Shown: one piece after another, positions 1 through 64,000 of the stretch
How the letters are laid out: the number at the start of each line of letters is the position of its first letter
How positions within the stretch are numbered: position 1 is the stretch's first letter
Origin: Cognatundibacterium oligocarboniphilum
GTDB taxonomy: Bacteria > Pseudomonadota > Gammaproteobacteria > Burkholderiales > Burkholderiaceae_D
Length of the DNA: 64,000 bases
Assembly: GCF_013377855.1 (NCBI RefSeq)
Contig: NZ_JABXYJ010000001.1
Coordinates: 186,001 to 250,000, forward strand
Direction: 5' to 3'
The notes under the pieces: model-generated
Seen by the model: only the letters and a program-made list of their open reading frames with translations
What the model was told of the DNA's origin: nothing
The model's database searches: none
Translations under genes and position numbers: made by a program

Positions 1-1081
1 CATCCCAGCGCCAGCTGTCGCTCTTTCCACGGATACCGACCACGGTGGACACATCGGTATTCATAGCAGCTTCGTTCGGTAAAAACCCTTGCGGATACAA
101 AGGCGTGCGCAGCTTGGTACTGCTGGTATAGGCGGTGCGCCAGGTTGCCGCGGCATCAGTATTGCGGCGGCTGAACTGGGCAAAGCCATACAACTCCAGC
201 GCACCGGAAATCGGCAGCGCCGCGTTCAATCCCAGATTGGTCTGGCGTAATTCCGGATCACCCTGCTTCTGATTCACACGACCGTACAAGGGCTCTGCCG
301 GATTACGGAAATCCGCACCGGCGCGGTTAGTCTCACCCTGATGCTTCTGCTCTGCCGTCAAACGTACCCAGCCGCCGTTGTCCAGTACCGTGCCGGTATT
401 GACGCTGAACGTTTCCTGCCGGCCGTCTCCCTTGCTGTACTGGCCGCCGCCCAGCTGTATCTCACTACCCTCCGCTCCTCTTTTCAGGATGATGTTAATC
501 ACACCGGCAATCGCATCCGAACCGTATTGCGCAGCGGCACCGTCACGCAGGACTTCGATACGTTCAATCGCCGATACCGGGATCGTGTTCAGATCAGCCG
601 GAGCAGATCCGCGGCCGGCCGTGCCATTCACGTTCACCACCGCACTGGTGTGCCAGCGTTTGCCATTCACCAGTACCAGCGTCTGATCGGGCGAGAGCCC
701 GCGCAGCTGCGCGGGACGCGCCGATGAAGTGCCGTCGGCAATCGCCGGGCGCGGAAAATTCAGCGACGGCAGCAGGCGGCTCAGCGCCGTACCCAGTTCG
801 CTGCTGCCGGTTGCCTGCAGGTCCTTACTGCTCAGGACATCAATCGGCGCCTCCGAATCGGATACTGTGCGGCGGGTACTGCGGGTGCCGGTCACAATCA
901 CATTCTGTGCTTCAGGTAATGTCGTATCGGCCTGAGTCTGAGCCTGAACCGGGGTAGTTAAAGTTTCCCCGGCCAGCAGCGCCGCTACTAACATCCCCAG
1001 CAAGGGGCGGGGAAACAGCACCGCGGGCGGCGTGGAGAATGTGGCGGAAAGTGTGCTGAACGGAGTCACATGCATGGTCAT
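1..1081 (-). CDS. TonB-dependent outer membrane receptor, 5' part only
   Basis: The reading frame runs leftwards off the window, so only about 360 N-terminal residues are visible. A long N-terminal leader ends around residue 48 (PVQAQ). A short TonB-box-like stretch (NVIVTGTR, about residues 60-67) precedes a plug domain with the usual landmarks: LVLVNGKRW, IPVSAIERIEVLRDGAAAQYGSDAIAGVINIILK spread over residues about 125-190. The barrel then begins. Such receptors import metal chelates, vitamins or sugars using TonB energy; nothing here fixes the substrate. ATG at 1081 follows an AAGGGA ribosome site; a second in-frame ATG lies two codons on (1075). It is a separate transcript from the hydrolase at 1461. 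Confidence 0.9.
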   Translation of the reverse strand, partial: MTMHVTPFSTLSATFSTPPAVLFPRPLLGMLVAALLAGETLTTPVQAQTQADTTLPEAQNVIVTGTRSTRRTVSDSEAPIDVLSSKDLQATGSSELGTALSRLLPSLNFPRPAIADGTSSARPAQLRGLSPDQTLVLVNGKRWHTSAVVNVNGTAGRGSAPADLNTIPVSAIERIEVLRDGAAAQYGSDAIAGVINIILKRGAEGSEIQLGGGQYSKGDGRQETFSVNTGTVLDNGGWVRLTAEQKHQGETNRAGADFRNPAEPLYGRVNQKQGDPELRQTNLGLNAALPISGALELYGFAQFSRRNTDAAATWRTAYTSSTKLRTPLYPQGFLPNEAAMNTDVSTVVGIRGKSDSWRWD

Positions 1082-1460
1082 AGATTTCCCTTATTGATGT
1101 CTTCAGTGTGCTGACTGTGTTGCTATCTTCTGCAAACCAGCACCCGGACAGATGCCGGCAAAGCGGATTACGCAAATTCTGCGCCAGGAACGGCTTAATG
1201 GAAAATCATCATACGTGGAGACTTCCTGCGGTAACAACGAAGTTTTTTACCTAAATACATATCAAAAATTGTATATAAAAAAAACGATCCAGCTTGTACC
1301 AGAGGAAACAACAGCGAAGCACAGAGGGAAAAATACAGAAAAAGAAGCAAAGCAAGCGGCAGGTGACAGTGCAAAAACGCAGCACCGCATGCCCATTGTC
1401 AATCTTCAGACGCCGGCATGTGTTTCTGGCATGCCACAGCAGGCGTCATTCAGCCGGAAT
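1082..1460. other. intergenic region upstream of the TonB receptor
   Basis: No gene is supported in these 379 bases. The part near 1240-1300 is strikingly AT-rich and probably holds the promoter of the leftward receptor gene, but I see no convincing -35/-10 pair or Fur box. The right end carries the hairpin listed at 1409-1447, behind the hydrolase gene. Confidence 0.5.
1409..1447 (-). terminator. bulged hairpin downstream of the hydrolase gene
   Basis: GACGCC-GGCATG (1409-1420) pairs with CATGCC (1430-1435) and, after a six-base one-sided bulge, GGCGTC (1442-1447). It lies just past the hydrolase stop. There is no U tract, so it may be a 3'-end stabiliser rather than an intrinsic terminator. 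Confidence 0.3.
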
Positions 1461-2414
1461 TCATTGCAGGAAAATCCTGACCGCCGCCAGCGTGACCACC
1501 GGGCCCTCCTCTTGCGGCACGTGTCCAAGTTCATCGAACATAATCAGCTTGCTGCCGCTGATTTCCTGCTGAAATCGCAGCGCATTGTCCGGTGGAATCA
1601 GCCTGTCTTTGCCGCCCCACAGAATCAGGGTAGGGACATGAATCTGCCGGATCTGCTCCACATCACCGCCGGTATTGAGCTGACTGAGGCGCTGGCGCAA
1701 AGCCCGGCGATTGCCGGCACGCAGCAACATTGCTTCGTAACGGTCGACCAGCGCAGATGTGACTTTTTCCGGGTTGCCAAACACATCGCGCACACTGCGC
1801 TCAATGACTACGCGCGGCAGACAGTAATCCATCAGCCAGGCCAGCGCCGGTATACGGGCAATACGGAATCCCGGCGGCACCGATAGCGGGGTCAACGGAT
1901 AGCCTGCGGCATCGACCAGAATCAGTTTTTCCACCCGTTGCGGGGCAGCGGCAGCCACCTGCCAGGCAATCTCACCACCAAGCGAATTACCGCCCAGAAT
2001 CACCCGCTTCAGATGCAGCGCATCCATCAGGCTCAGAATGAAACGGGTATAGACTGTATCGCTGTAATCGCCATCGGCATTCGGCCCGGTCAAACCAAAG
2101 CCCGGCAAATCCATCGTAATGACGCGGTGCTCGCTTTTGAGTCCGGCTACCCAGGGTTCCCAGGTATGCAGGCTCGATGATGTGCCGTGGATCAGCAGCA
2201 CCGGCACCGGATCCTGCTGCCAGCCTTCGTCCCGCACATGCACGGATTGCCCCTGCAGCTGGATGAATTGTGAAGGCGGCGGCGCCCATTTCGGCTTCAG
2301 CTCTTCCACACTTTTGTCCGGCGCCCAGACCAGCGCCAGCGTCAGGAACAGCCCCCCCATCAGCAACATCAGCAAACACAGCAGGATCAGGGAAAGTCTT
2401 GGACGCAAACGCAT
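1461..2414 (-). CDS. membrane-anchored alpha/beta hydrolase
   Basis: A 317-residue protein with one N-terminal hydrophobic segment (about residues 7-30), probably an inner-membrane anchor or uncleaved signal, followed by an alpha/beta-hydrolase fold. Visible parts are the oxyanion HGTSSS (76-81), the nucleophile elbow GNSLGG with Ser144, the acid in WGGKDRL (Asp270) and the catalytic His298 in LGHVPQEE. The complete triad argues for an active serine esterase or related C-C/C-O hydrolase; the substrate cannot be read from sequence. It has the same direction as the DUF2807 gene at 2517-3281, with 102 bases between them, so co-transcription is possible. Confidence 0.85.
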   Translation of the reverse strand: MRLRPRLSLILLCLLMLLMGGLFLTLALVWAPDKSVEELKPKWAPPPSQFIQLQGQSVHVRDEGWQQDPVPVLLIHGTSSSLHTWEPWVAGLKSEHRVITMDLPGFGLTGPNADGDYSDTVYTRFILSLMDALHLKRVILGGNSLGGEIAWQVAAAAPQRVEKLILVDAAGYPLTPLSVPPGFRIARIPALAWLMDYCLPRVVIERSVRDVFGNPEKVTSALVDRYEAMLLRAGNRRALRQRLSQLNTGGDVEQIRQIHVPTLILWGGKDRLIPPDNALRFQQEISGSKLIMFDELGHVPQEEGPVVTLAAVRIFLQ

Positions 2415-2516
2415 GGTTCAGAAACACAGGTGAATCTTGGGAAAGCCAGAATTATAGGGTGGAGACAGCGCCTGCGGACAATTTTCTGCCGGAACAGCGC
2501 TGTCCTTGCCGGAGAT

Positions 2517-3281
2517 TTACTGCGGCGCAATGCCCAGCGACTGGAATTTTCCGGAGCCGCCGATGGTTTTACTGATTTTCGGGTCACCGTAATACTGCAC
2601 CTCGCCCGAACCACCGATCGTCACGTCCAGCCGGTTTTTAGCCCAGGTCTGCACATAGCCCGAACCACCGATCCGCAGACTGACGTCGCTGGCTTCCAGC
2701 CGCCCCATTTGCAGTGCACCGGAGCCGCCGATTTTTCCGTGGATCACCGGCACCGTACCGGATGCATCGAAATGGCCGCTGCCGCCGATATCAATGTCCA
2801 GCGCTTCGGCATGCAGCTCCGGCAGTTGCACGTTACCGGAACCGCTGATCGCCACATGCAGCCCCGGTGTCTGCAGGTGCTCGGCATGTACTTTGCCCCA
2901 ACCCGAAATCTTCAGCTCTGCCAGATTTTTCAGGTACACCGTAATGCGCAGCTGTTTGCTGTACGGAATACTGTTTTTCAGGGCCGGACGAATCTGCAAG
3001 GTTCCGTGATCCACCACCACTTCGATCAGGTTAAGCAGATTGTCATCGGCCTCGATCTCGGCATGTTCGCTGTCTCCCTGCCGCAGTTCGATCTGTGCCG
3101 GCAGGCTGATATCGACTTCATTAAAAGCATCCAGATTCTTACTCTTCTTTTGCAGCTTGCCCGATCCGGCTACCGTTTTCACCCTGCCGAAAAAATCAAA
3201 CCAGCCAGCTTGTGCCGGAGCGCTGGACATCATCAGTAACACACAACTGAGGCAGACAGGACGGATCAGGGTAGGCAACAT
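2517..3281 (-). CDS. secreted DUF2807 (head GIN domain) protein
   Basis: 254 residues with a signal peptide ending near APAQA (about residue 25). The body is a repeated beta-strand pattern with recurring GGSG/SGSG turns (for example IGGSGHF, IGGSGAL, IGGSGYV, IGGSGEV, IGGSGKF). This is the hallmark of DUF2807, 'putative auto-transporter adhesin, head GIN domain', which forms a right-handed beta-helix-like fold. The family is periplasmic or surface-exposed and functionally poorly defined. Codon use matches its neighbours. I see no catalytic motif. Confidence 0.85.
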   Translation of the reverse strand: MLPTLIRPVCLSCVLLMMSSAPAQAGWFDFFGRVKTVAGSGKLQKKSKNLDAFNEVDISLPAQIELRQGDSEHAEIEADDNLLNLIEVVVDHGTLQIRPALKNSIPYSKQLRITVYLKNLAELKISGWGKVHAEHLQTPGLHVAISGSGNVQLPELHAEALDIDIGGSGHFDASGTVPVIHGKIGGSGALQMGRLEASDVSLRIGGSGYVQTWAKNRLDVTIGGSGEVQYYGDPKISKTIGGSGKFQSLGIAPQ

Positions 3282-3419
3282 GACACACTCTGCAAGGATA
3301 TAAGATATGCGGAGTGTAACAAGGCGTCACGGCTTGTGGGCAACAAATGCCGATTAAATTTCCGCCTGTGCCCTGATTGCTGCACGAATCATGAAATGCA
3401 CCGCTGCTGCAGCGTTTAT

Positions 3420-3475
3420 TGTTATTTAGAAATAACTATCGACAATATAAATTCAATCAAATTGATCAATAATTT
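3420..3475 (+). promoter_or_regulatory. AT-rich catalase promoter region, possible OxyR-type operator
   Basis: The 70-125 bases before katA are much more AT-rich than the surroundings and contain spaced half-sites resembling ATAnnT/ATnGAT at roughly 10-bp steps. That is the layout expected for OxyR, the usual activator of this catalase clade. The match is weak and not diagnostic; it is offered as the place to look for the operator. Confidence 0.3.
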
Positions 3476-3544
3476 TTCTTGTCCTATACTGTGTCACACT
3501 ACCGTTTTTCCCCCACATCACTTCTGATATCGAAAGGAAACCGT

Positions 3545-5002
3545 ATGACACCCACACTCACTACCGCTTCCGGCATTCCTGTTGCAGACAACCAGAATTC
3601 CATCAGTGCCGGCGAACGCGGGCCACTCTTGCTGCAAGATTTTCATCTGATTGAAAAACTTCAACACTTCAACCGGGAACGGATCCCAGAACGGGTAGTC
3701 CATGCAAAAGGCTCGGGTGCTTATGGCAGTTTCACCGTCACACACGATATCAGCCGCTATACCAAGGCAAAATTATTCAGCCAGATCGGCAAACACACTG
3801 AAGTTTTCGTACGTTTTTCCACCGTCGGCGGAGAACGCGGCAGCGCCGATACCGAGCGCGATCCGCGCGGCTTTGCCGTGAAATTTTATACGGAAGAAGG
3901 CAACTGGGATCTGGTCGGTAACAACACCCCGATGTTCTTCATCAAAGACCCGATCAAGTTTCCTGATTTTGTACACACTCAAAAACGCGATCCGCAAACC
4001 AATCTGAAATCCCCTGAAATGATGTTTGATTTCTGGAGCAAGGCACCGGAAAGCCTGCACCAGGTCACCATGCTGTTTTCTGATCGCGGCACACCTGACG
4101 GCTATCGTCACATGGATGGTTTTGGCAGCCATACCTTCAGCCTGATCAATGCCAATGGCGACAAAGTATTCGTCAAATGGCATCTGCGAACCCTGCAAGG
4201 GATTAAAAACCTGTCGGCGGCAGATGCCGTCCGGATTGCAGGCAGCGATCCGGACTATGCGCAGCGCGACTTATTCCAGGCGATTGCCAAAAAAGATTTC
4301 CCGCGCTGGGAAATGCGGATCCAAGTCGCGACAGAACAACAATTGAAAGACTGGGAAGCGCGCACCGGATGGAATCCTTTTGATCTGACCAAGGTCTGGC
4401 CACATGCAGATTTTCCACTGCATCCCGTCGGCATCCTGGAGCTGAATCGCAATCCGGACAATTACCATGCTGAAGTCGAACAGGTCGCATTTTCACCTGC
4501 CAACGTGGTTCCCGGCATGGGCTATTCACCGGACAAAATGCTGCAAGGCCGCCTGTTCGCTTATCACGATGCGCAGTTGTACCGGGTTGGCACAAATCAC
4601 CAGCACCTGCCGGTGAATGCGCCACGCTGCCCATTTCACAACCAGCAACGCGATGGCAGTATGGCGATACACAATGACGGCGCGGCGTCCAACTACGCCA
4701 CCGTGGAGGCACAGGGCAGCGCCCCTGCCGGACTGGGGCATGGCGACTCCGGCTGGCCCCTGCACGGACAAACCGGACGTTATGACGGACGTGGAAAGGA
4801 AGACGATTTCACACAAGCCGGTAACCTGTTCCGTCTGCTGTCCGCACAGAGTAAGCAGAACCTGTTCGACAATCTGGCAGCGCCCTTGTCACAGGTCAGC
4901 CGGGACGTCCGCCAGCGCCAACTGAACTTGTTTGAGCAAGCTGATCCGGCCTACGCCGCAGGAGTCAGAGCCGCCCTGCAACGGCGCGGTATCACCGATT
5001 GA
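3545..5002 (+). CDS. katA: monofunctional haem catalase
   Basis: 485 residues, the usual size of a small-subunit (clade 3) catalase. It converts hydrogen peroxide to water and oxygen in the cytoplasm. The distal histidine is His53 in RVVHAKGSGAYG, the distal asparagine is in DLVGNNTPMFF (126-127), and the proximal haem-ligand Tyr340 sits in RLFAYHDAQLYRVG. ATG at 3545 follows GAAAGGAAACC; an upstream in-frame start at 3479 would add 22 residues with no family counterpart. It is transcribed alone; the AT-rich upstream region suggests peroxide-responsive control. Confidence 0.95.
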   Translation: MTPTLTTASGIPVADNQNSISAGERGPLLLQDFHLIEKLQHFNRERIPERVVHAKGSGAYGSFTVTHDISRYTKAKLFSQIGKHTEVFVRFSTVGGERGSADTERDPRGFAVKFYTEEGNWDLVGNNTPMFFIKDPIKFPDFVHTQKRDPQTNLKSPEMMFDFWSKAPESLHQVTMLFSDRGTPDGYRHMDGFGSHTFSLINANGDKVFVKWHLRTLQGIKNLSAADAVRIAGSDPDYAQRDLFQAIAKKDFPRWEMRIQVATEQQLKDWEARTGWNPFDLTKVWPHADFPLHPVGILELNRNPDNYHAEVEQVAFSPANVVPGMGYSPDKMLQGRLFAYHDAQLYRVGTNHQHLPVNAPRCPFHNQQRDGSMAIHNDGAASNYATVEAQGSAPAGLGHGDSGWPLHGQTGRYDGRGKEDDFTQAGNLFRLLSAQSKQNLFDNLAAPLSQVSRDVRQRQLNLFEQADPAYAAGVRAALQRRGITD

Positions 5003-5254
5003 ACACTGCTCAATCGCGACTGCCGGGCGGCGCTATGCTACCCGGCAGTCGCACTTCGGGTTCCTCCTCACGGGCAGCTACTGCGTTTTAACACTTGTTA
5101 CAAACATAGTTACGCTTCTACACAGCGTTACACATCCGCTGTACTGCCTGTCATCGTGATGCTCAGGTACCGCGTTATCAGACACAGAGACAACATGATG
5201 TCTCAAAAAAAAATCACCGATTCCAACCTACCCGCTGAAACAAAGGACCAGATC

Positions 5255-5665
5255 ATGAAAACCAAATTTATTCTCGCTGCTATCGCTACCGTTTTTTCGG
5301 TTGGTGCATTCGCCCAGACTCCGGCCAGCAGCACTGCCGTGAATCAGGTAAAACAGGACAACAAGGAAATCCGTCAGGAAAACCGTGAAATCCGTCACGA
5401 TAAACGCGACATTTCTCAGGACAAAAAAGAAATCGGACAAGACCGCAAAGCACGCAATGCCGATCAACGCGCTGAAGATGCCGATATCAAAAAAGGCGAC
5501 ATGACCGATGCGCAAAAAATGGAAAAACGCCGCGAACACGAACAGCGCGAAATCAACAAGGAAAAACGCGATCTGAACAAAGACCGCAAAGATTTACGCC
5601 ATGACCGTCACGAACGCAATGCCGACGTTAAAGAACGTAATCATGATGCAGCGAAAATCAAGTAA
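5255..5665 (+). CDS. small secreted protein with charged seven-residue repeats
   Basis: 136 residues. A clean signal peptide (MKTKFILAAIATVFSVGAFAQ) is followed by an almost entirely charged sequence built of near-heptads of the type K/R-E/D-I-x-Q/H-D/E-N/K/R (KEIRQEN, REIRHDK, RDISQDK, KEIGQDR), then a second series (REINKEK, RDLNKDR, KDLRHDR). I do not recognise a characterised family. The pattern predicts a long helix or coiled coil in the periplasm, possibly binding nucleic acid, envelope polymers or metals, but this is inference. The start at 5255 is chosen because it gives the signal peptide and follows AAAGGACC; upstream in-frame ATGs give no leader. Confidence 0.75.
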   Translation: MKTKFILAAIATVFSVGAFAQTPASSTAVNQVKQDNKEIRQENREIRHDKRDISQDKKEIGQDRKARNADQRAEDADIKKGDMTDAQKMEKRREHEQREINKEKRDLNKDRKDLRHDRHERNADVKERNHDAAKIK

Positions 5666-5715
5666 TCCGGCAGCTTGTTTTACTCCTGCTTAGCAGAGAC
5701 GAACAGCAGCTCACA

Positions 5716-5745
5716 AAAAATGGCCTGTGCAAGCAGGCCATTTTT
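5716..5745 (+). terminator. intrinsic terminator after the repeat protein
   Basis: AAAAATGGCCTG (5716-5727), a six-base loop, then CAGGCCATTTTT (5734-5745): a 12-bp perfect stem ending in a U run. The A tract on the other side makes it potentially bidirectional, serving also the convergent DUF4124-like gene. Confidence 0.85.
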
Positions 5746-5783
5746 AATTGGGCTTCAACATTATCCCACTGCGAATCTTCGGC

Positions 5784-6014
5784 TTATCTCCGGTTACCCG
5801 CAGCAGGAGGCAATTTCTTGTCCTGCGGGTCGGCTCCCTCTTTTTTCTGCCCGGATAAGGCTTTCACAGTAACAACTTTACCAGCTCCTTTGCATGGACT
5901 GTCTGACCAGACGGTGCGGCCATCCACTTCACATTTAAATACCGGAGTCTGTGCTGCAACCAGCAATGGCAACAGCAGCAGGGCTGCCAGTGTACATGAA
6001 AATTTCATAAGCAT
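5784..6014 (-). CDS. small secreted DUF4124-like protein
   Basis: 76 residues with a signal peptide (cleavage near LLVAAQ) and then a short domain with VFKCEVDGRTVWSDSPC. That C-x-x-x-G-x-x-x-x-S-D-x-P-C pattern is typical of the DUF4124/'glycine zipper-like' small periplasmic proteins common in betaproteobacteria. The two cysteines probably form a disulphide. The function is unknown. ATG at 6014 or 6008 are both possible; the difference is two residues. Confidence 0.7.
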   Translation of the reverse strand: MLMKFSCTLAALLLLPLLVAAQTPVFKCEVDGRTVWSDSPCKGAGKVVTVKALSGQKKEGADPQDKKLPPAAGNRR

Positions 6015-6237
6015 TTTATTGGCAATTTAAAATGCCATTATGGCACTATCAGATGAGTTTTAATGAAATTTTGCTCATTTTTTATCTGCATACCAATTCT
6101 AAATTCCTGGCGATAGAACATCATAGGAAGACTCGCCCAAAGAGCCGATAGCATACATGCGCGATGAAACAACATGAGCTTACTCATGGTGCCGCCTTAA
6201 TTTTGTAGAAAAATCCGGCCAGCCCGGCCGGATTGTT

Positions 6238-7536
6238 TTACATCAGTTGCAGCCGTTTTGCCTCTGCCGTCAACTCCGCCCTGAAATCCGGGTGCGCAAT
6301 GGCAATCAATTCCTGAACCCGCTGTTTGGCAGATTTTCCGCGCAGCTGCGCCACACCGTATTCGGTCACGACGTAATTGATATCGTTTTTTCCGGTCGTC
6401 ACGTGAGTGCCTGGCGTCAGGGTTGGCACGATGCGGCTGATGCTGTCATTCCTGGCTGTGGAAGGCAACACGATAAATGCCTTGCCGTCCCGGGAACGGT
6501 TGGCGGCCCGCACAAAATCCACCTGTCCGCCAGTGCCGGAATACGGCAGATGCCCCAGACTTTCCGAGCCGCACTGACCGAGCAGATCAATCTGCAACGT
6601 GGCATTAATCGCGACCAGCTTATCGTTTCTGGCTGCCAGGCAGGGGTCATTGGTGAAATCAACCGGGTGCATTTCCAGTGCAGGATTTCTGTGCATGAAC
6701 TGGTACAGTTTTCTGGAGCCGAGCGCAAACGTTGCGATCATTTTGCCGGGCAAATAATTTTTCTTGCGATTGGTGACTGTGCCGCTTTCCACCAGAGTCA
6801 GGATGCCATCGCCGATCATTTCGGTATGCACGCCAAGGTCGTGCTTATTGGTCAGTTGCATGACGACGGCATCGGGAATACCGCCATATCCGATCTGCAA
6901 CGTAGAACCATCATCAATCATATCCGCCACGTATTTGCCAATTGCCTCCTGTACCGGGCCGATGACCGGCAAGCCCACTTCCGCAACGGCGTCACTGTTT
7001 TCAATCAGAGCGCTGACCTGAGAAATATGCACATGGCACTGACCGTTGGCGAACGGTACATTCGGATTGACTTCGAGGATCACGGCACGTGCCCTGGCAA
7101 TCGCTGCCATGGTGTAATCTGCGGCCAGGCTGAGTGCAAAATAGCCGTGCTCATCCATCGGCGAGGCCAGCGCAAACACCACATCGGAAGGAATCAGGCC
7201 GCGCTCAATCAGCATCGGCATTTCGGAAAAATAACTCGGGATGAAATCGGTCTGTCCACACTGGCCACCGGCACGGGAAGCAGCGCCAAAAAAGAAAGCC
7301 ACATGCCGCACATGGGCTGCGGTATCCGGATCGAAATAGCCGTATTTCCGGACTGCCAGAATCTGCGCGACCTTGACATCCTGAAACTGCCGGCGCTGCT
7401 CCGATAAGGCCGTCAGTAAAGCCGGCGGTTCGCCGACGCCGGTAGGTACAATGATGAAATCACCATTCCGGATTTCTTGCAAAGCTTCCTCCGCTGTACG
7501 GAGTTTCTGGCGGTACAGTTCCTGGGCGGACATCAT
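6238..7536 (-). CDS. acetyl-CoA hydrolase/transferase family (4-hydroxybutyrate CoA-transferase-like)
   Basis: About 432 residues, full length for the Cat1/Cat2-type class I CoA-transferases, which move CoA between carboxylic acids through a glutamyl-CoA thioester. Visible features are the N-terminal IPTGVGEPPALLTAL-type loop, the central GYGGIPDAVVMQL motif, HTEMIGDGILTLVESG carrying the likely catalytic Glu, and the C-terminal GTGGQVDFVRAANRSRDGKA segment. The exact acyl substrates (acetate, propionate, butyrate, 4-hydroxybutyrate) cannot be told. I prefer ATG 7536 (GGAAG ten bases upstream) over the upstream ATG at 7557. A perfect palindrome lies about 85 bases upstream (7621-7637). Confidence 0.88.
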   Translation of the reverse strand: MMSAQELYRQKLRTAEEALQEIRNGDFIIVPTGVGEPPALLTALSEQRRQFQDVKVAQILAVRKYGYFDPDTAAHVRHVAFFFGAASRAGGQCGQTDFIPSYFSEMPMLIERGLIPSDVVFALASPMDEHGYFALSLAADYTMAAIARARAVILEVNPNVPFANGQCHVHISQVSALIENSDAVAEVGLPVIGPVQEAIGKYVADMIDDGSTLQIGYGGIPDAVVMQLTNKHDLGVHTEMIGDGILTLVESGTVTNRKKNYLPGKMIATFALGSRKLYQFMHRNPALEMHPVDFTNDPCLAARNDKLVAINATLQIDLLGQCGSESLGHLPYSGTGGQVDFVRAANRSRDGKAFIVLPSTARNDSISRIVPTLTPGTHVTTGKNDINYVVTEYGVAQLRGKSAKQRVQELIAIAHPDFRAELTAEAKRLQLM

Positions 7537-7620
7537 GATTATTGTTCTTCCATACAAATGAATACAGGCAAATCAACATTTCACTCAGATGGTAAGGCCA
7601 GAGCAGCAAAAGCGCAGTCA

Positions 7621-7637
7621 TGCAAATGACATTTGCA
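7621..7637. promoter_or_regulatory. perfect 17-bp palindrome upstream of the CoA-transferase
   Basis: TGCAAATG-A-CATTTGCA: two perfect 8-base arms around one base. It lies 85 bases ahead of the leftward CoA-transferase start and after the histidine-kinase stop. Position and symmetry suit an operator for a dimeric regulator; there is no U tract, so it is not a terminator. Confidence 0.5.
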
Positions 7638-7713
7638 ACGCGTGTCCGTATCTTGTCTGATGCAGATCAAACGACATCCTGGTGCGGGAAATGGCGATGC
7701 CGGCCGCTCAGGT

Positions 7714-9102
7714 TTACGCAGCAGGAAAACGCACTTCGACCAGCAATCCCTGACCACCTGCCGGTGTCTTGAGGATAATTGCGGCACCCAGCACTTCGCA
7801 GATTTCCCTGACAATCGCCAGCCCCAGCCCGGAACTGTTGGGTTTGGCAGGATTCAGACGATAAAAGCGCCCAAAAACTTTTTCACGTTCCGCTTCGGGA
7901 ATCCCAGGCCCGGTATCTTCCACCTGCAACACGGAGTCCCCATTGTCTGACAGCAGATTCACGGTCACGCTTCCCGCGGCCTGCATATGTTCGATGGCGT
8001 TATCGATCAGATTGAACACCAGTTCACGCAGCAGCGTGGCGGAGCCCTGGATCAGGAGATGTTCATCCAGCACATCGATACCGAGATCAATATTTTTCTG
8101 GTGCGCCAGCGGAGCCAGTTCTTCTATCGCAGTCTGGATAATTTCAGCAAAACCGACCGCCACAAAATTCTGCTGCACCTGCCGGTTCTGCTCCACAGCA
8201 GCCAGAATCAGCATTTGGTTAATCACTTTGGTAGAGCGGACTACCGTTTTCTGAATCGCCTGCAGCAAATCTTTTTGCTGTGCATCCATTTCCGGCTGAC
8301 GCATACCGAAATTAATCTGTGAAGTAATGATGGCAAAGGAAGTCCTGAGCTGGTGCGCGGTATTGGCGACAAAGGTTTCGTACGATACCAGCGTCTGATT
8401 CAGACGAAACACATAATTATTCAACGCGGCAATCACCGGACGCAACTCGCTGGGCGCCTGATTTTCATCCACCTGCTCCAGCAGACCCGGCTGACGGCGC
8501 GACAGGCTCTCTCCGAAGCGGATCAGCGGGGCAAGCGTCCAGCCAAATGCGATGAACAGACCAACGGTGACGATCACAACCAGAATGAATTTTTCGCGGA
8601 TCGCCAGAAAAAACAGCTGCTCCCTGAACGCATGATGTCCCTGCAGCGTCTGCGCCACCTGCGTCACGGCAAACTCACTGGGGTTGGCACTCGGAATCGC
8701 ATGGGCATAGGCAATCACCCGCACCGGTTCGCCGCGTACTGTGGCGAGGAAATAACGTTCCTGTTCGACACCCAGCGTCGGAGCCTGATTACCGAGCTCT
8801 TCGTCACCCGCGATCAGCTGCCCGCTTTTACTGCGCACGGAATAAAAAACGTGATCCTGATACTGGTTTGCAAACAGTTCAAATGCAGCGGGCGGAATAC
8901 TGATTTCATAGCCATCTTCCTGTGCCACCAGCTGTTCAGCAATGATACGCGCAGAGCCTTTGAGCAATTGTTCCTGCACCAGCGTGGCAATATGTCCGGT
9001 TGCCCGGTAAGTGAAATACAGGTCGATGGCAGAGATCAGTAAAGTCGGTAAAAACACCCACAGGATCAGTCTGCTTTTCAGGCTTTTATTCAGGGGCAAC
9101 AT
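7714..9102 (-). CDS. sensor histidine kinase, TctE type
   Basis: 462 residues. TM1 is near residues 11-31, then a periplasmic sensor of the 2CSK_N kind (IPPAAFELFANQYQDHVFYSV...LIAGDEEL), TM2 near 172-195 and a dimerisation domain with phospho-acceptor His250 in ANTAHQLRTS. The ATPase domain has an N box FNLIDNAIEHM and the G boxes VEDTGPGIPEAE and SSGLGLAIV. TctE-family kinases sense carboxylates and control their uptake. It overlaps the response regulator by 17 bases, so the pair is translationally coupled. The ligand is unknown. Confidence 0.9.
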   Translation of the reverse strand: MLPLNKSLKSRLILWVFLPTLLISAIDLYFTYRATGHIATLVQEQLLKGSARIIAEQLVAQEDGYEISIPPAAFELFANQYQDHVFYSVRSKSGQLIAGDEELGNQAPTLGVEQERYFLATVRGEPVRVIAYAHAIPSANPSEFAVTQVAQTLQGHHAFREQLFFLAIREKFILVVIVTVGLFIAFGWTLAPLIRFGESLSRRQPGLLEQVDENQAPSELRPVIAALNNYVFRLNQTLVSYETFVANTAHQLRTSFAIITSQINFGMRQPEMDAQQKDLLQAIQKTVVRSTKVINQMLILAAVEQNRQVQQNFVAVGFAEIIQTAIEELAPLAHQKNIDLGIDVLDEHLLIQGSATLLRELVFNLIDNAIEHMQAAGSVTVNLLSDNGDSVLQVEDTGPGIPEAEREKVFGRFYRLNPAKPNSSGLGLAIVREICEVLGAAIILKTPAGGQGLLVEVRFPAA

Positions 9103-9760
9103 AAGTCAGCATGTATCCTAGGCCGCGCAGGGTGATGATCTGCGCTCCGGAAGTTTCAATTTTTTTTCTGAGCCGCAAAATGTAGATTTCCAGCGCCTTC
9201 GGCGTCACAGTATCGTTCAGGGTGAACAGGCCATCGGTCAGCTCTTTTTTGGAAACGGTTTTTCCTGCCTTACGGATCAGCGCTTCGAGCACTGCATGTT
9301 CACGCGGCGTCAGGCTCAGTACATGACCGTAGCTGAAAAACTGCTTGGAATTGCTGTCGTACATGATGCCGCCGCATGTCATCACCGGATTGATCTGGCC
9401 GCTGGAACGGCGTAGCAATGAGCGTAATCTGGCTTCTAACTCCTGAATATCAAAGGGCTTGGCAAGGTAGTCATCCGCGCCCAGGTTCAGATGTTCAATC
9501 ACATCAGCCAGGGAATCGAGTGCACTGATAATCAGCACCGGCACTGCGTTATTTTTGGAGCGCAGGTTTTTCAGCACGGCCTGCCCCTGAATGCCCGGCA
9601 AGGTCAGATCCAGCAAAATTGCATCATAGGTCTGCGTCCGCAGCAGATGAATCGCATCTTCTCCGCTCTGGGCCTGCTCGATCGCATAGCCTGACTGCGT
9701 TAACAGGCGCGTCAGCCAGGAGGATAGTTCGCGGTTGTCTTCAACTAAAAGTATCTTCAT
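9086..9760 (-). CDS. OmpR/PhoB-family response regulator, TctD type
   Basis: 224 residues. The receiver domain has acidic residues Glu7-Asp8, phospho-acceptor Asp51 in ILLDLTLPG and a conserved Lys in DYLAKPF. A winged-helix DNA-binding domain follows from about residue 128 (LTPREHAVLEALIRKAG, ALEIYILRLRKKIE, ITLRGLGYML). It is the first gene of the leftward regulator-kinase operon and is divergent from the porin at 9943. The shared 182-base intergenic region makes the porin a likely target, as TctD homologues control porins and carboxylate transporters. Confidence 0.92.
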   Translation of the reverse strand: MKILLVEDNRELSSWLTRLLTQSGYAIEQAQSGEDAIHLLRTQTYDAILLDLTLPGIQGQAVLKNLRSKNNAVPVLIISALDSLADVIEHLNLGADDYLAKPFDIQELEARLRSLLRRSSGQINPVMTCGGIMYDSNSKQFFSYGHVLSLTPREHAVLEALIRKAGKTVSKKELTDGLFTLNDTVTPKALEIYILRLRKKIETSGAQIITLRGLGYMLTYVAPE

Positions 9761-9942
9761 ACGCCGAAGGCTAAAGGATTTTCAGGCGCGGCAAAACAAG
9801 AAGCGGCGCCGCGTTACATTTCTCCAACACATGCCGGACTGTAGGCTGATTGAAGGTTTCACCTGATTACAGTGCGCTGGTGCACACATAAAAAACACCA
9901 AACAGTGCTGCATACACTTTCTACAATCATGGAGACAAAGCA

Positions 9943-11262
9943 ATGAAAAAGAAATTAGTGGCATTGGCCATTATGGCCGTGTTCGGCTCTGCAGCGCAGG
10001 CGCAATCGGTGCAGGAATTGCAACAGGCTTTGATTCAGGCACAAAAAGCCGCCGCCGAAGCCCAGAAAGCAGCACAACAGGCACAAGATGCCCTCATGCA
10101 AATTCAGCAGGCGACCGCCGAAGCCAGACAAAAAGTCGCCGAAGCTGAAAAAATCAAAGGTGAAGTATCGCAGAATGCCGGTGAAGGTCTGGTGTATAAA
10201 CACGGCGACGACAGCGTCCGTCTGTATGGCCTGATCGATCTCAGCATGAGCAATAAATCCAATGCCGACAAAGCTGGCAGTACACAAAAAGATATGTCGG
10301 TCGCCTGGTTCAGCGGCAACCGCTGGGGTATCGAGGGGGAACACGGTCTGAAAGGCACCGATGGCCTGAAAGCGATTTTCAAACTCGAAAGCGAATATGA
10401 ACTGCCTACCGGCAGCATGGATACGCCAGGTGTGTTGTTTAACCGCGATGCCTGGCTGGGTGTGGAAAGCGAATCGCTCGGCAAGCTGACATTTGGCCGC
10501 CAGAACACGCTGGCACGCGAATTTTCCAAAATATATGGCGATCCGTATGGCTCAGCCGGTGTGACGCTGGAAGAAGGCGGCTATACCAATAACAACGACT
10601 TCAAACAACTGATCTTCTACTCCGGCAGCGCTACCGGCACACGCTATGATAAAGGCATTGTCTGGAAGAAAAAAATCGGCGAGTTCGTGGCTGGTGTCGG
10701 CTATCAGGTCGGCGGCAATCCCGGTGACAATTCCACCGGCACCACGAAAGCTGTTGGTGTCGCCTATAACGGCGGTATGACCAATGTTTCCGCCTTCTAT
10801 AACACAGCCAATGTGAATGGCTACACCCACACCTCCTACTCGCTCGGCGGCAACGTCACAGTGGGCATGGTGCGCCTGAATGCCGGTTACTTCAACTACA
10901 CCGCCGATCAGCCGCTGGCACTGGGTAACCGCAGCGACAAGGCCTACACCGTATCTGCCCGTTTTGCACCGGGCGGCGCATTTGATTACGAACTCGGCTG
11001 GCAAACCATGAATGCCACGAATGCGGCGGTCAACGGCAGTCATTACGTGCTGAATGCGTTTGCCAATACCGGCAATGCCACCGCGACGGCAACCGGCAAG
11101 CGCAAAACCTGGTACGGCTCGGTGTTCTACCATTTCGACAAACGCACCGAACTGTATCTCGCATTTGACCGTCTGAGCACAGATGGTACGTACCTGGCAG
11201 CACAGGCCAACGGATTCACCTCGCAGAATGAGCTGGCCGCAGGGATGCGTTTCAAATTCTGA
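9943..11262 (+). CDS. Gram-negative trimeric porin
   Basis: 439 residues: signal peptide (MKKKLVALAIMAVFGSAAQAQ), then about 50 residues of Ala/Gln-rich helical heptads (QELQQALIQAQKAAAEAQKAA...), then a 16-strand porin barrel. The barrel shows SVRLYGLIDLS, NRWGIEGEHGLKG, KLTFGRQNTL, a loop-3 region and the C-terminal aromatic strand AAGMRFKF ending in Phe. The N-terminal coiled-coil is additional to the standard family and may span the periplasm or tie the porin to peptidoglycan. GGAGAC sits seven bases before ATG 9943. It is divergent from the TctD/E pair and upstream of an ABC uptake operon, so it probably admits the same anionic solute. Confidence 0.9.
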   Translation: MKKKLVALAIMAVFGSAAQAQSVQELQQALIQAQKAAAEAQKAAQQAQDALMQIQQATAEARQKVAEAEKIKGEVSQNAGEGLVYKHGDDSVRLYGLIDLSMSNKSNADKAGSTQKDMSVAWFSGNRWGIEGEHGLKGTDGLKAIFKLESEYELPTGSMDTPGVLFNRDAWLGVESESLGKLTFGRQNTLAREFSKIYGDPYGSAGVTLEEGGYTNNNDFKQLIFYSGSATGTRYDKGIVWKKKIGEFVAGVGYQVGGNPGDNSTGTTKAVGVAYNGGMTNVSAFYNTANVNGYTHTSYSLGGNVTVGMVRLNAGYFNYTADQPLALGNRSDKAYTVSARFAPGGAFDYELGWQTMNATNAAVNGSHYVLNAFANTGNATATATGKRKTWYGSVFYHFDKRTELYLAFDRLSTDGTYLAAQANGFTSQNELAAGMRFKF

Positions 11263-11414
11263 GAAAATCCTGATCTGACCTGAACAAGCCGGCATATCGG
11301 CATTAAGATAGAAGCTGCTATTTGCAACCTGCTCTTTGCAGCCTCTGTCCCTTCATGCCGGCCCGCACGCGGACATTGTCTGGTACAGACCACTCACACC
11401 ATACGGAGACCCTC

Positions 11415-12431
11415 ATGCAATCCACGATCAAACCATTGCTGCGCCCCATGTTCCAATCCATCGCTGCGGCACTGTTGCTGACAGCCAGCGTGCATGCCGC
11501 TGCGGCCGACAAGATCACCATCATGGTCGGCGGTATCGAAAAACAGATTTACCTGCCGGCGAAACTGGCTGAACAATTAGGCTATCTGAAAGAAACCGGA
11601 CTCGATATTGAACTGCTCAGCGAACCCGCCGGCGTCAATGCTGAAACAGAAATGCTGTCCGGCGCAGCGCAGGGCGTGGTCGGATTTTACGATCACACCA
11701 TCGACCTGCAGGCACGCGGCAAACTGGTACAGTCTGTCGTCCAATTCAGCGAAGCACCCGGCGAAGTCATCCTGGTATCCAAGACCGCAAAAAATATCCA
11801 GTCTCCGGCTGATTTCAAAGGTAAGACGCTGGGCGTCACCGGCCTGGGTTCGTCCACCAACTTCCTGACGCAATATCTGGCTGCCAAAGCCGGTGTCAAA
11901 AACAGCGAATTCACCACCCTGCCGGTTGGCGCCGGTTCCACCTTCATTGCAGCAATGGCACAGGGGAAAATCGACGCCGGCATGACGACTGAGCCGACCA
12001 TCTCCCGCCTCACCAGCAGCGGTGCGGCATCGATCCTGGTCGATCTGCGCTCCGTCAAAAGCACCGAGGCGGCACTGGGCGGCGCCTATCCTGCTGCCTG
12101 TCTGTACATGCCGACTGCCTGGGTGAATTCGCACAAGGAACAGGTTCAGAAAATCGTCACGGCGTTTGTCAAAACCCTGCGTTATATCAAGACCCACAGC
12201 GCAAAAGAGATCGCCGACAAAATGCCGGCTGACTATTATGCGTCCAACAAGCAGATGTACATCGACGCCCTCGACGGCAGCAAACAGATGTTTACTGCGG
12301 ATGGTGTGATGCCGGAAAACGGCCCGGCGACTGTGCTGAAAGTATTAAATGGTTTTGATAAGGCGGTGCAGGGTAAATCCATCAATCTGACCAACACCTA
12401 TACGACCGAGTTTGTGAAAGCAGTGAAATAA
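11415..12431 (+). CDS. ABC transporter periplasmic substrate-binding protein (NitT/TauT/SsuA type)
   Basis: 338 residues with a signal peptide ending near VHAAAA and an NMT1/SsuA-like fold: KITIMVGGIEKQIYLPAKLAEQLGY at the start of lobe 1, GAAQGVVGFYDHT, and a conserved GKTLGVTGLGSSTNFLTQYLAAKAGV segment. Family members bind sulfonates, nitrate, thiamine precursors or aromatic acids; the ligand here is unclear. ATG 11415 follows CGGAGACC; an upstream start at 11322 would precede the signal peptide with unrelated sequence. It is the first gene of a three-gene uptake operon; its stop overlaps the next start (TAATG). Confidence 0.88.
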   Translation: MQSTIKPLLRPMFQSIAAALLLTASVHAAAADKITIMVGGIEKQIYLPAKLAEQLGYLKETGLDIELLSEPAGVNAETEMLSGAAQGVVGFYDHTIDLQARGKLVQSVVQFSEAPGEVILVSKTAKNIQSPADFKGKTLGVTGLGSSTNFLTQYLAAKAGVKNSEFTTLPVGAGSTFIAAMAQGKIDAGMTTEPTISRLTSSGAASILVDLRSVKSTEAALGGAYPAACLYMPTAWVNSHKEQVQKIVTAFVKTLRYIKTHSAKEIADKMPADYYASNKQMYIDALDGSKQMFTADGVMPENGPATVLKVLNGFDKAVQGKSINLTNTYTTEFVKAVK

Positions 12432-13207
12432 TGAAAAATGTTGCGATTGAAATGAAACATGTCAGTCGGAAATTTGTGAGTCCGACTGGCAAGATTACCC
12501 TGGCATTGCGTGACTTCAGCCTGACGGTGCACGAAGGCGATTTTATCGCCATCGTCGGCCCGACAGGCTGCGGCAAGTCCACCACGCTGGGCATGATTAC
12601 CGGGCTCAATCCGCCTTCCTCCGGCAGCGTAAAGGTATTTGGAAAATCGGTGCAGGGCATTGATCCGAACATCGGTTTCGTGTTTCAGGCGGATGCGGTT
12701 TTTCCGTGGAAAAGCGTCATCGACAATGTCGCCATCGGCCCGATATTTCGCGGCACGGACCCGAAAATCGCCAATGACATGGCGGCAGACTGGATTCGCC
12801 GGGTCGGGCTGTCAGGCTTTGAACATCACTATCCGCATCAGCTGTCCGGCGGTATGCGAAAGCGGGTGGCGCTGGCGCAAACCTTCATCAACGAACCAAA
12901 AATTCTGCTGATGGACGAACCTTTTTCAGCACTGGACGTGCAGACCCGTGCGCTGATGCAGGAAGAACTGCTGGGACTATGGTCGGAAAAGAAAGCCTCA
13001 GTGATTTTTGTCACCCACGACATTGAAGAAGCCATTGCGCTGGCTGATCGCGTGATTGTCCTTTCCAAAGGTCCTGGCTCCGTCAAGAGCAGTTATGAAA
13101 TTCCGCTGGCACGGCCACGAGATATTTCTGAAGCGCGCTACAGCGATGAATTCGTTCATCTGTCCAAGCAGATCTGGTCAGATCTGAAAGATGAAGTTCA
13201 AATTTAA
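12431..13207 (+). CDS. ABC transporter ATP-binding protein (NitT/TauT family)
   Basis: 258 residues with Walker A GPTGCGKST (43-51), Q loop FVFQADAVFPW, signature LSGGMRKRVALAQTF (about 137-151), Walker B ILLMDEPFSALD and switch histidine FVTHDIEEA. It supplies ATP hydrolysis for import, paired with the permease downstream. Its ATG shares one base with the preceding stop codon, showing tight coupling. Confidence 0.94.
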   Translation: MKNVAIEMKHVSRKFVSPTGKITLALRDFSLTVHEGDFIAIVGPTGCGKSTTLGMITGLNPPSSGSVKVFGKSVQGIDPNIGFVFQADAVFPWKSVIDNVAIGPIFRGTDPKIANDMAADWIRRVGLSGFEHHYPHQLSGGMRKRVALAQTFINEPKILLMDEPFSALDVQTRALMQEELLGLWSEKKASVIFVTHDIEEAIALADRVIVLSKGPGSVKSSYEIPLARPRDISEARYSDEFVHLSKQIWSDLKDEVQI

Positions 13208-13220
13208 TCTGGAATGAAGT

Positions 13221-14087
13221 ATGAACAGCACAACACATCAACATACCCCGCCCATCGCCATCAGCGACGAAGAGCGCAAGGCGATGAGCGCGGCCCAACG
13301 GCATCATTATCTGGTAATTTTCTTACGCATCGCACTGGCAGTCGTGATGCTGGTGGCGTGGGAAACGGCAGTCGAAATCGGCTGGATCGATGCCTTTTTC
13401 TTTTCACGTCCGTCTGCCATCTATGAACAGCTCAGAATCTGGATCGTGGAAGGCACTGCACAAGGTCCGCTGTGGAGCGAATTGCTGGTCACCATGGAAG
13501 AAACCGTGCTCGGCTTTCTGATCGGCAGCGTGCTCGGCATTATCTGCGGCATTGCGCTTGGCAGGAATAAACTGGCTTCCGATGTTTTCAGCATTTACAT
13601 CAAAATCGCTAACGCTATTCCGCGCGTAGTACTGGGGTCGATTTTCATCATCATGTTCGGTCTGGGCATGGGTTCCAAGATTGCGCTGGCTGTGGTCATG
13701 GTGTTTTTCGTCGTCTTCGGCAACGCTTTTCAGGGTGTGCGCGAAGCCGATAAAAATCTGATTGCGAATGCCTACATCCTGGGCGCCAGCAAACGTCAGG
13801 TCACTTTTTCCGTAGTCTTCCCGTCGGCGCTGAGCTGGATTCTGGCCAGCCTGCATGTCAGCTTCGGCTTCGCACTGGTCGGCGCGGTGGTCGGTGAATT
13901 TCTTGGCGCACGGCACGGTATTGGCCTGCTGATCGCCACTGCTCAGGGCACCTTCAATGCGGCGGGCGTGTTTGCGGCGATGATCGTGCTGGCAGTCGTG
14001 GCACTGGCGGCAGAATATCTGCTGACAGCCGCAGAGAACCGCCTGCTCAAATGGCGGCCTGCGCAATTTGTAGAAAAGGGGATGTGA
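13221..14087 (+). CDS. ABC transporter permease (NitT/TauT family)
   Basis: 288 residues with about six hydrophobic segments and the BPD_transp_1 EAA loop, here FQGVREADKNLIANAYILGASKRQ, which contacts the ATPase. The cytoplasmic N-terminus of about 35 residues is hydrophilic (QHTPPIAISDEERKAM). It starts 13 bases after the ATPase gene with GGAATGAAGT upstream. Together the three genes form a complete importer, closed by a double-hairpin terminator. Confidence 0.92.
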   Translation: MNSTTHQHTPPIAISDEERKAMSAAQRHHYLVIFLRIALAVVMLVAWETAVEIGWIDAFFFSRPSAIYEQLRIWIVEGTAQGPLWSELLVTMEETVLGFLIGSVLGIICGIALGRNKLASDVFSIYIKIANAIPRVVLGSIFIIMFGLGMGSKIALAVVMVFFVVFGNAFQGVREADKNLIANAYILGASKRQVTFSVVFPSALSWILASLHVSFGFALVGAVVGEFLGARHGIGLLIATAQGTFNAAGVFAAMIVLAVVALAAEYLLTAAENRLLKWRPAQFVEKGM

Positions 14088-14105
14088 CATTCCGGCGAAT
14101 GTCTT

Positions 14106-14168
14106 CAGCATGCCGTTGAGCGACGGCATGCTGCTGGCCATCAGGTGATCTGCCTGATGGCCTTTTTT
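14106..14168 (+). terminator. double-hairpin intrinsic terminator
   Basis: First hairpin: CAGCATGCCGT (14106-14116) with ACGGCATGCTG (14123-14133). Second: GGCCATCAGG (14136-14145) with CCTGATGGCC (14153-14162), followed by TTTTTT. The second is a textbook terminator for the ABC operon. Confidence 0.9.
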
Positions 14169-14290
14169 CATAGCGTCATCACGGCCGTCGCAGGTCAGCA
14201 CAGGGCCCTCAACACAAACCGTAAAAAGTGGGCATAATCGGGTTTCCTTTTCCCCCATGAATCCGATTGTTGACTGTTACGAGGCCCGCG

Positions 14291-14902
14291 ATGATAGAAG
14301 TCCACCACCTGAAAGAATCCCGCTCACGCCGCATCACCTGGATGCTGGAAGAGCTGGGACAGCAATACCACGTCGTCAGCTATGACCGCGATGCCACCAC
14401 CCGGCTGGCGCCGCCCGAATTAAAAAAAATCCATCCGCTCGGCAAAGCACCGGTACTGAAAGACAAGGATCTGGTGCTGATCGAGTCCGGCGCTATCGTG
14501 GAATATCTGATTGCCGAATACGGTCAGGGTAAGTTCATTCCTGCGCACGGCACCGCAGATTACTACCGTTATCTGCAATTCATGCACTATGCCGAAGGCT
14601 CAGCCATGCTGCCGCTGCTGCTGCGGCTGTATGTCGGACGCCTTGGCGAGGCAGGCGCGCCGCTGCACCCGCGGATCAACAGCGAAATCGCCAATCATCT
14701 CGGCTATCTGAATGCCGAACTGAACGGGCGGGATTATTTCGTTGGTAACGAACTGACTGGCGCAGACGTACAGCTGTCGTTTGTGATCCAGGCTGGTGTG
14801 CGCAATATCGGACGCGACACTTTCCCGAACCTGACCCGTTTTACCGATATGATAGAAGCACGTCCGGCCTACCAGCGTGCCGTGCAGAGAAGTGGCGAAT
14901 AA
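14291..14902 (+). CDS. glutathione S-transferase
   Basis: 203 residues. The thioredoxin-like N-terminal domain has the cis-proline region GKAPVLKDKDLVLIESGAIVEYLIAEYG, where Glu-Ser binds glutathione. An all-helical C-terminal domain follows from about residue 85 with NELTGADVQLSFVI. A Ser/Arg-rich start (LKESRSRRITWMLEELG) places the catalytic residue among the first 15 amino acids. It conjugates or reduces electrophiles with glutathione in the cytosol. ATG 14291 is chosen by the family start and GAGG upstream; an ATG at 14267 adds eight unsupported residues. Confidence 0.9.
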   Translation: MIEVHHLKESRSRRITWMLEELGQQYHVVSYDRDATTRLAPPELKKIHPLGKAPVLKDKDLVLIESGAIVEYLIAEYGQGKFIPAHGTADYYRYLQFMHYAEGSAMLPLLLRLYVGRLGEAGAPLHPRINSEIANHLGYLNAELNGRDYFVGNELTGADVQLSFVIQAGVRNIGRDTFPNLTRFTDMIEARPAYQRAVQRSGE

Positions 14903-14959
14903 GTTTTTCCTCAGCCTTGCGCAGTGCATCACCAACCCGGCATCGCAGCCGGGATGGTC

Positions 14960-15337
14960 TTATCGGCGCTGCCGGTAAGCGCACCACGCCAGCAAGGCCC
15001 AGCCCAGCAAAAAGGCGAGGCCGCCAAGCGGGGTGATTGCGCCGAGCAGCCGGACACCGGTCAGCGCCAGCGCATACAGGCTGCCGCTGAATACCACGAT
15101 GCCTGACAACATCGCATATGCCGATTTTCTCAACAGTGCATCGTTCCATTGCTGCATTAAGATTCCCAGGGCCAGCAACGCCAGACCGTGCACCATCTGA
15201 TAATGCACAGCGGTCTGCCAGACTGTCAGCATATCGGCGTCCAGCACGGTTTTCAAAGTATGCGCGCCGAACGCACCGGCAGCGACGGCCACCAGCATAT
15301 TGAGCGCACTGGTCGCAATCAGGCTGGCCGCTTTCAT
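14960..15337 (-). CDS. DUF423 small membrane protein (YgdD-like)
   Basis: 125 residues with about four transmembrane helices and the family landmarks VAAGAFGAHTLK, WQTAVHYQMVHGLALL and FSGSLYALALTGVRLLGAITPLGGLAFLLGW. DUF423 proteins are inner-membrane proteins of unknown role. Its ATG overlaps the TGA of the peptide transporter (ATGA), so the two are translationally coupled, which hints at a joint function. Confidence 0.88.
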   Translation of the reverse strand: MKAASLIATSALNMLVAVAAGAFGAHTLKTVLDADMLTVWQTAVHYQMVHGLALLALGILMQQWNDALLRKSAYAMLSGIVVFSGSLYALALTGVRLLGAITPLGGLAFLLGWALLAWCAYRQRR

Positions 15338-16809
15338 GCCGCCTGCTCCTGTTCCGCTCCGTTGGTAATGAGCTTACGCAGGAAAGGAATCATCACCACC
15401 AGCACGATGCCGACCGCCATGCTGCCCCAGCCCAGCATCGAAAAAATATGATGGTAAGTCGGATTCGTGGCGCTCGCCATGCCCTCAGTCGCTTCCGGAA
15501 TCATGCCGGAAAAATAGCTGGCTAAAATGGATGCAGTGCCGGTCATCAGCATCCAGCTGCCCATCATAATGCCCTGGTATTTGGCCGGCGCCAGCTTGCC
15601 GATCATGGCGTAGCCGACCGGAGAGATCAGCAACTCACCGATACTTTGCAGAATATAGCTGATGAAAATCCATTTGAATGCAACCAGACCATTTTGCGCC
15701 GCGAAACCGATTCCCAGCGGCAGTACCAGAAATCCAAGCGCAATCAGGATCAACGCGGCAGAGAACTGCACCGGAATATCAAAATTCAGGCCGCGCTTGC
15801 GCAATGCGGCGAATACAAAAGTCATCAGCGGACCGCCGATCATGATCACAAAACTGTTGATGTTCTGTATCCATTGCGGCGCGATTTCGGCCCCCCAGAC
15901 AATGCGGTCGACATTATTCACTGCGAATAATTGCAAGCCCATCGGCGCCATCTGATACAGGGTCCAGAACACCAGCGAACCCAGCGTCAGCATCAGATAC
16001 GCCGTCATATTGCGCCGTTCGCGCCGATCCTGATGCATCAGGGTCAGCGACAGCAGCACAATCCCGACCAGTACACTGATAATCAGCACCAGACTGCCTG
16101 TAGTACCCGCCTGATGCAGCATGAAATACACCACCGGCACCAATCCCACCAGAATCGCCAGCCCCACCGCCAGTCGCTTCCTGAACTCAGCAGGGCCAGC
16201 CTGCAGCAAAGGTGTGTTGAGATCAGAAATACGCTTCCAGTTAAACACTGCCAGCACGATTGCCATGAAATTCCCGATCGTCGCAAAGATAAACAGGCCC
16301 GGATAATTCTGCTGCAACTGAAAATGACCTGCTACGGTAAAGCCGATGAAAAAGCCGAGATTCATGCCTGCGTAATTCCACAAAAATGCGCTTTCGCGTC
16401 TTTCATCTTCCGGTTTGAAACGCTGGGTCAGCATCATATTGAGGCAAGTCACATTCAGACCACTACCGGTCAGGAACAGGCCCAGTCCCCAGTACAGCTG
16501 CTCGGTGCCGCCAAGCGAAATGATGCCGCAGCCAAGCACCTGCAATACCATGCCGCCGACAAACAGATTGCGGTTGCTGATGAAACGGCCGCCGAGATAG
16601 CCGCCGAACAAATGCAAGCCGTAGTTGAACGCGCCGAAGACGCCCATGATCGCCGTCGCATCGGCAACGCTGAAATGCAGTTTTTTCGTGGCGTACAGCA
16701 CCAGTGTGGAATACAGCACGGCAAAACCGAGGGTGGCAAATATCTGGATAAAAAACAAGGCTGCCGAACCTTCCGGGATATGAGCGATTTTTTCTTTTAA
16801 ACTGGACAC
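15334..16809 (-). CDS. POT/PTR-family peptide transporter (MFS)
   Basis: 491 residues with 12-14 hydrophobic segments. The closest recognisable group is the proton-coupled oligopeptide transporters, from the overall spacing and from GGYLGGRFISNRN, LLISPVGYAMIGKLAPAKYQGIMMG and a late SMLGWGSMAVGI region. The first helix reads FFIQIFATLGFAVLYST where classical POTs carry ExxERF(S/G)YYG, so the charged proton-coupling motif is missing; this is a divergent branch and the substrate may differ. It is followed directly by the DUF423 gene. Confidence 0.8.
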   Translation of the reverse strand: MSSLKEKIAHIPEGSAALFFIQIFATLGFAVLYSTLVLYATKKLHFSVADATAIMGVFGAFNYGLHLFGGYLGGRFISNRNLFVGGMVLQVLGCGIISLGGTEQLYWGLGLFLTGSGLNVTCLNMMLTQRFKPEDERRESAFLWNYAGMNLGFFIGFTVAGHFQLQQNYPGLFIFATIGNFMAIVLAVFNWKRISDLNTPLLQAGPAEFRKRLAVGLAILVGLVPVVYFMLHQAGTTGSLVLIISVLVGIVLLSLTLMHQDRRERRNMTAYLMLTLGSLVFWTLYQMAPMGLQLFAVNNVDRIVWGAEIAPQWIQNINSFVIMIGGPLMTFVFAALRKRGLNFDIPVQFSAALILIALGFLVLPLGIGFAAQNGLVAFKWIFISYILQSIGELLISPVGYAMIGKLAPAKYQGIMMGSWMLMTGTASILASYFSGMIPEATEGMASATNPTYHHIFSMLGWGSMAVGIVLVVMIPFLRKLITNGAEQEQAA

Positions 16810-16936
16810 AATGAACTCCTGTTAATGTGGCGTGCATTGTAAAGCACAGACCTGCCGGCACTGTGTCTTTATGTACTGCAGTGCAAAACGGCATGGTACG
16901 GCAAAACCTGGCGCACGCGCATTGGAATACGGGGAT

Positions 16937-16965
16937 AAAAAATGACCGGCAATGCCGGTCATTTT
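16937..16965 (-). terminator. intrinsic terminator after the indolepyruvate oxidoreductase gene
   Basis: AATGACCGGC (16941-16950), loop AAT, GCCGGTCATT (16954-16963). Read leftwards the stem is followed by a run of U (the A tract at 16937-16940), placing it 20 bases beyond the oxidoreductase stop. Confidence 0.8.
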
Positions 16966-16985
16966 CAGGATGCAGCAGGCAGGGA

Positions 16986-19900
16986 TTACGCTGCCTGCTG
17001 TGTCGGTGGTTTCTGCGGGGCAGGCTGCTGGGTATTGAATTCAGCAATCAGACTCGCCTCCTTGTTTTTAGCAGCAGCCAGATAACGTTCCTTCACATGC
17101 CCGTAACCACGGATATCTTCCGGAATGGCAGCAATCGCCACTGCCTTTGCCAGATTTTCTGCGTGCAGCGCAGGCAGCAGGCGGCTGATAGTCTGCTGAT
17201 ATTCCACCGGCAAGGCACGCTCGGTCTTGCGCTCTTCGGTATAGCCAAAAATATCGAATGCTGTGCCACGCAAGGATTTCATGCTCGCCAGCAAGCCAAA
17301 TGCTTTCATCATCCACGGGCCGTACTGTTTTTTGACCAGATGACCCTGGGTATCACGCTTGGCAAATAATGGCGGTGCCAGATAGAAATGAATCGCATAA
17401 TCACCTTCGAACATATCAGCGATCTTTTTCTGGAATTTACCATTGCTGTACAAGCGCGCGACTTCGTACTCGTCCTTGTACGCCATCAGCTTGAACAGAT
17501 ATTTCGCCACCGCTTCTGTCAGGCGTAAAGTCTTACCATCGGCAATGCGGGTCTCCGCCGCCCTGACCTGATTCACAAAATCCAGATACTGCTGCGCATA
17601 AGCGGCGTTCTGATAATCGGTCAGGAAACTGACGCGGCGGTTAATCGTTTCTTCCAGCGTCGGTGCGCGTTTCAGTTCCACCACCTGCGCCGGTGCCGCC
17701 AGCCGTTTGACCGCGGCCAGATCGTGTGCTGCCAGACGCCCCCAGTTGAATGCCTGCTTATTAAAGTCGATCGACACCGCATTCAATTCAATCGCCCGCA
17801 TCAGCGCTGCTTCTTCCAGCGGCACCCAGCCTTTTTGCCACGCATAGCCGAGGATGAACATATTGGTCGCAATATTGTCGCCCATCAGTGCCGTCGCAAT
17901 CGATGCGGCATCCACCATATCAACACGACCTTCGCCACAGGCTTTGCGGATATCCTGTTCAGCCGAAGAGCCAGGGAATTGCCAGTCCGGATTTTTGATG
18001 AATGTCGAGGTTGGCGTACCGTTCGCATTGATCGCTGCGTGAGTACGACCCTCACCCATGCGTGACAACGCATCTTTACCTGCGGTCACGATCAGGTCGC
18101 AGCCAATCACCAGATCAGCCATGCCAGTGCCAACGCGGGTGGACTGGATATCTTCTGCCTTGTCCGCCAGACGCACATGCGACATGACCGCGCCGCCCTT
18201 TTGCGCGAGACCGGTCATGTCCAGCACTGAGCAAGCCTTGCCTTGCAAATGGGCCGCCATCGCCATGATCTGGCCGATGGTGATCACACCGGTACCACCG
18301 ACGCCGGTCACCAGCACGCCGAATGGTACTTTGGTATCTGGCAGTGCTGGATACGGCAGGGTATCCACATCAAGCGCATTGCCTGCTTCGATTTTCATCT
18401 TTGCCGGCTTTTTCAGTTTGCCGCCTTCGACCGTCACAAAGCTCGGGCAGAAGCCCGTCACGCAAGAAAAATCCTTATTGCAAGACGATTGATTGATCTG
18501 GCGCTTACGGCCAAATTCGGTTTCCAGTGGCTCGACCGACAAGCAATTCGACTGCACTGAGCAATCGCCACAGCCTTCGCAGACCGCTTCATTGATCACG
18601 GCCCGCTTGGCGGGGTCGGGGAAACCCGGTTTGCCGTCTTTGTCGATTTTTTTACGGCGGCGGCGTTTTTCAGAAGCACAGGTCTGGTCATAAATCATGG
18701 CAGACACGCCTTTGCATTCGCGTAGCTCACGCTGTACCGCGTCGAGCTCGGAACGGTGACGCACCGTGACACCCGGCGCCCACGGATAAGCAGCACCGTA
18801 CTTTTCCGGTTCGTCGGTAACCACGATAATCGGATTCACGCCTTCAGCCGCAATCTGACGCGAAATCATGCCGGGATCGAGCGGGCCGTCGAATTCCTGA
18901 CCGCCAGTCATCGCGACTGCATCGTTAAACAGAATCTTGTAAGTGATATTCACATCGCCGGATACGGCAGCGCGGATTGCCAGCAAGCCAGAATGATAAT
19001 AAGTCCCATCGCCCAGATTACAGAATACATGCTTTTCATTGGTGAACGGTGCAGCACCGACCCAGGTCACGCCTTCGGCACCCATGTGAGTAAAAGTCGA
19101 GGTTTCGCGGTCCATCCAGGTCACCATGTAGTGGCAACCGATACCGGCCAGCGCGCGGCTGCCCTGCGGTACTTTGGTGGACGTATTGTGCGGACAACCT
19201 GAGCAGAAATGCGGAATCCGGTCTTTGTTCGGATCAGGTTTGCCGACATTCAACAAGGCATTTTCTTTGGCTTCCAGATAGGCGACACGCTCTTTGACGC
19301 GCTGCTCGACCGGATGTCCGGCGAAATAGCGGGTGATGCGGGAAGCAATGGCGCGCGCAATCTGCGCCGGGCTCAATTCATAGGTGGCAGGCAGCAACCA
19401 TTCGCCGTGACCGGAGCCATGCAGGTTGCTCCATTCACCAGAATCATCAAACTTACCGACCACGCGCGGACGCACGCTATCTTCCCAGTTGTACAACTCT
19501 TCTTTCAGTGCGTATTCCAGAATCTGGCGCTTTTCTTCGACGACCAGAATTTCTTCCAGGCCAGTCGCAAATTCGCGCACGCCTTCTGATTCCAGCGGCC
19601 AGGTCATGCCAATTTTGTACAGACGGATACCGATGTCTTTCGCCACTTGTTCGTCAATGCCGAGATCAGCCAGCGCCTGACGGGTATCGAGATAGGATTT
19701 GCCGGCGGTGATGATGCCGATTTTGGCATGCGGACTATCCCAGATAATCTGGTTCAGCTTGTTGGCGCGCACATAGGCCAGTGCTGCATACCATTTGTAG
19801 TTGTTCATCCGTGTTTCCTGCGCCAGCACCGGGTCTGGCGTGCGAATGCTGACGCCATCAGCAGGCAACACAAAGTCTTCAGGAATCACCGGCTTCACAC

Positions 19901-20585
19901 GATCCGGGTCAATCTCGACCACGGCACCGGATTCGACGATATCAGTCACGCATTTCATCGACACCCACAGGCCGGTATAACGTGACAACGCGATGCCATG
20001 CAGGCCGTAATCCAGATATTCCTGCACGGTAGACGGATATAAGACCGGAATACCGCAGGCTTTCAGAATGTGTTCGGACTGATGCGCCGCGGTCGATGAT
20101 TTTGCCGCATGATCGTCACCCGCCACCACCAGTACACCGCCATGTGCCGAAGTCCCGGCCAGATTGGCGTGTTTAAACACGTCGCCGCAGCGATCCACAC
20201 CCGGCCCTTTGCCGTACCACATCGCAAACACGCCATCGTATTTCGCACCGGGAAACATATTGACCTGTTGCGTACCCCAGACCGAGGTGGCCGCCAAGTC
20301 TTCATTCACGCCGGGGTGAAATTTGACGTGGTGTTTTTCCAGATGTTTTTTGGCTTTGGCAGCAGTCAGATCGACATTGCCCAACGGGGAACCGCGGTAG
20401 CCGCTGATGAAACCAGCGGTATTCAGGCCTGCTTTTTCATCGGCCTGACGTTGCAGCATCATCAGGCGAATCAGTGCCTGGGTGCCGGTCATAAAGGCGC
20501 GACCGCGTTCCAGTGTGAATTTGTCGTCGAGCGTGACAGATGTGTTGATCAGCGCATGCTGCCCGGGTGTGAGGGGTGCGTTCAT
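16986..20585 (-). CDS. fused indolepyruvate ferredoxin oxidoreductase
   Basis: 1199 residues, the long fused form joining the alpha (thiamine diphosphate) and beta/gamma parts of the archaeal IorAB. The N-terminal half has the pyrimidine- and diphosphate-binding regions with CSGCPHNT and NLGDGTYYHSG. Near residues 660-720 is a cysteine cluster CEGCGDCSVQSNC...CNKDFSC for 4Fe-4S clusters. From about residue 750 is the gamma domain GVGGTGVITIGQIMAMAAH and GLAQKGGAVMSHVRLA, then a conserved C-terminal extension. It oxidatively decarboxylates aryl-pyruvates (or related 2-oxoacids) to acyl-CoA in aromatic amino-acid breakdown. GGAGAC precedes ATG 20585. Two inverted motifs lie about 140-190 bases upstream. 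Confidence 0.92.
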   Translation of the reverse strand: MNAPLTPGQHALINTSVTLDDKFTLERGRAFMTGTQALIRLMMLQRQADEKAGLNTAGFISGYRGSPLGNVDLTAAKAKKHLEKHHVKFHPGVNEDLAATSVWGTQQVNMFPGAKYDGVFAMWYGKGPGVDRCGDVFKHANLAGTSAHGGVLVVAGDDHAAKSSTAAHQSEHILKACGIPVLYPSTVQEYLDYGLHGIALSRYTGLWVSMKCVTDIVESGAVVEIDPDRVKPVIPEDFVLPADGVSIRTPDPVLAQETRMNNYKWYAALAYVRANKLNQIIWDSPHAKIGIITAGKSYLDTRQALADLGIDEQVAKDIGIRLYKIGMTWPLESEGVREFATGLEEILVVEEKRQILEYALKEELYNWEDSVRPRVVGKFDDSGEWSNLHGSGHGEWLLPATYELSPAQIARAIASRITRYFAGHPVEQRVKERVAYLEAKENALLNVGKPDPNKDRIPHFCSGCPHNTSTKVPQGSRALAGIGCHYMVTWMDRETSTFTHMGAEGVTWVGAAPFTNEKHVFCNLGDGTYYHSGLLAIRAAVSGDVNITYKILFNDAVAMTGGQEFDGPLDPGMISRQIAAEGVNPIIVVTDEPEKYGAAYPWAPGVTVRHRSELDAVQRELRECKGVSAMIYDQTCASEKRRRRKKIDKDGKPGFPDPAKRAVINEAVCEGCGDCSVQSNCLSVEPLETEFGRKRQINQSSCNKDFSCVTGFCPSFVTVEGGKLKKPAKMKIEAGNALDVDTLPYPALPDTKVPFGVLVTGVGGTGVITIGQIMAMAAHLQGKACSVLDMTGLAQKGGAVMSHVRLADKAEDIQSTRVGTGMADLVIGCDLIVTAGKDALSRMGEGRTHAAINANGTPTSTFIKNPDWQFPGSSAEQDIRKACGEGRVDMVDAASIATALMGDNIATNMFILGYAWQKGWVPLEEAALMRAIELNAVSIDFNKQAFNWGRLAAHDLAAVKRLAAPAQVVELKRAPTLEETINRRVSFLTDYQNAAYAQQYLDFVNQVRAAETRIADGKTLRLTEAVAKYLFKLMAYKDEYEVARLYSNGKFQKKIADMFEGDYAIHFYLAPPLFAKRDTQGHLVKKQYGPWMMKAFGLLASMKSLRGTAFDIFGYTEERKTERALPVEYQQTISRLLPALHAENLAKAVAIAAIPEDIRGYGHVKERYLAAAKNKEASLIAEFNTQQPAPQKPPTQQAA

Positions 20586-21009
20586 GAAGTCTCCGTGTTT
20601 TTATTTGTACAGCAAGGATATTCGCTGTAAAACAGAATCACCTTGTGGGTGAATCATATACTTTTTCATTCTGGCCGCACATTAACATGCGGTATGGCCC
20701 TGCCCCATGTACAGGGTTTCATAAAATTACCAGTACAGTATGACTAGCACCCATTCAAAGTGTACTGGTACATTTGCCAATATCTTTTAAAAATCTGCAA
20801 CTCCCACACAGTTCCATCCATCCGGCAGAACAGAAAGCAATTTAGTTGATTACCGACAGGAAACAAACTTGCAGGAGGCTTACGCCGGTGCTAACTTGGA
20901 ACAAAATTTGGAAAATTGTTGTTTTCTCATTTCATTCAGGAAAGTACGCTGCTTTTCTGGGAAAATCGCTACTGATATTTCCTTTTCCACCGTTACCAAG
21001 ACAGGAACC
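20586..21009. other. divergent promoter region between oxidoreductase and chemoreceptor
   Basis: 424 bases without a supported gene. It contains the perfect inverted repeat at 20728-20770 and AT-rich stretches on both sides (20650-20680, 20780-20800). An in-frame extension of the chemoreceptor back to 20869 exists but encodes no family sequence. Confidence 0.6.
20728..20772. promoter_or_regulatory. paired inverted operator-like motif (TACCAGTACA / TGTACTGGTA)
   Basis: TACCAGTACA (20728-20737) and TGTACTGGTA (20761-20770) are perfect 10-base inverted copies 23 bases apart. The right copy extends to TGTAC-TG-GTACA, itself a palindrome, so these look like two operator sites about three helical turns apart centre to centre. 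They lie 140-190 bases upstream of the oxidoreductase start and are candidates for its regulator. Confidence 0.5.
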
Positions 21010-23349
21010 ATGATGTCTGTTTCCACGGATACCATCATAAAAAAACTGCTGTCGCCCAGCGCTGCCCTGATGAACCGGCTCGGGCTGCGCACCAAGTTGC
21101 TGGCGATGTTCGTGACCCTGATGCTGCCGACATTGCTGCTCGTGCTGTACATGGTTTCCCGCATGCAGGCCGATGTCACCATTGCCGACCATGAATTGCG
21201 CGGCATCCAGATCAACCGCCAGGTCATGGATGTGCTGTTGCAGACACAAAAACACCGCGGTCAGGTAAATCTGAAACTCTCGGGCGAAAACAACGACAGT
21301 GCGCTGGAACAAACGCGGAAAGCACTGACCACTCATCTCAGTCTGCTGAGGCAGAATATTCAGACCAACAGCGAATTTGGGCTGGAGCAGGACTGGAAAG
21401 CTTTGGAAGCCGATTTGCAGCAGCTGACCGCCGGACAGATTGCCGCCACCGCAGCAGCCAATATGCAGCAGCACAATGCATTGATCGCCCGCCTGCTCCG
21501 TTTTTCGCAATATTCCAGTGAGAAAACCGGATTACTGCTGGACCCGGAAGCCTCCACCTATTTCCTGATGGATGCCTCGATTTCCCGCATCCCGCACTGG
21601 ACCGAACAGATCGCCCAATTGCGCGGCGCCGGTGCCGGCCTGATCCGCTCCGGCACGATCAGCGCAGAAGACAAGGCAGCGATTCTGGCCCGCATAGAAA
21701 TTCTGCAAGCCAGCGTTGGTGCTTTTGTACAAACTGCCGATGCGTTGCAACGTGCCGGCGAACAGCTGCAAGGCCAGGAAACAGAAGCGCTGCAGGCCAC
21801 GCAGCAGTTTGTCACGCTGGCACGGCAAAATCTGCTGGGTGATGCCATCAGCGGTGATGCGGCCAGCTATTTTGCAGAAGGCACGCAGGCCATCGAAAAA
21901 ACCGTGGCATTGCAAAAACGCTTGCATCAGCGTCTGACCGATATCCTCGAACAGCGTCTCAGCAACCAGAGCTGGCAACGCAATCTGATCGTCGCCGTCA
22001 TGTCGCTGTTGTTTATCGTCAGTGCTTATCTGCTGCTGGGTTTTTACCGCGGCTTCATGCAATCCCTGATGTCGGTACGCGAATCCGCCGTGGCGGTCGC
22101 CGCCGGCGACCTGACACGCCAGATCCACCTGAACGGCAGCGATGAGCTGGCCGAAACCGGCAACACGCTGGAACAGATGAATCTGAATCTGTCGAAACTG
22201 GTTGCGAATGTGCGCACCAATGCCAGCATGGTGTCGCAACTGGGAGAGAGCCTGGCCAGCGGCATCAGCGACTTATCCGAGCGGACCGAACAGCAGGCAT
22301 CCAGTCTGGAACAAACATCGGCCAGCGTCGAGGACCTCGCTGATACCGTCCGCAAAAATGCCGATAGTGCCCGCAGCGTCAGCACGCTCGCAGGCAGCCT
22401 GAGTCAGATCGCCGAATCCGGCGGCGTCACCATGCACGCGGCGGTGGATTCTATGCAGGGTATCCAGCAGGGTGCGCTGAAGGTACAGGAAATCATCGGC
22501 ATCATCGACGGCATTGCGTTCCAGACCAATATTCTGGCGTTGAATGCGGCGGTGGAAGCAGCACGTGCCGGCGAGCAGGGGCGCGGCTTTGCCGTGGTCG
22601 CCACCGAGGTCAGAAATCTGGCGCAGCGTAGCGCCGAATCAGCACACCAGATCCGCGCACTGATCGACAACTCGGTCACGCAGGTCCGGCATGGCGTCGG
22701 ACAAATCAACGACGTGAATCAGACGCTCGATCAGATCGTCAGCGGTATCCGTGAACTGGCAACCAGCATCCACGCCATTTCCACCGCCTCCGATGAGCAG
22801 AGTAACGGGCTGGCACAGATTTCGGAGGCGATTCATCATCTGGACCAGATCACCCAGAGCAACGGCCAGATGGCCGACCAGGCTCGCATCACATCAGTCA
22901 ATCTGGAAGAGCGCGCCAGCCATCTGACCAGGGCGGTGTCGAGCTTTAACCTGCGCCAGGGTACTGCCGACGAAGCACATGCGATGGTCAAACAGGCGGT
23001 GGCGCTGTTCCGCACCTCCGGCCGCAGCGCGCTGTCAGCCATCACCGCCGACCGTGAGCACCGCTTCAGCAAAAAGGACATGTATGTGTTTGCCTTTAAC
23101 CGGCAAGGTCAGTATCTGGCGTTCGGCGGTAATGCAGACAAGCTGAAAGTGAATCTGCTGCAGGTCAGCGGACTCAATGGTCGCCAACTGATCAACGATG
23201 CATTTGCACTGCCGGCGTCCGGCGGCTGGATAAATTATTCGATCGTCAATCCGGTATCGCATAAAGTGGAAAACAAAACGTCCTACATTGAGGCGGTGAC
23301 GGAAGACATCGTGCTCGGCTGCGGTGTGTACCGGCTCGAAGGCGCCTGA
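21010..23349 (+). CDS. methyl-accepting chemotaxis protein with C-terminal Cache-like domain
   Basis: 779 residues from ATG 21010 (AGGAACC upstream). TM1 lies near residues 32-52, a large helical periplasmic sensor follows, TM2 near 320-345 and then HAMP. The cytoplasmic signalling hairpin has its tip at about 495-535 (IIDGIAFQTNILALNAAVEAARAGEQGRGFAVVA, split over the tip). The receptor does not end there: residues about 660-779 carry KKDMYVFAFNRQGQYLAFG, a GRQLINDA segment, a GGWINYSI segment and VLGCGVYRL, which match the order of a Cache_2-type small-molecule domain. A sensor domain on the cytoplasmic side is unusual. No CheB/CheR-binding pentapeptide is seen. Confidence 0.88.
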   Translation: MMSVSTDTIIKKLLSPSAALMNRLGLRTKLLAMFVTLMLPTLLLVLYMVSRMQADVTIADHELRGIQINRQVMDVLLQTQKHRGQVNLKLSGENNDSALEQTRKALTTHLSLLRQNIQTNSEFGLEQDWKALEADLQQLTAGQIAATAAANMQQHNALIARLLRFSQYSSEKTGLLLDPEASTYFLMDASISRIPHWTEQIAQLRGAGAGLIRSGTISAEDKAAILARIEILQASVGAFVQTADALQRAGEQLQGQETEALQATQQFVTLARQNLLGDAISGDAASYFAEGTQAIEKTVALQKRLHQRLTDILEQRLSNQSWQRNLIVAVMSLLFIVSAYLLLGFYRGFMQSLMSVRESAVAVAAGDLTRQIHLNGSDELAETGNTLEQMNLNLSKLVANVRTNASMVSQLGESLASGISDLSERTEQQASSLEQTSASVEDLADTVRKNADSARSVSTLAGSLSQIAESGGVTMHAAVDSMQGIQQGALKVQEIIGIIDGIAFQTNILALNAAVEAARAGEQGRGFAVVATEVRNLAQRSAESAHQIRALIDNSVTQVRHGVGQINDVNQTLDQIVSGIRELATSIHAISTASDEQSNGLAQISEAIHHLDQITQSNGQMADQARITSVNLEERASHLTRAVSSFNLRQGTADEAHAMVKQAVALFRTSGRSALSAITADREHRFSKKDMYVFAFNRQGQYLAFGGNADKLKVNLLQVSGLNGRQLINDAFALPASGGWINYSIVNPVSHKVENKTSYIEAVTEDIVLGCGVYRLEGA

Positions 23350-23447
23350 GCCGCTGGCTTTGGGATCGCAGGCGGCAGCGATACGCGGCCTGCACCTGAA
23401 GCCATCCTGTTCACTGCGGTTTCTGTTTCCCGCGATATAATGGCCAG

Positions 23448-24299
23448 ATGAAACTCAAATTCACCAAAATGCATGGCGCCGGCAATGATTTTGTCGTCAT
23501 CGACGGCATACATCAGCATGTGCAGCTGACTCCCGCGCAATGGCAGCGGATTGCCGACCGCCGCTTCGGCGTCGGCGCTGACCAGATTCTGGTGGTCGAG
23601 CCATCCGGGACTGCCGGCGTTGATTTCCGTTACCGCATCTACAACGCCGATGGCGGCGAAGTCGAGCAATGCGGCAACGGTTCGCGCGCTTTTGTCCGCT
23701 TTGTGACGGAAAAAAAACTGACCGACAAAACCGCCATCCGGGTCGAGACGATGTCCGGCATCATTGAACCGCGCATGGAAACCGATGGCAGCATCACAGT
23801 GGACATGGGCGCACCGGTGCTGGAACCTGCCCGCGTGCCGTTTGATGCAGATGGTCTGCAAGCCGTCGCAGAGGGTCGCGACCAGTTGTGGCCGCTGGCC
23901 ATCCACGGCAGGCAAAGCCTGTTTTCCGTGGTCTCAATGGGTAATCCCCATGCTGTTCAGGTGGTGCCGGATACAGAAGCCTTTCCGGTGCTGGCAGACG
24001 GTCCGGTGATTGAACATCATCCGCGTTTTCCGAAACGGGTGAATGCCGGTTTCATGCAAATTGTCGATCGCGGACACATCCGCCTGCGCGTGTTTGAACG
24101 CGGCGCCGGCGAAACACTGGCCTGTGGCACCGGCGCCTGCGCTGCCGTTGTGGCCGGCATCCGGCGCGGCCTGCTCGACAGCCCGGTGCAGGTCAGCACG
24201 CACGGCGGTGAATTATCCATCACGTGGCAGGGCGAAGGCCAGTCCGTGATGCTGACCGGCCCGGCCGTCACCGTCTTCGAAGGCGAAATTAACCTCTGA
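23448..24299 (+). CDS. dapF: diaminopimelate epimerase
   Basis: 283 residues. It interconverts LL- and meso-diaminopimelate for lysine and peptidoglycan synthesis. The two catalytic cysteines are Cys75 ([10 protein letters not shown]) and Cys226 ([11 protein letters not shown]), in a pseudo-dimeric fold beginning [16 protein letters not shown]. It is the first gene of the conserved dapF-DUF484-xerC group, with eight bases to the next gene. Confidence 0.97.
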
Positions 24300-24307
24300 T
24301 CAAAGTA

Positions 24308-24967
24308 ATGAATTCCACAGACATCGCAACTTATCTGGTTCAGCATCCGCATTTTTTTGAAGAGCATGCTGAATTACTGAGCTCCATCAAACTGACCAGT
24401 CCGGTGATGGGACGCGCCATTTCTCTGCAGGAAAGGCAGATGGAAGTGGTGCGGGAAAAATACCGTGCGCTGGAACTGCGGCTGGCCGAGCTGATGCGTA
24501 TCGCCGAAGATAACCACATCATCACACGCCGCTTCCAGAGCTGGACCCGATCCCTGCTGCTGGCGCGCAATGATGTCGATCTGCCGCATATCCTGACGCA
24601 GGGTTTGCAGGATATTTTCGATCTGCCACACGCCACGCTGCGGCTCTGGAATGTCGCTGCAGATTTTTCGCACACCTGGTTTTCCAGCGCTGTCAGCGAA
24701 GACGCCATGCTGTTCGCCAAAGGACTCAGTGCGCCGTTTTGCGGCCCGAATCAGGACTTTGAGGCGGCGGGCTGGATCGAAGCTGCCGAACCGCTGCAAT
24801 CCATTGCCATGCTGCCGTTGCGGCAGGCGCCGGGTGCCATGACCTTCGGCCTGCTGGTGCTGGGTTCTCCCGATCCGGCGCGCTACACCAAGGACATGGC
24901 AACCGACTTCCTGGTGCAGATTGCCGATACCAGCAGCGCAGCCCTGAGCTGCCTGATTGATCAGTAA
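24308..24967 (+). CDS. DUF484 family protein
   Basis: 219 residues: a short N-terminal helical region (IATYLVQHPHFFEEHAELL) with a basic coiled stretch around RQMEVVREKYRALELRLAELM, then a GAF-like C-terminal domain (about 90-215). It matches the conserved DUF484 protein found between dapF and xerC throughout the beta- and gammaproteobacteria. The role is unproven; the position suggests a link with cell-wall or chromosome-dimer functions. Confidence 0.88.
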   Translation: MNSTDIATYLVQHPHFFEEHAELLSSIKLTSPVMGRAISLQERQMEVVREKYRALELRLAELMRIAEDNHIITRRFQSWTRSLLLARNDVDLPHILTQGLQDIFDLPHATLRLWNVAADFSHTWFSSAVSEDAMLFAKGLSAPFCGPNQDFEAAGWIEAAEPLQSIAMLPLRQAPGAMTFGLLVLGSPDPARYTKDMATDFLVQIADTSSAALSCLIDQ

Positions 24968-24980
24968 GCACGCCACCGCC

Positions 24981-25982
24981 ATGGCGCAGTCCGACAGCTC
25001 TTCTGCACCATCCGCGCCGCTCGCCGCATCAGCAGGCACGTCAATTGATGATCCAGCTACGCCGGAAGCCTATCTGGCGTATCTGCGCCACCTGCGCCGC
25101 CTATCGGAACACACAGTCATTGGCTATGCGCAGGATCTGCAGGAATTGCAAAAATTTGCCGCCGCGCAATCCGGCTCGCCATCGCTGGCACAGTTGAATT
25201 TCCAGCATATCCGCCGCCTGACTTCGCAGCTGCACGGGCAGGGACTCAACCCGCGCAGCATCGCCCGTAAATTGTCGAGCTGGCGCGGCTTTTATCGCTG
25301 GCTGGCAGAAATGCACGGACTGGACACTAATCCGGTGGAAGGCATCCGCGCACCGAAAAAATCCAAACCCCTGCCGAAAGCGCTCAGCATCGACGATGCC
25401 GTCCGGCTGGTGGCACAGAGCAGCGGCGAGACGTCTGCCGAACCGGCATTACGGGCTGACCGCGCGATGTTTGAGCTGCTGTATTCCAGCGGCTTGCGGA
25501 TCTCTGAACTGGTCGGACTGGATCTGCTGCCGGTCAGGGAAAGCGGGTATGAATCCGGCGGCTGGGTGGATCTGGAACAGAACGAAGTCCACGTCACCGG
25601 CAAAGGTAACAAGCAGCGGATTGTGCCGGTCGGTCGTCATGCAATGGCGGCATTGCGCGACTGGCTGGCGGTACGCGGCAGTCTGGTGAAAGCCGATCCG
25701 CATCCCTTGTTCCTGAGCGCACGCGGCAGCCGGATTTCTGCCCGGCTGGTGCAACTGCGCCTGAAAGCGCATGCCCTGAGCCTCGATATCCCGGCCAATG
25801 TGCATCCCCACATGCTGCGTCACTCCTTTGCATCGCATGTGCTGCAGTCTTCCGGCGATCTGCGGGCGGTGCAGGAAATGCTGGGGCACAGTTCAGTCTC
25901 CGCTACCCAGGTCTACACCGCGCTCGATTTCCAGCATCTGGCCAAAGTCTACGATCAGACCCATCCCCGCGCAAAAAAATAA
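24981..25982 (+). CDS. xerC: tyrosine recombinase XerC
   Basis: About 333 residues. XerC with XerD resolves chromosome dimers at dif during division. The N-terminal SAM-like core-binding domain (YLAYLRHLRRLSEHTVIGYAQ...) and the catalytic domain are both present. The catalytic set is Arg in SSGLRISEL, Lys in GKGNKQR, His-x-x-Arg in HMLRHSFASH, His in GHSSVSATQ and nucleophile Tyr in VYTALD. The start is uncertain: ATG 24981 lies 13 bases after DUF484, while a TTG at 24957 would overlap it. Confidence 0.94.
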   Translation: MAQSDSSSAPSAPLAASAGTSIDDPATPEAYLAYLRHLRRLSEHTVIGYAQDLQELQKFAAAQSGSPSLAQLNFQHIRRLTSQLHGQGLNPRSIARKLSSWRGFYRWLAEMHGLDTNPVEGIRAPKKSKPLPKALSIDDAVRLVAQSSGETSAEPALRADRAMFELLYSSGLRISELVGLDLLPVRESGYESGGWVDLEQNEVHVTGKGNKQRIVPVGRHAMAALRDWLAVRGSLVKADPHPLFLSARGSRISARLVQLRLKAHALSLDIPANVHPHMLRHSFASHVLQSSGDLRAVQEMLGHSSVSATQVYTALDFQHLAKVYDQTHPRAKK

Positions 25983-26040
25983 CACACTCCCCCATTTTTT
26001 TCATTTACCTTCTGATTCCCTGCAAAAATAAAGGGCTTTA

Positions 26041-26065
26041 AAATATACTCCCCCCTAGTATATTT
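26041..26065. promoter_or_regulatory. AT-rich palindrome with C6 core, copy 1
   Basis: AAATATACT (26041-26049), CCCCCC-T, AGTATATTT (26057-26065): nine-base perfect arms around a G/C tract. A second copy with the same core (ATATACT-C6-AGTATAT) lies at 43975-43994. The architecture matches operators of CsoR/RcnR/FrmR-type repressors (TACT-G/C tract-AGTA), but no such repressor gene is in the window. A weak terminator for xerC is the alternative. Confidence 0.5.
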
Positions 26066-26182
26066 TAATCACCGGCGAAAGCATATTACGCCCGATGCCG
26101 CCCGGCCAGTTATTTCATTCCCGTTGCGCATCCGGTGATATTTTATTTCCGGCATCTAAGGATTTTTTTGCTCCACCAAGAG

Positions 26183-26211
26183 ACGTCACTTAGCCGTCAT
26201 AAACCATTGTT
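26183..26211 (+). promoter_or_regulatory. candidate Pho box ahead of the alkaline phosphatases
   Basis: Three seven-base elements spaced by four bases, ACGTCAC-ttag-CCGTCAT-aaac-CATTGTT, repeat every 11 bases as in PhoB sites (CTGTCAT-N4-CTGTCAT). The middle one is the best match. The position, 31-59 bases upstream of the first phosphatase, fits phosphate-starvation control. Confidence 0.55.
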
Positions 26212-26241
26212 ACATTACGATACTTTCAACAAGCTGGATGG

Positions 26242-27693
26242 ATGACAATGAAACATACTTCCCTCTGCGTCGCTGTGTTCGGCGCCGCCCTCTCCCTGAC
26301 TGTTGCCGGGTGCAGCAATATCAGCACTCCAGGCGTGGTTGCCGATACTCCGCAAAACGTCATTTTTTTCCTCGGTGACGGCATGGGCATGACTACCATG
26401 ACCGCAGCCCGCATCTACGCCGTCGGCGAAGATGGCGATCTGACCATGGATACGCTGCCGGAAACCGCCTTTGTCAAAACCTTTTCCAACGATGCGCAGG
26501 TCACCGACAGCGCGCCCTCCATGTCGGCCTACATGACCGGCGTCAAGATGAATAACGAAGTCATTTCCATGACTTCCGACACCCAGGCGATTGATCCGGG
26601 CACAGACGCCAACGGCAACAAACTGGTCAATAACTGCGGCAGCAAAAACGGTAGCAGCACACCGACTCTGCTGGAACTGGCCAAAGTCAAGGGCCTCGCG
26701 ACCGGCGTGGTCACCACCACCCGCGTCACCCATGCGACGCCGGCAGCCACCTATTCCCACTTCTGCCATCGTGACCTGGAAAACGACATCGCTGCAGCAG
26801 CCGTTCCCGGCGGTAACGGTTATAACAGCGCACTCGGCAGCACCGGTCTTGATGTACTGATGGGTGGCGGCCGACAGTTTTTCACACCATTCCAGAATGG
26901 CGGCAAGCGCTCCGATGGCCGCGATCTGATCGCGGAAATGAAGGCAAAGAACTACGCTTACGCCAGCAACGCGACTGAATTCAATGCGATTGACGGCACC
27001 AAAACCGACCGCCTGCTCGGTCTGTTCACCTCCAGCCACATGAGTTACGACCTCGACCGCGACCCGGCCAAAGAACCCAGCCTGGCCGACATGACGACCA
27101 AGGCAATGGATGTGCTGTCCAAAAATTCCAAAGGCTATTTCCTGATGGTTGAAGGCGGCCGCATAGATCACGCGCTGCATGAAACCACCGCTAAAAAAGC
27201 GCTGCAGGATACGCTCGCCTTCGATAATGCGATCAAGGCAGCCATTGCCAAGGCGCGCATCAGCGACCCTGACCTGAAAAACACCCTGATCGTCGTTACG
27301 GCCGACCACGACCATACGCTGGTGCTGAACGGCTATGCCAAGCGCACCGGTAAAACAGCAGCAGGCAATCCGGGCGTGCTCGGCGTCGTCAAAAACTATG
27401 TCACCGGTGCAGTGGAAAAAGATCTGGACGGCGCACCGTATTCCATTATCGGTTTCGGTACCGGCGAAAACCGCACACAGGGTAACCGCAGCAGCATGGC
27501 CAGCCTCGACGAAAACACCACCAGCGCCAACACCTATCATCAGGAAGCTGTGGTGCGGGTAGCTGCTGGCAGCGAAACCCATGGCGGCACCGACGTGTTC
27601 CTCGGTGCGATCGGCAAAGGTTCGGAAACCTTTCTCGGCACGATCGATAACACCCAAGTATTCGGTCTGGTCAAAACAGCTGCCGGCCTGTGA
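26242..27693 (+). CDS. alkaline phosphatase, predicted lipoprotein
   Basis: 483 residues of the PhoA superfamily, releasing phosphate from phosphomonoesters. The N-terminus is a lipoprotein signal (LSLTVAGC, lipobox Cys24), unlike the soluble paralogue downstream. Metal and catalytic residues are visible: Asp46 in FFLGDGMG, nucleophile Ser90 in VTDSAPSMSAYMTG, THATPAATYSH, VEGGRIDHALHE, TADHDHT and SETHGGTDV. Histidines occupy the positions of E. coli Asp153 (THATP) and Lys328 (RIDH), the arrangement known from mammalian enzymes. ATG 26242 or 26248 are both possible. The preceding Pho box suggests PhoB control. Confidence 0.93.
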   Translation: MTMKHTSLCVAVFGAALSLTVAGCSNISTPGVVADTPQNVIFFLGDGMGMTTMTAARIYAVGEDGDLTMDTLPETAFVKTFSNDAQVTDSAPSMSAYMTGVKMNNEVISMTSDTQAIDPGTDANGNKLVNNCGSKNGSSTPTLLELAKVKGLATGVVTTTRVTHATPAATYSHFCHRDLENDIAAAAVPGGNGYNSALGSTGLDVLMGGGRQFFTPFQNGGKRSDGRDLIAEMKAKNYAYASNATEFNAIDGTKTDRLLGLFTSSHMSYDLDRDPAKEPSLADMTTKAMDVLSKNSKGYFLMVEGGRIDHALHETTAKKALQDTLAFDNAIKAAIAKARISDPDLKNTLIVVTADHDHTLVLNGYAKRTGKTAAGNPGVLGVVKNYVTGAVEKDLDGAPYSIIGFGTGENRTQGNRSSMASLDENTTSANTYHQEAVVRVAAGSETHGGTDVFLGAIGKGSETFLGTIDNTQVFGLVKTAAGL

Positions 27694-27720
27694 TTGTTCA
27701 ATCTTGCTGAAAACGGATAA

Positions 27721-29130
27721 ATGATGATGAAACGTACACTGTTAGCTGCCGCAATGGCACTGTCTTTCGCCCAGGCTGCCAATGCAGCAGGCGAAGCCAA
27801 AAATATTATTTTCTTCCTGGGCGATGGCATGGGCCCTTCCACCGTCACCGCTTCCCGTATTTACAAATACGGTGAAGACGGCAGCCTGAACATGGACAAG
27901 CTGGAACGCACGGCCCGCATCAAGACTTACTCCAACGATGCCCAGACCACCGACAGCGCACCCTCCATGGCCGCCTACATGACCGGCGTCAAGATGAACA
28001 ATGAAGTCATCTCCATGTCTTCCGACACCGTCGCGACCAATCCGAGTAAAGATGCCAACGGCAATCTCGGCATCAACAACTGCGCAGCAGGCAACGGCAG
28101 CAGCGTGCCGACGATTCTCGAACTCGCCAAGGCCAAAGGCAAGGCAGTCGGCTCCATCACCACCACCGAGCTGACCCATGCCACGCCGGCAGCCACCTTC
28201 TCGCACATCTGCAACCGCAATGCGCAGTATGCGATTGCAGCGCAGATCGTGCCGGGTGGCGCCGGTTATAACAGTGCGCTGAACGATGGCGTCGATGTCC
28301 TGATGGGCGGCGGCCGCAATCACTTCCTGCCTTACGATGCCACCACCAGCATCGGTAAGTTTGGTCGCGCCGATGGCCGCAACCTGCTGGCCGAAATGAC
28401 GGCCAAAGGCTATGTCGTCGCCGCCACCCGCGCAGACATGCTGGCAGCGCCGCTGAACAAAAAATTCATCGGCCTGTACAGCAGCAAGAGCCATCTGGAA
28501 TACGAGCTGGACCGTACCGCGACGCCACCTGCCGGCGAAGGCGCGACCCAGCCCAGCCTGGCTGAAATGACGACCAAGGCCATGGATATCCTGTCGCAAA
28601 ACAGCAATGGCTATTTTCTGATGGTCGAAGGCGGCCGCATTGACCATGCACTACACGGCACCAACGCCAAGCGCGCACTGACCGACACCATTGCCTTTGA
28701 TGATGCCGTCAAAGCCGCGCTGGACAAGGCGAGAACGACAGATCCGACCCTGGCAAACACCCTGATCGTGGTTACCGCCGACCATGATCACACGCTGGCC
28801 TTCAACGGTTACGGCAAACGCGGCAACCCGATTCTGGATATCAACCGCAGCTACCGCGACGGCAAACCAAGTCTGGATGCCGACGGCAATACCTACACCA
28901 CACTGGTATTCGGTAACGGCCCGAATCGTCCTAACCTGCGCGCCAATCTGGACAGCACCGCCGTGCTGGCCGATAACTACCAGCAGGAAACCGGCGTACG
29001 TCTGAATAGTGAGACTCACGGTGGCGGTGACGTCAAACTGTTCGCCACCGGTGCCGGTGCCAAGATATTCAAAGGCACACTCGACAATACCAAAGTCTTC
29101 GGTCTGCTGAAAACTGCCTTCGGTTTCTGA
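27721..29130 (+). CDS. alkaline phosphatase, secreted paralogue
   Basis: 469 residues, a tandem paralogue of the preceding gene, 27 bases downstream and presumably in the same transcript. It has a normal signal peptide (LSFAQAANAAG) and no lipobox Cys, so it should be free in the periplasm or released. It carries Asp35 (FFLGDGMG), Ser79 (TDSAPSMAAYMTG), LTHATPAATFSH, VEGGRIDHALHG, TADHDHT and SETHGGGDV. It has an insertion of about ten residues with a Pro/Gly stretch (ATPPAGEGATQ) absent from the other copy. An ATGATGATG run leaves the exact start open by two codons. Confidence 0.93.
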   Translation: MMMKRTLLAAAMALSFAQAANAAGEAKNIIFFLGDGMGPSTVTASRIYKYGEDGSLNMDKLERTARIKTYSNDAQTTDSAPSMAAYMTGVKMNNEVISMSSDTVATNPSKDANGNLGINNCAAGNGSSVPTILELAKAKGKAVGSITTTELTHATPAATFSHICNRNAQYAIAAQIVPGGAGYNSALNDGVDVLMGGGRNHFLPYDATTSIGKFGRADGRNLLAEMTAKGYVVAATRADMLAAPLNKKFIGLYSSKSHLEYELDRTATPPAGEGATQPSLAEMTTKAMDILSQNSNGYFLMVEGGRIDHALHGTNAKRALTDTIAFDDAVKAALDKARTTDPTLANTLIVVTADHDHTLAFNGYGKRGNPILDINRSYRDGKPSLDADGNTYTTLVFGNGPNRPNLRANLDSTAVLADNYQQETGVRLNSETHGGGDVKLFATGAGAKIFKGTLDNTKVFGLLKTAFGF

Positions 29131-29160
29131 AGCACTGACGGCTGAGTACACCTGTCCGGA

Positions 29161-29193
29161 TAAACCAGAGGGCATCCTCTGGTTTATTTTTTC
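29161..29193 (+). terminator. intrinsic terminator of the phosphatase operon
   Basis: TAAACCAGAGG (29161-29171), loop GCAT, CCTCTGGTTTA (29176-29186) and then a run of T: an 11-bp perfect stem. Confidence 0.9.
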
Positions 29194-29237
29194 CGTTTTT
29201 TAAACTCTGATTTTTTGGCGCCTCCCCCCTGTTTCCA

Positions 29238-29945
29238 ATGAAAATTTTTTCTGTCCTGATTTTACTGACCGCCATCGTCCAAACCAGCGGCATGGCCGCA
29301 CCTATACAGAGTGCGGCTACAGCCAGCGCAGCACCTGACCTCGATCTGCGTGTACATTACTACAACAAGGTGCTGACCCCTGAAGGTGTCACGCGCGAAG
29401 CAAGCTATGAAGAAACCTTGTCGCGCCGCCCGCGCCATGTCCTGATCGCCCGCGTGCTGCCCAAAAACGTCAGCGATATCCACGACGACGATGCCAAGGG
29501 CACGCAACACAAACACTTCAATCATGTATTGATCCCACGCCATATTTTTCTGGATAACCAGAAAACACGGATTGAATTCATTGACACCGCACATAAAGAA
29601 GTCATCGCCATTCCTGCTTCGGAATACAGCAATGTGAATTTCGATGGTTCCTGGGAAAATGCGTTTTACCTGCTGGATCCGCAACTGGTGAAAAGCATCC
29701 CGCTTTCTTCACGTACATCTGCCGTTCCCGGCGCACGCTGGCGTGAACGTGAAAACAATGCCAATTTCCAGCGTATTTTATGGGATGAGCAAAAGCAGAT
29801 TCCGCTGATCGTCGAAAGCGGCGACAAGGCCGGAACTTTTTTCCGGCGCATGGAAGTCCGCCTGCAAAATACACTACGCGGCGACCTGCCGTGGCTGAAT
29901 ACCAAAGGCTATGCGCAGAAGGAATACGCCGACTTTTTAGATTGA
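29238..29945 (+). CDS. secreted protein of unknown function
   Basis: 235 residues with a signal peptide (LILLTAIVQTSGMAAP). The mature part has no transmembrane helix and no motif I recognise. It contains LDLRVHYYNKVLTPEGVTRE near the start, a polar DIHDDDAKGTQHKHFNHV segment that could bind a metal, and a C-terminal region rich in Arg and aromatic residues. It follows the phosphatase terminator by 45 bases, so it is probably a separate unit. Codon use is like its neighbours. Function unknown. Confidence 0.7.
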   Translation: MKIFSVLILLTAIVQTSGMAAPIQSAATASAAPDLDLRVHYYNKVLTPEGVTREASYEETLSRRPRHVLIARVLPKNVSDIHDDDAKGTQHKHFNHVLIPRHIFLDNQKTRIEFIDTAHKEVIAIPASEYSNVNFDGSWENAFYLLDPQLVKSIPLSSRTSAVPGARWRERENNANFQRILWDEQKQIPLIVESGDKAGTFFRRMEVRLQNTLRGDLPWLNTKGYAQKEYADFLD

Positions 29946-30132
29946 CGGCGCTCTGCCGGTGCTCAGAAACAAGTCTGCCATCACAGGCGGACAAGCTGCT
30001 GCACGGAATCTCACACGGAAATGGCTGGCACACCAAATATCCGCCAGCCTGCAAAGACGCTTTTTTTTTCAGAACCGGAATTCACCGGTTCGCCGATAAC
30101 CGGCTGCCTCAGTACCTAGGCAATACATAGTT

Positions 30133-30162
30133 TTGCAACTGAATTGCATTTTCAGGCATAAT
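30133..30162 (+). promoter_or_regulatory. zur promoter with overlapping palindrome TGCAA-N5-TTGCA
   Basis: TTGCAA (30133-30138) and CATAAT (30157-30162) are 18 bases apart and resemble a -35/-10 pair. The -35 is embedded in the palindrome TGCAA-CTGAA-TTGCA (30134-30148). A repressor bound there would block transcription, so autoregulation by Zur is likely. The same palindrome architecture recurs at 32424-32438. Confidence 0.5.
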
Positions 30163-30194
30163 AGCCATTCCAGCGACTTGTCTGTGAATGATTC

Positions 30195-30668
30195 ATGCCT
30201 GCTGATTTACACCTGTTATCTGCCGCTGACCTGCTGCGCGACGCCGGCGTGCGCCCAACCGGAGCCCGGCAAAAAGTGCTGGGTGTCCTGCTGTACAGCC
30301 AGCGCGCCTTAACGCATCTGGACGTGCAGGATGCCCTGCCGGACATGGATCGCGTCACGCTGTACCGGGCGCTTGACTGTCTGACCGATGCCCGCCTGGC
30401 ACACAAAATTTCCGGCGATGACAGGGTATTCCGTTACAGCATCGGCCACGAACAGATTAACGGCAACAAGCACAGCAGCAGCCAGCATCAGCACGGGCAT
30501 TTCAAATGCACACGCTGCGCCAAAGTATTCTGCATGCAGGATACGCAGCAGCCGGCAGCGCTGCGCCGGCAATTGCAGATCAACCTGGAAAGCGCACTCG
30601 GGCAGGGTTTCCAGAGTCACGACATTGAGCTGACCATCAAGGGCTGGTGCCCGGATTGTTCCCATTAA
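30195..30668 (+). CDS. zur: Fur-family repressor, Zur type
   Basis: 157 residues. The N-terminal winged helix (GVRPTGARQKVLGVLLYSQRALTHLDVQDAL, DRVTLYRALDCL) is followed by a dimerisation domain with HKISGDDRVFRYSIG. A structural zinc site is formed by Cys pairs HFKCTRCAKVF and GWCPDCSH. A His/Ser-rich loop (KHSSSQHQHGHF) precedes the first pair. The neighbourhood (COG0523 GTPase, zinc-independent DksA, ZnuD-like receptor) points to zinc rather than iron sensing. It is 16 bases upstream of the GTPase gene. Confidence 0.82.
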   Translation: MPADLHLLSAADLLRDAGVRPTGARQKVLGVLLYSQRALTHLDVQDALPDMDRVTLYRALDCLTDARLAHKISGDDRVFRYSIGHEQINGNKHSSSQHQHGHFKCTRCAKVFCMQDTQQPAALRRQLQINLESALGQGFQSHDIELTIKGWCPDCSH

Positions 30669-30684
30669 TTTTTCACAGATCGTT

Positions 30685-31749
30685 ATGGCATTGATACCTA
30701 CCACCATCCTCACCGGCTTTCTCGGCGCAGGAAAAACCACATTACTTAACCGCATCCTGCAGGAAAATCATGGCTATCAGATTGCGGTGATTGAAAATGA
30801 ATTCGGCCAGGAAAACATCGATAATGAAATCCTGGTGCAGGACAGTAACGAGCAAATCGTCGAAATGAATAACGGCTGTATCTGCTGCACCGTGCGCGGC
30901 GACCTGATCATCGCCCTGAGCCGGCTGATCCAGCAAAAAAATGAAGGGAAAATTCATTTTGACCGCATCGTGATTGAGACCACCGGCCTGGCCAACCCCG
31001 GCCCGGTAGCCCAGACCTTTTTTGTGGATGAAGAAATCGGCTTGCATTACATGCTGGATGCCGTCGTCACCGTGGTAGATGCGCGACATGCCATGCAACA
31101 GCTGGATGCCCATGAAGAAGCGCAACGTCAGGTCGGTTTCGCCGATAAAATCCTGCTGTCCAAAACCGATCTGGTGATGCCTGCCGAGGTGGCGGCATTA
31201 CGCACCCGCTTAAGTCGCATCAATCCCAGAGCGCCGGTGGCCATCGCCGATTTCGGCAAGATTGCAATTGCTGAAGTGCTGGATCTGAAAGGCTTTCACC
31301 TGAATGCCAAACTGGAGCTGGACCCGGATTTCCTGCAGGCGGAACAACAGGAACAGGCATCCCACGAGCATGACGAACACTGTGACGAACACTGTGATCA
31401 AGCACATCACACCCACGATCACGCACACGACCATCACCATCCGCACCATTCCGATGAGATCGCCGCATTCACGTTTAAAAGCACACGCCCGTTCAACACC
31501 GGGCAGCTGGATGAATTCCTTGGCGGGCTGGTGCAGGTATTCGGTCCGCGCATGTTGCGCTATAAAGGTGTGCTGTATATGGAGGGCGCCGACCGCAAGG
31601 TAATTTTTCAGGGTGTTCACCAGATTATGGGTACGGATATCGGCGTTGCGTGGGCAGAAAACGAAACTAGAGAAAGCAAAATGGTGTTTATTGGCAAAAA
31701 TTTACCAAAAGACATATTTATTCAAGGTTTGGAGCATTGTTTGGTATAA
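30685..31749 (+). CDS. COG0523 (CobW/ZigA-type) metal-chaperone GTPase
   Basis: 354 residues. A G3E GTPase with Walker A GFLGAGKTTLLN (11-22), the metal-binding CICC motif (Cys65-Cys68, NGCICCTVRGDL), ETTGLANP, and the base-specificity SKTD. An exceptionally His-rich linker at about 228-262 (SHEHDEHCDEHCDQ..., HHTHDHAHDHHHPHH) precedes the CobW_C domain. Such proteins deliver zinc to client enzymes under zinc limitation. It is co-directional with zur and probably co-transcribed, which supports a zinc role over cobalamin synthesis. Confidence 0.92.
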   Translation: MALIPTTILTGFLGAGKTTLLNRILQENHGYQIAVIENEFGQENIDNEILVQDSNEQIVEMNNGCICCTVRGDLIIALSRLIQQKNEGKIHFDRIVIETTGLANPGPVAQTFFVDEEIGLHYMLDAVVTVVDARHAMQQLDAHEEAQRQVGFADKILLSKTDLVMPAEVAALRTRLSRINPRAPVAIADFGKIAIAEVLDLKGFHLNAKLELDPDFLQAEQQEQASHEHDEHCDEHCDQAHHTHDHAHDHHHPHHSDEIAAFTFKSTRPFNTGQLDEFLGGLVQVFGPRMLRYKGVLYMEGADRKVIFQGVHQIMGTDIGVAWAENETRESKMVFIGKNLPKDIFIQGLEHCLV

Positions 31750-31894
31750 ACTATCGGGCTACTGATATCAGGTTGATCCGTCAGGCAACACGCCACAGAT
31801 CAGCCGGTATAAGTAAGGGGAGGATCATCATCTGCGCACCAAACCGTGACGGATATTTTCTACGTATTAACCCGTTGTATCGAAAGTAAGCGAA

Positions 31895-32350
31895 GTGGCA
31901 ACTAAATCACCTAAATCGACTGCTACAGTCAGCGCCCCCGAAGCTCTGCTCACCGAGGAACAAATCCTTGCCATGAGTGAGAAGGACTATATGAACGCTG
32001 CCCAACTGGCTTTTTTCAAAGCCCGTTTGCAGCAGCTTGAAAAAGATTTGCTGAAGAATGCCGACGAAACAACCGAGCATCTCCGTGAAACCGTGCTGGT
32101 GCCCGATCCCGCAGACCGTGCGACGATTGAGGAAGAGCATGCGCTCGAATTACGTACCCGTGATCGTGAACGGAAATTGCTGAAGAAAGTACAGCAAGCC
32201 ATTATCAGTATTGATGAAGGCGACTACGGCTGGTGTGAAGAAACCGGGGAACCGATCGGCGTACCACGCCTCCTGGCTCGCCCGACAGCCACGCTGTCAC
32301 TGGAAGCGCAGCAACGGCGTGAAATGAAACAGAAACTCTACGGCGATTAA
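31895..32350 (+). CDS. dksA: DksA/TraR-family RNA polymerase factor lacking most zinc cysteines
   Basis: 151 residues with GTG start. The coiled coil carries the two tip aspartates (VPDPADRA) needed to act with ppGpp on RNA polymerase. The globular domain has the family C-terminus, but the C4 zinc finger is reduced to C-x2-T-x17-S-x2-A (GWCEET ... TLSLEA), so only one cysteine remains. This pattern is that of zinc-independent DksA forms such as Pseudomonas DksA2, though single-Cys DksA also serves as the ordinary copy in some betaproteobacteria. It follows the zinc GTPase by 145 bases. Confidence 0.92.
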   Translation: MATKSPKSTATVSAPEALLTEEQILAMSEKDYMNAAQLAFFKARLQQLEKDLLKNADETTEHLRETVLVPDPADRATIEEEHALELRTRDRERKLLKKVQQAIISIDEGDYGWCEETGEPIGVPRLLARPTATLSLEAQQRREMKQKLYGD

Positions 32351-32379
32351 TCCGGCTGTCATATCGACGCGTTACACTG

Positions 32380-32411
32380 AAAAAGCGTGCTCATGATCTG
32401 CACGCTTTTTT
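32380..32411 (+). terminator. intrinsic terminator after dksA
   Basis: AAAAGCGTGC (32381-32390), a nine-base loop, GCACGCTTTT (32400-32409) and further T: a 10-bp stem with U tract. Confidence 0.85.
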
Positions 32412-32423
32412 CACGCTGAAAAC

Positions 32424-32438
32424 TGCAATTTTGTTGCA
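32424..32438. promoter_or_regulatory. palindrome TGCAA-N5-TTGCA upstream of the ZnuD locus
   Basis: TGCAA-TTTTG-TTGCA has the same arms and spacing as the palindrome in the zur promoter. It sits about 190 bases before the small His/Cys protein gene that precedes the ZnuD-like receptor. It is a candidate Zur operator, inferred from the shared motif and gene functions. Confidence 0.5.
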
Positions 32439-32625
32439 ATTGATGGAACTTTACCACGATCATTCCGGTCAGATGCGCCTGTGCCCTGCCATGCTGTTCT
32501 GATTACAATCAGGCAGACGTTGGCTTTTCACCACAGTTTTTCACACATTATGGTGAATCAACCAGCATCAATGGCGGCACCTGGTTTGCGATATAAAAAC
32601 GATTATTCCTGAGATTACCGACTAC

Positions 32626-33012
32626 ATGAAACTGTCCGCCCCGCTCCGCTCCAAACAGGCACGCCACTGGCTGCTTTGTTTGCTGCTGCCTGCGCTGCTG
32701 CTGGCACAGTGGGTCGGCTTATCGCACAAACTGTCTCACGTCGGCTGGGCTGGTGGTAAAACCCGGATCAGCATCAGTACCGAGAATCCGGTTTTTTCGT
32801 TCTGGCAATCCGGTCAGGCAGACAATGACGAAAGCGTGCTGCACTCATGCGCACTGTTTGATGCCACTGTCAGCGCAGATTATCTGCAGGCAGTCATCCC
32901 TTCGCTGCCAGCCGTTTCCAAAGCACGGTTTGACGCCATCCCCGAATCCTTCCTGGTCTGGCTGGCAGAACTGATTCCGGCCTTTTCTCCGCGCGCACCA
33001 CCACTTTCCTGA
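32626..33012 (+). CDS. small exported His/Cys protein upstream of the ZnuD-like receptor
   Basis: 128 residues with an N-terminal hydrophobic segment (about residues 15-32, LLCLLLPALLLAQWVGL), immediately followed by SHKLSHVGW, and later HSCALFDATVSADY. The layout resembles small DUF2946-like membrane or periplasmic proteins near TonB receptors. The His and Cys residues could handle a metal, but this is inference. It lies 105 bases upstream of the receptor in the same direction and probably shares its transcript. Confidence 0.65.
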   Translation: MKLSAPLRSKQARHWLLCLLLPALLLAQWVGLSHKLSHVGWAGGKTRISISTENPVFSFWQSGQADNDESVLHSCALFDATVSADYLQAVIPSLPAVSKARFDAIPESFLVWLAELIPAFSPRAPPLS

Positions 33013-33117
33013 ACTGCAATCATCGCCGGCACGGCTGGCGCTTTCTGGTATCGATGACTGTGCAACAGCCGGTCATCGTCATCCGTGTTTGTTATTTTTT
33101 GTGTTTCAGGAATTCTT

Positions 33118-35118
33118 ATGTCTTTTCAACGTACTGCGATGGCGATGGCCATCCTTTCGGCGCTGACCTGCGCCCACTCCTCCACGTTTGCGCAGGCAAT
33201 CAGCACTGTGACCGTCTCTTCCAATCCATTGGGAAATGATGAAGATATGCAGGTATTAACACCGGCAAAAATTCTGGCAGGCCCCGAGCTGCGCGCCAAA
33301 ATCGGCACATCTCTGGGGGACACACTGGGAGGTGAGCTGGGTGTCTCCGCTTCCGGCTTCGGAGCTGGTGCGTCCCGACCGATTATCCGCGGCCTGGAAG
33401 GGCCGCGCGTCAAAATCCTGCAAAACGGCATGAGCGTGGCGGATATTTCCAGCCTGTCCAATGATCATGCGGTCGCCAGCGAAAGTGCGACTGCGCAGCA
33501 AATCGAAATCCTGCGCGGTCCGGCAGCACTGCTGTATGGCAGTGGCGCCATCGGCGGACTGGTGAATGTGATTGATAACCGGATCCCGACCGTGCTGAAC
33601 AAGCAATGGAGCGGTGAAGCCGAATTGCGCAGCGGCAGCGTCAATCAGGAAAAAGGAGCTTCTTTTTCGATCGACGGCTCCAGCGGTAACATTGGTCTGC
33701 ATGTCGATGGCAACAACCGGGAAACTGGCAACTACCAGATTCCGGGTAATGCCAGCCTGAACGACAGCACCTCTGCCACCGGCAGATTGCCATCCAGTTT
33801 TACCCGTGAACATAGCCTGAGCTTGGGCGCATCCCTCATCGAGCAATGGGGTTATCTGGGTGCAGCAGTACAAAATCTGAATGACCATTACGGTATTCCC
33901 ACCGCGGAAAAATCGTATATCGACCTGAAACAAAACCGGCTGGATCTGGAAGGTCTGCTGAAATCGCCGCTGGCGGGATTTGACAGCCTGCAATTAAAAC
34001 TCAGCGGCACAGATTATCAACACACCGAAAATGCCGAAAATGGCACACCGGCCACTTATTTCAAAAATAAAATGCTGGAAAGCCGCCTGGTACTGAATCA
34101 CCCTGCATGGGCAGGCTGGCAGGGCAGCTGGGGATTACAGACAGAGCAGGTACGCTTTTCCGCTTTGTCGGCAGCCACCGGTCGCGCAGATACCGTGCCG
34201 CAAACCCGGTCCAGTTCAGTTGCCGCGTTTGTACTGGAACAGCGCCAGTTTGGTTCTGTTCTTGGCAGCGCAGGCCTGCGGCTGGAAAATATGAGCCGCA
34301 CGCCGGACGCTGCCAGCAATCTGCCGGGCAGGAGTTTTAGCCTGTATTCTGCTTCTGCCGGTGGTTTGTGGGAATTTACTCCCGGCTACAGCGCCGGACT
34401 CAGCCTGTCGCTGGCGCAACGCGCCCCGGCAACGGAAGAACTGTATTCCGAAGGTCCGCATGAATCAACCGCGACCTTCGATATCGGTAATCCAAATATG
34501 AAAAAAGAGAGTTCGCACAATCTCGAATTCAGCCTGCAAAAAACAAACGGCCTGCTGCGCTGGAAGATCAATGCATTCCTGAATCAGATTAATAATTATA
34601 CCTACGGTCATACCGATGGCACCAAGGTCAATGCCGAAGGTATGGCGGTAGCAGACGGTGAATTTACCCAGCGTTACTGGTCGCAGGCCTCGGCACAGAT
34701 TCACGGCGGTGAAGCGGAAATCAGCTATAACCATACCGGGGAAGGTTTTTCTGCCCGCGTCTTTGCCGACCTGTCACGCGGCACGCTGACAGACATCGGC
34801 AATCTGCCGCTGCAACCGGCAGTGCGCACCGGTATCGACCTCGGCTATAAAATGAATGGCTGGCGTACCGGCCTGAATATCCTGCATGCCAGCCAGCAGG
34901 ACCGGCTCGCCAGTTTTGAGAGTTTCGTCACCCCGTCTTACACCAGGGTCGATGCCAGCCTCAGCTACTCGCATCCATACGCGCGCAGCCAGGTGACCTG
35001 GTTCCTGATGGCCAAAAACCTGTTGAATCAGGATATCCGGCTCTCCACATCAATCCTCAGAGAAACGGTCCCGCAGCCCGGAAGAAACGTGATTGCCGGG
35101 GTCAGGGTCGGGTTTTAA
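33118..35118 (+). CDS. znuD: TonB-dependent receptor, ZnuD-like (zinc uptake)
   Basis: 666 residues. A signal peptide (SALTCAHSSTFAQA) precedes a plug domain with the very characteristic ZnuD stretch: RPIIRGLEGPRVKILQNGMS, then DISSLSNDHAVA, then IEILRGPAALLYGSGAIGGLVNVIDNRIP. The barrel ends in VIAGVRVGF with C-terminal Phe. ZnuD imports zinc (or haem) across the outer membrane. The long His-rich surface loop seen in several ZnuD proteins is not apparent here. ATG 33118 follows CAGGAATTC; an in-frame start at 33085 only adds hydrophobic residues. Confidence 0.82.
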   Translation: MSFQRTAMAMAILSALTCAHSSTFAQAISTVTVSSNPLGNDEDMQVLTPAKILAGPELRAKIGTSLGDTLGGELGVSASGFGAGASRPIIRGLEGPRVKILQNGMSVADISSLSNDHAVASESATAQQIEILRGPAALLYGSGAIGGLVNVIDNRIPTVLNKQWSGEAELRSGSVNQEKGASFSIDGSSGNIGLHVDGNNRETGNYQIPGNASLNDSTSATGRLPSSFTREHSLSLGASLIEQWGYLGAAVQNLNDHYGIPTAEKSYIDLKQNRLDLEGLLKSPLAGFDSLQLKLSGTDYQHTENAENGTPATYFKNKMLESRLVLNHPAWAGWQGSWGLQTEQVRFSALSAATGRADTVPQTRSSSVAAFVLEQRQFGSVLGSAGLRLENMSRTPDAASNLPGRSFSLYSASAGGLWEFTPGYSAGLSLSLAQRAPATEELYSEGPHESTATFDIGNPNMKKESSHNLEFSLQKTNGLLRWKINAFLNQINNYTYGHTDGTKVNAEGMAVADGEFTQRYWSQASAQIHGGEAEISYNHTGEGFSARVFADLSRGTLTDIGNLPLQPAVRTGIDLGYKMNGWRTGLNILHASQQDRLASFESFVTPSYTRVDASLSYSHPYARSQVTWFLMAKNLLNQDIRLSTSILRETVPQPGRNVIAGVRVGF

Positions 35119-35178
35119 AGCGGCAAAGTTGTTACTAAATGTAATAACGAACTGGAAAGAAATATTTACAATTCACAG

Positions 35179-35203
35179 TGGGAGGAGCAACTCCTCCCAT
35201 TTT
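35179..35203 (+). terminator. intrinsic terminator after the ZnuD-like gene
   Basis: TGGGAGGAG (35179-35187), loop CAA, CTCCTCCCA (35191-35199), then TTTT. Confidence 0.8.
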
Positions 35204-35379
35204 CATTGATCTGATCAAAAGTTCCACCCTTTTTCTGGCATCAGCATTCAATTTGTTTTTATTTTAAGTAAAATCCGTATTACATTCTGCGGACAGGCTC
35301 CCCATTCACCCTGAATTCAGAATATACTTAAAACCCATCAGTGTTTGTTTGCGCATTAATGTAATTTCTTGGGAATAGC

Positions 35380-36798
35380 GTGGGGATTTTCTCTCTTTTC
35401 AACAAAAAAGGTGGCAAAAAAGAAGATCATTCCACAGAGAAATCTTCTTCTAAGAAAACTCGTTCGCAATCCGGAAATACCGTCATCACTGGCTTCCAAA
35501 ACAGCGAGGTTTTCAGTAATTCTGTTATTGCCCAGCGCCATGTCGCACGTGCCACCGAGCGTAAGATTGACGCGATCGAGTTCGAGATGTCGCGCGATAT
35601 TGTCAAGACCCGGGTACCTGTCCGGAATAAACCGGATACCGCAGCAAACACTCAGCAAGGACTATCAGCCGACACGCAGCCGCTAAATGTACATGCGGAT
35701 GTACCGGCCTTCGCCTCTACGATGCCAATGACCATGCCGGCAGATTATCTGCTGGGTCAGAATACGGAAATTCCCAAAGCTGCGCTGGCCTACAGCGAAT
35801 CGGTGCCGGTGCTGGAAGAAGCCGCGATCCTGTTTGCAAGCGGTCAGACAGAAGTCGCCGAACAGATGCTGGACGCGGCAGTACATCATCAGCAACTGGG
35901 ACTGGCAACTGAGATTGGCTGGCAGATGTTATTCGATTTATACCGTATTACCAATAACCAGTATAAATTTGAAAGTCTGTCGCTGGATTACGCCAATAAA
36001 TTTGAGACTTCGCCACCGCTCTGGCCGGAAGACCAGAATGATGAACAGCAGGAAAAAGTTGCCGGTAATGTCGCAACGCCCAGTATTATTTTTCCCAACA
36101 AGCTCGACAATGGCATCGTCAAGGTTTTAGCGAAAATGCGCGAAGCCAGCACAAAAACCGATACGTTGCGGCTCGACTTTTCCCGTGTCAAAGAGGTTGA
36201 TCCGGTCGGTTGCGGACTGCTGTTGCGCTCTCTGAAAAATCTGAGAAAAACCCGGCACGACCTGATGCTGGTGGGCGCTCAGGATCTGGCAGAAAAAATC
36301 CGCGCCATACTGCAAGTCGGCCGCCGCGATGAAACCGAGGCACCCTGGCTGCTACTGCTGGAAATCCTGCAATTGCTGCATTTCCAGAATGCATTTGAAG
36401 AAGCCAGCATCGATTACTGTATTACCTTCGAAGTGTCACCCCCTTCGTTTGAAGCACCGAAAATGAATGTGACCAGCGCATTCCCGGAACTGCTCAATGC
36501 AGACGACGACTTACCTTCAGACCGGTTTATGATGCCGGCGGTAGTCGAATCCGGTGTTGATCCGCTGATCAAAGATATTGCAGAAAAAGCAGCACATCAG
36601 TCGATGCTGATCATCGACTGCAGCAAATTGAAGCGGGTTGAATTCAGTGCATCCGCGGAATTACTGAGCGGCCTGGCGCCGATAGTCAGCAAACCGGGTA
36701 AATCCATCCGTTTTGAAGAAGTAAATTATCTGGTGATGATGCTGTTTAACGCGATGGGTCTGAAAAATATCGCCAGCATTTCCCTGCGCAAGCACTGA
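35380..36798 (+). CDS. protein with two STAS-like domains and a lysine-rich N-terminus
   Basis: 472 residues from a GTG start (GGGA upstream). A short N-terminal motif IFSLFNKKGGKK is followed by a disordered Ser/Lys/Thr region. A helical part at about 140-215 (VLEEAAILFASGQTEVAEQMLDAAV) is tetratricopeptide-like. Two STAS-like domains follow: about 245-345 (LRLDFSRVKEVDPVGCGLLLRSLKNL) and about 380-472 (SMLIIDCSKLKRVEFSASAELL). No phosphorylatable serine is certain. STAS modules act in anti-sigma switches, transport and envelope lipid systems. The exact role is unknown; it may be a scaffold or signalling partner. Confidence 0.75.
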   Translation: MGIFSLFNKKGGKKEDHSTEKSSSKKTRSQSGNTVITGFQNSEVFSNSVIAQRHVARATERKIDAIEFEMSRDIVKTRVPVRNKPDTAANTQQGLSADTQPLNVHADVPAFASTMPMTMPADYLLGQNTEIPKAALAYSESVPVLEEAAILFASGQTEVAEQMLDAAVHHQQLGLATEIGWQMLFDLYRITNNQYKFESLSLDYANKFETSPPLWPEDQNDEQQEKVAGNVATPSIIFPNKLDNGIVKVLAKMREASTKTDTLRLDFSRVKEVDPVGCGLLLRSLKNLRKTRHDLMLVGAQDLAEKIRAILQVGRRDETEAPWLLLLEILQLLHFQNAFEEASIDYCITFEVSPPSFEAPKMNVTSAFPELLNADDDLPSDRFMMPAVVESGVDPLIKDIAEKAAHQSMLIIDCSKLKRVEFSASAELLSGLAPIVSKPGKSIRFEEVNYLVMMLFNAMGLKNIASISLRKH

Positions 36799-36926
36799 GA
36801 GCAGTTAATATTTAAGCTAGCCAGAAATAAGTAAAAACGCGATGGATATACGACAGGAACTTTCTGTACAGTTCTTTATATTTCTTCGCGACTCTCAGAA
36901 AATGCTTGATGCGACAAGAGGTAAGG

Positions 36927-37895
36927 TTACTTTGCCTTTGCATCGACCAGCGTAGCGCTGGATCGGCTCCGCTTGAAACTATACATATTTTGATCTGCGA
37001 GCTCCCAAGCCTCAGTCAAGCCGTGCAAATGGTTACGCATTGCCATTCCCACAGAGGCTCGTACCCCTCGTTCCGCTAAGCTTGTGAGCAAGCGTTGCCG
37101 TAGTAAAAGAGCACCGGTCTGATCACATTCAATCGCGATTATCCCGAACTCATCTCCCCCCAACCGGGCAATCATGTCTACCTCGCGTGTTGCCGATCGT
37201 AACGCTTGCGCCGTCGATTGCAACAAGATATCGCCGTTAGCATGCCCATCGATGTCGTTGACGCGCTTCAGATCATCGAGGTCTATAGAAAAAACGGCGG
37301 CCGAATGACCATATCGTTTACAGCGATCTTCTTCGCCGAGCAAAAACTGATTCCAAGCTCGTCGGTTCGCTAATCCTGTCAGCGCATCTGTGTAGGCTTC
37401 CAATTGTAATCGCTCACTTTGACGCTTCTGTTCCGCTAGTTTGAGCTCGTCGGTCAAAATCGTACTGAGAAAAGCTCCCATTAATTCGATCAAGGGAGTT
37501 TCGTTCACAATTTCGGAGGATTGAGGACGTGAATCTATCGCGCACAGGGTTCCGAATGTACTGCCGTCAGCGAGCGTAAGCGGCACGCCAATGTATGCTT
37601 GTATCGGAAACTGACGTATTATCGGTTTATCCGCATAAGCTGCTACTGCAGAGATATCTGGAGCGATGTGAGGCCCATTGTCCTTTATCATTTCGGAGCA
37701 TATTGAATCACTCCAGCGCAACACCGTACCAGGATTGATGCCTTCGCCGGAAGTTCGCAAAATGATCCAATCGTCACCTTCGGCACGAGTGATCATCCAA
37801 ATCCCGAAATCTATACGCTGCTTTAAAAAATCTAAAACATAGTCTCCGGCACTTTGAAAATCGGAAAAAATCTTAGGTATAGCAGTTGATTTCAT
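36927..37895 (-). CDS. GAF-GGDEF diguanylate cyclase
   Basis: 322 residues with no transmembrane segment. An N-terminal GAF sensor domain (about 15-150; FGIWMITRAEGDDW, YIGVPLTLADGSTFGTLCAID) is followed by a short linker helix and a GGDEF domain (about 165-315). The active-site GGDEF is intact (246-250), as are the substrate-binding GHANGDILL and an allosteric I-site RxxD (237-240). It should make cyclic di-GMP, with product inhibition. It lies downstream of the EAL gene, same strand, 102 bases apart. Its base composition is lower in G+C than its neighbours. Confidence 0.92.
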   Translation of the reverse strand: MKSTAIPKIFSDFQSAGDYVLDFLKQRIDFGIWMITRAEGDDWIILRTSGEGINPGTVLRWSDSICSEMIKDNGPHIAPDISAVAAYADKPIIRQFPIQAYIGVPLTLADGSTFGTLCAIDSRPQSSEIVNETPLIELMGAFLSTILTDELKLAEQKRQSERLQLEAYTDALTGLANRRAWNQFLLGEEDRCKRYGHSAAVFSIDLDDLKRVNDIDGHANGDILLQSTAQALRSATREVDMIARLGGDEFGIIAIECDQTGALLLRQRLLTSLAERGVRASVGMAMRNHLHGLTEAWELADQNMYSFKRSRSSATLVDAKAK

Positions 37896-37997
37896 ATCAT
37901 ACTCCAGCGTGCATACCTGCCAAACTATATTGCTTTAAAATAAAATTTATCAATTCGGAAATTGTCTGCAAACCACCGACAATATGGTCATTGATGC

Positions 37998-38777
37998 TTA
38001 ATTCCAAGCAATCGGATCAATGACGCCGATCGCCCGAAACGCCGGTCTGCAAAACAAATACCCTTGCATTAATTTGACACCAGCATCGCGCAGGAAGTCA
38101 CGCTCAGCAATGGTCTCAATGCCTTCGGCCAAGAGGCGTACATTTAACGCGGCACAGATGGCAACAATACCACTGACGATTGCCTGTCTGGGTTTGCTGG
38201 TATCGATGCCGCGTACCAACTCCATATCGATTTTAATAATATCCGGCTGATACTCCGCGAGCAGATCCAAACCAGCATAACCAGCGCCGAAGTCGTCAAT
38301 CGCAGTATGGAAACCAAAGCGGTTATATTCACGAAAGATATTGACCAGATGCGCCCGATCCTGAATCTGCTCCCCTTCGGTTACTTCGAAGATGATGCGC
38401 TCGATTGGAAATTGGTAGCGTTGCGCCGCTTCAAAAGTGCTGCGAATACAAGCCGCCGGTTGATAGACCGCGTTGGGCAGAAAATTAATTGACAGCAATT
38501 CCTTTAATCCCAGTTCAGCAGCCCCTCGGATTGCTTGTACACGGCATGCCTGGTCGAACAAATAACGATTGGCGTCCGTTACCTGGGACAGAACCGAAAA
38601 AGCAGACTCGCCATTCGGTCCACGCACCAAAGCTTCGTGCGCGTAGATGGAACGCGTATCCAGATCAACGATTGGTTGGTAAGCGAACGCAATATCAAAA
38701 CCGAGAGGTTGATCATCTTTGCATTTTTGACAGCCCGCAAACGGCGGGTTGTTACGAGTAAGAAACGTCGAATTCAT
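37998..38777 (-). CDS. stand-alone EAL phosphodiesterase (cyclic di-GMP)
   Basis: 259 residues, essentially one EAL domain with a short N-terminal CxxC (Cys16, Cys19 in GCQKCKD). Catalytic residues look complete: EALVRG (Glu48), SINFLPN, IIFEVTE, AIDDFGAGYAG, IIKIDMELV, LLAEGIET and MQGYLFC. It should hydrolyse cyclic di-GMP. It is divergent from the BLUF photoreceptor gene across 450 bases and upstream of a diguanylate cyclase. Short EAL proteins partner with short BLUF proteins in the PapA/PapB pair of Rhodopseudomonas palustris, so light control is a reasonable inference. Confidence 0.92.
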   Translation of the reverse strand: MNSTFLTRNNPPFAGCQKCKDDQPLGFDIAFAYQPIVDLDTRSIYAHEALVRGPNGESAFSVLSQVTDANRYLFDQACRVQAIRGAAELGLKELLSINFLPNAVYQPAACIRSTFEAAQRYQFPIERIIFEVTEGEQIQDRAHLVNIFREYNRFGFHTAIDDFGAGYAGLDLLAEYQPDIIKIDMELVRGIDTSKPRQAIVSGIVAICAALNVRLLAEGIETIAERDFLRDAGVKLMQGYLFCRPAFRAIGVIDPIAWN

Positions 38778-39227
38778 ATGAGACCTATTTTTCGATCAAA
38801 ACGGCAGGGCGGCAATCAATTCGCGATTTGATTTCAGCCAGACAAGCGCTTGGATAAAATAACTTGCTCCCATACAGCGCAACCGTCATTCACATCTGCT
38901 AAGTTTCATGACATATAGTTATTTCCAGACACCAACAATCCAATACTTCACCAATCTACCACATATCTGCAAATAATGACGGCGGCGATAACGCTCACGA
39001 TCAGCACCTGACCGGCTGGAAAGTAACAATCAGCGTCCTGACAGGAACCGTTATTATTCCTGCACACCCGAGTGATATAGCTAGGACATCGCAATTATCT
39101 GAGGCGCTAAATCAGGCTCATCGATAGTGCCGCGCGGAGCACAACGTGATGAAAGTTATTGGTGTATCCTGTATTGGCCTGGCAGCATCGGGACGGTAGA
39201 AAATTCAACAACTAAGGAAGGAAAGCA
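38778..39227. other. divergent intergenic region between EAL and BLUF genes
   Basis: 450 bases with no supported gene. It must contain the promoters of the leftward EAL-GGDEF pair and the rightward BLUF gene; a strong Shine-Dalgarno (GGAAGGAAA) precedes the BLUF ATG. I found no clear operator symmetry. Confidence 0.5.
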
Positions 39228-39641
39228 ATGTCTATCAATCAATTAGTCTACGTCAGTCAAGCAACCAGAAAAATGTCCAGTATAGAGTTGAACGAAATAC
39301 TAAGAGTAGCAAAAAATAACAATCAAACGATGGATGTTACGGGTAGCCTATTTTATAACGGTGGTTGGTTTTTACAGGTATTAGAAGGTCCGCTGGATAC
39401 GCTCAATGCTCTCTATAAGAAAATTGAAAAAGATCCACGCCATAAAAATTCTCGAATTCTCTACAACGAGCCAGCAAAGTTCCGGACTTTTACCCGATGG
39501 AGTATGAATATGACCAATTTGGAAGACAGGCAAGCGGACAAATATGAACAGCTAATTGAAGTGATTGAAGCAGCTAAAACGGACCGGAAAATTGGTGCAG
39601 CATCTCCGGCTGTGACCTTACTGAAGATTTTCAAAGAATAA
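39228..39641 (+). CDS. short BLUF-domain blue-light photoreceptor
   Basis: 137 residues, a complete BLUF domain plus about 40 C-terminal residues that usually form capping helices. The flavin-site residues are spaced exactly as in AppA: Tyr8 (LVYVSQA), Asn32, Gln50 (WFLQVLEG), Trp91 and Met93 (TRWSMNM). It should bind FAD and shift its absorption in blue light. There is no output domain, so it must act through a partner; the divergent EAL protein is the obvious candidate. It is markedly AT-rich with A-ending codons, unlike the surrounding genes, consistent with acquisition by transfer. Confidence 0.93.
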   Translation: MSINQLVYVSQATRKMSSIELNEILRVAKNNNQTMDVTGSLFYNGGWFLQVLEGPLDTLNALYKKIEKDPRHKNSRILYNEPAKFRTFTRWSMNMTNLEDRQADKYEQLIEVIEAAKTDRKIGAASPAVTLLKIFKE

Positions 39642-39756
39642 TATTGGTATTAAAAATCTCTATTTTTCAGAACAATAAACAAGTGTATCTGTCAAAGTGG
39701 GTGGGTTTGAATTGATGAACCTGTAAAAGTTTCTGCATTAAATGTCACGGGGTTCA

Positions 39757-39885
39757 TCAGTGAGCGAATTTCTGAATTCGCTCACTTAATTTAATCATAA
39801 AGCGATTCAACGCCAGACGCCAATTCTGAATCGGCATGATCCACATCTTAACAGCTTGCACAGTCGTCAGATAAATCACTTTCAT
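39757..39885 (-). pseudogene. C-terminal fragment of an IS256-family transposase
   Basis: 43 codons ending in TGA, reading MKVIYLTT, MPIQNWRLALNRFMI and ERIQKFAH. This is the conserved C-terminal tail of IS256-family (mutator-type) transposases, where full proteins have ESALKVIYLA, then W-T-MPI-x-x-W-x-x-ALNRF. An in-frame TAA four codons upstream and the lost DDE region show it is a dead remnant. Confidence 0.8.
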
Positions 39886-39907
39886 TGCAGACTCTTACCC
39901 AAACCTG

Positions 39908-39935
39908 CTTGTAAATCCGGGAACACACCCCACTT
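39908..39935 (+). promoter_or_regulatory. sigma32-like promoter in the right end of the IS remnant
   Basis: CTTGTAA (39908-39914), 13 bases, CCCCACTT (39928-39935). Consensus sigma32 is CTTGAAA-N13-15-CCCCATNT; one mismatch in each element. It points towards hslV, whose ATG is about 200 bases downstream, a heat-shock operon in most proteobacteria. It could be chance within the element's terminal repeat. Confidence 0.4.
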
Positions 39936-40138
39936 TCTATGCCATCCGGATTCAACCTGAGTCCATATCTGCCCGTTCAGCTTCTAGTTTTGCAAAATCG
40001 AATCCATACTTCTTTATTTTTCAAATATTTAAATGCTAGTAAGCACCAACATAAATCTTCTGCAGATGCCTGTCATCCAGACCATCGCGACGACCGCACA
40101 GAACTCAGGACATCCTTCAATTTAATACGGGATACTCT

Positions 40139-40675
40139 ATGGAACAATTTCACGGCACCACCATTCTGACCGTTCGCCGCGGCAACAGCGTCGCGCTGGG
40201 CGGAGATGGTCAGGTCACGCTTGGCAATATTGTTATGAAAGGCACGGCCCGCAAAGTGCGCAAGCTGTATCACAACAAAGTGCTGGCCGGTTTTGCCGGC
40301 GGGACAGCAGATGCCTTCACGCTGATTGAACGCTTCGAATCCAAACTCGAAAAACATCAGGGACATCTGATGCGTGCATCGGTCGAGCTGGCCAAGGACT
40401 GGCGCACTGACCGCATGCTGCGTCGCCTCGAAGCCATGCTGCTGGTTGCCGATAAAGACAGTACGCTCATCATTACTGGCAATGGCGATGTGCTGGAACC
40501 GAATCAGGGCATCGGTGCGATCGGCTCCGGTGGGACTTATGCGCAATCCGCTGCGATTGCCCTGTTTGAAAACACGGATTTATCCGCGGTCGAGATTGTG
40601 AAAAAATCGCTGACTATCGCCGGTGAACTGTGCATTTATACCAATCTGTCCCACACAATAGAAACACTGGAATAA
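40139..40675 (+). CDS. hslV: HslV peptidase subunit of the HslUV protease
   Basis: 178 residues. A proteasome-type peptidase whose mature N-terminal threonine is Thr7, after removal of MEQFHG ([11 protein letters not shown]). Typical motifs are [23 protein letters not shown] and [15 protein letters not shown]. Twelve subunits form the double ring that HslU feeds with unfolded protein. It precedes hslU by 33 bases. The upstream IS remnant may have altered its promoter. Confidence 0.97.
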
Positions 40676-40708
40676 AGGTAATTCGTCGCCGCATTCAGCA
40701 GGATAGCG

Positions 40709-42070
40709 ATGAAGCAAAGTAGAAAGAATATGATGAATATGACCCCACAGGAAATCGTTTCCGAACTGGATAAACATGTTGTCGGTCAGGACAAAGCCAA
40801 GCGCGCTGTCGCTATTGCCTTGCGTAACCGCTGGCGACGCCAGCAGGTGCAGGAACCGTTGCGCCATGAAATCACACCGAAAAACATTCTGATGATCGGC
40901 CCGACCGGCGTTGGCAAAACTGAGATTGCGCGCCGGCTGGCCAAGCTGGCTGACGCACCATTCATCAAAATCGAAGCCACTAAATTCACAGAAGTCGGTT
41001 ATGTCGGCCGCGATGTCGATACGATTATCCGCGACCTGATCGACATCGGCATCAAACAAACCCGGGAAGTCGCCACCCGCAAGGTCCGTCTGCGTGCCGA
41101 AGATGCCGCCGAAGACCGCATCCTCGACATCCTGCTGCCGCCGGCGCGTGATTTTGGCATTCACCCGGAAGGCGAAACCCCGCCGGCAGCTGACAATGCC
41201 ACCCGCCAGACATTCCGCAAACGCCTGCGCGAAGGCGCGCTGGACGACAAGGAAATCGAGATCGAAGTCGCCGAAGCATTGCCGCAGATGGAAATCATGG
41301 CGCCGCCGGGTATGGAAGAAATGACCGAACAGATCAAATCCATGTTCAGCGGTATGGGCAGCGGGCGCAAAAAATCGCGCAAGATGAAAATTCGCGAAGC
41401 CTTCAAACTGCTGGTCGAGGAAGAAGCCACCAAACTGGTGAATGAGGAAGATCTGAAACAGGAAGCGATCCGCAATGTCGAACAGAACGGGATTGTGTTT
41501 CTGGATGAAATCGACAAGATTGCCTCACGTTCCGAAGTTGGCGGCGGTGAAGTATCCCGCGCCGGCGTACAACGCGACCTGCTGCCACTGGTGGAAGGCA
41601 CGACCGTGAACACAAAATACGGCATGATCAAAACCGATCACATCCTGTTTATTGCTTCCGGCGCTTTCCATCTGGCGAAACCGTCAGACCTGATTCCGGA
41701 ACTGCAAGGCCGCTTTCCGATCCGCGTGGAACTGGAATCGCTGTCCATCGCAGACTTTGAGCGCATTCTGACCAGCACCGATGCTTGCCTGACACGTCAA
41801 TACCAGGCCTTGCTGGCAACTGAAGGGGTCGCTATCGATTTTACGCCGGAAGGCATAGAGAAACTGGCTGGCATTGCGTTTTCGGTCAATGAAACCACCG
41901 AAAATATCGGCGCCCGCAGACTGTACACAGTGATGGAAAAATTGCTGGAGGAAATCTCGTTCGATGCGCATCAGAACAGCGGCCATACCGTTACCATTGA
42001 TGCCGCTTATGTCGATGCCCGGCTCGGCGCCTTGTCGGTGAACGAAGACTTGTCGCGTTATGTGCTGTAA
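40709..42070 (+). CDS. hslU: HslU ATPase subunit of the HslUV protease
   Basis: 453 residues. An AAA+ unfoldase that powers HslV. Walker A is GPTGVGKT (64-71), the pore motif is in [10 protein letters not shown], an inserted I domain spans about 115-240, Walker B is [11 protein letters not shown], and sensor/arginine segments follow ([21 protein letters not shown]). The C-terminus ends in LSRYVL, which docks on HslV. ATG 40709 has a good AGGA; the family start aligns with MNMTPQEIV at 40733, so a shorter form is possible. Confidence 0.97.
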
Positions 42071-42339
42071 AACAACGTAACGATTTTCCCGGAACCGCAC
42101 AAGCATCATGGCAAACAAGGCATTGGCAACCCGGCAGCGCATGCAGTTCCGTACTGAACCATCGCAGATACCGGCAAACCGGAATCAGGGCAATAAACGG
42201 ATCACCGTCCCGCCCTTATTCCGTTCCGCAACTGTCCGCACTGCGACGGCATCGGTACAGGCGGAGCCGCCGGTTGCTGAAACAGAAACCGGGCAATCCT
42301 TTCCGTCCGCCACATCCTCACTTCGGAGTAAAAAGCATC

Positions 42340-42846
42340 ATGTTTGATACGACCAGCGCCAGCACGCATCCTGATTACGCCCTGCTGGGAAAGCAGCTCA
42401 GCAGCATTCTGGGCAATGAGCGGGGACTGATCGTCAACACGGCACAGTTTTCTGCCCTGATTTATCACAGTCTCAGCCATCTGAACTGGGCGGGGTTTTA
42501 TCTGACCGTGCCAGGCAACCAGTCTGGCGGCAATCCGGTGCAAGAGTTATTGCTGGGCCCGTTTCAGGGTAAAGTCGCCTGCACCCGCATCCCTTTCGGA
42601 CGCGGCGTCTGCGGCACGGCAGCAGCCGAAAAACGGACTGTGGTGGTGCCGGATGTGCATGCTTTTCCGGGACATATTGCCTGCGACAGCGCTTCTAATT
42701 CGGAAATCGTGATCCCGCTGCTGAAAGACGGCGCGGTGCTCGGCGTACTCGATATTGACAGCCCTCAGCTCAATCGTTTCAGCGCGGAAGACCAGCAAGG
42801 TCTGGAATCGTTGTTGCAGATTCTGATGGCTGCCACCGATTTCTGA
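42340..42846 (+). CDS. msrC: free methionine-R-sulfoxide reductase (GAF type)
   Basis: 168 residues. A single GAF domain with the fRMsr cysteines: ACTRIPFGRGVCGTAA and IACDSASNSEIVIPLL. It reduces free methionine-R-sulfoxide, part of oxidative-damage repair. ATG 42340 (CGGAG twelve bases before) fits the family; an upstream in-frame ATG at 42274 adds 22 unrelated residues. The 269 bases between hslU and this gene have no supported feature. Confidence 0.88.
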   Translation: MFDTTSASTHPDYALLGKQLSSILGNERGLIVNTAQFSALIYHSLSHLNWAGFYLTVPGNQSGGNPVQELLLGPFQGKVACTRIPFGRGVCGTAAAEKRTVVVPDVHAFPGHIACDSASNSEIVIPLLKDGAVLGVLDIDSPQLNRFSAEDQQGLESLLQILMAATDF

Positions 42847-42869
42847 AGCAGGCTTTCTGCTACCGACGG

Positions 42870-42889
42870 AAACAGCACTCTGTTTTTTT
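42870..42889 (+). terminator. short intrinsic terminator after msrC
   Basis: AAACAG (42870-42875), loop CACT, CTGTTT (42880-42885), then TTTT. The stem is short but the U run is good. Confidence 0.55.
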
Positions 42890-42894
42890 GATGA

Positions 42895-42922
42895 CAGTAT
42901 CCGGCACATCTATCGGATACTG
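42895..42922. terminator. hairpin between convergent msrC and gpsA
   Basis: CAGTATCCG (42895-42903) pairs perfectly with CGGATACTG (42914-42922) around ten bases. No U tract follows on either strand, so it may only slow polymerases from both sides. Confidence 0.4.
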
Positions 42923-42943
42923 CCGGCGACCTGTTAATGATTT

Positions 42944-43942
42944 TTAATGGTTTTCCTGTTTGGAATCGCGTGCCAGCAGGCGCGCAATCATGTCCCGCGC
43001 CGGCACGCCGTCAAACAGGACACCAGCCACAGCATTGGTGATCGGCATATCCACGCCCAGTGTGGCGGCCAGCGTCCGTACGGCCTGCGCGCAGCGCACA
43101 CCTTCTGCGACATGACCGAGTTCGCTGACAATGGTGTCCAGATTTTTACCCTGCGCCAGCGCCAGACCTACCTTGCGGTTGCGGGATAAATCTCCGGTAC
43201 AGGTCAGAATCAGATCGCCCACGCCGGTCAGTCCCATCAGGGTTTCCACCCGCGCACCCAGCGCCACACCGAGCCGGCTGATTTCCGCCAGACCGCGGGT
43301 CATCAGTGCCGCACGGGCATTCAGTCCCAGACCCAGACCATCGGCCACACCGGTCGCAATCGCCAGAATATTTTTGACTGCACCGCCCACCTCCACACCG
43401 ACCACATCGTCACTGGAATACACCCGGATCGCATTGCCGTGCAGCGCCTGCACCACACGCTGACAGAGTTCCGGCGATGCCGAGGCGATTGTCAGCGCAC
43501 AAGGTAAGCCTTGCGCCACTTCCAGCGCAAAAGACGGGCCGGACAAAGCACCGATCGCCGCACCCTGTCCCAGAATGTTGCGTGCGACCTGATGCGGCAA
43601 CAACTGCGTGCCTTCTTCAAATCCTTTGCACAGCCAGATCACCCGATGCGGCTGATACGGCAGGCAGGCCTGCAAAGTCGGACGCAAACCCGACACCGAA
43701 GTCGCAATGATCAGCAGGCTGTCGTCCGCCGCCACGTGATGCATGGCTTCAGAGAAATCGGAGGTCAGTTGCAGGTTTTCAGGCAATCTGATACCCGGCA
43801 GGTAGACGGTATTTTGCCGCTGCAGCTGCATGTCGGCGATCGCGGCCTGATTCCGGCCCCATATCAGGACATGATTTTTGGCAGCCAGTGCGATTGCCAC
43901 TGCGGTTCCCCAGGCGCCTGCGCCCAATATGCTGACATTCAT
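42944..43942 (-). CDS. gpsA: glycerol-3-phosphate dehydrogenase (NAD(P)+)
   Basis: 332 residues. It reduces dihydroxyacetone phosphate to sn-glycerol-3-phosphate for phospholipid synthesis. The Rossmann motif is [10 protein letters not shown] (7-16); further conserved segments are [15 protein letters not shown], the catalytic-lysine region [19 protein letters not shown] and [19 protein letters not shown] precedes the ATG. The palindrome at 43975-43994 sits 33-52 bases upstream, in promoter position, and a terminator separates it from the SH3 gene. Confidence 0.96.
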
Positions 43943-43974
43943 ATTGATTTTACTTTCCTGATTTTTGGCATTCC

Positions 43975-43994
43975 ATATACTCCCCCCAGTATAT
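43975..43994. promoter_or_regulatory. AT-rich palindrome with C6 core, copy 2
   Basis: ATATACT-CCCCCC-AGTATAT, perfect seven-base arms, overlapping the likely gpsA promoter. It shares its core with 26041-26065 some 18 kb away. Recurrence in intergenic DNA makes chance unlikely. The shape is that of a CsoR/RcnR/FrmR-family operator or of an interspersed repeat. Confidence 0.5.
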
Positions 43995-43995
43995 T

Positions 43996-44033
43996 AAAAA
44001 ACCCTGTATTGATCGGGACAATCAGGCTTTTTT
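43996..44033 (-). terminator. bidirectional-looking terminator after the SH3 gene
   Basis: CCTG-t-ATTG (44003-44011) pairs with CAATCAGG (44019-44026), flanked by an A run at 43996-44001 and a T run at 44028-44033. Read leftwards it ends the transcript coming from secB and the SH3 gene. Confidence 0.65.
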
Positions 44034-44132
44034 CTAGTTTTCAGGGAGGAGTATCCACATACAACAAGAGGACAGCATGCTGTCCTCTGTCTCTGGCAAA
44101 TCTCGCTCCATGCACTCCGGAGCAGCATACCG

Positions 44133-44582
44133 TCACAATCCCCAGACTTCATTCGCCTTCACATACCCCAGCTGACCGTCACGGTGCCTGACCTTGACCC
44201 AGCCGCCCGCTGCAGGTTCCGCCATGTCCAGCAACACGAATTTGTCGGCACTGAAGACCAGTGCCGCACTGTCATCGGCAGAAGCGCGGATTCTGGCACC
44301 GGCAACCCGGACGATCAGTGTGCGCCGGGTAATCAGGTCTTTCGACTCGACCCAGCTCAGATCGCCCGTCATATCCCGCACCTTGCTCCAGGCGCCCGAG
44401 GTAAACACCACCTCGACCGGCATACCGCGCGGGGCGATATACAACTTGCCACCTTTGAGCGAGGGCGCGTCGTACATGATGACCGGATTGGCACCAACGG
44501 CGCGGAATTCCAGCGCCTGCGCCGGTACGACAACGACCAGCGCCGTTACGCTCAGAATGCAGGCAGAAATCAGTGTACGCAT
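44133..44582 (-). CDS. exported SH3-domain protein (SH3_4/DUF1058)
   Basis: 149 residues with a signal peptide (CILSVTALVVVVPAQA). Two bacterial SH3 modules are visible: VIMYDAPSLKGGKLYI...WSKVRDMTGDLSWVESKDL and ARIRASADDSAALVF...WVKVRHRDGQLGYVKANEVWGL. Bacterial SH3 domains bind peptidoglycan or proteins in the envelope. ATG 44582 is chosen because it starts the signal peptide. It lies downstream of secB in the same direction. Confidence 0.8.
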   Translation of the reverse strand: MRTLISACILSVTALVVVVPAQALEFRAVGANPVIMYDAPSLKGGKLYIAPRGMPVEVVFTSGAWSKVRDMTGDLSWVESKDLITRRTLIVRVAGARIRASADDSAALVFSADKFVLLDMAEPAAGGWVKVRHRDGQLGYVKANEVWGL

Positions 44583-44653
44583 AGTAGGCAGTTGGGATGT
44601 TGTATTCAGCGGCAGACTATTGCACCCGCTGAATATCGTCAAAGGACGATCAA

Positions 44654-45139
44654 TTACTGAATCGTGGCAGGTGCTTCAGCAGTTGCTTCTGCTGTTTTTG
44701 CCTGTTCCGCAGCGAGTTGCAGACGCTGTGCGTAGAACGCTTCAAAATTGATTTCAGACAGATGAATCGGTGGGAAACCGGCGCGGGTAATGGCATCTGC
44801 CACGTTCGAACGCAGGTAAGGATAAATGATGTTCGGGCAGCCGATGCCGAGCAGCGGATCGATCTGGTCTTCCGGAATATTGCGCGCCTCGAAAATACCT
44901 GCCTGTTTGCCTTCGACCAGGAATGCCACTTTGTCAGCGATTTTTGCAGTCACGGTAACTGTCACGGTTGCTTCGAAAATACCGTCAGCCAATTTTTCGG
45001 AACCAACATCGAGAGAAACTTCGATCGCAGGAGCTTGCTGTTCCAGGAAGATCGCCGGGGAATTTGGCTGTTCAAGCGACAAATCTTTCAGATAAACGCG
45101 TTGAATTTGGAATACGGGCTGCAGATTTTCGTCAGACAT
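44654..45139 (-). CDS. secB: SecB export chaperone
   Basis: 161 residues. SecB keeps precursors unfolded and hands them to SecA. Family features are [22 protein letters not shown], the [23 protein letters not shown] beta segment, [37 protein letters not shown] (in parts), and a short variable tail. It belongs to a leftward rhodanese-grxC-secB cluster typical of betaproteobacteria; the preceding 210 bases have no gene. Confidence 0.97.
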
Positions 45140-45349
45140 GTGAGGCTTTCTTAATTTCTAAAAGATTAATAATGAACAGCAAGACGATCAGCGTCTGCTC
45201 TGGGCCAACGCTCCGATTGGCGCCACAACACACGCCAGATAGGGCCGTTTCCGGTCTTTTCAAGATCGTGCGGTCATATTGTAGCAAGGACACTGCAAAA
45301 ATCCTCATTTTTGCAGCAAACCCGTATAAAATCCGGCAAAACCAGATTT

Positions 45350-45616
45350 TTAAGCGTCCGGATTCAACAAACCATCCAGCTTGCCAGCACGATCTAAGGC
45401 GGATAAATCATCAAAGCCGCCTACATGCGTCTCGCCGATGTAAATCTGCGGCACGGTGCGGCGGCCGGTTTTCTGCATCATCGCTTCCCGTATCGCCGGG
45501 TCGAGATCAACACGGATTTTTTCTATCTCATCCACACCTTTGGATTTCAGCAAACGTTCTGCCATGGTGCAGTAAGGACATACTGCTGTGCTGTACATCG
45601 TGACTTGAGGTTTCAT
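45350..45616 (-). CDS. grxC: glutaredoxin 3
   Basis: 88 residues with the dithiol active site CPYC (Cys13, Cys16, in STAVCPYCTMAE), TVPQIYIGETHVGGFDDL for glutathione binding, and a standard length. It reduces disulphides using glutathione. It starts 12 bases after the rhodanese gene, so the two are probably co-transcribed. Confidence 0.95.
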   Translation of the reverse strand: MKPQVTMYSTAVCPYCTMAERLLKSKGVDEIEKIRVDLDPAIREAMMQKTGRRTVPQIYIGETHVGGFDDLSALDRAGKLDGLLNPDA

Positions 45617-45628
45617 AACGGCTCCTGC

Positions 45629-46030
45629 TTACTTGATAACGGGCATGCCCTGCGTTTTCCAGGCATCCATGCCGCCATCCAGGCTGAACGCCTGTGCAAA
45701 ACCGGCTTTGTTCAGCAGGGACACCGCACTGGCAGAGCGCACCCCTTTTGCACATACCGCCAGCACCACGCCGGCTTTGGACTTTTCGATTTCCTTCAGA
45801 CGCGAATTCAGGTCGGCCAGAGGAATATTCTTCGCATTCGGCAAATGGCCGGTCGCAAATTCCTCAGGACTGCGCACATCCAGAACCAGCGTCTTGCCCT
45901 GATTCATGTACTGCGTTGCCTGCAACTGGGAGACTTTTGCTCCGCGCCGCTGCAACATCGGGAACAACAGGGCACCGCCAGAAATCAGGGCAATCGCGAT
46001 GAGAAAAATATTATCTAAAATGAATTTCAC
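45629..46030 (-). CDS. membrane-anchored rhodanese-domain protein
   Basis: 133 residues. One N-terminal transmembrane helix (about 5-25) is followed by a rhodanese domain with VLDVRSPEEFATGHLPNAKNIPL and the catalytic Cys93 loop (VCAKGVRSASA). It should carry sulfane sulfur or act in redox work at the membrane. It heads the grxC-secB cluster. Confidence 0.93.
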   Translation of the reverse strand: MKFILDNIFLIAIALISGGALLFPMLQRRGAKVSQLQATQYMNQGKTLVLDVRSPEEFATGHLPNAKNIPLADLNSRLKEIEKSKAGVVLAVCAKGVRSASAVSLLNKAGFAQAFSLDGGMDAWKTQGMPVIK

Positions 46031-46211
46031 AGGTTTCCAGTAGTAAAAATGGTTATCGGAAGCGGGTCATTATAAAATAGATGCCGTTGTTCCATATTAT
46101 GCCTGATCAGAACTGACGACAGACCATTCCGGCTTACCCGCCCAAATGCAGGAAGGCGCCGGAGAGTGATTTTTCGCCATTTCTGATTAACCACGACTCT
46201 GAATCATCATC

Positions 46212-46958
46212 ATGTACAAAATCGTTTTAATGCGCCACGGCGAATCTACCTGGAATCTGGACAACCGCTTCACTGGCTGGACTGACGTCGATCTGACCCC
46301 GAAAGGCGTGGCGGAAGCGGCACAGGCAGGCCAGTTGCTGAAAGAAGCCGGCTTCACTTTCGACCTCGCCTACACCTCCGTGCTGAAGCGCGCGATCCGC
46401 ACCTTGTGGGGCACGCTTGATACCATGGACCTGATGTGGCTGCCGGTGATTCATGACTGGCGTCTGAACGAGCGTCACTACGGTGCGCTGCAAGGCCTGA
46501 ATAAAGCAGAAACTGCCGCCAAATATGGCGATGAGCAGGTACTGGTCTGGCGCCGCAGCTATGACACACCGCCTAATCCGCTGGCTGAAGACGACGATCG
46601 CACCTCTTTCAATGACCCGCGTTATGCCGCACTGGACCGCAAGCAGATTCCGCTGACCGAATGCCTGAAAGACACCGTTGCCCGCGTCGTCCCAGCCTGG
46701 GAAGACTCGATTGCACCGGCGATCCGCTCCGGCAAACGCATCCTGATCTCCGCCCACGGCAACAGCCTGCGCGCGCTGATCAAAATGCTCGACGGCATCA
46801 GCGACGACGACATCGTGAACCTGAATATTCCGAACGGCCAACCACTGGTGTATGAGCTGGATGCCGATCTCAAGCCGATCCGTCACTACTATCTCGGTGA
46901 CCAGTCTGCGATTGAAGCGGCGCTGAAAGCGGTCGCCAGCCAGGGTAAAGCCAAGTAA
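46212..46958 (+). CDS. gpmA: 2,3-bisphosphoglycerate-dependent phosphoglycerate mutase
   Basis: 248 residues. It interconverts 3- and 2-phosphoglycerate in glycolysis. The phospho-histidine is His9 in [10 protein letters not shown]; other active-site pieces are [17 protein letters not shown] and [13 protein letters not shown]. It is divergent from the rhodanese gene and only six bases upstream of the EnvC-like gene. Confidence 0.97.
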
Positions 46959-46964
46959 GCCCGG

Positions 46965-48299
46965 ATGCCGCGTCGTCTCCGTCTTTTACTGACACCGCTG
47001 CTGTGCCTGTCTCTGGCAGGTACAGCAGGGCTGGTGACGGCTGCCAGCAACACCCGCATACAGCAAAAATCCAAAGCAGAAGCAGAACGGGCGGAGTTGC
47101 AACAAAAGCTCAAAGCCCTGAAAACCGATATCAGTAAAACCGAAAATGCCAAGGATCAGGCCAGTGACGCTCTGGCTGAATCGGAAAAAGCGATTTCCGA
47201 GGCCAACCGTTCTTTACGCGACTTGCAGCAAGAGCAGGCACAAACCGAAGAGAAGCTGCGACAACTGCTGGCACAGCAGGAAGCCCTGCGCAGCAAAGTC
47301 GAGCAGCAGAAAGCGCAGCTTTCGAAATTTTTGCAGCGGCAGTATATGCACGGTGACAGCGACCGCATCAAGTTACTGCTGTCAGGTGATAATCCCAACC
47401 GGATCAACCGCGATCTGCAGTACATGGGCTACGTCTCCCAGACTCAGGCAAAAATGATAGAAAGCCTGCGCAGCAGTCTGCGTGCCGTGGAACAAAACAC
47501 CCGGGAAGCCCAGGAAGCCAAAGACGAACTCGACGATATCGCGGCCGAGGAAAAAGATCACAAGGTCGCGCTGGAAAAAGAGAAGAAAAAACATGCGACC
47601 CTGGTCAGCCAGTTGTCAGATAAATTATATGCACAAAAAAAACAGGCGGATAATCTTCAAAAAGATGAACAAAGGCTGACCAATCTGGTCTCACGTCTGA
47701 ATCAGCTGATTGAAGAACAGATCAGGGCAGACAAGCTGCGCGCGGAACAGGAAGAAAAGCAGCGGCAGGAAAGAATCGCCGCGCAAAAGGAAAAAGCCAG
47801 ACAGGCAGCGCTGGACAAAAAAGCCGGGAAAAAACCGAACCCGAATGCGATTGACGATGACGAACCGCCGAAGCAGGCCAGAGCGGAAATCCCGCCGCCC
47901 GGTGAGTTCGACAAACTCAAAGGACAGCTGCGCTTACCGGTCAAAGGTGAAATCCTGGCTCGCTTTGGCACCCGCCGCGGGGACGGCCCCAGCTGGAAAG
48001 GCCTGTTCATCAAAGCCGCCGAAGGTGCCGAGGTGAAGGCGGTTGCGCCAGGCCGGGTCATCTTCGCGGATTGGTATAAAGGCTACGGAAATATGATTAT
48101 TGTCGGTCATGGCGATCAGTACATGAGCATTTACGGTAATAATCAGGCAGTATTGAAACATGTCGGCGATAACGTGAAAGCCGGCGATGTGATTGCCAGT
48201 GCCGGGAACAGCGGCGGCAATGAAGAATCAGGTTTATACTTTGAAATCCGTCATCAGGGACGGGCATTTGATCCTTTAAACTGGATCCTTGTTAAATAG
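46965..48299 (+). CDS. envC: EnvC-like murein hydrolase activator (degenerate LytM domain)
   Basis: 444 residues: signal peptide, a long coiled coil (about 25-250), a low-complexity Lys/Glu-rich linker and a C-terminal M23/LytM domain (about 325-444). The zinc ligands of active LytM enzymes are missing: the region normally His-x-x-x-Asp reads SWKGLFIKA, and the HxH site reads GLYFEIRH. So it should activate amidases rather than cut peptidoglycan itself, as EnvC does. It lies between gpmA and ctpA in the usual order; 14 bases separate it from ctpA. Confidence 0.9.
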   Translation: MPRRLRLLLTPLLCLSLAGTAGLVTAASNTRIQQKSKAEAERAELQQKLKALKTDISKTENAKDQASDALAESEKAISEANRSLRDLQQEQAQTEEKLRQLLAQQEALRSKVEQQKAQLSKFLQRQYMHGDSDRIKLLLSGDNPNRINRDLQYMGYVSQTQAKMIESLRSSLRAVEQNTREAQEAKDELDDIAAEEKDHKVALEKEKKKHATLVSQLSDKLYAQKKQADNLQKDEQRLTNLVSRLNQLIEEQIRADKLRAEQEEKQRQERIAAQKEKARQAALDKKAGKKPNPNAIDDDEPPKQARAEIPPPGEFDKLKGQLRLPVKGEILARFGTRRGDGPSWKGLFIKAAEGAEVKAVAPGRVIFADWYKGYGNMIIVGHGDQYMSIYGNNQAVLKHVGDNVKAGDVIASAGNSGGNEESGLYFEIRHQGRAFDPLNWILVK

Positions 48300-48313
48300 G
48301 CTTTAGGTGAATC

Positions 48314-49816
48314 ATGGGTAGTAAATTCAAGAATTTTGGTTTGATCGGCCTCGGCATGGTGGCAGGCATTGCCGCATCCATGCAGTTTTCGGCACTGGCG
48401 CAGAAAAATGCCGGCAGCCCGCTACCCGTCGAAGAATTACGTCAGCTGGCCGATGTCTTCGGCCTCATCAAATCCGACTACGTCGAACCAGTCGAAGACA
48501 GCAAGCTGCTGACCGAAGCCATTTCCGGCATGGTGGCATCGCTCGATCCGCACTCCGCTTATCTGGATAAAAAAGCGTTTAAAGAACTCAAAGAAGGCAC
48601 CCAGGGCAAATTTGTCGGACTGGGTATCGAGGTCGGCATGGAAGACGGCTACGTCAAAATCGTCTCTCCGATTGAAGATTCACCGGCCTACCGCGCCGGC
48701 CTGAAACCTGGTGACCTGATCACGCGGCTTGATTCCCAGCCGGTAAAAGGTATGACGCTGGATGAAGCCGTGAAAAAAATGCGCGGTGAGCCGAATACTA
48801 AAATCACGCTGACGATTGCCCGTAAAAACGAAGACAAACCCATCATCGTCACCATTACCCGTGAGCTGATCAAACAGCAGAGCGTGAAGGCAAAAATCGT
48901 CGAGCCGGGTTATGCCTGGCTGCGCATTTCCCAGTTCCAGGAGCCGACTGTGGAAGACATGGCGAAAAAAGTGCAGACATTGTATGCACAAGATCCGAAC
49001 ATCAAAGGCCTGGTGCTGGATTTGCGCAATGATCCGGGCGGTGTCCTGCCCGGTGCGATTGGCGTGTCGGCGGCTTTCCTGCCTAAGGACGTGGCAGTGG
49101 TTTCGACCAATGGCCAGCTGGCTGACTCCAAGGCGACGTTCTATGCCAAGCGCGAATTCTATGCAGGCCGCACTTCTGGCGACCCGCTGGCCAAGCTGCC
49201 GGAAGCCATCAAAAACGTACCGATGGTCGTGCTGATCAATACCGGTTCGGCATCGGCTTCTGAAATCGTGGCTGGCGCCTTGCAGGACTACAAGCGAGCC
49301 ACGATCATCGGCACCCAGAGTTTCGGCAAAGGCTCAGTACAAACCATCCGCCAGATTTCTGCCGACACCGCCGTCAAGCTCACCACGGCGCGTTACTACA
49401 CGCCAAATGGCCGCTCCATCCAGGCAAAAGGCATCGTGCCTGATCTGAATGTCGAAGAAACAGCCGATGGCGACGGCTTCAACAGCTTCCGCGCCCGTGA
49501 ATCCGACTTGCAAAAACATCTGGTCAATGACAAGGAAAAAGAGCCGGTCCGCCCTAAGGTCGATGAACTGGAAGAAGAGCAGCGCCTGCTGGCACTGGCA
49601 AAGAAAAGCAAACCGTTGGAATACGGCAGCAAGGAAGATTTTCAGTTAGCCCAGGCGCTGAATCATCTGAAAGGTCTGCCAGTCAAAGTCACCGATCCGA
49701 AAGACAGCAAAGACGGCGACAATAAGGATAAGGCTGACAAAACTGAAAAAACGGATAAATCAGACAAATCCGATAAGTCCGATAAAGACGGCAAATCCGA
49801 ATCCAAGAAAAAATAA
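48314..49816 (+). CDS. ctpA: carboxy-terminal processing protease (S41)
   Basis: 500 residues. A signal/anchor segment (FGLIGLGMVAGIAASMQF), the S41 N-terminal region, a PDZ domain (about 95-180; GIEVGMEDGYVKIVSPIEDSPAYRAGLKPGDLI) and a protease core with Ser in GSASASEIVAGAL and Lys in SFGKGSVQTIR forming the Ser-Lys pair. The C-terminus is an extreme Lys/Asp/Ser tail (KTDKSDKSDKSDKDGK), likely disordered. It trims periplasmic proteins, often working with EnvC/NlpD-type hydrolase activators. Confidence 0.95.
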   Translation: MGSKFKNFGLIGLGMVAGIAASMQFSALAQKNAGSPLPVEELRQLADVFGLIKSDYVEPVEDSKLLTEAISGMVASLDPHSAYLDKKAFKELKEGTQGKFVGLGIEVGMEDGYVKIVSPIEDSPAYRAGLKPGDLITRLDSQPVKGMTLDEAVKKMRGEPNTKITLTIARKNEDKPIIVTITRELIKQQSVKAKIVEPGYAWLRISQFQEPTVEDMAKKVQTLYAQDPNIKGLVLDLRNDPGGVLPGAIGVSAAFLPKDVAVVSTNGQLADSKATFYAKREFYAGRTSGDPLAKLPEAIKNVPMVVLINTGSASASEIVAGALQDYKRATIIGTQSFGKGSVQTIRQISADTAVKLTTARYYTPNGRSIQAKGIVPDLNVEETADGDGFNSFRARESDLQKHLVNDKEKEPVRPKVDELEEEQRLLALAKKSKPLEYGSKEDFQLAQALNHLKGLPVKVTDPKDSKDGDNKDKADKTEKTDKSDKSDKSDKDGKSESKKK

Positions 49817-49822
49817 CACACC

Positions 49823-49847
49823 AAGGCCGCTTCCCGCGGCCTTTTTT
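49823..49847 (+). terminator. intrinsic terminator after ctpA
   Basis: AAGGCCGC (49823-49830), loop TTCCC, GCGGCCTT (49836-49843) and TTTT. It ends only ten bases before the next start codon. Confidence 0.85.
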
Positions 49848-49853
49848 CTCCTC

Positions 49854-50609
49854 ATGAATGATCAACAGCTTCTCCGTTATTCCCGCCATATCCTGCTGGA
49901 CCAGATCGGCATCGAAGGCCAGCAACAAGTCACTGAGGCCCGTGTGCTGATCATCGGTGCCGGCGGTCTGGGTTCTCCCGCAGCGCTGTATCTGGCAAGC
50001 GCCGGTGCAGGCCAGATCACGCTGGTGGATCACGATCAGGTTGACCTGACCAATCTGCAGCGTCAGATACTGCACACCACAGAACGGGTGGGCATGCCAA
50101 AAGTGCTGTCGGCACAGGTGGCATTACAGCAGATCAATCCTGAAATCAGGATTATCACCGTGCAGGAAAAGGCCGATGATGCACTGCTGGACCAGCTGGT
50201 CGCCGGGGCGGATGTGGTGTTGGATTGTTGTGATAATTTTGCCACCCGGCACGCCGTCAATGCGGCCTGCGTCCGCCACAAAGTGCCGCTGGTCTCAGGC
50301 GCAGCCATTGGTTTTGACGGCCAGATCAGCGTGTTCAATACCCATGATCCGCATTCACCTTGCTATGCCTGCCTGTTTCCTCCGGAACAAAAAATGGAAG
50401 AAGTCCTGTGCTCCACCATGGGTGTATTTGCACCGCTGGTCGGCATCATCGGCACCATGCAGGCAGCAGAAGCGCTGAAGCTGCTGATGCAGACTGGCCG
50501 CACATTGCAGGGACGTCTGCTGATTCTGGATGCCATGACCATGGAATGGCATCAGATCGGCATTCAGCGTAATCCAAAGTGCAGTGTATGCGGCACCGCG
50601 CATCACTGA
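49854..50609 (+). CDS. ThiF/MoeB/HesA-family adenylyltransferase
   Basis: 251 residues. An E1-like enzyme adenylating the C-terminus of a sulfur-carrier protein. It has the ATP site GAGGLGSPAALYLASAGAG, DLTNLQRQILH, the catalytic-Asp region CDNFATRHAVN, and zinc-ligand pairs CYAC and CSVC. There is no C-terminal rhodanese domain. Whether the partner is ThiS or MoaD cannot be told; both carriers lie outside the window. Confidence 0.9.
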   Translation: MNDQQLLRYSRHILLDQIGIEGQQQVTEARVLIIGAGGLGSPAALYLASAGAGQITLVDHDQVDLTNLQRQILHTTERVGMPKVLSAQVALQQINPEIRIITVQEKADDALLDQLVAGADVVLDCCDNFATRHAVNAACVRHKVPLVSGAAIGFDGQISVFNTHDPHSPCYACLFPPEQKMEEVLCSTMGVFAPLVGIIGTMQAAEALKLLMQTGRTLQGRLLILDAMTMEWHQIGIQRNPKCSVCGTAHH

Positions 50610-50679
50610 ATCAGCCGGACAAGGCAATGCAGCTGCATTCAAGGCTTCAATCCTGCCGGTGCCACCGGCATCATCCGGC

Positions 50680-51465
50680 ATGAATAGCCACCTCACACCT
50701 TATTTGCAGATGCAGGCTGACACGCTGCCTGAAGTCACGATTTCGGAACATCTGGGCGTGCGGTCGCTGCATCTGTCGTCCGACGCCATCCAGGGATCGA
50801 TGCGGATGGCGATGCCGGATCAGATTGAGCTGGAATATGTGCAACAAATGATGATGTGGCTGCTGTTTCGGCAAGAGCCCCGGCATGTGGTGCAACTCGG
50901 CCTGGGTGCGGCGGCGCTGACCAAATTCTGTTACCGCCAGTTTCCGCGCAGCCGGGTCACTGCGGTGGAGCTTAATCCGCACGTAATCCACGCTTGTCAT
51001 CAGCATTTCCGGTTGCCAGACAATGACGAACGCTTGCAGGTACTGAATATGGATGCTCTGGATTTTGTGCACGATACGGCACAGCAAGGCAGTATCGATG
51101 TGATGCAGGTGGATTTATACGATGCCGCGGCGGAGGCACCGGCGTTGAGCAGCCGCGCTTTTTATCAGGCTTGCGCAGACTGCCTGACGGCGGAGGGCAT
51201 ACTGACCGTGAATCTGTTCGGAAACGCACAGAATTATGCAGCCAACTGCGATGCTAATCTGGAAGCGCTGCAGGACGCTTTTGATGCGGTAGTATGGCTG
51301 CCGCTGGTGCATGATGCGAATACGGTGGCGATGGCATTCAAGCAGGCGCCGGTAGTGGATTTTGACGTGCTGTATCAGCGTGCAACGGACATCCGGCTGC
51401 AAATGAAATTACCAGCCGCCAAATGGGTCAAAGGGCTGAAAGCGTGGATGCTACAGCAGTGCTGA
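50680..51465 (+). CDS. spermidine-synthase-like methyltransferase-fold protein
   Basis: About 261 residues with a Rossmann-like core: VVQLGLGAAALTKFCYRQFPRSRVTAVELNPHVI, NMDALDFVHD and MQVDLYDAAAEAPALSSRAFYQAC. It resembles the short SpeE-like proteins common in proteobacteria, usually lacking the full polyamine site; a true aminopropyltransferase role is uncertain. ATG 50680 is my choice; a GTG at 50584 would overlap the ThiF gene and add an atypical leader. Confidence 0.75.
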   Translation: MNSHLTPYLQMQADTLPEVTISEHLGVRSLHLSSDAIQGSMRMAMPDQIELEYVQQMMMWLLFRQEPRHVVQLGLGAAALTKFCYRQFPRSRVTAVELNPHVIHACHQHFRLPDNDERLQVLNMDALDFVHDTAQQGSIDVMQVDLYDAAAEAPALSSRAFYQACADCLTAEGILTVNLFGNAQNYAANCDANLEALQDAFDAVVWLPLVHDANTVAMAFKQAPVVDFDVLYQRATDIRLQMKLPAAKWVKGLKAWMLQQC

Positions 51466-51513
51466 TCTCAGCATCAATGCCAACACAACGAATAGTATCC
51501 GACGGAAAAAGTG

Positions 51514-51912
51514 TCATTCCGATTCCGGCTGATGGCAGCAGATGCAGAGTTTGTTGCCGTCCGGATCCCGGAAATAGGCGCCGTAATAATGTTCGTGATA
51601 ATGCGCTCGCAGGCCGGGTGCGCCTTCGCACAGGGCGCCAGCCGCCAGCGCGCGGGCATGCACCCTGCGCACGGTAGCGCGGTTTTCTGCCAGTAATGCG
51701 GTCATCTGGCCATTACCTGCGCTTGCAGGGCCATTATCGTAAGGAGCGCCGATCAGTAACAGGGGGCGCGGCTGCTCAGGCTGCACCCAGCCAGCCCAGG
51801 GTTTATTCTGATCCACAAATTTCAGCTGCAGACCGAGTTCCTGCAGCACCGCTGCATAAAAACCGAAGGCACGCGAAAAATCATTCACGCCGATAAAAAT
51901 ATGTGAAATCAC
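51514..51912 (-). CDS. VOC (glyoxalase/bleomycin-resistance) family protein
   Basis: 132 residues with paired beta-alpha-beta-beta-beta modules. The start SHIFIGVNDFSRAFGFY and the later HYHEHYYGAYFRDPDGNKLCICC contain the metal-ligand positions. The fold covers lactoylglutathione lyases, dioxygenases and antibiotic-binding proteins; the reaction is not assigned. It is convergent with the spermidine-synthase-like gene and downstream of the Liv ABC genes. Confidence 0.85.
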   Translation of the reverse strand: MISHIFIGVNDFSRAFGFYAAVLQELGLQLKFVDQNKPWAGWVQPEQPRPLLLIGAPYDNGPASAGNGQMTALLAENRATVRRVHARALAAGALCEGAPGLRAHYHEHYYGAYFRDPDGNKLCICCHQPESE

Positions 51913-51924
51913 TGTGCCGGCGCC

Positions 51925-52710
51925 TTACTCAGCATGGGTTCGGCTGAGGCCGAGATAAGTATCGATGACGCGCTGGTCATGCGCCAGCTCTGCTGCCGCA
52001 CCTTCCAGCGTGACCAGCCCGCCTTCCAGCACATAGGCATAGGTCGCCACCTGCAGCGCCGCGCGGGCATTTTGCTCCACCAGTAAAATCGCAACGCCGG
52101 TCTGCTGCAGTCGCTGGATGATGTGGAAAATCTCTTTCACAATCAGCGGTGCCAGTCCGAGGCTGGGCTCATCCAGCATCAGCAATGCGGGCTTTGCCAT
52201 CAGCGCTCTTCCCAGCGCCAGCATCTGACGTTCGCCGCCTGACAAAGTCCCGGCCAGCTGGGTACGGCGTTGCTTCAGGCGCGGAAACAGATCAAAAACG
52301 ATACTGAGCTGATCGGCATACTGACGCTCGCCAGCCTGATAGCGACGGTAACTGCCCAGCAGCAGGTTATCCTCCACCTTCATGGAGGCAAACAACTCCC
52401 GCTTTTCCGGAACCAGCGACATGCCCAGCGCCACTCTTTGTTCCACACTCAGGATGCTGATATCCTGCCCTGCCAGCATCACGCTGCCGTGCTGCCTGCC
52501 AACCGGCGGCAAAGCGCCGGCAAGCGCATTGAGCATGGTGGATTTACCAGCACCGTTCGGGCCGATCACCGTCACAATTTGTCCGACGCGCACCTGCATC
52601 GCCACGCTCTGCACAGCCTCTACTTTGCCGTACAGAACCTGCAATCCCTGCACATCCAGCAAAACGGCAGTTTGTTCATTCATGTGGTGATTGAAATTGG
52701 TCTGGTTCAT
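51925..52710 (-). CDS. livF: branched-chain amino-acid-type ABC ATP-binding protein (LivF)
   Basis: 261 residues: Walker [10 protein letters not shown], signature TLSGGERQMLALGRAL, Walker B LLMLDEPSLGLAP and switch VEQNARAAL. LivF type is clear from the layout. The ATG overlaps the previous stop by ATGA (52707-52710), so coupling is likely. An internal start at 52683 is also possible. Confidence 0.92.
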   Translation of the reverse strand: MNQTNFNHHMNEQTAVLLDVQGLQVLYGKVEAVQSVAMQVRVGQIVTVIGPNGAGKSTMLNALAGALPPVGRQHGSVMLAGQDISILSVEQRVALGMSLVPEKRELFASMKVEDNLLLGSYRRYQAGERQYADQLSIVFDLFPRLKQRRTQLAGTLSGGERQMLALGRALMAKPALLMLDEPSLGLAPLIVKEIFHIIQRLQQTGVAILLVEQNARAALQVATYAYVLEGGLVTLEGAAAELAHDQRVIDTYLGLSRTHAE

Positions 52711-54524
52711 GCCTCGATCCCGCCCAGATAGGCCTCCAGCACTGCCGGATGCTGCCGGATATATTGCGGCAAACCTTCGGCAATTTTGGTGCCGAACTCC
52801 ATCACAACCAGATGGTCGGTCAGATTCATGACGAAATCCATATCGTGTTCCACCAATAAGATGCTCATTCCTTCCGCCCGCAATTGCCGCAGCAGCGATG
52901 CCAGCTGCTGCTTTTCCTGATAACGCAGACCGGCAGCCGGCTCATCGAGCAGCAGCAGTACCGGATCCGCGCACAGGGCACGGGCAATCTCCACGATGCG
53001 CTGCTGCCCCAGCGACAGACTGCCAGCCTCAGCATAGGCCATGTCCGCCAGACCAACACGTTGCAGTTGCCGGTATGCCTCTGCCAGCAGGCGCGTTTCG
53101 ATGCTCCGGTCCAGATGCAGCAACCCTGCCAGCACGGCCTGAACATCGTTGCCCTTGTGCCGTAAATGCGCGCCGATCGCCACATTTTCCAGTACGTTCA
53201 TCCCGGACAGCAAACGGACATGCTGAAAAGTGCGTGCCATACCCAATGCGGCAATGTCCCGCGACGATAAACCGCTGATCGCGCGCATCTGTCCCTGATG
53301 ATGAAAATGCACGCTGCCGGCAGTCAGCGGCAGTACGCCGGTCAGCAAATTGAACATCGTCGATTTACCTGCACCGTTCGGGCCAATCAGACCAACGATC
53401 TGCGCGGCATGCACGCTGAACGCCATATCGTTGACTGCCACCAGCCCGCCAAACTGTTTGCGCGCCTGCTGCACCTGTAACACCAGTGTGCCTGCCGCTG
53501 GCTGGCTGCGCTGCTCCAGCGGCAGGACATCTGCCAGCTGTACCGTATGGGCAGCAGGATGGAATGCGGGCAGCACAGGCTTCAGTATCCCGCTCAGCAG
53601 CGGCCAGACGCCGTTACGGCTGGTCTGGAGCAGCAACACCAGCAGCACACCGAACACGATCACCTCGAAATTCCCATTGCTGCCCAACAATGCGGGCAAC
53701 AGTGTCTGCAGCTGGTCTTTCAGCAGGGTCAGCAACGCGGCCCCCAGCAAAGCACCCCAGGTATGCGCCACCCCGCCGACGACGGCCATGAACAGATATT
53801 CAATCCCGGCATTCAACCCGAACGGTGTCGGATTCACCGAGCGTTGCATGTGTGCATACAGCCAGCCGGAAATGCTGGCGAGCATGGCGGCGATGACGAA
53901 AATAATCACTTTCATCCTGACGGTGTGTACCCCCATAGCTTCCGCCATCACCACACCACCTTTGAGCGCGCGGATGGCGCGTCCCGGACGGGAGTGCAGC
54001 AAGGCGCCGAGCGCGGCCACCATCAGCAGCAGCCAGCCCCAGATCAGGACATAGATGCTGCGGGCGCTATCCAGGCTGAAGTGCCCGATGCGGATCGGTG
54101 GAATGCCATTCATGCCGTCGTATTTACCGAGCAACTCCAGATTACCGAACAGGAAAAACAGCGACAAACCCCAGGCAATCGTTCCCAGCGGCAGATAATG
54201 TCCGGACAAACGCATGGTGATCATGCCGATCGCCCACGCCGCCAGCATCGTCAGCAGCATACCGGCGAACAGGCCGGTCCACGGCGAGCAGCCTTGCGCG
54301 GTGCTCAGATACGCCGTGGCATACGCACCGATGCCGACAAAAGCGGCCTGCCCGAACGAAGTCATCCCGCCAATACCGGTCAGCAGCACCAGTCCGAGCG
54401 CGACCATCGCTGACAAGCCGATGTAATTACTCAGCGTCACCCAGAATTCCGGTACCGGCAGCACAGGAAATGCCAGCACCGCCGCCAGTAACAGGCTCCC
54501 TGCAACAAGGTGCAGGCGCTTCAT
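52707..54524 (-). CDS. fused LivM-LivG: ABC permease plus ATP-binding protein
   Basis: 605 residues. Residues about 1-330 are a LivM-type permease with about nine hydrophobic segments and the coupling loop [21 protein letters not shown]. After a linker, residues about 350-605 are a LivG-type ATPase: Walker [10 protein letters not shown], signature [14 protein letters not shown], Walker [12 protein letters not shown] and VEHDMDFVM. Fusion fixes a 1:1 ratio of the two parts. It overlaps the upstream permease by ATGA at 54521-54524. Confidence 0.93.
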
Positions 54525-55582
54525 GCTTCTTCCTCCTCATCATGTGCCGTGGTATGCAGTGAACGCCACAACAACACCGGAATGATCAGCGTAAAGACGA
54601 TCACTTCCTTATACGCACTGGCCCAGAACGACGAATACGATTCCAGCCATCCGACCAGCAACGCACCACCGGCAGCCAGCGGATAACTGACCAGCCCGCC
54701 GACAATCGCGCCGACAAAGCCTTTGAGTCCGATCAGAAACCCGCTGTCGTAATACACGGTCGTCATCGGCGCAATCAGGATGCCGCATAATGCCCCCAGT
54801 GCGGCAGCCAGCGTCAAAGCCAGCCGCCCTGCCTGGCGGGTGCCGATGCCGACCAGTTGCGCCCCCAGCCGGTTCACTGCGGTGGCGCGTAATGCCTTGC
54901 CCTGCAGGCTGCGCTCAAAATACAGCGACAATCCCACGATCAGCAACAAAGCCACCAGGATCACCACCAGACTCTGTCCGGAAATCATCAGTCCGTCGGT
55001 GACCTGCCATTGCGCCTCGCTGTACGCACGCGTACGCACGCCTTCCGCGCCAAACATCAGCAGACCGATTCCGCTCATTGCCAGATGCACTCCGACCGAC
55101 ACAATCAGCAGCACCAGCGTACTGGCTTCCGCCAGCGGCTGATATGCCAGCCGGTACAGCATCGGCCCGAGCGGAATGATGAGACAAAGCGCCAGTAATA
55201 CCTGCAGCGGCAATGCAAGCGCCTGTAACGGCAGCCAGCGGCACAGCAGGATCAGGCAAACCGGAAATAACACCAGCCGGGCGGCATCGGACAACAGTTT
55301 TCGCCATGCGACAGCCGTATGCTGCGATGCCCGCCAGAACGCCAGCAATTCTTTCAACAGACACAGGGCTCCGGCAATCAGCAACAGCATCGCCACCGGA
55401 GGAAATTGTCCGGTCTGGATATTCGCCAGGCTCAGTGCGGCAAAGGCGACAAACTCGCCCTGGGGAATGAAAATAATCCGTGTTACAGAAAACACCAGTA
55501 CCAGTGCCAGCGCCAGCAGCGCATACATGGCGCCGTTGGTCATGCCGTCCTGCGCCAGAATGGCCGCAATCGAAAAATCCAT
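54521..55582 (-). CDS. livH: branched-chain amino-acid-type ABC permease (LivH)
   Basis: 353 residues, somewhat longer than typical LivH. An extra hydrophobic stretch near residues 60-130 accounts for the length. It has LivH features [59 protein letters not shown] and [18 protein letters not shown]. It is the first transport gene after the binding protein, with 161 bases and a terminator between. Confidence 0.92.
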
Positions 55583-55703
55583 GCCATCTCACTTTCAGAA
55601 AATCGCAACCATTCCCGGTTCGCCGCGCCGGCAGTCCGCCGCGACACAACGGCAAACAGGGTCAGCAGGCGCGGGATTCAGCCCTCAGGAAAAAAGCGAA
55701 TAA

Positions 55704-55727
55704 AAAAGGGAGCCTGCGCTCCCTTTT
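55704..55727 (-). terminator. attenuating terminator between the binding protein and livH
   Basis: AAAAGGGAGC (55704-55713), loop CTGC, GCTCCCTTTT (55718-55727). Read leftwards it follows the binding-protein stop and is succeeded by U residues. It would let the binding protein be made in excess over the membrane parts. Confidence 0.75.
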
Positions 55728-55743
55728 CACACTTCAGACATAC

Positions 55744-56907
55744 TCAGTTTGCCTGCCCGGCCCATTTCCATTTTCCACCAACGATCTGCACCATCACACG
55801 CGAACGCTGATCCAGTCCCAGATGGTCATTGGCGCTCATGTTCACGATACCGTGCGAGACCGGCAGATTCGTGACGCCTTCCAGCGCGCTGCGCAGTGCT
55901 GCACGAAATTCCCTGGTGCCCGGTTGCGCTTTTTTCAACGCTGTTGCTGCTGCATTTTCAAGCAACAGACCGGCATCCCATGCATGACCGCCGAATGTGG
56001 ATACCGTACCGGCGCCATAGGCTTTTTCATAGGCTGCGGCATAACGCAGTGCCGATTTTTTCACCGGATTATCTGCAGGCAGCTGCTCAGCCACCAGCAA
56101 AGGTCCGGCGGGCAGCCAGGTGCCTTCGCAATCCCTGCCGCATACGCGCAGGAAATCATTATTGGCAACGCCGTGCGTCTGATAAATCTTGCCTTTATAG
56201 CCGCGCTCTTTCAGGGTTTTCTGAGGCAGCGCCGCAGGTGTTCCGGCACCGGCAATCAAAACTGCATCCGGATTGGCTGCCATGATTTTCAGGATCTGTC
56301 CGGTCACAGATGTATCGGGTCGGGCAAAGCGCTCATTGGCAACAATTCTGATTTTTCGTAATTCCGCCAGTTTGGAAAATTCCTTGTACCAGCCTTCACC
56401 ATACGCATCATTGAATCCGATAAAGCCAACTGTCCTGATGCCGGCATCGCTCATATGGCTGATAATCGCGGTTGACATATGTGAATCATTTTGCGGGGTT
56501 TTGAACACCCACTGGCGGCGCGCATCCGGCGGCGAGATGATAGATGCCGAGGCGGCCATCGAAATCATCGGCGTTTCGGTTTCTGCGGCCACATCAATCA
56601 TGGCCAGCGATGGCGGAGTGATGGTGGAGCCGATCAGGATATCGACCTTGTCTTCGGACACCAGTTTGCGGGCATTTTTGACGGCTGTCGTGGTGTCCGA
56701 AGCATCATCGAGGATGATGTACTCGACTTTTTTGCCACCAATTTCTTTCGGCAGCAAGGCGAAGGTGTTTTTTTCAGGTATCCCCATGGAAGCACCGGCA
56801 CCGGTGGCCGATACGTTCACCCCGACCTTGATCTGCGCCAGCACCGGCGCACTCAGCAGCAATGACAGCAAGGCGGGTAAAACAGCAAGGGTGTAGTTCT
56901 TTTTCAT
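55744..56907 (-). CDS. ABC transporter periplasmic binding protein (LivK-like, Peripla_BP_6)
   Basis: 387 residues: signal peptide (LSLLLSAPVLAQ), then two Rossmann-like lobes beginning IKVGVNVSATGAGASMGIPEKNTFALLPKEIGGKKVEYIILDDASDTTTAVKNARKL (in parts), with TPMISMAASASI at the ligand site. It should capture amino acids or aromatic/amide compounds for the Liv-type transporter downstream. The 229 bases upstream hold no supported gene. Confidence 0.92.
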   Translation of the reverse strand: MKKNYTLAVLPALLSLLLSAPVLAQIKVGVNVSATGAGASMGIPEKNTFALLPKEIGGKKVEYIILDDASDTTTAVKNARKLVSEDKVDILIGSTITPPSLAMIDVAAETETPMISMAASASIISPPDARRQWVFKTPQNDSHMSTAIISHMSDAGIRTVGFIGFNDAYGEGWYKEFSKLAELRKIRIVANERFARPDTSVTGQILKIMAANPDAVLIAGAGTPAALPQKTLKERGYKGKIYQTHGVANNDFLRVCGRDCEGTWLPAGPLLVAEQLPADNPVKKSALRYAAAYEKAYGAGTVSTFGGHAWDAGLLLENAAATALKKAQPGTREFRAALRSALEGVTNLPVSHGIVNMSANDHLGLDQRSRVMVQIVGGKWKWAGQAN

Positions 56908-57136
56908 CAGATAGTCTCCTGTATCGGTCAGTCAATCCTGCTGGCAGCCGTCTGCGGCGCTTTCTGGTGAAACGCTGTTTCCGGGTATTGGATCTGTATC
57001 GGACAAGGCTGCCCTGATGCGGGCATGGCACGCTGACAGATTCCGGCGCATGACTACTGCAGATCACCGAGTGTAACCCGTGCACTGTGAATTGCACAAC
57101 GCACACACCACTTTCAAGTGACGCTGTTGTATCCGG

Positions 57137-59017
57137 TCACGCCGCATGCGGCAGCAGACGCACGCTGAAGGCGCCGCGCAAGGCATTGCACAACATGATC
57201 TGTTCGGCCTGCAGCAGATCTGCGCGTGTCAGCGATTGCTCCTGCACCTGCCATCCGGCGTCGTCCAGCAACACCGACCGCATCACCCCCGGCAGCACGC
57301 CATCCGTCAGCGGCGGCGTCAGCCAGCGCCCGTGCCGGCGGATCAACACATTGCTGCGTCCACCTTCGGTCAGATGTCCCTGCTCATTAAAAAACAGCAT
57401 GTCAAATGCACCCTGCACTTCTGCCGCTTTCCAGGCTGCATCGTAACGCTGGCGGATGCTGGTCTTGTGCTGCAAAAACAGATCTGTGCTGCAAGTTGTT
57501 TCCGGTGCCAGCACGACTGACGGCAAACCGGCTAAAGGACTGAGAACAGCGCTGCTGATCTGGACGCTGCCCGATGGCTGCAATGCCAGCCGCAGACGGC
57601 ACGGCGTTGCAGCCGGCAACCCGTTACAGGCGCGCTGCACTTCATCGTGCAGCGCTGCTTCATCCCAGCAAAAACCAAAATACAGGGCCGAAGCCCGCAA
57701 ACGCTGCAAGTGACGCGACCAGTGGCGGCACCCTTGTTCCCGTGTTGCATACATCGTTTCAAACAGTTCAAATCCGGCCGCCAGCCCGGTCAAAAATCCT
57801 GCCTTTAAACGGCATTCCGCCAGTTCGTCTGCAGCAACACTGTCATATACGATGCCAGCCCCAACACCCATAACCCCCTGCCAGAAAGGCAGCGCCGGCG
57901 CTGATGAGAAAGCCCGTTGCAGCTGCAGAGTGCGTATCGGCACCGACAGACAAAAATCTCCCGGCACATCCACCTGCTGCGGCGGATCAAACCAGCCGAT
58001 CGCACCGGTATACAGGCCGCGCGGACTGCTCTCCACTTCATGGATAATTTCCATCGTTCGCCGCTTCGGTGCGCCGGTAATCGAACCGCAGGGAAACAAG
58101 GCTGTCAGGATTTCTCCCAGCCCCAGCCCACTGCGCAAACGGGCGTGAATCGTGGAAGTCATCTGCAGCACGCTGGAAAAACGGCTGACCTCAAACAGCT
58201 GCGGCACCTGTACGCTGCCGGTTTCAGCAATGCGGCCAAGATCGTTGCGCAACAGATCAACGATCATCAGATTTTCAGCCCGGTTTTTAGGATCGGCCGC
58301 GAGTTGCCGCGCCGTTTCACGGTCACGCCCGGCGTCACCGCTGGCAGCAGCCGTCCCCTTCATCGGTCTGGCCTGCAACTGACCGGCATGGTGGCGGATG
58401 AACAGTTCCGGCGACATGGACAGCACAGCTTCATTGCTGTCGAGGCAGATCAGCGCACCGTACGGCACCGGCTGGCGGGCGCGCAGGCGACGGTACAGCG
58501 CCACCGGATCGCCGTAGGCATCAAAATGCAGGCGGTAGGTGTAATTCACCTGATAGGTATCGCCGGCGGTGATGTAAGACTGAATGCGGGCGATAGCGCT
58601 GTGAAACTGCTGCGCATCCACACTGCTGCGCAATCCGGCAACGCCGGCTGGTGGCAGCTCACCGGTCGCGTGGCTGTCTGCACCGGCCAGCAATGCGGCC
58701 ACCTCTGTTGCAGTCAGATGATGACAACTGCGAAACAGCGCGACCCGCGAAACCGCCGTCCCAGCTTCCACAGCGATACCCTGACTTTGCGCTCCGCTTT
58801 CATAAGACAGCAGAATCAGCGCATACAGCCCATCCTGCACGGCGCGCTCCAATCCAGCCATCCAGTCAGACCACTCCGCGGCACTGCGGCAGACCCGTAT
58901 TTCCTGCAAGTCCAGATAAAGTCTGGATTGCGCCGTCGCGGCATGAGCATCGTCCAGCAATGCAAATGCCTGACCGGAATGCCATATTTCAGTAAGTGAC
59001 AAGGAAACAGCAGCCAT
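57137..59017 (-). CDS. pabB: fused aminodeoxychorismate synthase I and lyase (PabB-PabC)
   Basis: 626 residues. Residues about 1-390 are the chorismate-binding PabB part, with PVPYGALICLDS, RPMKGTAAASGD (lysine of the P-K-G-T site), RAENLMIVDLLRNDLGRIA, CGSITGAPKRRTMEIIHEVE and GVGAGIVYDSV. Residues about 405-626 are a PLP-dependent PabC (4-amino-4-deoxychorismate lyase): ELFETMYATREQGCRHWSRHLQRL, EGGRSNVLIRRHGRWLTPPLTDGVLPGVMR. It makes 4-aminobenzoate for folate; the amidotransferase PabA is not in the window. It is monocistronic here. Confidence 0.93.
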   Translation of the reverse strand: MAAVSLSLTEIWHSGQAFALLDDAHAATAQSRLYLDLQEIRVCRSAAEWSDWMAGLERAVQDGLYALILLSYESGAQSQGIAVEAGTAVSRVALFRSCHHLTATEVAALLAGADSHATGELPPAGVAGLRSSVDAQQFHSAIARIQSYITAGDTYQVNYTYRLHFDAYGDPVALYRRLRARQPVPYGALICLDSNEAVLSMSPELFIRHHAGQLQARPMKGTAAASGDAGRDRETARQLAADPKNRAENLMIVDLLRNDLGRIAETGSVQVPQLFEVSRFSSVLQMTSTIHARLRSGLGLGEILTALFPCGSITGAPKRRTMEIIHEVESSPRGLYTGAIGWFDPPQQVDVPGDFCLSVPIRTLQLQRAFSSAPALPFWQGVMGVGAGIVYDSVAADELAECRLKAGFLTGLAAGFELFETMYATREQGCRHWSRHLQRLRASALYFGFCWDEAALHDEVQRACNGLPAATPCRLRLALQPSGSVQISSAVLSPLAGLPSVVLAPETTCSTDLFLQHKTSIRQRYDAAWKAAEVQGAFDMLFFNEQGHLTEGGRSNVLIRRHGRWLTPPLTDGVLPGVMRSVLLDDAGWQVQEQSLTRADLLQAEQIMLCNALRGAFSVRLLPHAA

Positions 59018-59176
59018 ATTGGTAGAGGTAACGAGGACATCGGAGAGATCCGGAGTTTACCCCCGGACACCAGATTTTGCAGCCAGCACCACTACTACAT
59101 ATTTCCCTGCAGATACAGCAAAATGTAACAACAGTGGCGCACCATGCCTGATCCAGAGTAAAAAGAACATTAAATA

Positions 59177-59221
59177 GATGCTAAACAAGCATCATCTTAA
59201 TGAGATGCGTACAATAGCATC
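59177..59221. promoter_or_regulatory. two GATGC-N7/8-GCATC palindromes upstream of the GGDEF gene
   Basis: GATGC-TAAACAA-GCATC (59177-59193) and GATGC-GTACAATA-GCATC (59204-59221) lie in tandem 85-130 bases before the start at 59306. Two identical-arm palindromes about 27 bases apart suggest an operator pair. Confidence 0.45.
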
Positions 59222-59305
59222 TGTATATCAGACTGGCAGGACCGCACTGAAAATGGCGCAATCCTGACAGCGTTTTCCGATCAACACGATTACTTTTCCC
59301 GACAC

Positions 59306-60610
59306 ATGGATTTCCGTTTTCGTTTTCTTAAACAGCCGCAAACCAGACCTGTTTTTTTGGGGCATCTGCGCCTTATCAGTCTTGGCCTGGCAGCAAGTCT
59401 GCTGCTGGCACTGACGGCCTCTTACATACTGTCACGTATCAGTGTCGCACGTGAGGCAATCGAGAGAACAAGCATACTGGCACGCAATCTGTCCGACAGC
59501 CTGCTCAGCGGTGACCAGCGCACCATGCAGAATATGATTCTCAACAGCGGCCTGAATAAAAGTCTGCGCTCGCTGACTGTCTTCGACCAGCAGGGCAATC
59601 CTATTTACGCCTGGGAGAAAGGTAACCTGATTAATACAGAGCATATCGCCCCGGTCGTGCCGACGCCAGGTACCCGGCAGCTATTCCTTCCGAACAGCCT
59701 GGAAACCAGCGTCCCGATTCTGGACAAAAAAACACTGAAGGGAGAGATCATACTGCGTGAATCACTTACTCCGCTGCATGATCGTCTGCTGCTGGAATTG
59801 ATGCTGGGAATGCTGGCGGCCATGTTGATCGCACTGCCCACGGCAATTGCACTAACCCGCAAAAGCATGGCAATCATAGCCCCGGTTCTGAAACTGGCAA
59901 CAGTGGCTGAGCAGGTAGCAACACTCGGTGATTACAGCCTGCGCGCCGCAGCAGACAATGAAAAACAGCTGGGCAATCTGACCATGCACTTCAATCTGAT
60001 GCTGGCGCGCATGGAAGCATGGGAAAACGACATGCGCAACGAATCGGTCGAGCAGCGCGCCACCGAAAGCCGCCTCAGCATTCTGGACAACCATGACAGC
60101 GTGACCAAGCTCCCGAACCGGCATTACTTCCATCGTCTCATCACGAACAGTGTCGAAGATGCGGTCGAACGGCAAGAGCTGATGGCGCTGATGTTCATTG
60201 ATCTGGACCATTTCCGGCGGGTCAGCGATCACTACGGCTACGATGTCTGTGATCAGTTGCTGGCCAGTCTGGCGCAGCGTCTGTGCGAGATCCTGCGCAG
60301 CACGGATACTTTATGCCGGGTCGGTGCCGATGAATTCGCAGCAGTATTACCCGATATCGATCATCTCGATACGGTCAGAAAACTCGCTGAGCGCCTGATC
60401 GTGGCAATGCAGCAGCCCTTGATTGTCAATGGCAGACAGCATGCCATCACCTGCAGCATCGGCATCGCCTGCTGCCCGCTGCACACCCACGAACAGCGTC
60501 TGCTGCTGCAACATGCAGATCAGGCGCTGAAAGCCGCCAAACTGGCAGGACGCAATGTCTGGCGTCTGTACGATCCGAACCAGATGAGCCGGGTACGGCA
60601 ATCAGGCTGA
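59306..60610 (+). CDS. membrane GGDEF protein with GADEF signature
   Basis: 434 residues. TM1 (about 24-46), a periplasmic sensor of about 110 residues resembling CHASE8 (ARNLSDSLLSGDQRTMQNMIL, LRSLTVFDQQGNPIYAWEKG), TM2 (about 160-182), HAMP (MHFNLMLARMEAWE) and a GGDEF domain from about 265. The signature is GADEF (RVGADEFAAVLP) in place of GGDEF, while an RxxD I-site (RSTD) and LPNRHYF are present. It may be an active cyclase with reduced activity or a c-di-GMP sensor; this cannot be settled by eye. Confidence 0.88.
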   Translation: MDFRFRFLKQPQTRPVFLGHLRLISLGLAASLLLALTASYILSRISVAREAIERTSILARNLSDSLLSGDQRTMQNMILNSGLNKSLRSLTVFDQQGNPIYAWEKGNLINTEHIAPVVPTPGTRQLFLPNSLETSVPILDKKTLKGEIILRESLTPLHDRLLLELMLGMLAAMLIALPTAIALTRKSMAIIAPVLKLATVAEQVATLGDYSLRAAADNEKQLGNLTMHFNLMLARMEAWENDMRNESVEQRATESRLSILDNHDSVTKLPNRHYFHRLITNSVEDAVERQELMALMFIDLDHFRRVSDHYGYDVCDQLLASLAQRLCEILRSTDTLCRVGADEFAAVLPDIDHLDTVRKLAERLIVAMQQPLIVNGRQHAITCSIGIACCPLHTHEQRLLLQHADQALKAAKLAGRNVWRLYDPNQMSRVRQSG

Positions 60611-60649
60611 CATCCCGGCCGGCACAGTACTTAATCCGTATTCAGTCAT

Positions 60650-61105
60650 TCAGTAAGCCAGATTCAGGCGCCGGTACAAAAAACCCAGTACAAACAACGG
60701 GCCGATCAGAAGAAAACGAATGTCATCAAAAAATGAAGGCTTCTTTCCTTCGATTTTGTGACCGATAAACTGTCCGATCCATGCCACGACAAATACCACA
60801 AGCGCAATCTGCCAGATATGCGCTTGCGGCAGCAGCGGAAATACTGCCAGCATCGCGGCCGACATCAGCAGCATTCCGGCTGCAAATCTGGGTGACAGGA
60901 AAAAATAATAAATCAGGCTGGTCATCACGGCAGCATAGGCGGCCAGTGGATGAGCACTCCAGATCAGCCCCAGAAAAGAAAAGACAATTGCAGGCACACA
61001 GACACAATGGATGATCTCATTGACCGGGTGCTGATGACTTTCCGCATATCTGCTCAGTAAAACGTCGATTTGCCGACGTCGTTGATGCGTCTGAATCTGT
61101 TCCAT
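60650..61105 (-). CDS. DUF962 (Mpo1-like) membrane protein
   Basis: 151 residues with about four helices and the family signatures SRYAESHQHPVNEIIHCVCVP and WIGQFIGHKIEGKKPSFFDD. Yeast Mpo1 is an iron-dependent dioxygenase of 2-hydroxy fatty acids; the conserved histidines (His24, His26, His33 region, and GHK) are kept. The bacterial role is unproven. It is convergent with the GGDEF gene. Confidence 0.9.
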   Translation of the reverse strand: MEQIQTHQRRRQIDVLLSRYAESHQHPVNEIIHCVCVPAIVFSFLGLIWSAHPLAAYAAVMTSLIYYFFLSPRFAAGMLLMSAAMLAVFPLLPQAHIWQIALVVFVVAWIGQFIGHKIEGKKPSFFDDIRFLLIGPLFVLGFLYRRLNLAY

Positions 61106-61267
61106 ACTGTCTCCGGTATCGCTGCATCCGGGCTGACCGGGATGACATCGTTTCCGGTCAGGCAGATAACGCGATGATTTTTTTATAATGAATGTACCGC
61201 CCTGTTGTCAGAAGCCGGGCAGCGACAATTATCATACTTTGGAAACCAGGGAATACCAAGGAAAGAC

Positions 61268-61843
61268 TCAGCGCAACAGGATGGCGATCTGCAGTTGCGC
61301 CTGATCGCCTGGCAGGTATTTAAAACCGGTCTTGGCAAAACGCAACCAACGCCCCAGAATGAAGCTGCACAGCAAAGAGGCTCTGGCTGCTGCTTCATTT
61401 TCCGGAAAATTTCCCTGGCTCGCCGCCAGCCGTAAAGATTGCCGGAAAGCCATTTCTAAACGTTCCGCCAGCTGGTTCATGCGCAGTTGCAGACGTTCAT
61501 CCTCATTCACCAGCGCATCGCCCGTCAGCACCCGGGTCATACCCGGGTTTTTTTCCGCAAAATTCAGCAGCATCTGGGCAATCGCCTGCGCCTGCAGCAG
61601 ACCATCCGTCTGCTGTTCGCTGATCTGGTTAATCAGACCGAATACCGAAGATTCGATGAACTCGATCAAACCCTCAAACATCTGTGCCTTGCTGGCGAAA
61701 TGGCGATACAGCGCGGCTTCAGATACCTCGAGTCTGGCAGCCAGCGCAGCGGTCGTGATTTTTTCCCCTTTGGGATTTTCCAGCATCGCGGCAAGAGTCT
61801 GCAATATCTGTAATTTACGTTCACCGGGTTTGGTACTAGCCAT
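61268..61843 (-). CDS. slmA: nucleoid occlusion factor SlmA (TetR family)
   Basis: 191 residues. A TetR helix-turn-helix (KITTAALAARLEVSEAALYRHFASKAQMFEGLIEFIE) and an all-helical C-terminal domain with the family pattern MNQLAERLEMAFRQSLR and LCSFILGRWLRFAKTGF. SlmA binds DNA and blocks FtsZ over the nucleoid. ATG 61843 (MASTKPGERK) matches the family start; the longer frame to 61957 encodes unrelated sequence. The gene order slmA-HAD-argB is conserved in relatives. Confidence 0.9.
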   Translation of the reverse strand: MASTKPGERKLQILQTLAAMLENPKGEKITTAALAARLEVSEAALYRHFASKAQMFEGLIEFIESSVFGLINQISEQQTDGLLQAQAIAQMLLNFAEKNPGMTRVLTGDALVNEDERLQLRMNQLAERLEMAFRQSLRLAASQGNFPENEAAARASLLCSFILGRWLRFAKTGFKYLPGDQAQLQIAILLR

Positions 61844-61997
61844 GTTCTGTATTCTGCAGTATTCGGTTGATGAGGGATGTGAAGTAAGACGTGACGACCA
61901 GCGCAGGTCAGTCTGAAAACATCTCCTGAAAAACGGCGGACCCATATCGCCAGCCATCTCCCTGAATTTCGATTCTATGTGAAACCCCGGCAGGATG

Positions 61998-62009
61998 TGA
62001 AGCGCTTCA
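61998..62009. promoter_or_regulatory. 12-bp perfect palindrome upstream of slmA
   Basis: TGAAGC-GCTTCA lies about 155 bases upstream of slmA, between it and the nucleotidase gene. It has the length of a TetR-type or SlmA-type site but is not the E. coli SlmA consensus. Confidence 0.3.
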
Positions 62010-62059
62010 GTGAACTTTATATTTCACACAAAGACTTGACAGACTGGAAAGCAATCGGT

Positions 62060-62755
62060 TTACGCCAGACTGCGATAACGCCGTACCAGCGCCGATACTG
62101 ATCTGACTCGGACATCGACACTGGCCGTTCCGCGCCCGCGCTGGCTCAGCGGCAGATAGCCCCGGACCCAGACGGTACGCAAGCCTTCATGTCGGGCAGC
62201 GCGCAAATTGTCGAGACTGTCTTCCACCAGAATGCAGCGGCTGGCCGCAACGTGATGCTGCGACAGCCATTTACGCAAAAACAGACGCGAAGGCTTCGGT
62301 TGCAACCGGCCATGCACCCGCATCTCCTCAACCGGAATATGATCGTCAAAATGCCGGTGCAGATTCAGGTACCGCAATACGCGGTGGGAATAATGGCGCG
62401 GCGCATTGGTCAGCAGAATTTTTTTTCCGGGCAGACGGCGCAGGATATGCGATAAGCCGCGTTCGGCGCGGATCATCGCAGGCAGGTCATCAAAGGCATG
62501 CGCCTGCTGTAAAAACTCTTCCGCCTTCACACCATGATGCCTGACCATGCCAATCATCGTCACGCCGTAGCGCAGGTAATATTCCTGTCGCACTGCGTTC
62601 ACCGTGGCTTCATCTGCCGGTGTGTTGCCGTCACCGAGAATGCGCGCGATATACGCATTCATGTTGCGGTTGATTGCGGGAAAAATCGCATGCGACGCAT
62701 TGTGCAGCGTGTTGTCCAGATCGAACAGCCAGACTGGTGTTGCGGTTTTACGCAT
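62060..62755 (-). CDS. HAD-superfamily pyrimidine 5'-nucleotidase
   Basis: 231 residues. Motif I is WLFDLDNTLHNAS (nucleophile and acid Asp), motif II is ILLTNAPRHY, the lysine is in GRLQPKPSRL and motif III is ILVEDSLDNLRAA. It matches the SDT1/pyrimidine 5'-nucleotidase branch (cap between motifs I and II). It dephosphorylates UMP/CMP or similar. An ATG two codons earlier (62761) is possible. It starts 61 bases after argB, so co-transcription is plausible. Confidence 0.9.
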   Translation of the reverse strand: MRKTATPVWLFDLDNTLHNASHAIFPAINRNMNAYIARILGDGNTPADEATVNAVRQEYYLRYGVTMIGMVRHHGVKAEEFLQQAHAFDDLPAMIRAERGLSHILRRLPGKKILLTNAPRHYSHRVLRYLNLHRHFDDHIPVEEMRVHGRLQPKPSRLFLRKWLSQHHVAASRCILVEDSLDNLRAARHEGLRTVWVRGYLPLSQRGRGTASVDVRVRSVSALVRRYRSLA

Positions 62756-62821
62756 CAGCAATCACCAGAATCTGACCGCTGTGTTGCTGATACGGCATAA
62801 TCTGCTCCGGGATAAGCAGGT

Positions 62822-63745
62822 TTAATGGCTGCGGATCATTGTGCCGAATGCCTGTTCGGTGAGCACTTCCAGCAACAGCGAATGTTCGATGCGGCCATCA
62901 ATGATGTGCACCGTATTGACGCCGGACTTGGCAGCGTCCAGCGCAGAAGAAATCTTCGGCAGCATACCGCCGGAAATCGTACCGTCGGCAAACATTTCAT
63001 CGATTTCGCGCGCCGACAGATCCGTGACCAGATTGCCCTGCTTGTCGAGCACGCCGGGAATATTGGTCATCATGATCAGTTTTTCAGCCTTCAGGATTTC
63101 AGCAATCTTGCCCGCCACCAGATCGGCATTGATGTTATAGGCCTGACCATCTTCACCGAAACCGATCGGGGAAATAATCGGGATGAAGGCATCGTCCTGC
63201 AATGCCTTGACCACCGCCGGATTGATCGCATCGATTTCACCGACAAAGCCGATGTCGAGCATTTCACCCGGATTTTCGCGGTCCGGCATCATCATTTTAC
63301 GGGCACGGATCAGGCCACCGTCTTTGCCGGTCAGACCCACTGCCTGACCGCCATAGTGATTGATCAGCATCACAATGTCCTGCTGGACTTCGCCGCCCAG
63401 CACCCATTCGACGACTTCCATGGTTTCGTCGTCCGTGATGCGCATTCCCTGCACAAACGTGCCCTGCTTGCCCATTTTCTTGAGCGCATTATCAATCTGC
63501 GGGCCGCCGCCGTGCACCACGACAGGATTCATACCAACCAGTTTCAGCAAAATCACGTCACGGGCAAAACCATGTTTCAGGCTTTCTTCCGTCATGGCAT
63601 TACCGCCGTATTTGACGACGATGGTCTTGCCGTGGAATTTACGGATGTAGGGCAATGCCTGTGCCAGAATCTCTGCTTTGATGACAGGTTCGACACCCGC
63701 CAATTTATCTTCGCTCACTGCTGTATGGATGTTCAAATCGCTCAT
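62822..63745 (-). CDS. argB: acetylglutamate kinase
   Basis: 307 residues. It phosphorylates N-acetylglutamate in arginine synthesis. Visible are [85 protein letters not shown] and [22 protein letters not shown]. The N-terminal helix ([20 protein letters not shown]) is typical of arginine-inhibited hexameric forms. It is first in the argB-HAD-slmA order. Confidence 0.97.
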
Positions 63746-63841
63746 AATGACGGTATCCTGAAGGTATCATGAAGTTTTTTCGATAAGCCGGATTTTACAG
63801 GAAACTTTCCTGAGCGCCTTTGTCAATTCTGCCTTAAATTT

Positions 63842-64000
63842 ATGACATCACCGACCGATCTGCACCGGCAACTGGAAATCATGCAACCGCTTCTGCTGCG
63901 CTTTGCCCTGCTGCAATTGCGGAACAAAACTGCTGCGGAAGATGCCGTGCAGGAAACCCTGCTGGCAATCCTTGAAAAACCGGACAGTTTCGCAGGGCAA
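63842..64000 (+). CDS. ECF-type RNA polymerase sigma factor, 5' part only
   Basis: 53 codons are visible before the window ends. The fragment LLLRFALLQLRNKTAAEDAVQETLLAIL shows sigma-70 region 2.1-2.2 (A-E-D-A-V-Q-E-T), typical of ECF sigma factors. Only this part can be assessed; the subgroup and any anti-sigma gene lie outside. It is divergent from argB. Confidence 0.8.
   Translation, partial: MTSPTDLHRQLEIMQPLLLRFALLQLRNKTAAEDAVQETLLAILEKPDSFAGQ

Follow-up and report, generated by a model that had tools for sequence, protein, structure and literature searches.

A short BLUF protein beside a stand-alone EAL phosphodiesterase and a GAF-GGDEF cyclase: a candidate mobile blue-light cassette in Cognatundibacterium oligocarboniphilum

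For many short BLUF proteins we know of no partner. A locus of Cognatundibacterium oligocarboniphilum (host genome of 3.67 Mb in 34 contigs, same genus as genomes G063 and G104) raises this question in a specific form: does a short BLUF photoreceptor act on the stand-alone EAL phosphodiesterase encoded divergently beside it, and what is the part of the GAF-GGDEF gene that follows? The locus lies in a stretch of 64,000 nucleotides, which was analysed as a whole and is called the window here. A passage of one survey puts short proteins at 64% of BLUF proteins (PMC4844311). The combination of a separate short BLUF protein and a solo EAL protein is already known from PapB/PapA of Rhodopseudomonas palustris, and light raises hydrolysis in BlrP1 and in PapB/PapA, as passages of PMC8846402 describe. 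A trio of BLUF, EAL and cyclase was not found in the literature searched, which was open-access and covered mostly at title-listing level; this absence is weak evidence that the trio is novel.

Open reading frames and Pfam searches confirmed that the three genes are located where the first-pass annotation had placed them, with the EAL and BLUF genes divergent. The BLUF gene (39228..39641, plus strand) encodes 137 aa and scores 104 bits for Pfam BLUF (cut-off 25 bits). The EAL gene (37998..38777, minus strand) encodes 259 aa with an N-terminal CxxC tail (C16, C19) and reaches 161 bits for Pfam EAL (cut-off 31.3 bits). The GAF-GGDEF gene (36927..37895, minus strand) encodes 322 aa, with 103 bits for GGDEF and 28 bits for GAF (cut-offs 23.8 and 22.4 bits). 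The start codons of the EAL and BLUF genes are 450 bp apart (intergenic region 38778..39227) and the two genes, being on opposite strands, do not form one operon, a point against the cassette reading given below; the gap between the EAL and GGDEF genes is 102 bp.

The flavin-site residues of the window BLUF protein (Y8, N32, Q50, W91, M93), which we take to be equivalent to the named AppA residues, are intact, and the same five are retained in 9 of 9 BLUF proteins compared. Residues 8-97 align with residues 21-110 of the AppA chain 2iyg at equal length; thus the AppA spacing noted in the first-pass annotation fits. The best solved matches of this protein are Tll0078 and Slr1694. Residues E48, N98, E131, D161, D162, K182, E218 and Q238 of the EAL protein, presumably the EAL catalytic set, are invariant across 35 aligned sequences (window included), in agreement with its earlier description as a stand-alone EAL with complete catalytic residues. 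The third protein carries an intact GGDEF motif at 246 and an intact RxxD inhibitory site at 237-240, by which it is predicted to be a diguanylate cyclase.

Comparison of the window with Rugamonas fusca, at synonymous sites near saturation, gave pN/pS values of 0.06 for BLUF, 0.11 for EAL and 0.20 for GGDEF. Such values argue that the three open reading frames are not chance frames, and judged by them all three genes are under purifying selection between these two genomes. The G+C content of the BLUF gene is 0.391 (0.544 for the window) and lies below that of its neighbours. Sites found by a promoter and terminator scan were no more frequent than in shuffled sequences, and an Rfam search of window positions 34000-42000 gave no match up to E 0.5.

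All three genes are carried by an insertion of 3,092 bp (36797..39888, delimited by blastn against G032) between a STAS-domain gene on the left (35380-36798) and hslV on the right (40139-40675). Window positions 36796 and 39889 match the adjacent bases 8741 and 8742 of G032 locus L368. The insertion is clean, and the STAS gene adjoins hslV without the trio in 6 of 6 same-genus genomes examined, which come from nine same-genus genomes with an hslV position. At the right end tblastn revealed 42 codons left over from the C-terminal end of an IS256-family transposase (39760..39885, minus strand). They match database records labelled IS256 family transposase with 63% identity over 38 residues (E 5e-8), and Pfam gave no match for this remnant. 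A target-site duplication was not evident by eye, and a repeat search was uninformative. The genes of the trio sit at different sites in other genomes (G032, R. fusca), and in R. fusca the trio and hslV are found on different contigs. That the trio moved horizontally as one insertion forms part of the reading proposed below, which as a whole we give an even chance. About 1.6 kb past the window end the same genome encodes a second BLUF protein, directly after a GTP cyclohydrolase I gene (L158:904-2052, G000:C1). BLUF and GTP cyclohydrolase I genes are also neighbours in locus L257, and an ORF of similar appearance precedes a BLUF gene in L178.

The AlphaFold2 model of the EAL protein has a mean pLDDT of 88, with the first 15 residues below 50 and good values elsewhere. 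In structural alignment the top solved match is the stand-alone EAL protein of Vibrio cholerae (6ifq, 53% identity), followed by chains of the BLUF-EAL fusion BlrP1 (30-36% identity); we take 6ifq and 6ij2 to be VcEAL. Of 108 distinct relatives with at least 45% identity (window included), 105 have the CxxC motif immediately N-terminal to the EAL domain. When the set was widened to below 45% identity, 161 of its 190 rows had the motif, and the rows of at least 45% without it are L255 (from G209), L351, L355, L357, L051, L054, L379 and the incomplete L257. The tail is possibly a metal, redox or partner site. A four-cysteine metal site became less plausible, since C78 is common in distant EAL proteins and is replaced in three members with CxxC, and since the first 15 residues of the model have pLDDT below 50. 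ZpdA of V. cholerae was considered as a relative and dropped, being an EAL-HDOD protein according to a passage of PMC12607878.

The three genes occur in other arrangements in relatives. R. fusca carries BLUF, a CarH-type MerR gene, a chemoreceptor gene, EAL and GGDEF in a row, and over the three genes its proteins are 72-90% identical to those of the window (BLUF 90%, GGDEF 72-74%). A tblastn search of window positions 34001-42000 gave no chemoreceptor match and no MerR match better than E 1.9; the 450 bp between EAL and BLUF in the window thus carry no vestige of these two genes. The nearest relative, G032, has the EAL-GGDEF pair without a BLUF gene nearby (79% DNA identity to the window over 1.9 kb; GGDEF ortholog 80-81% identical), which counts against the cassette reading. 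A single origin is probable for the arrangements of the window and R. fusca, whose BLUF proteins are 90% identical; G032, placed between the two, would then have lost the BLUF gene or never had it. In R. fusca (L022:3280-5774) and in G128 (L212:8120-10779) the EAL gene adjoins or overlaps a chemoreceptor gene on its own strand, which suggests a link of this EAL to taxis. In both R. fusca and G172 the light genes are adjoined by genes for a flavin amine oxidase and a cyclopropane-synthase-type protein (L022:7751-10772 and L157:11715-15064). These are homologous between the two genomes (52% and 51% identity) and presumably of the kind known from photo-oxidative stress regulons.

In G172 (L157:8101-11375) genes for a CarH-type MerR protein, BLUF, LOV-GGDEF and EAL follow each other on one strand, three kinds of light sensor adjoining one phosphodiesterase. 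Entry 8c05 is a very close match of the LOV-GGDEF protein (E 4.8e-90), and we take it to represent the LOV-activated diguanylate cyclase type (LadC type). This type is described in a passage of PMC10396304. If translation of the G209 EAL gene (L255) begins at its first ATG, this start codon overlaps the stop codon of BLUF, the layout expected of a PapB/PapA-type pair; this EAL protein has no CxxC tail. G315 (L356:5861-7234) shares the divergent BLUF-EAL arrangement of the window, but its EAL reading frame is disrupted close to the end. Granulicella (L049) has, between its BLUF and stand-alone EAL genes, a gene similar to both GGDEF and EAL.

Is a BLUF gene beside EAL more often than expected? 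Among 195 family genomes EAL is present in 69 (E 1e-60 or better), BLUF in 78 and both in 38; the two lie within 5 kb in 2 of these 38, the window genome counted. Among 399 order genomes EAL is present in 47 and BLUF in 133, and here BLUF neighbours were counted by scanning the EAL loci directly. The 113 EAL loci scanned in the order reach up to about 6 kb or more per side (90 with more than 5 kb on both sides, 23 with less than 5 kb on one side). A BLUF gene was found within 2 kb of EAL in five of them, window not counted (G172, G209, G361, G466, G315). By chance 0.10 would be expected, given the 57 genomes and their 87 EAL-BLUF pairs (Poisson 8e-8, with genomes taken as independent, sizes rounded and the window left out). 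The other 108 of the 113 loci have no BLUF within 2 kb; thus this EAL is usually without a BLUF neighbour, which counts against the reading as a cassette. Among 71 named EAL loci, several of them incomplete, at least three have a BLUF gene within 5 kb (R. fusca, Rhizobacter, Granulicella). Of the window-BLUF orthologs (74-79% identity) in G056, G079, G126, G045 and G148, none has an EAL of this family within 5 kb, which again counts against that reading. EAL is carried by 97 plasmid records; in the five examined no BLUF is annotated within 4 kb of it, several neighbours being merely "hypothetical".

The five near-EAL BLUF proteins share no more than 42% identity with one another or with the window BLUF. 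The window, R. fusca and G144 proteins form a group with 88-91% identity, and the compared BLUF proteins outside this group reach at most 42%. On a quick tree of 146 EAL proteins (53 of 142 inner branches open) a BLUF neighbour was assigned to eight rows: the window, G172, G209, G361, G466, G315, R. fusca (BLUF about 3 kb off) and Rhizobacter (about 2.5 kb), with Granulicella excluded. This label needs 8 changes, at least 6 of them forced by supported branches. Shuffled labels needed 7.9 changes on average, so the label is scattered as by chance and separate gains are not proven. With neighbouring BLUF proteins so divergent and so scattered over the tree, this EAL family appears to acquire short BLUF genes as neighbours repeatedly, in the manner of PapB/PapA, and the presence of unrelated light sensors beside the same EAL family in relatives makes the pairing probably meaningful. 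The earlier proposal of a PapB/PapA-type pair stands in part: BLUF neighbours above chance in several lineages, the overlap in G209 and the BlrP1 folds speak for it, the count of only 5 in 113 loci against it.

Conserved co-occurrence of all three genes had been proposed as a check; a GGDEF ortholog (E 1e-60 or better) lies within 5 kb of EAL in only 2 of 195 family genomes, those of the window and G032, the latter without BLUF, and additionally in R. fusca. A conserved three-gene operon was rejected on this count. The EAL-GGDEF pair itself is kept in G032 and R. fusca. A gene with a GGDEF domain of at least 150 bits is found in 20 of the 113 EAL loci, a raw count, cyclases being common genes. 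The suggestion that the cyclase is under light control found no support, because the protein has its own GAF domain and its gene stands beside EAL without BLUF in G032. For the same reasons we take it as a local antagonist, not as light-controlled.

The reading we put forward, and hold at even chance, is a horizontally moved cassette in which a split light-regulated phosphodiesterase is combined with a local antagonistic cyclase. The short BLUF protein, which would bind FAD, would act in trans on the neighbouring stand-alone EAL protein, like a split BlrP1 and like PapB/PapA. Blue light would raise cyclic di-GMP hydrolysis by EAL, in the direction known from those systems. The GAF-GGDEF protein, its gene probably co-transcribed with that of EAL, would make cyclic di-GMP under a non-light signal of its own and so oppose the phosphodiesterase locally.

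Alternatively, the BLUF protein could act mainly on a regulator, as BluF beside BluR, the MerR gene having been lost in the window and BLUF left as an orphan or with another partner. In R. fusca, G144 and G172 the immediate neighbour of BLUF is a CarH-type MerR gene, and G128 has one next to its chemoreceptor-EAL pair. The patterns W-x9-E/D-H and x-H-x-x-G, which we take to mark CarH, are matched by 33 of 33 distinct MerR proteins checked, and two of these have CarH-type entries as their top solved matches. In E. coli BluF binds the MerR-like BluR, as stated in a passage of PMC3509220. However, the R. fusca CarH-type MerR protein as query matched 67 of 195 family genomes and gave no match in the window genome, where BLUF is nevertheless strongly constrained, and BLUF-EAL neighbours occur without such a MerR gene in G209, G361, G466 (locus starting at a contig end) and G315. 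We regard this explanation as quite unlikely. Simple hitchhiking, in which the trio shares a mobile insertion without functional link, EAL runs on its CxxC tail and BLUF is an independent photoreceptor, seems unlikely as well. It would account for the IS256 remnant and the clean insertion, for the rarity of the exact trio, for the many EAL relatives without a nearby BLUF and for the low G+C of the BLUF gene; moreover the CxxC tail may be the sensor or partner site of EAL itself, which counts against control by BLUF. It does not explain why BLUF and EAL are neighbours far more often than expected by chance and in scattered parts of the tree, nor why a LOV-GGDEF and a CarH-type MerR gene occupy the same spot in G172.

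The EAL protein might also be a RimA-type enzyme that affects ribosome modification via RimK, with BLUF tuning this effect. RimA (NF052265) is its best NCBIfam model, and in Pseudomonas fluorescens RimA has phosphodiesterase activity and binds RimK as an interaction partner, according to a passage of PMC4741518. Nevertheless, the score of 399 bits is under the cut-off of 430 bits and 0 of 9 RimK-family matches in the window genome exceeded the TIGR00768 cut-off; membership of RimA was rejected on both grounds, and we consider this explanation highly improbable.

Returning to the cassette with BLUF acting on EAL, a broader generalization can be put forward tentatively, as something we hold to be somewhat less probable than even: the CxxC-tailed EAL family would be an exchangeable output that repeatedly recruits photoreceptors unrelated to one another (short BLUF proteins on several occasions, CarH-type MerR proteins and a LOV-activated cyclase), light would set cyclic di-GMP via mobile cassettes with a destroying and a making enzyme, and the window would hold the smallest, three-gene form. 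An EAL family that has short BLUF genes beside it in several lineages offers a testable rule for finding BLUF partners. A compact natural cassette whose two cyclic di-GMP enzymes oppose each other would give optogenetics a point of departure and would help to ask how light reaches cyclic di-GMP in non-photosynthesising bacteria.

Compared to known systems, the window EAL protein is stand-alone like that of V. cholerae (6ifq, 6ij2), in whose aligned sequence the second Cys of the CxxC tail is missing. It resembles RimA by its top family model and differs from it by a score below the family cut-off in a genome where no RimK-family match exceeds the cut-off. Between its BLUF and EAL genes G172 encodes a close relative of the LadC-type LOV-activated diguanylate cyclase, whereas the window cyclase has a GAF domain and no LOV domain. 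As with BluF/BluR, relatives of the window BLUF are encoded beside a MerR gene; unlike there, the window genome is without a match to the R. fusca MerR query. The window shares BLUF plus EAL with BlrP1 of Klebsiella, whose chains are the nearest solved folds after V. cholerae EAL, but in contrast to BlrP1 and E. coli BluF its BLUF and EAL are unfused, encoded by two ORFs on opposite strands, with the EAL residues intact. PapB/PapA was compared here by its description: both have a separate short BLUF and a separate EAL with intact residues, and the window adds a GAF-GGDEF cyclase, a divergent gene order and carriage on an insertion.
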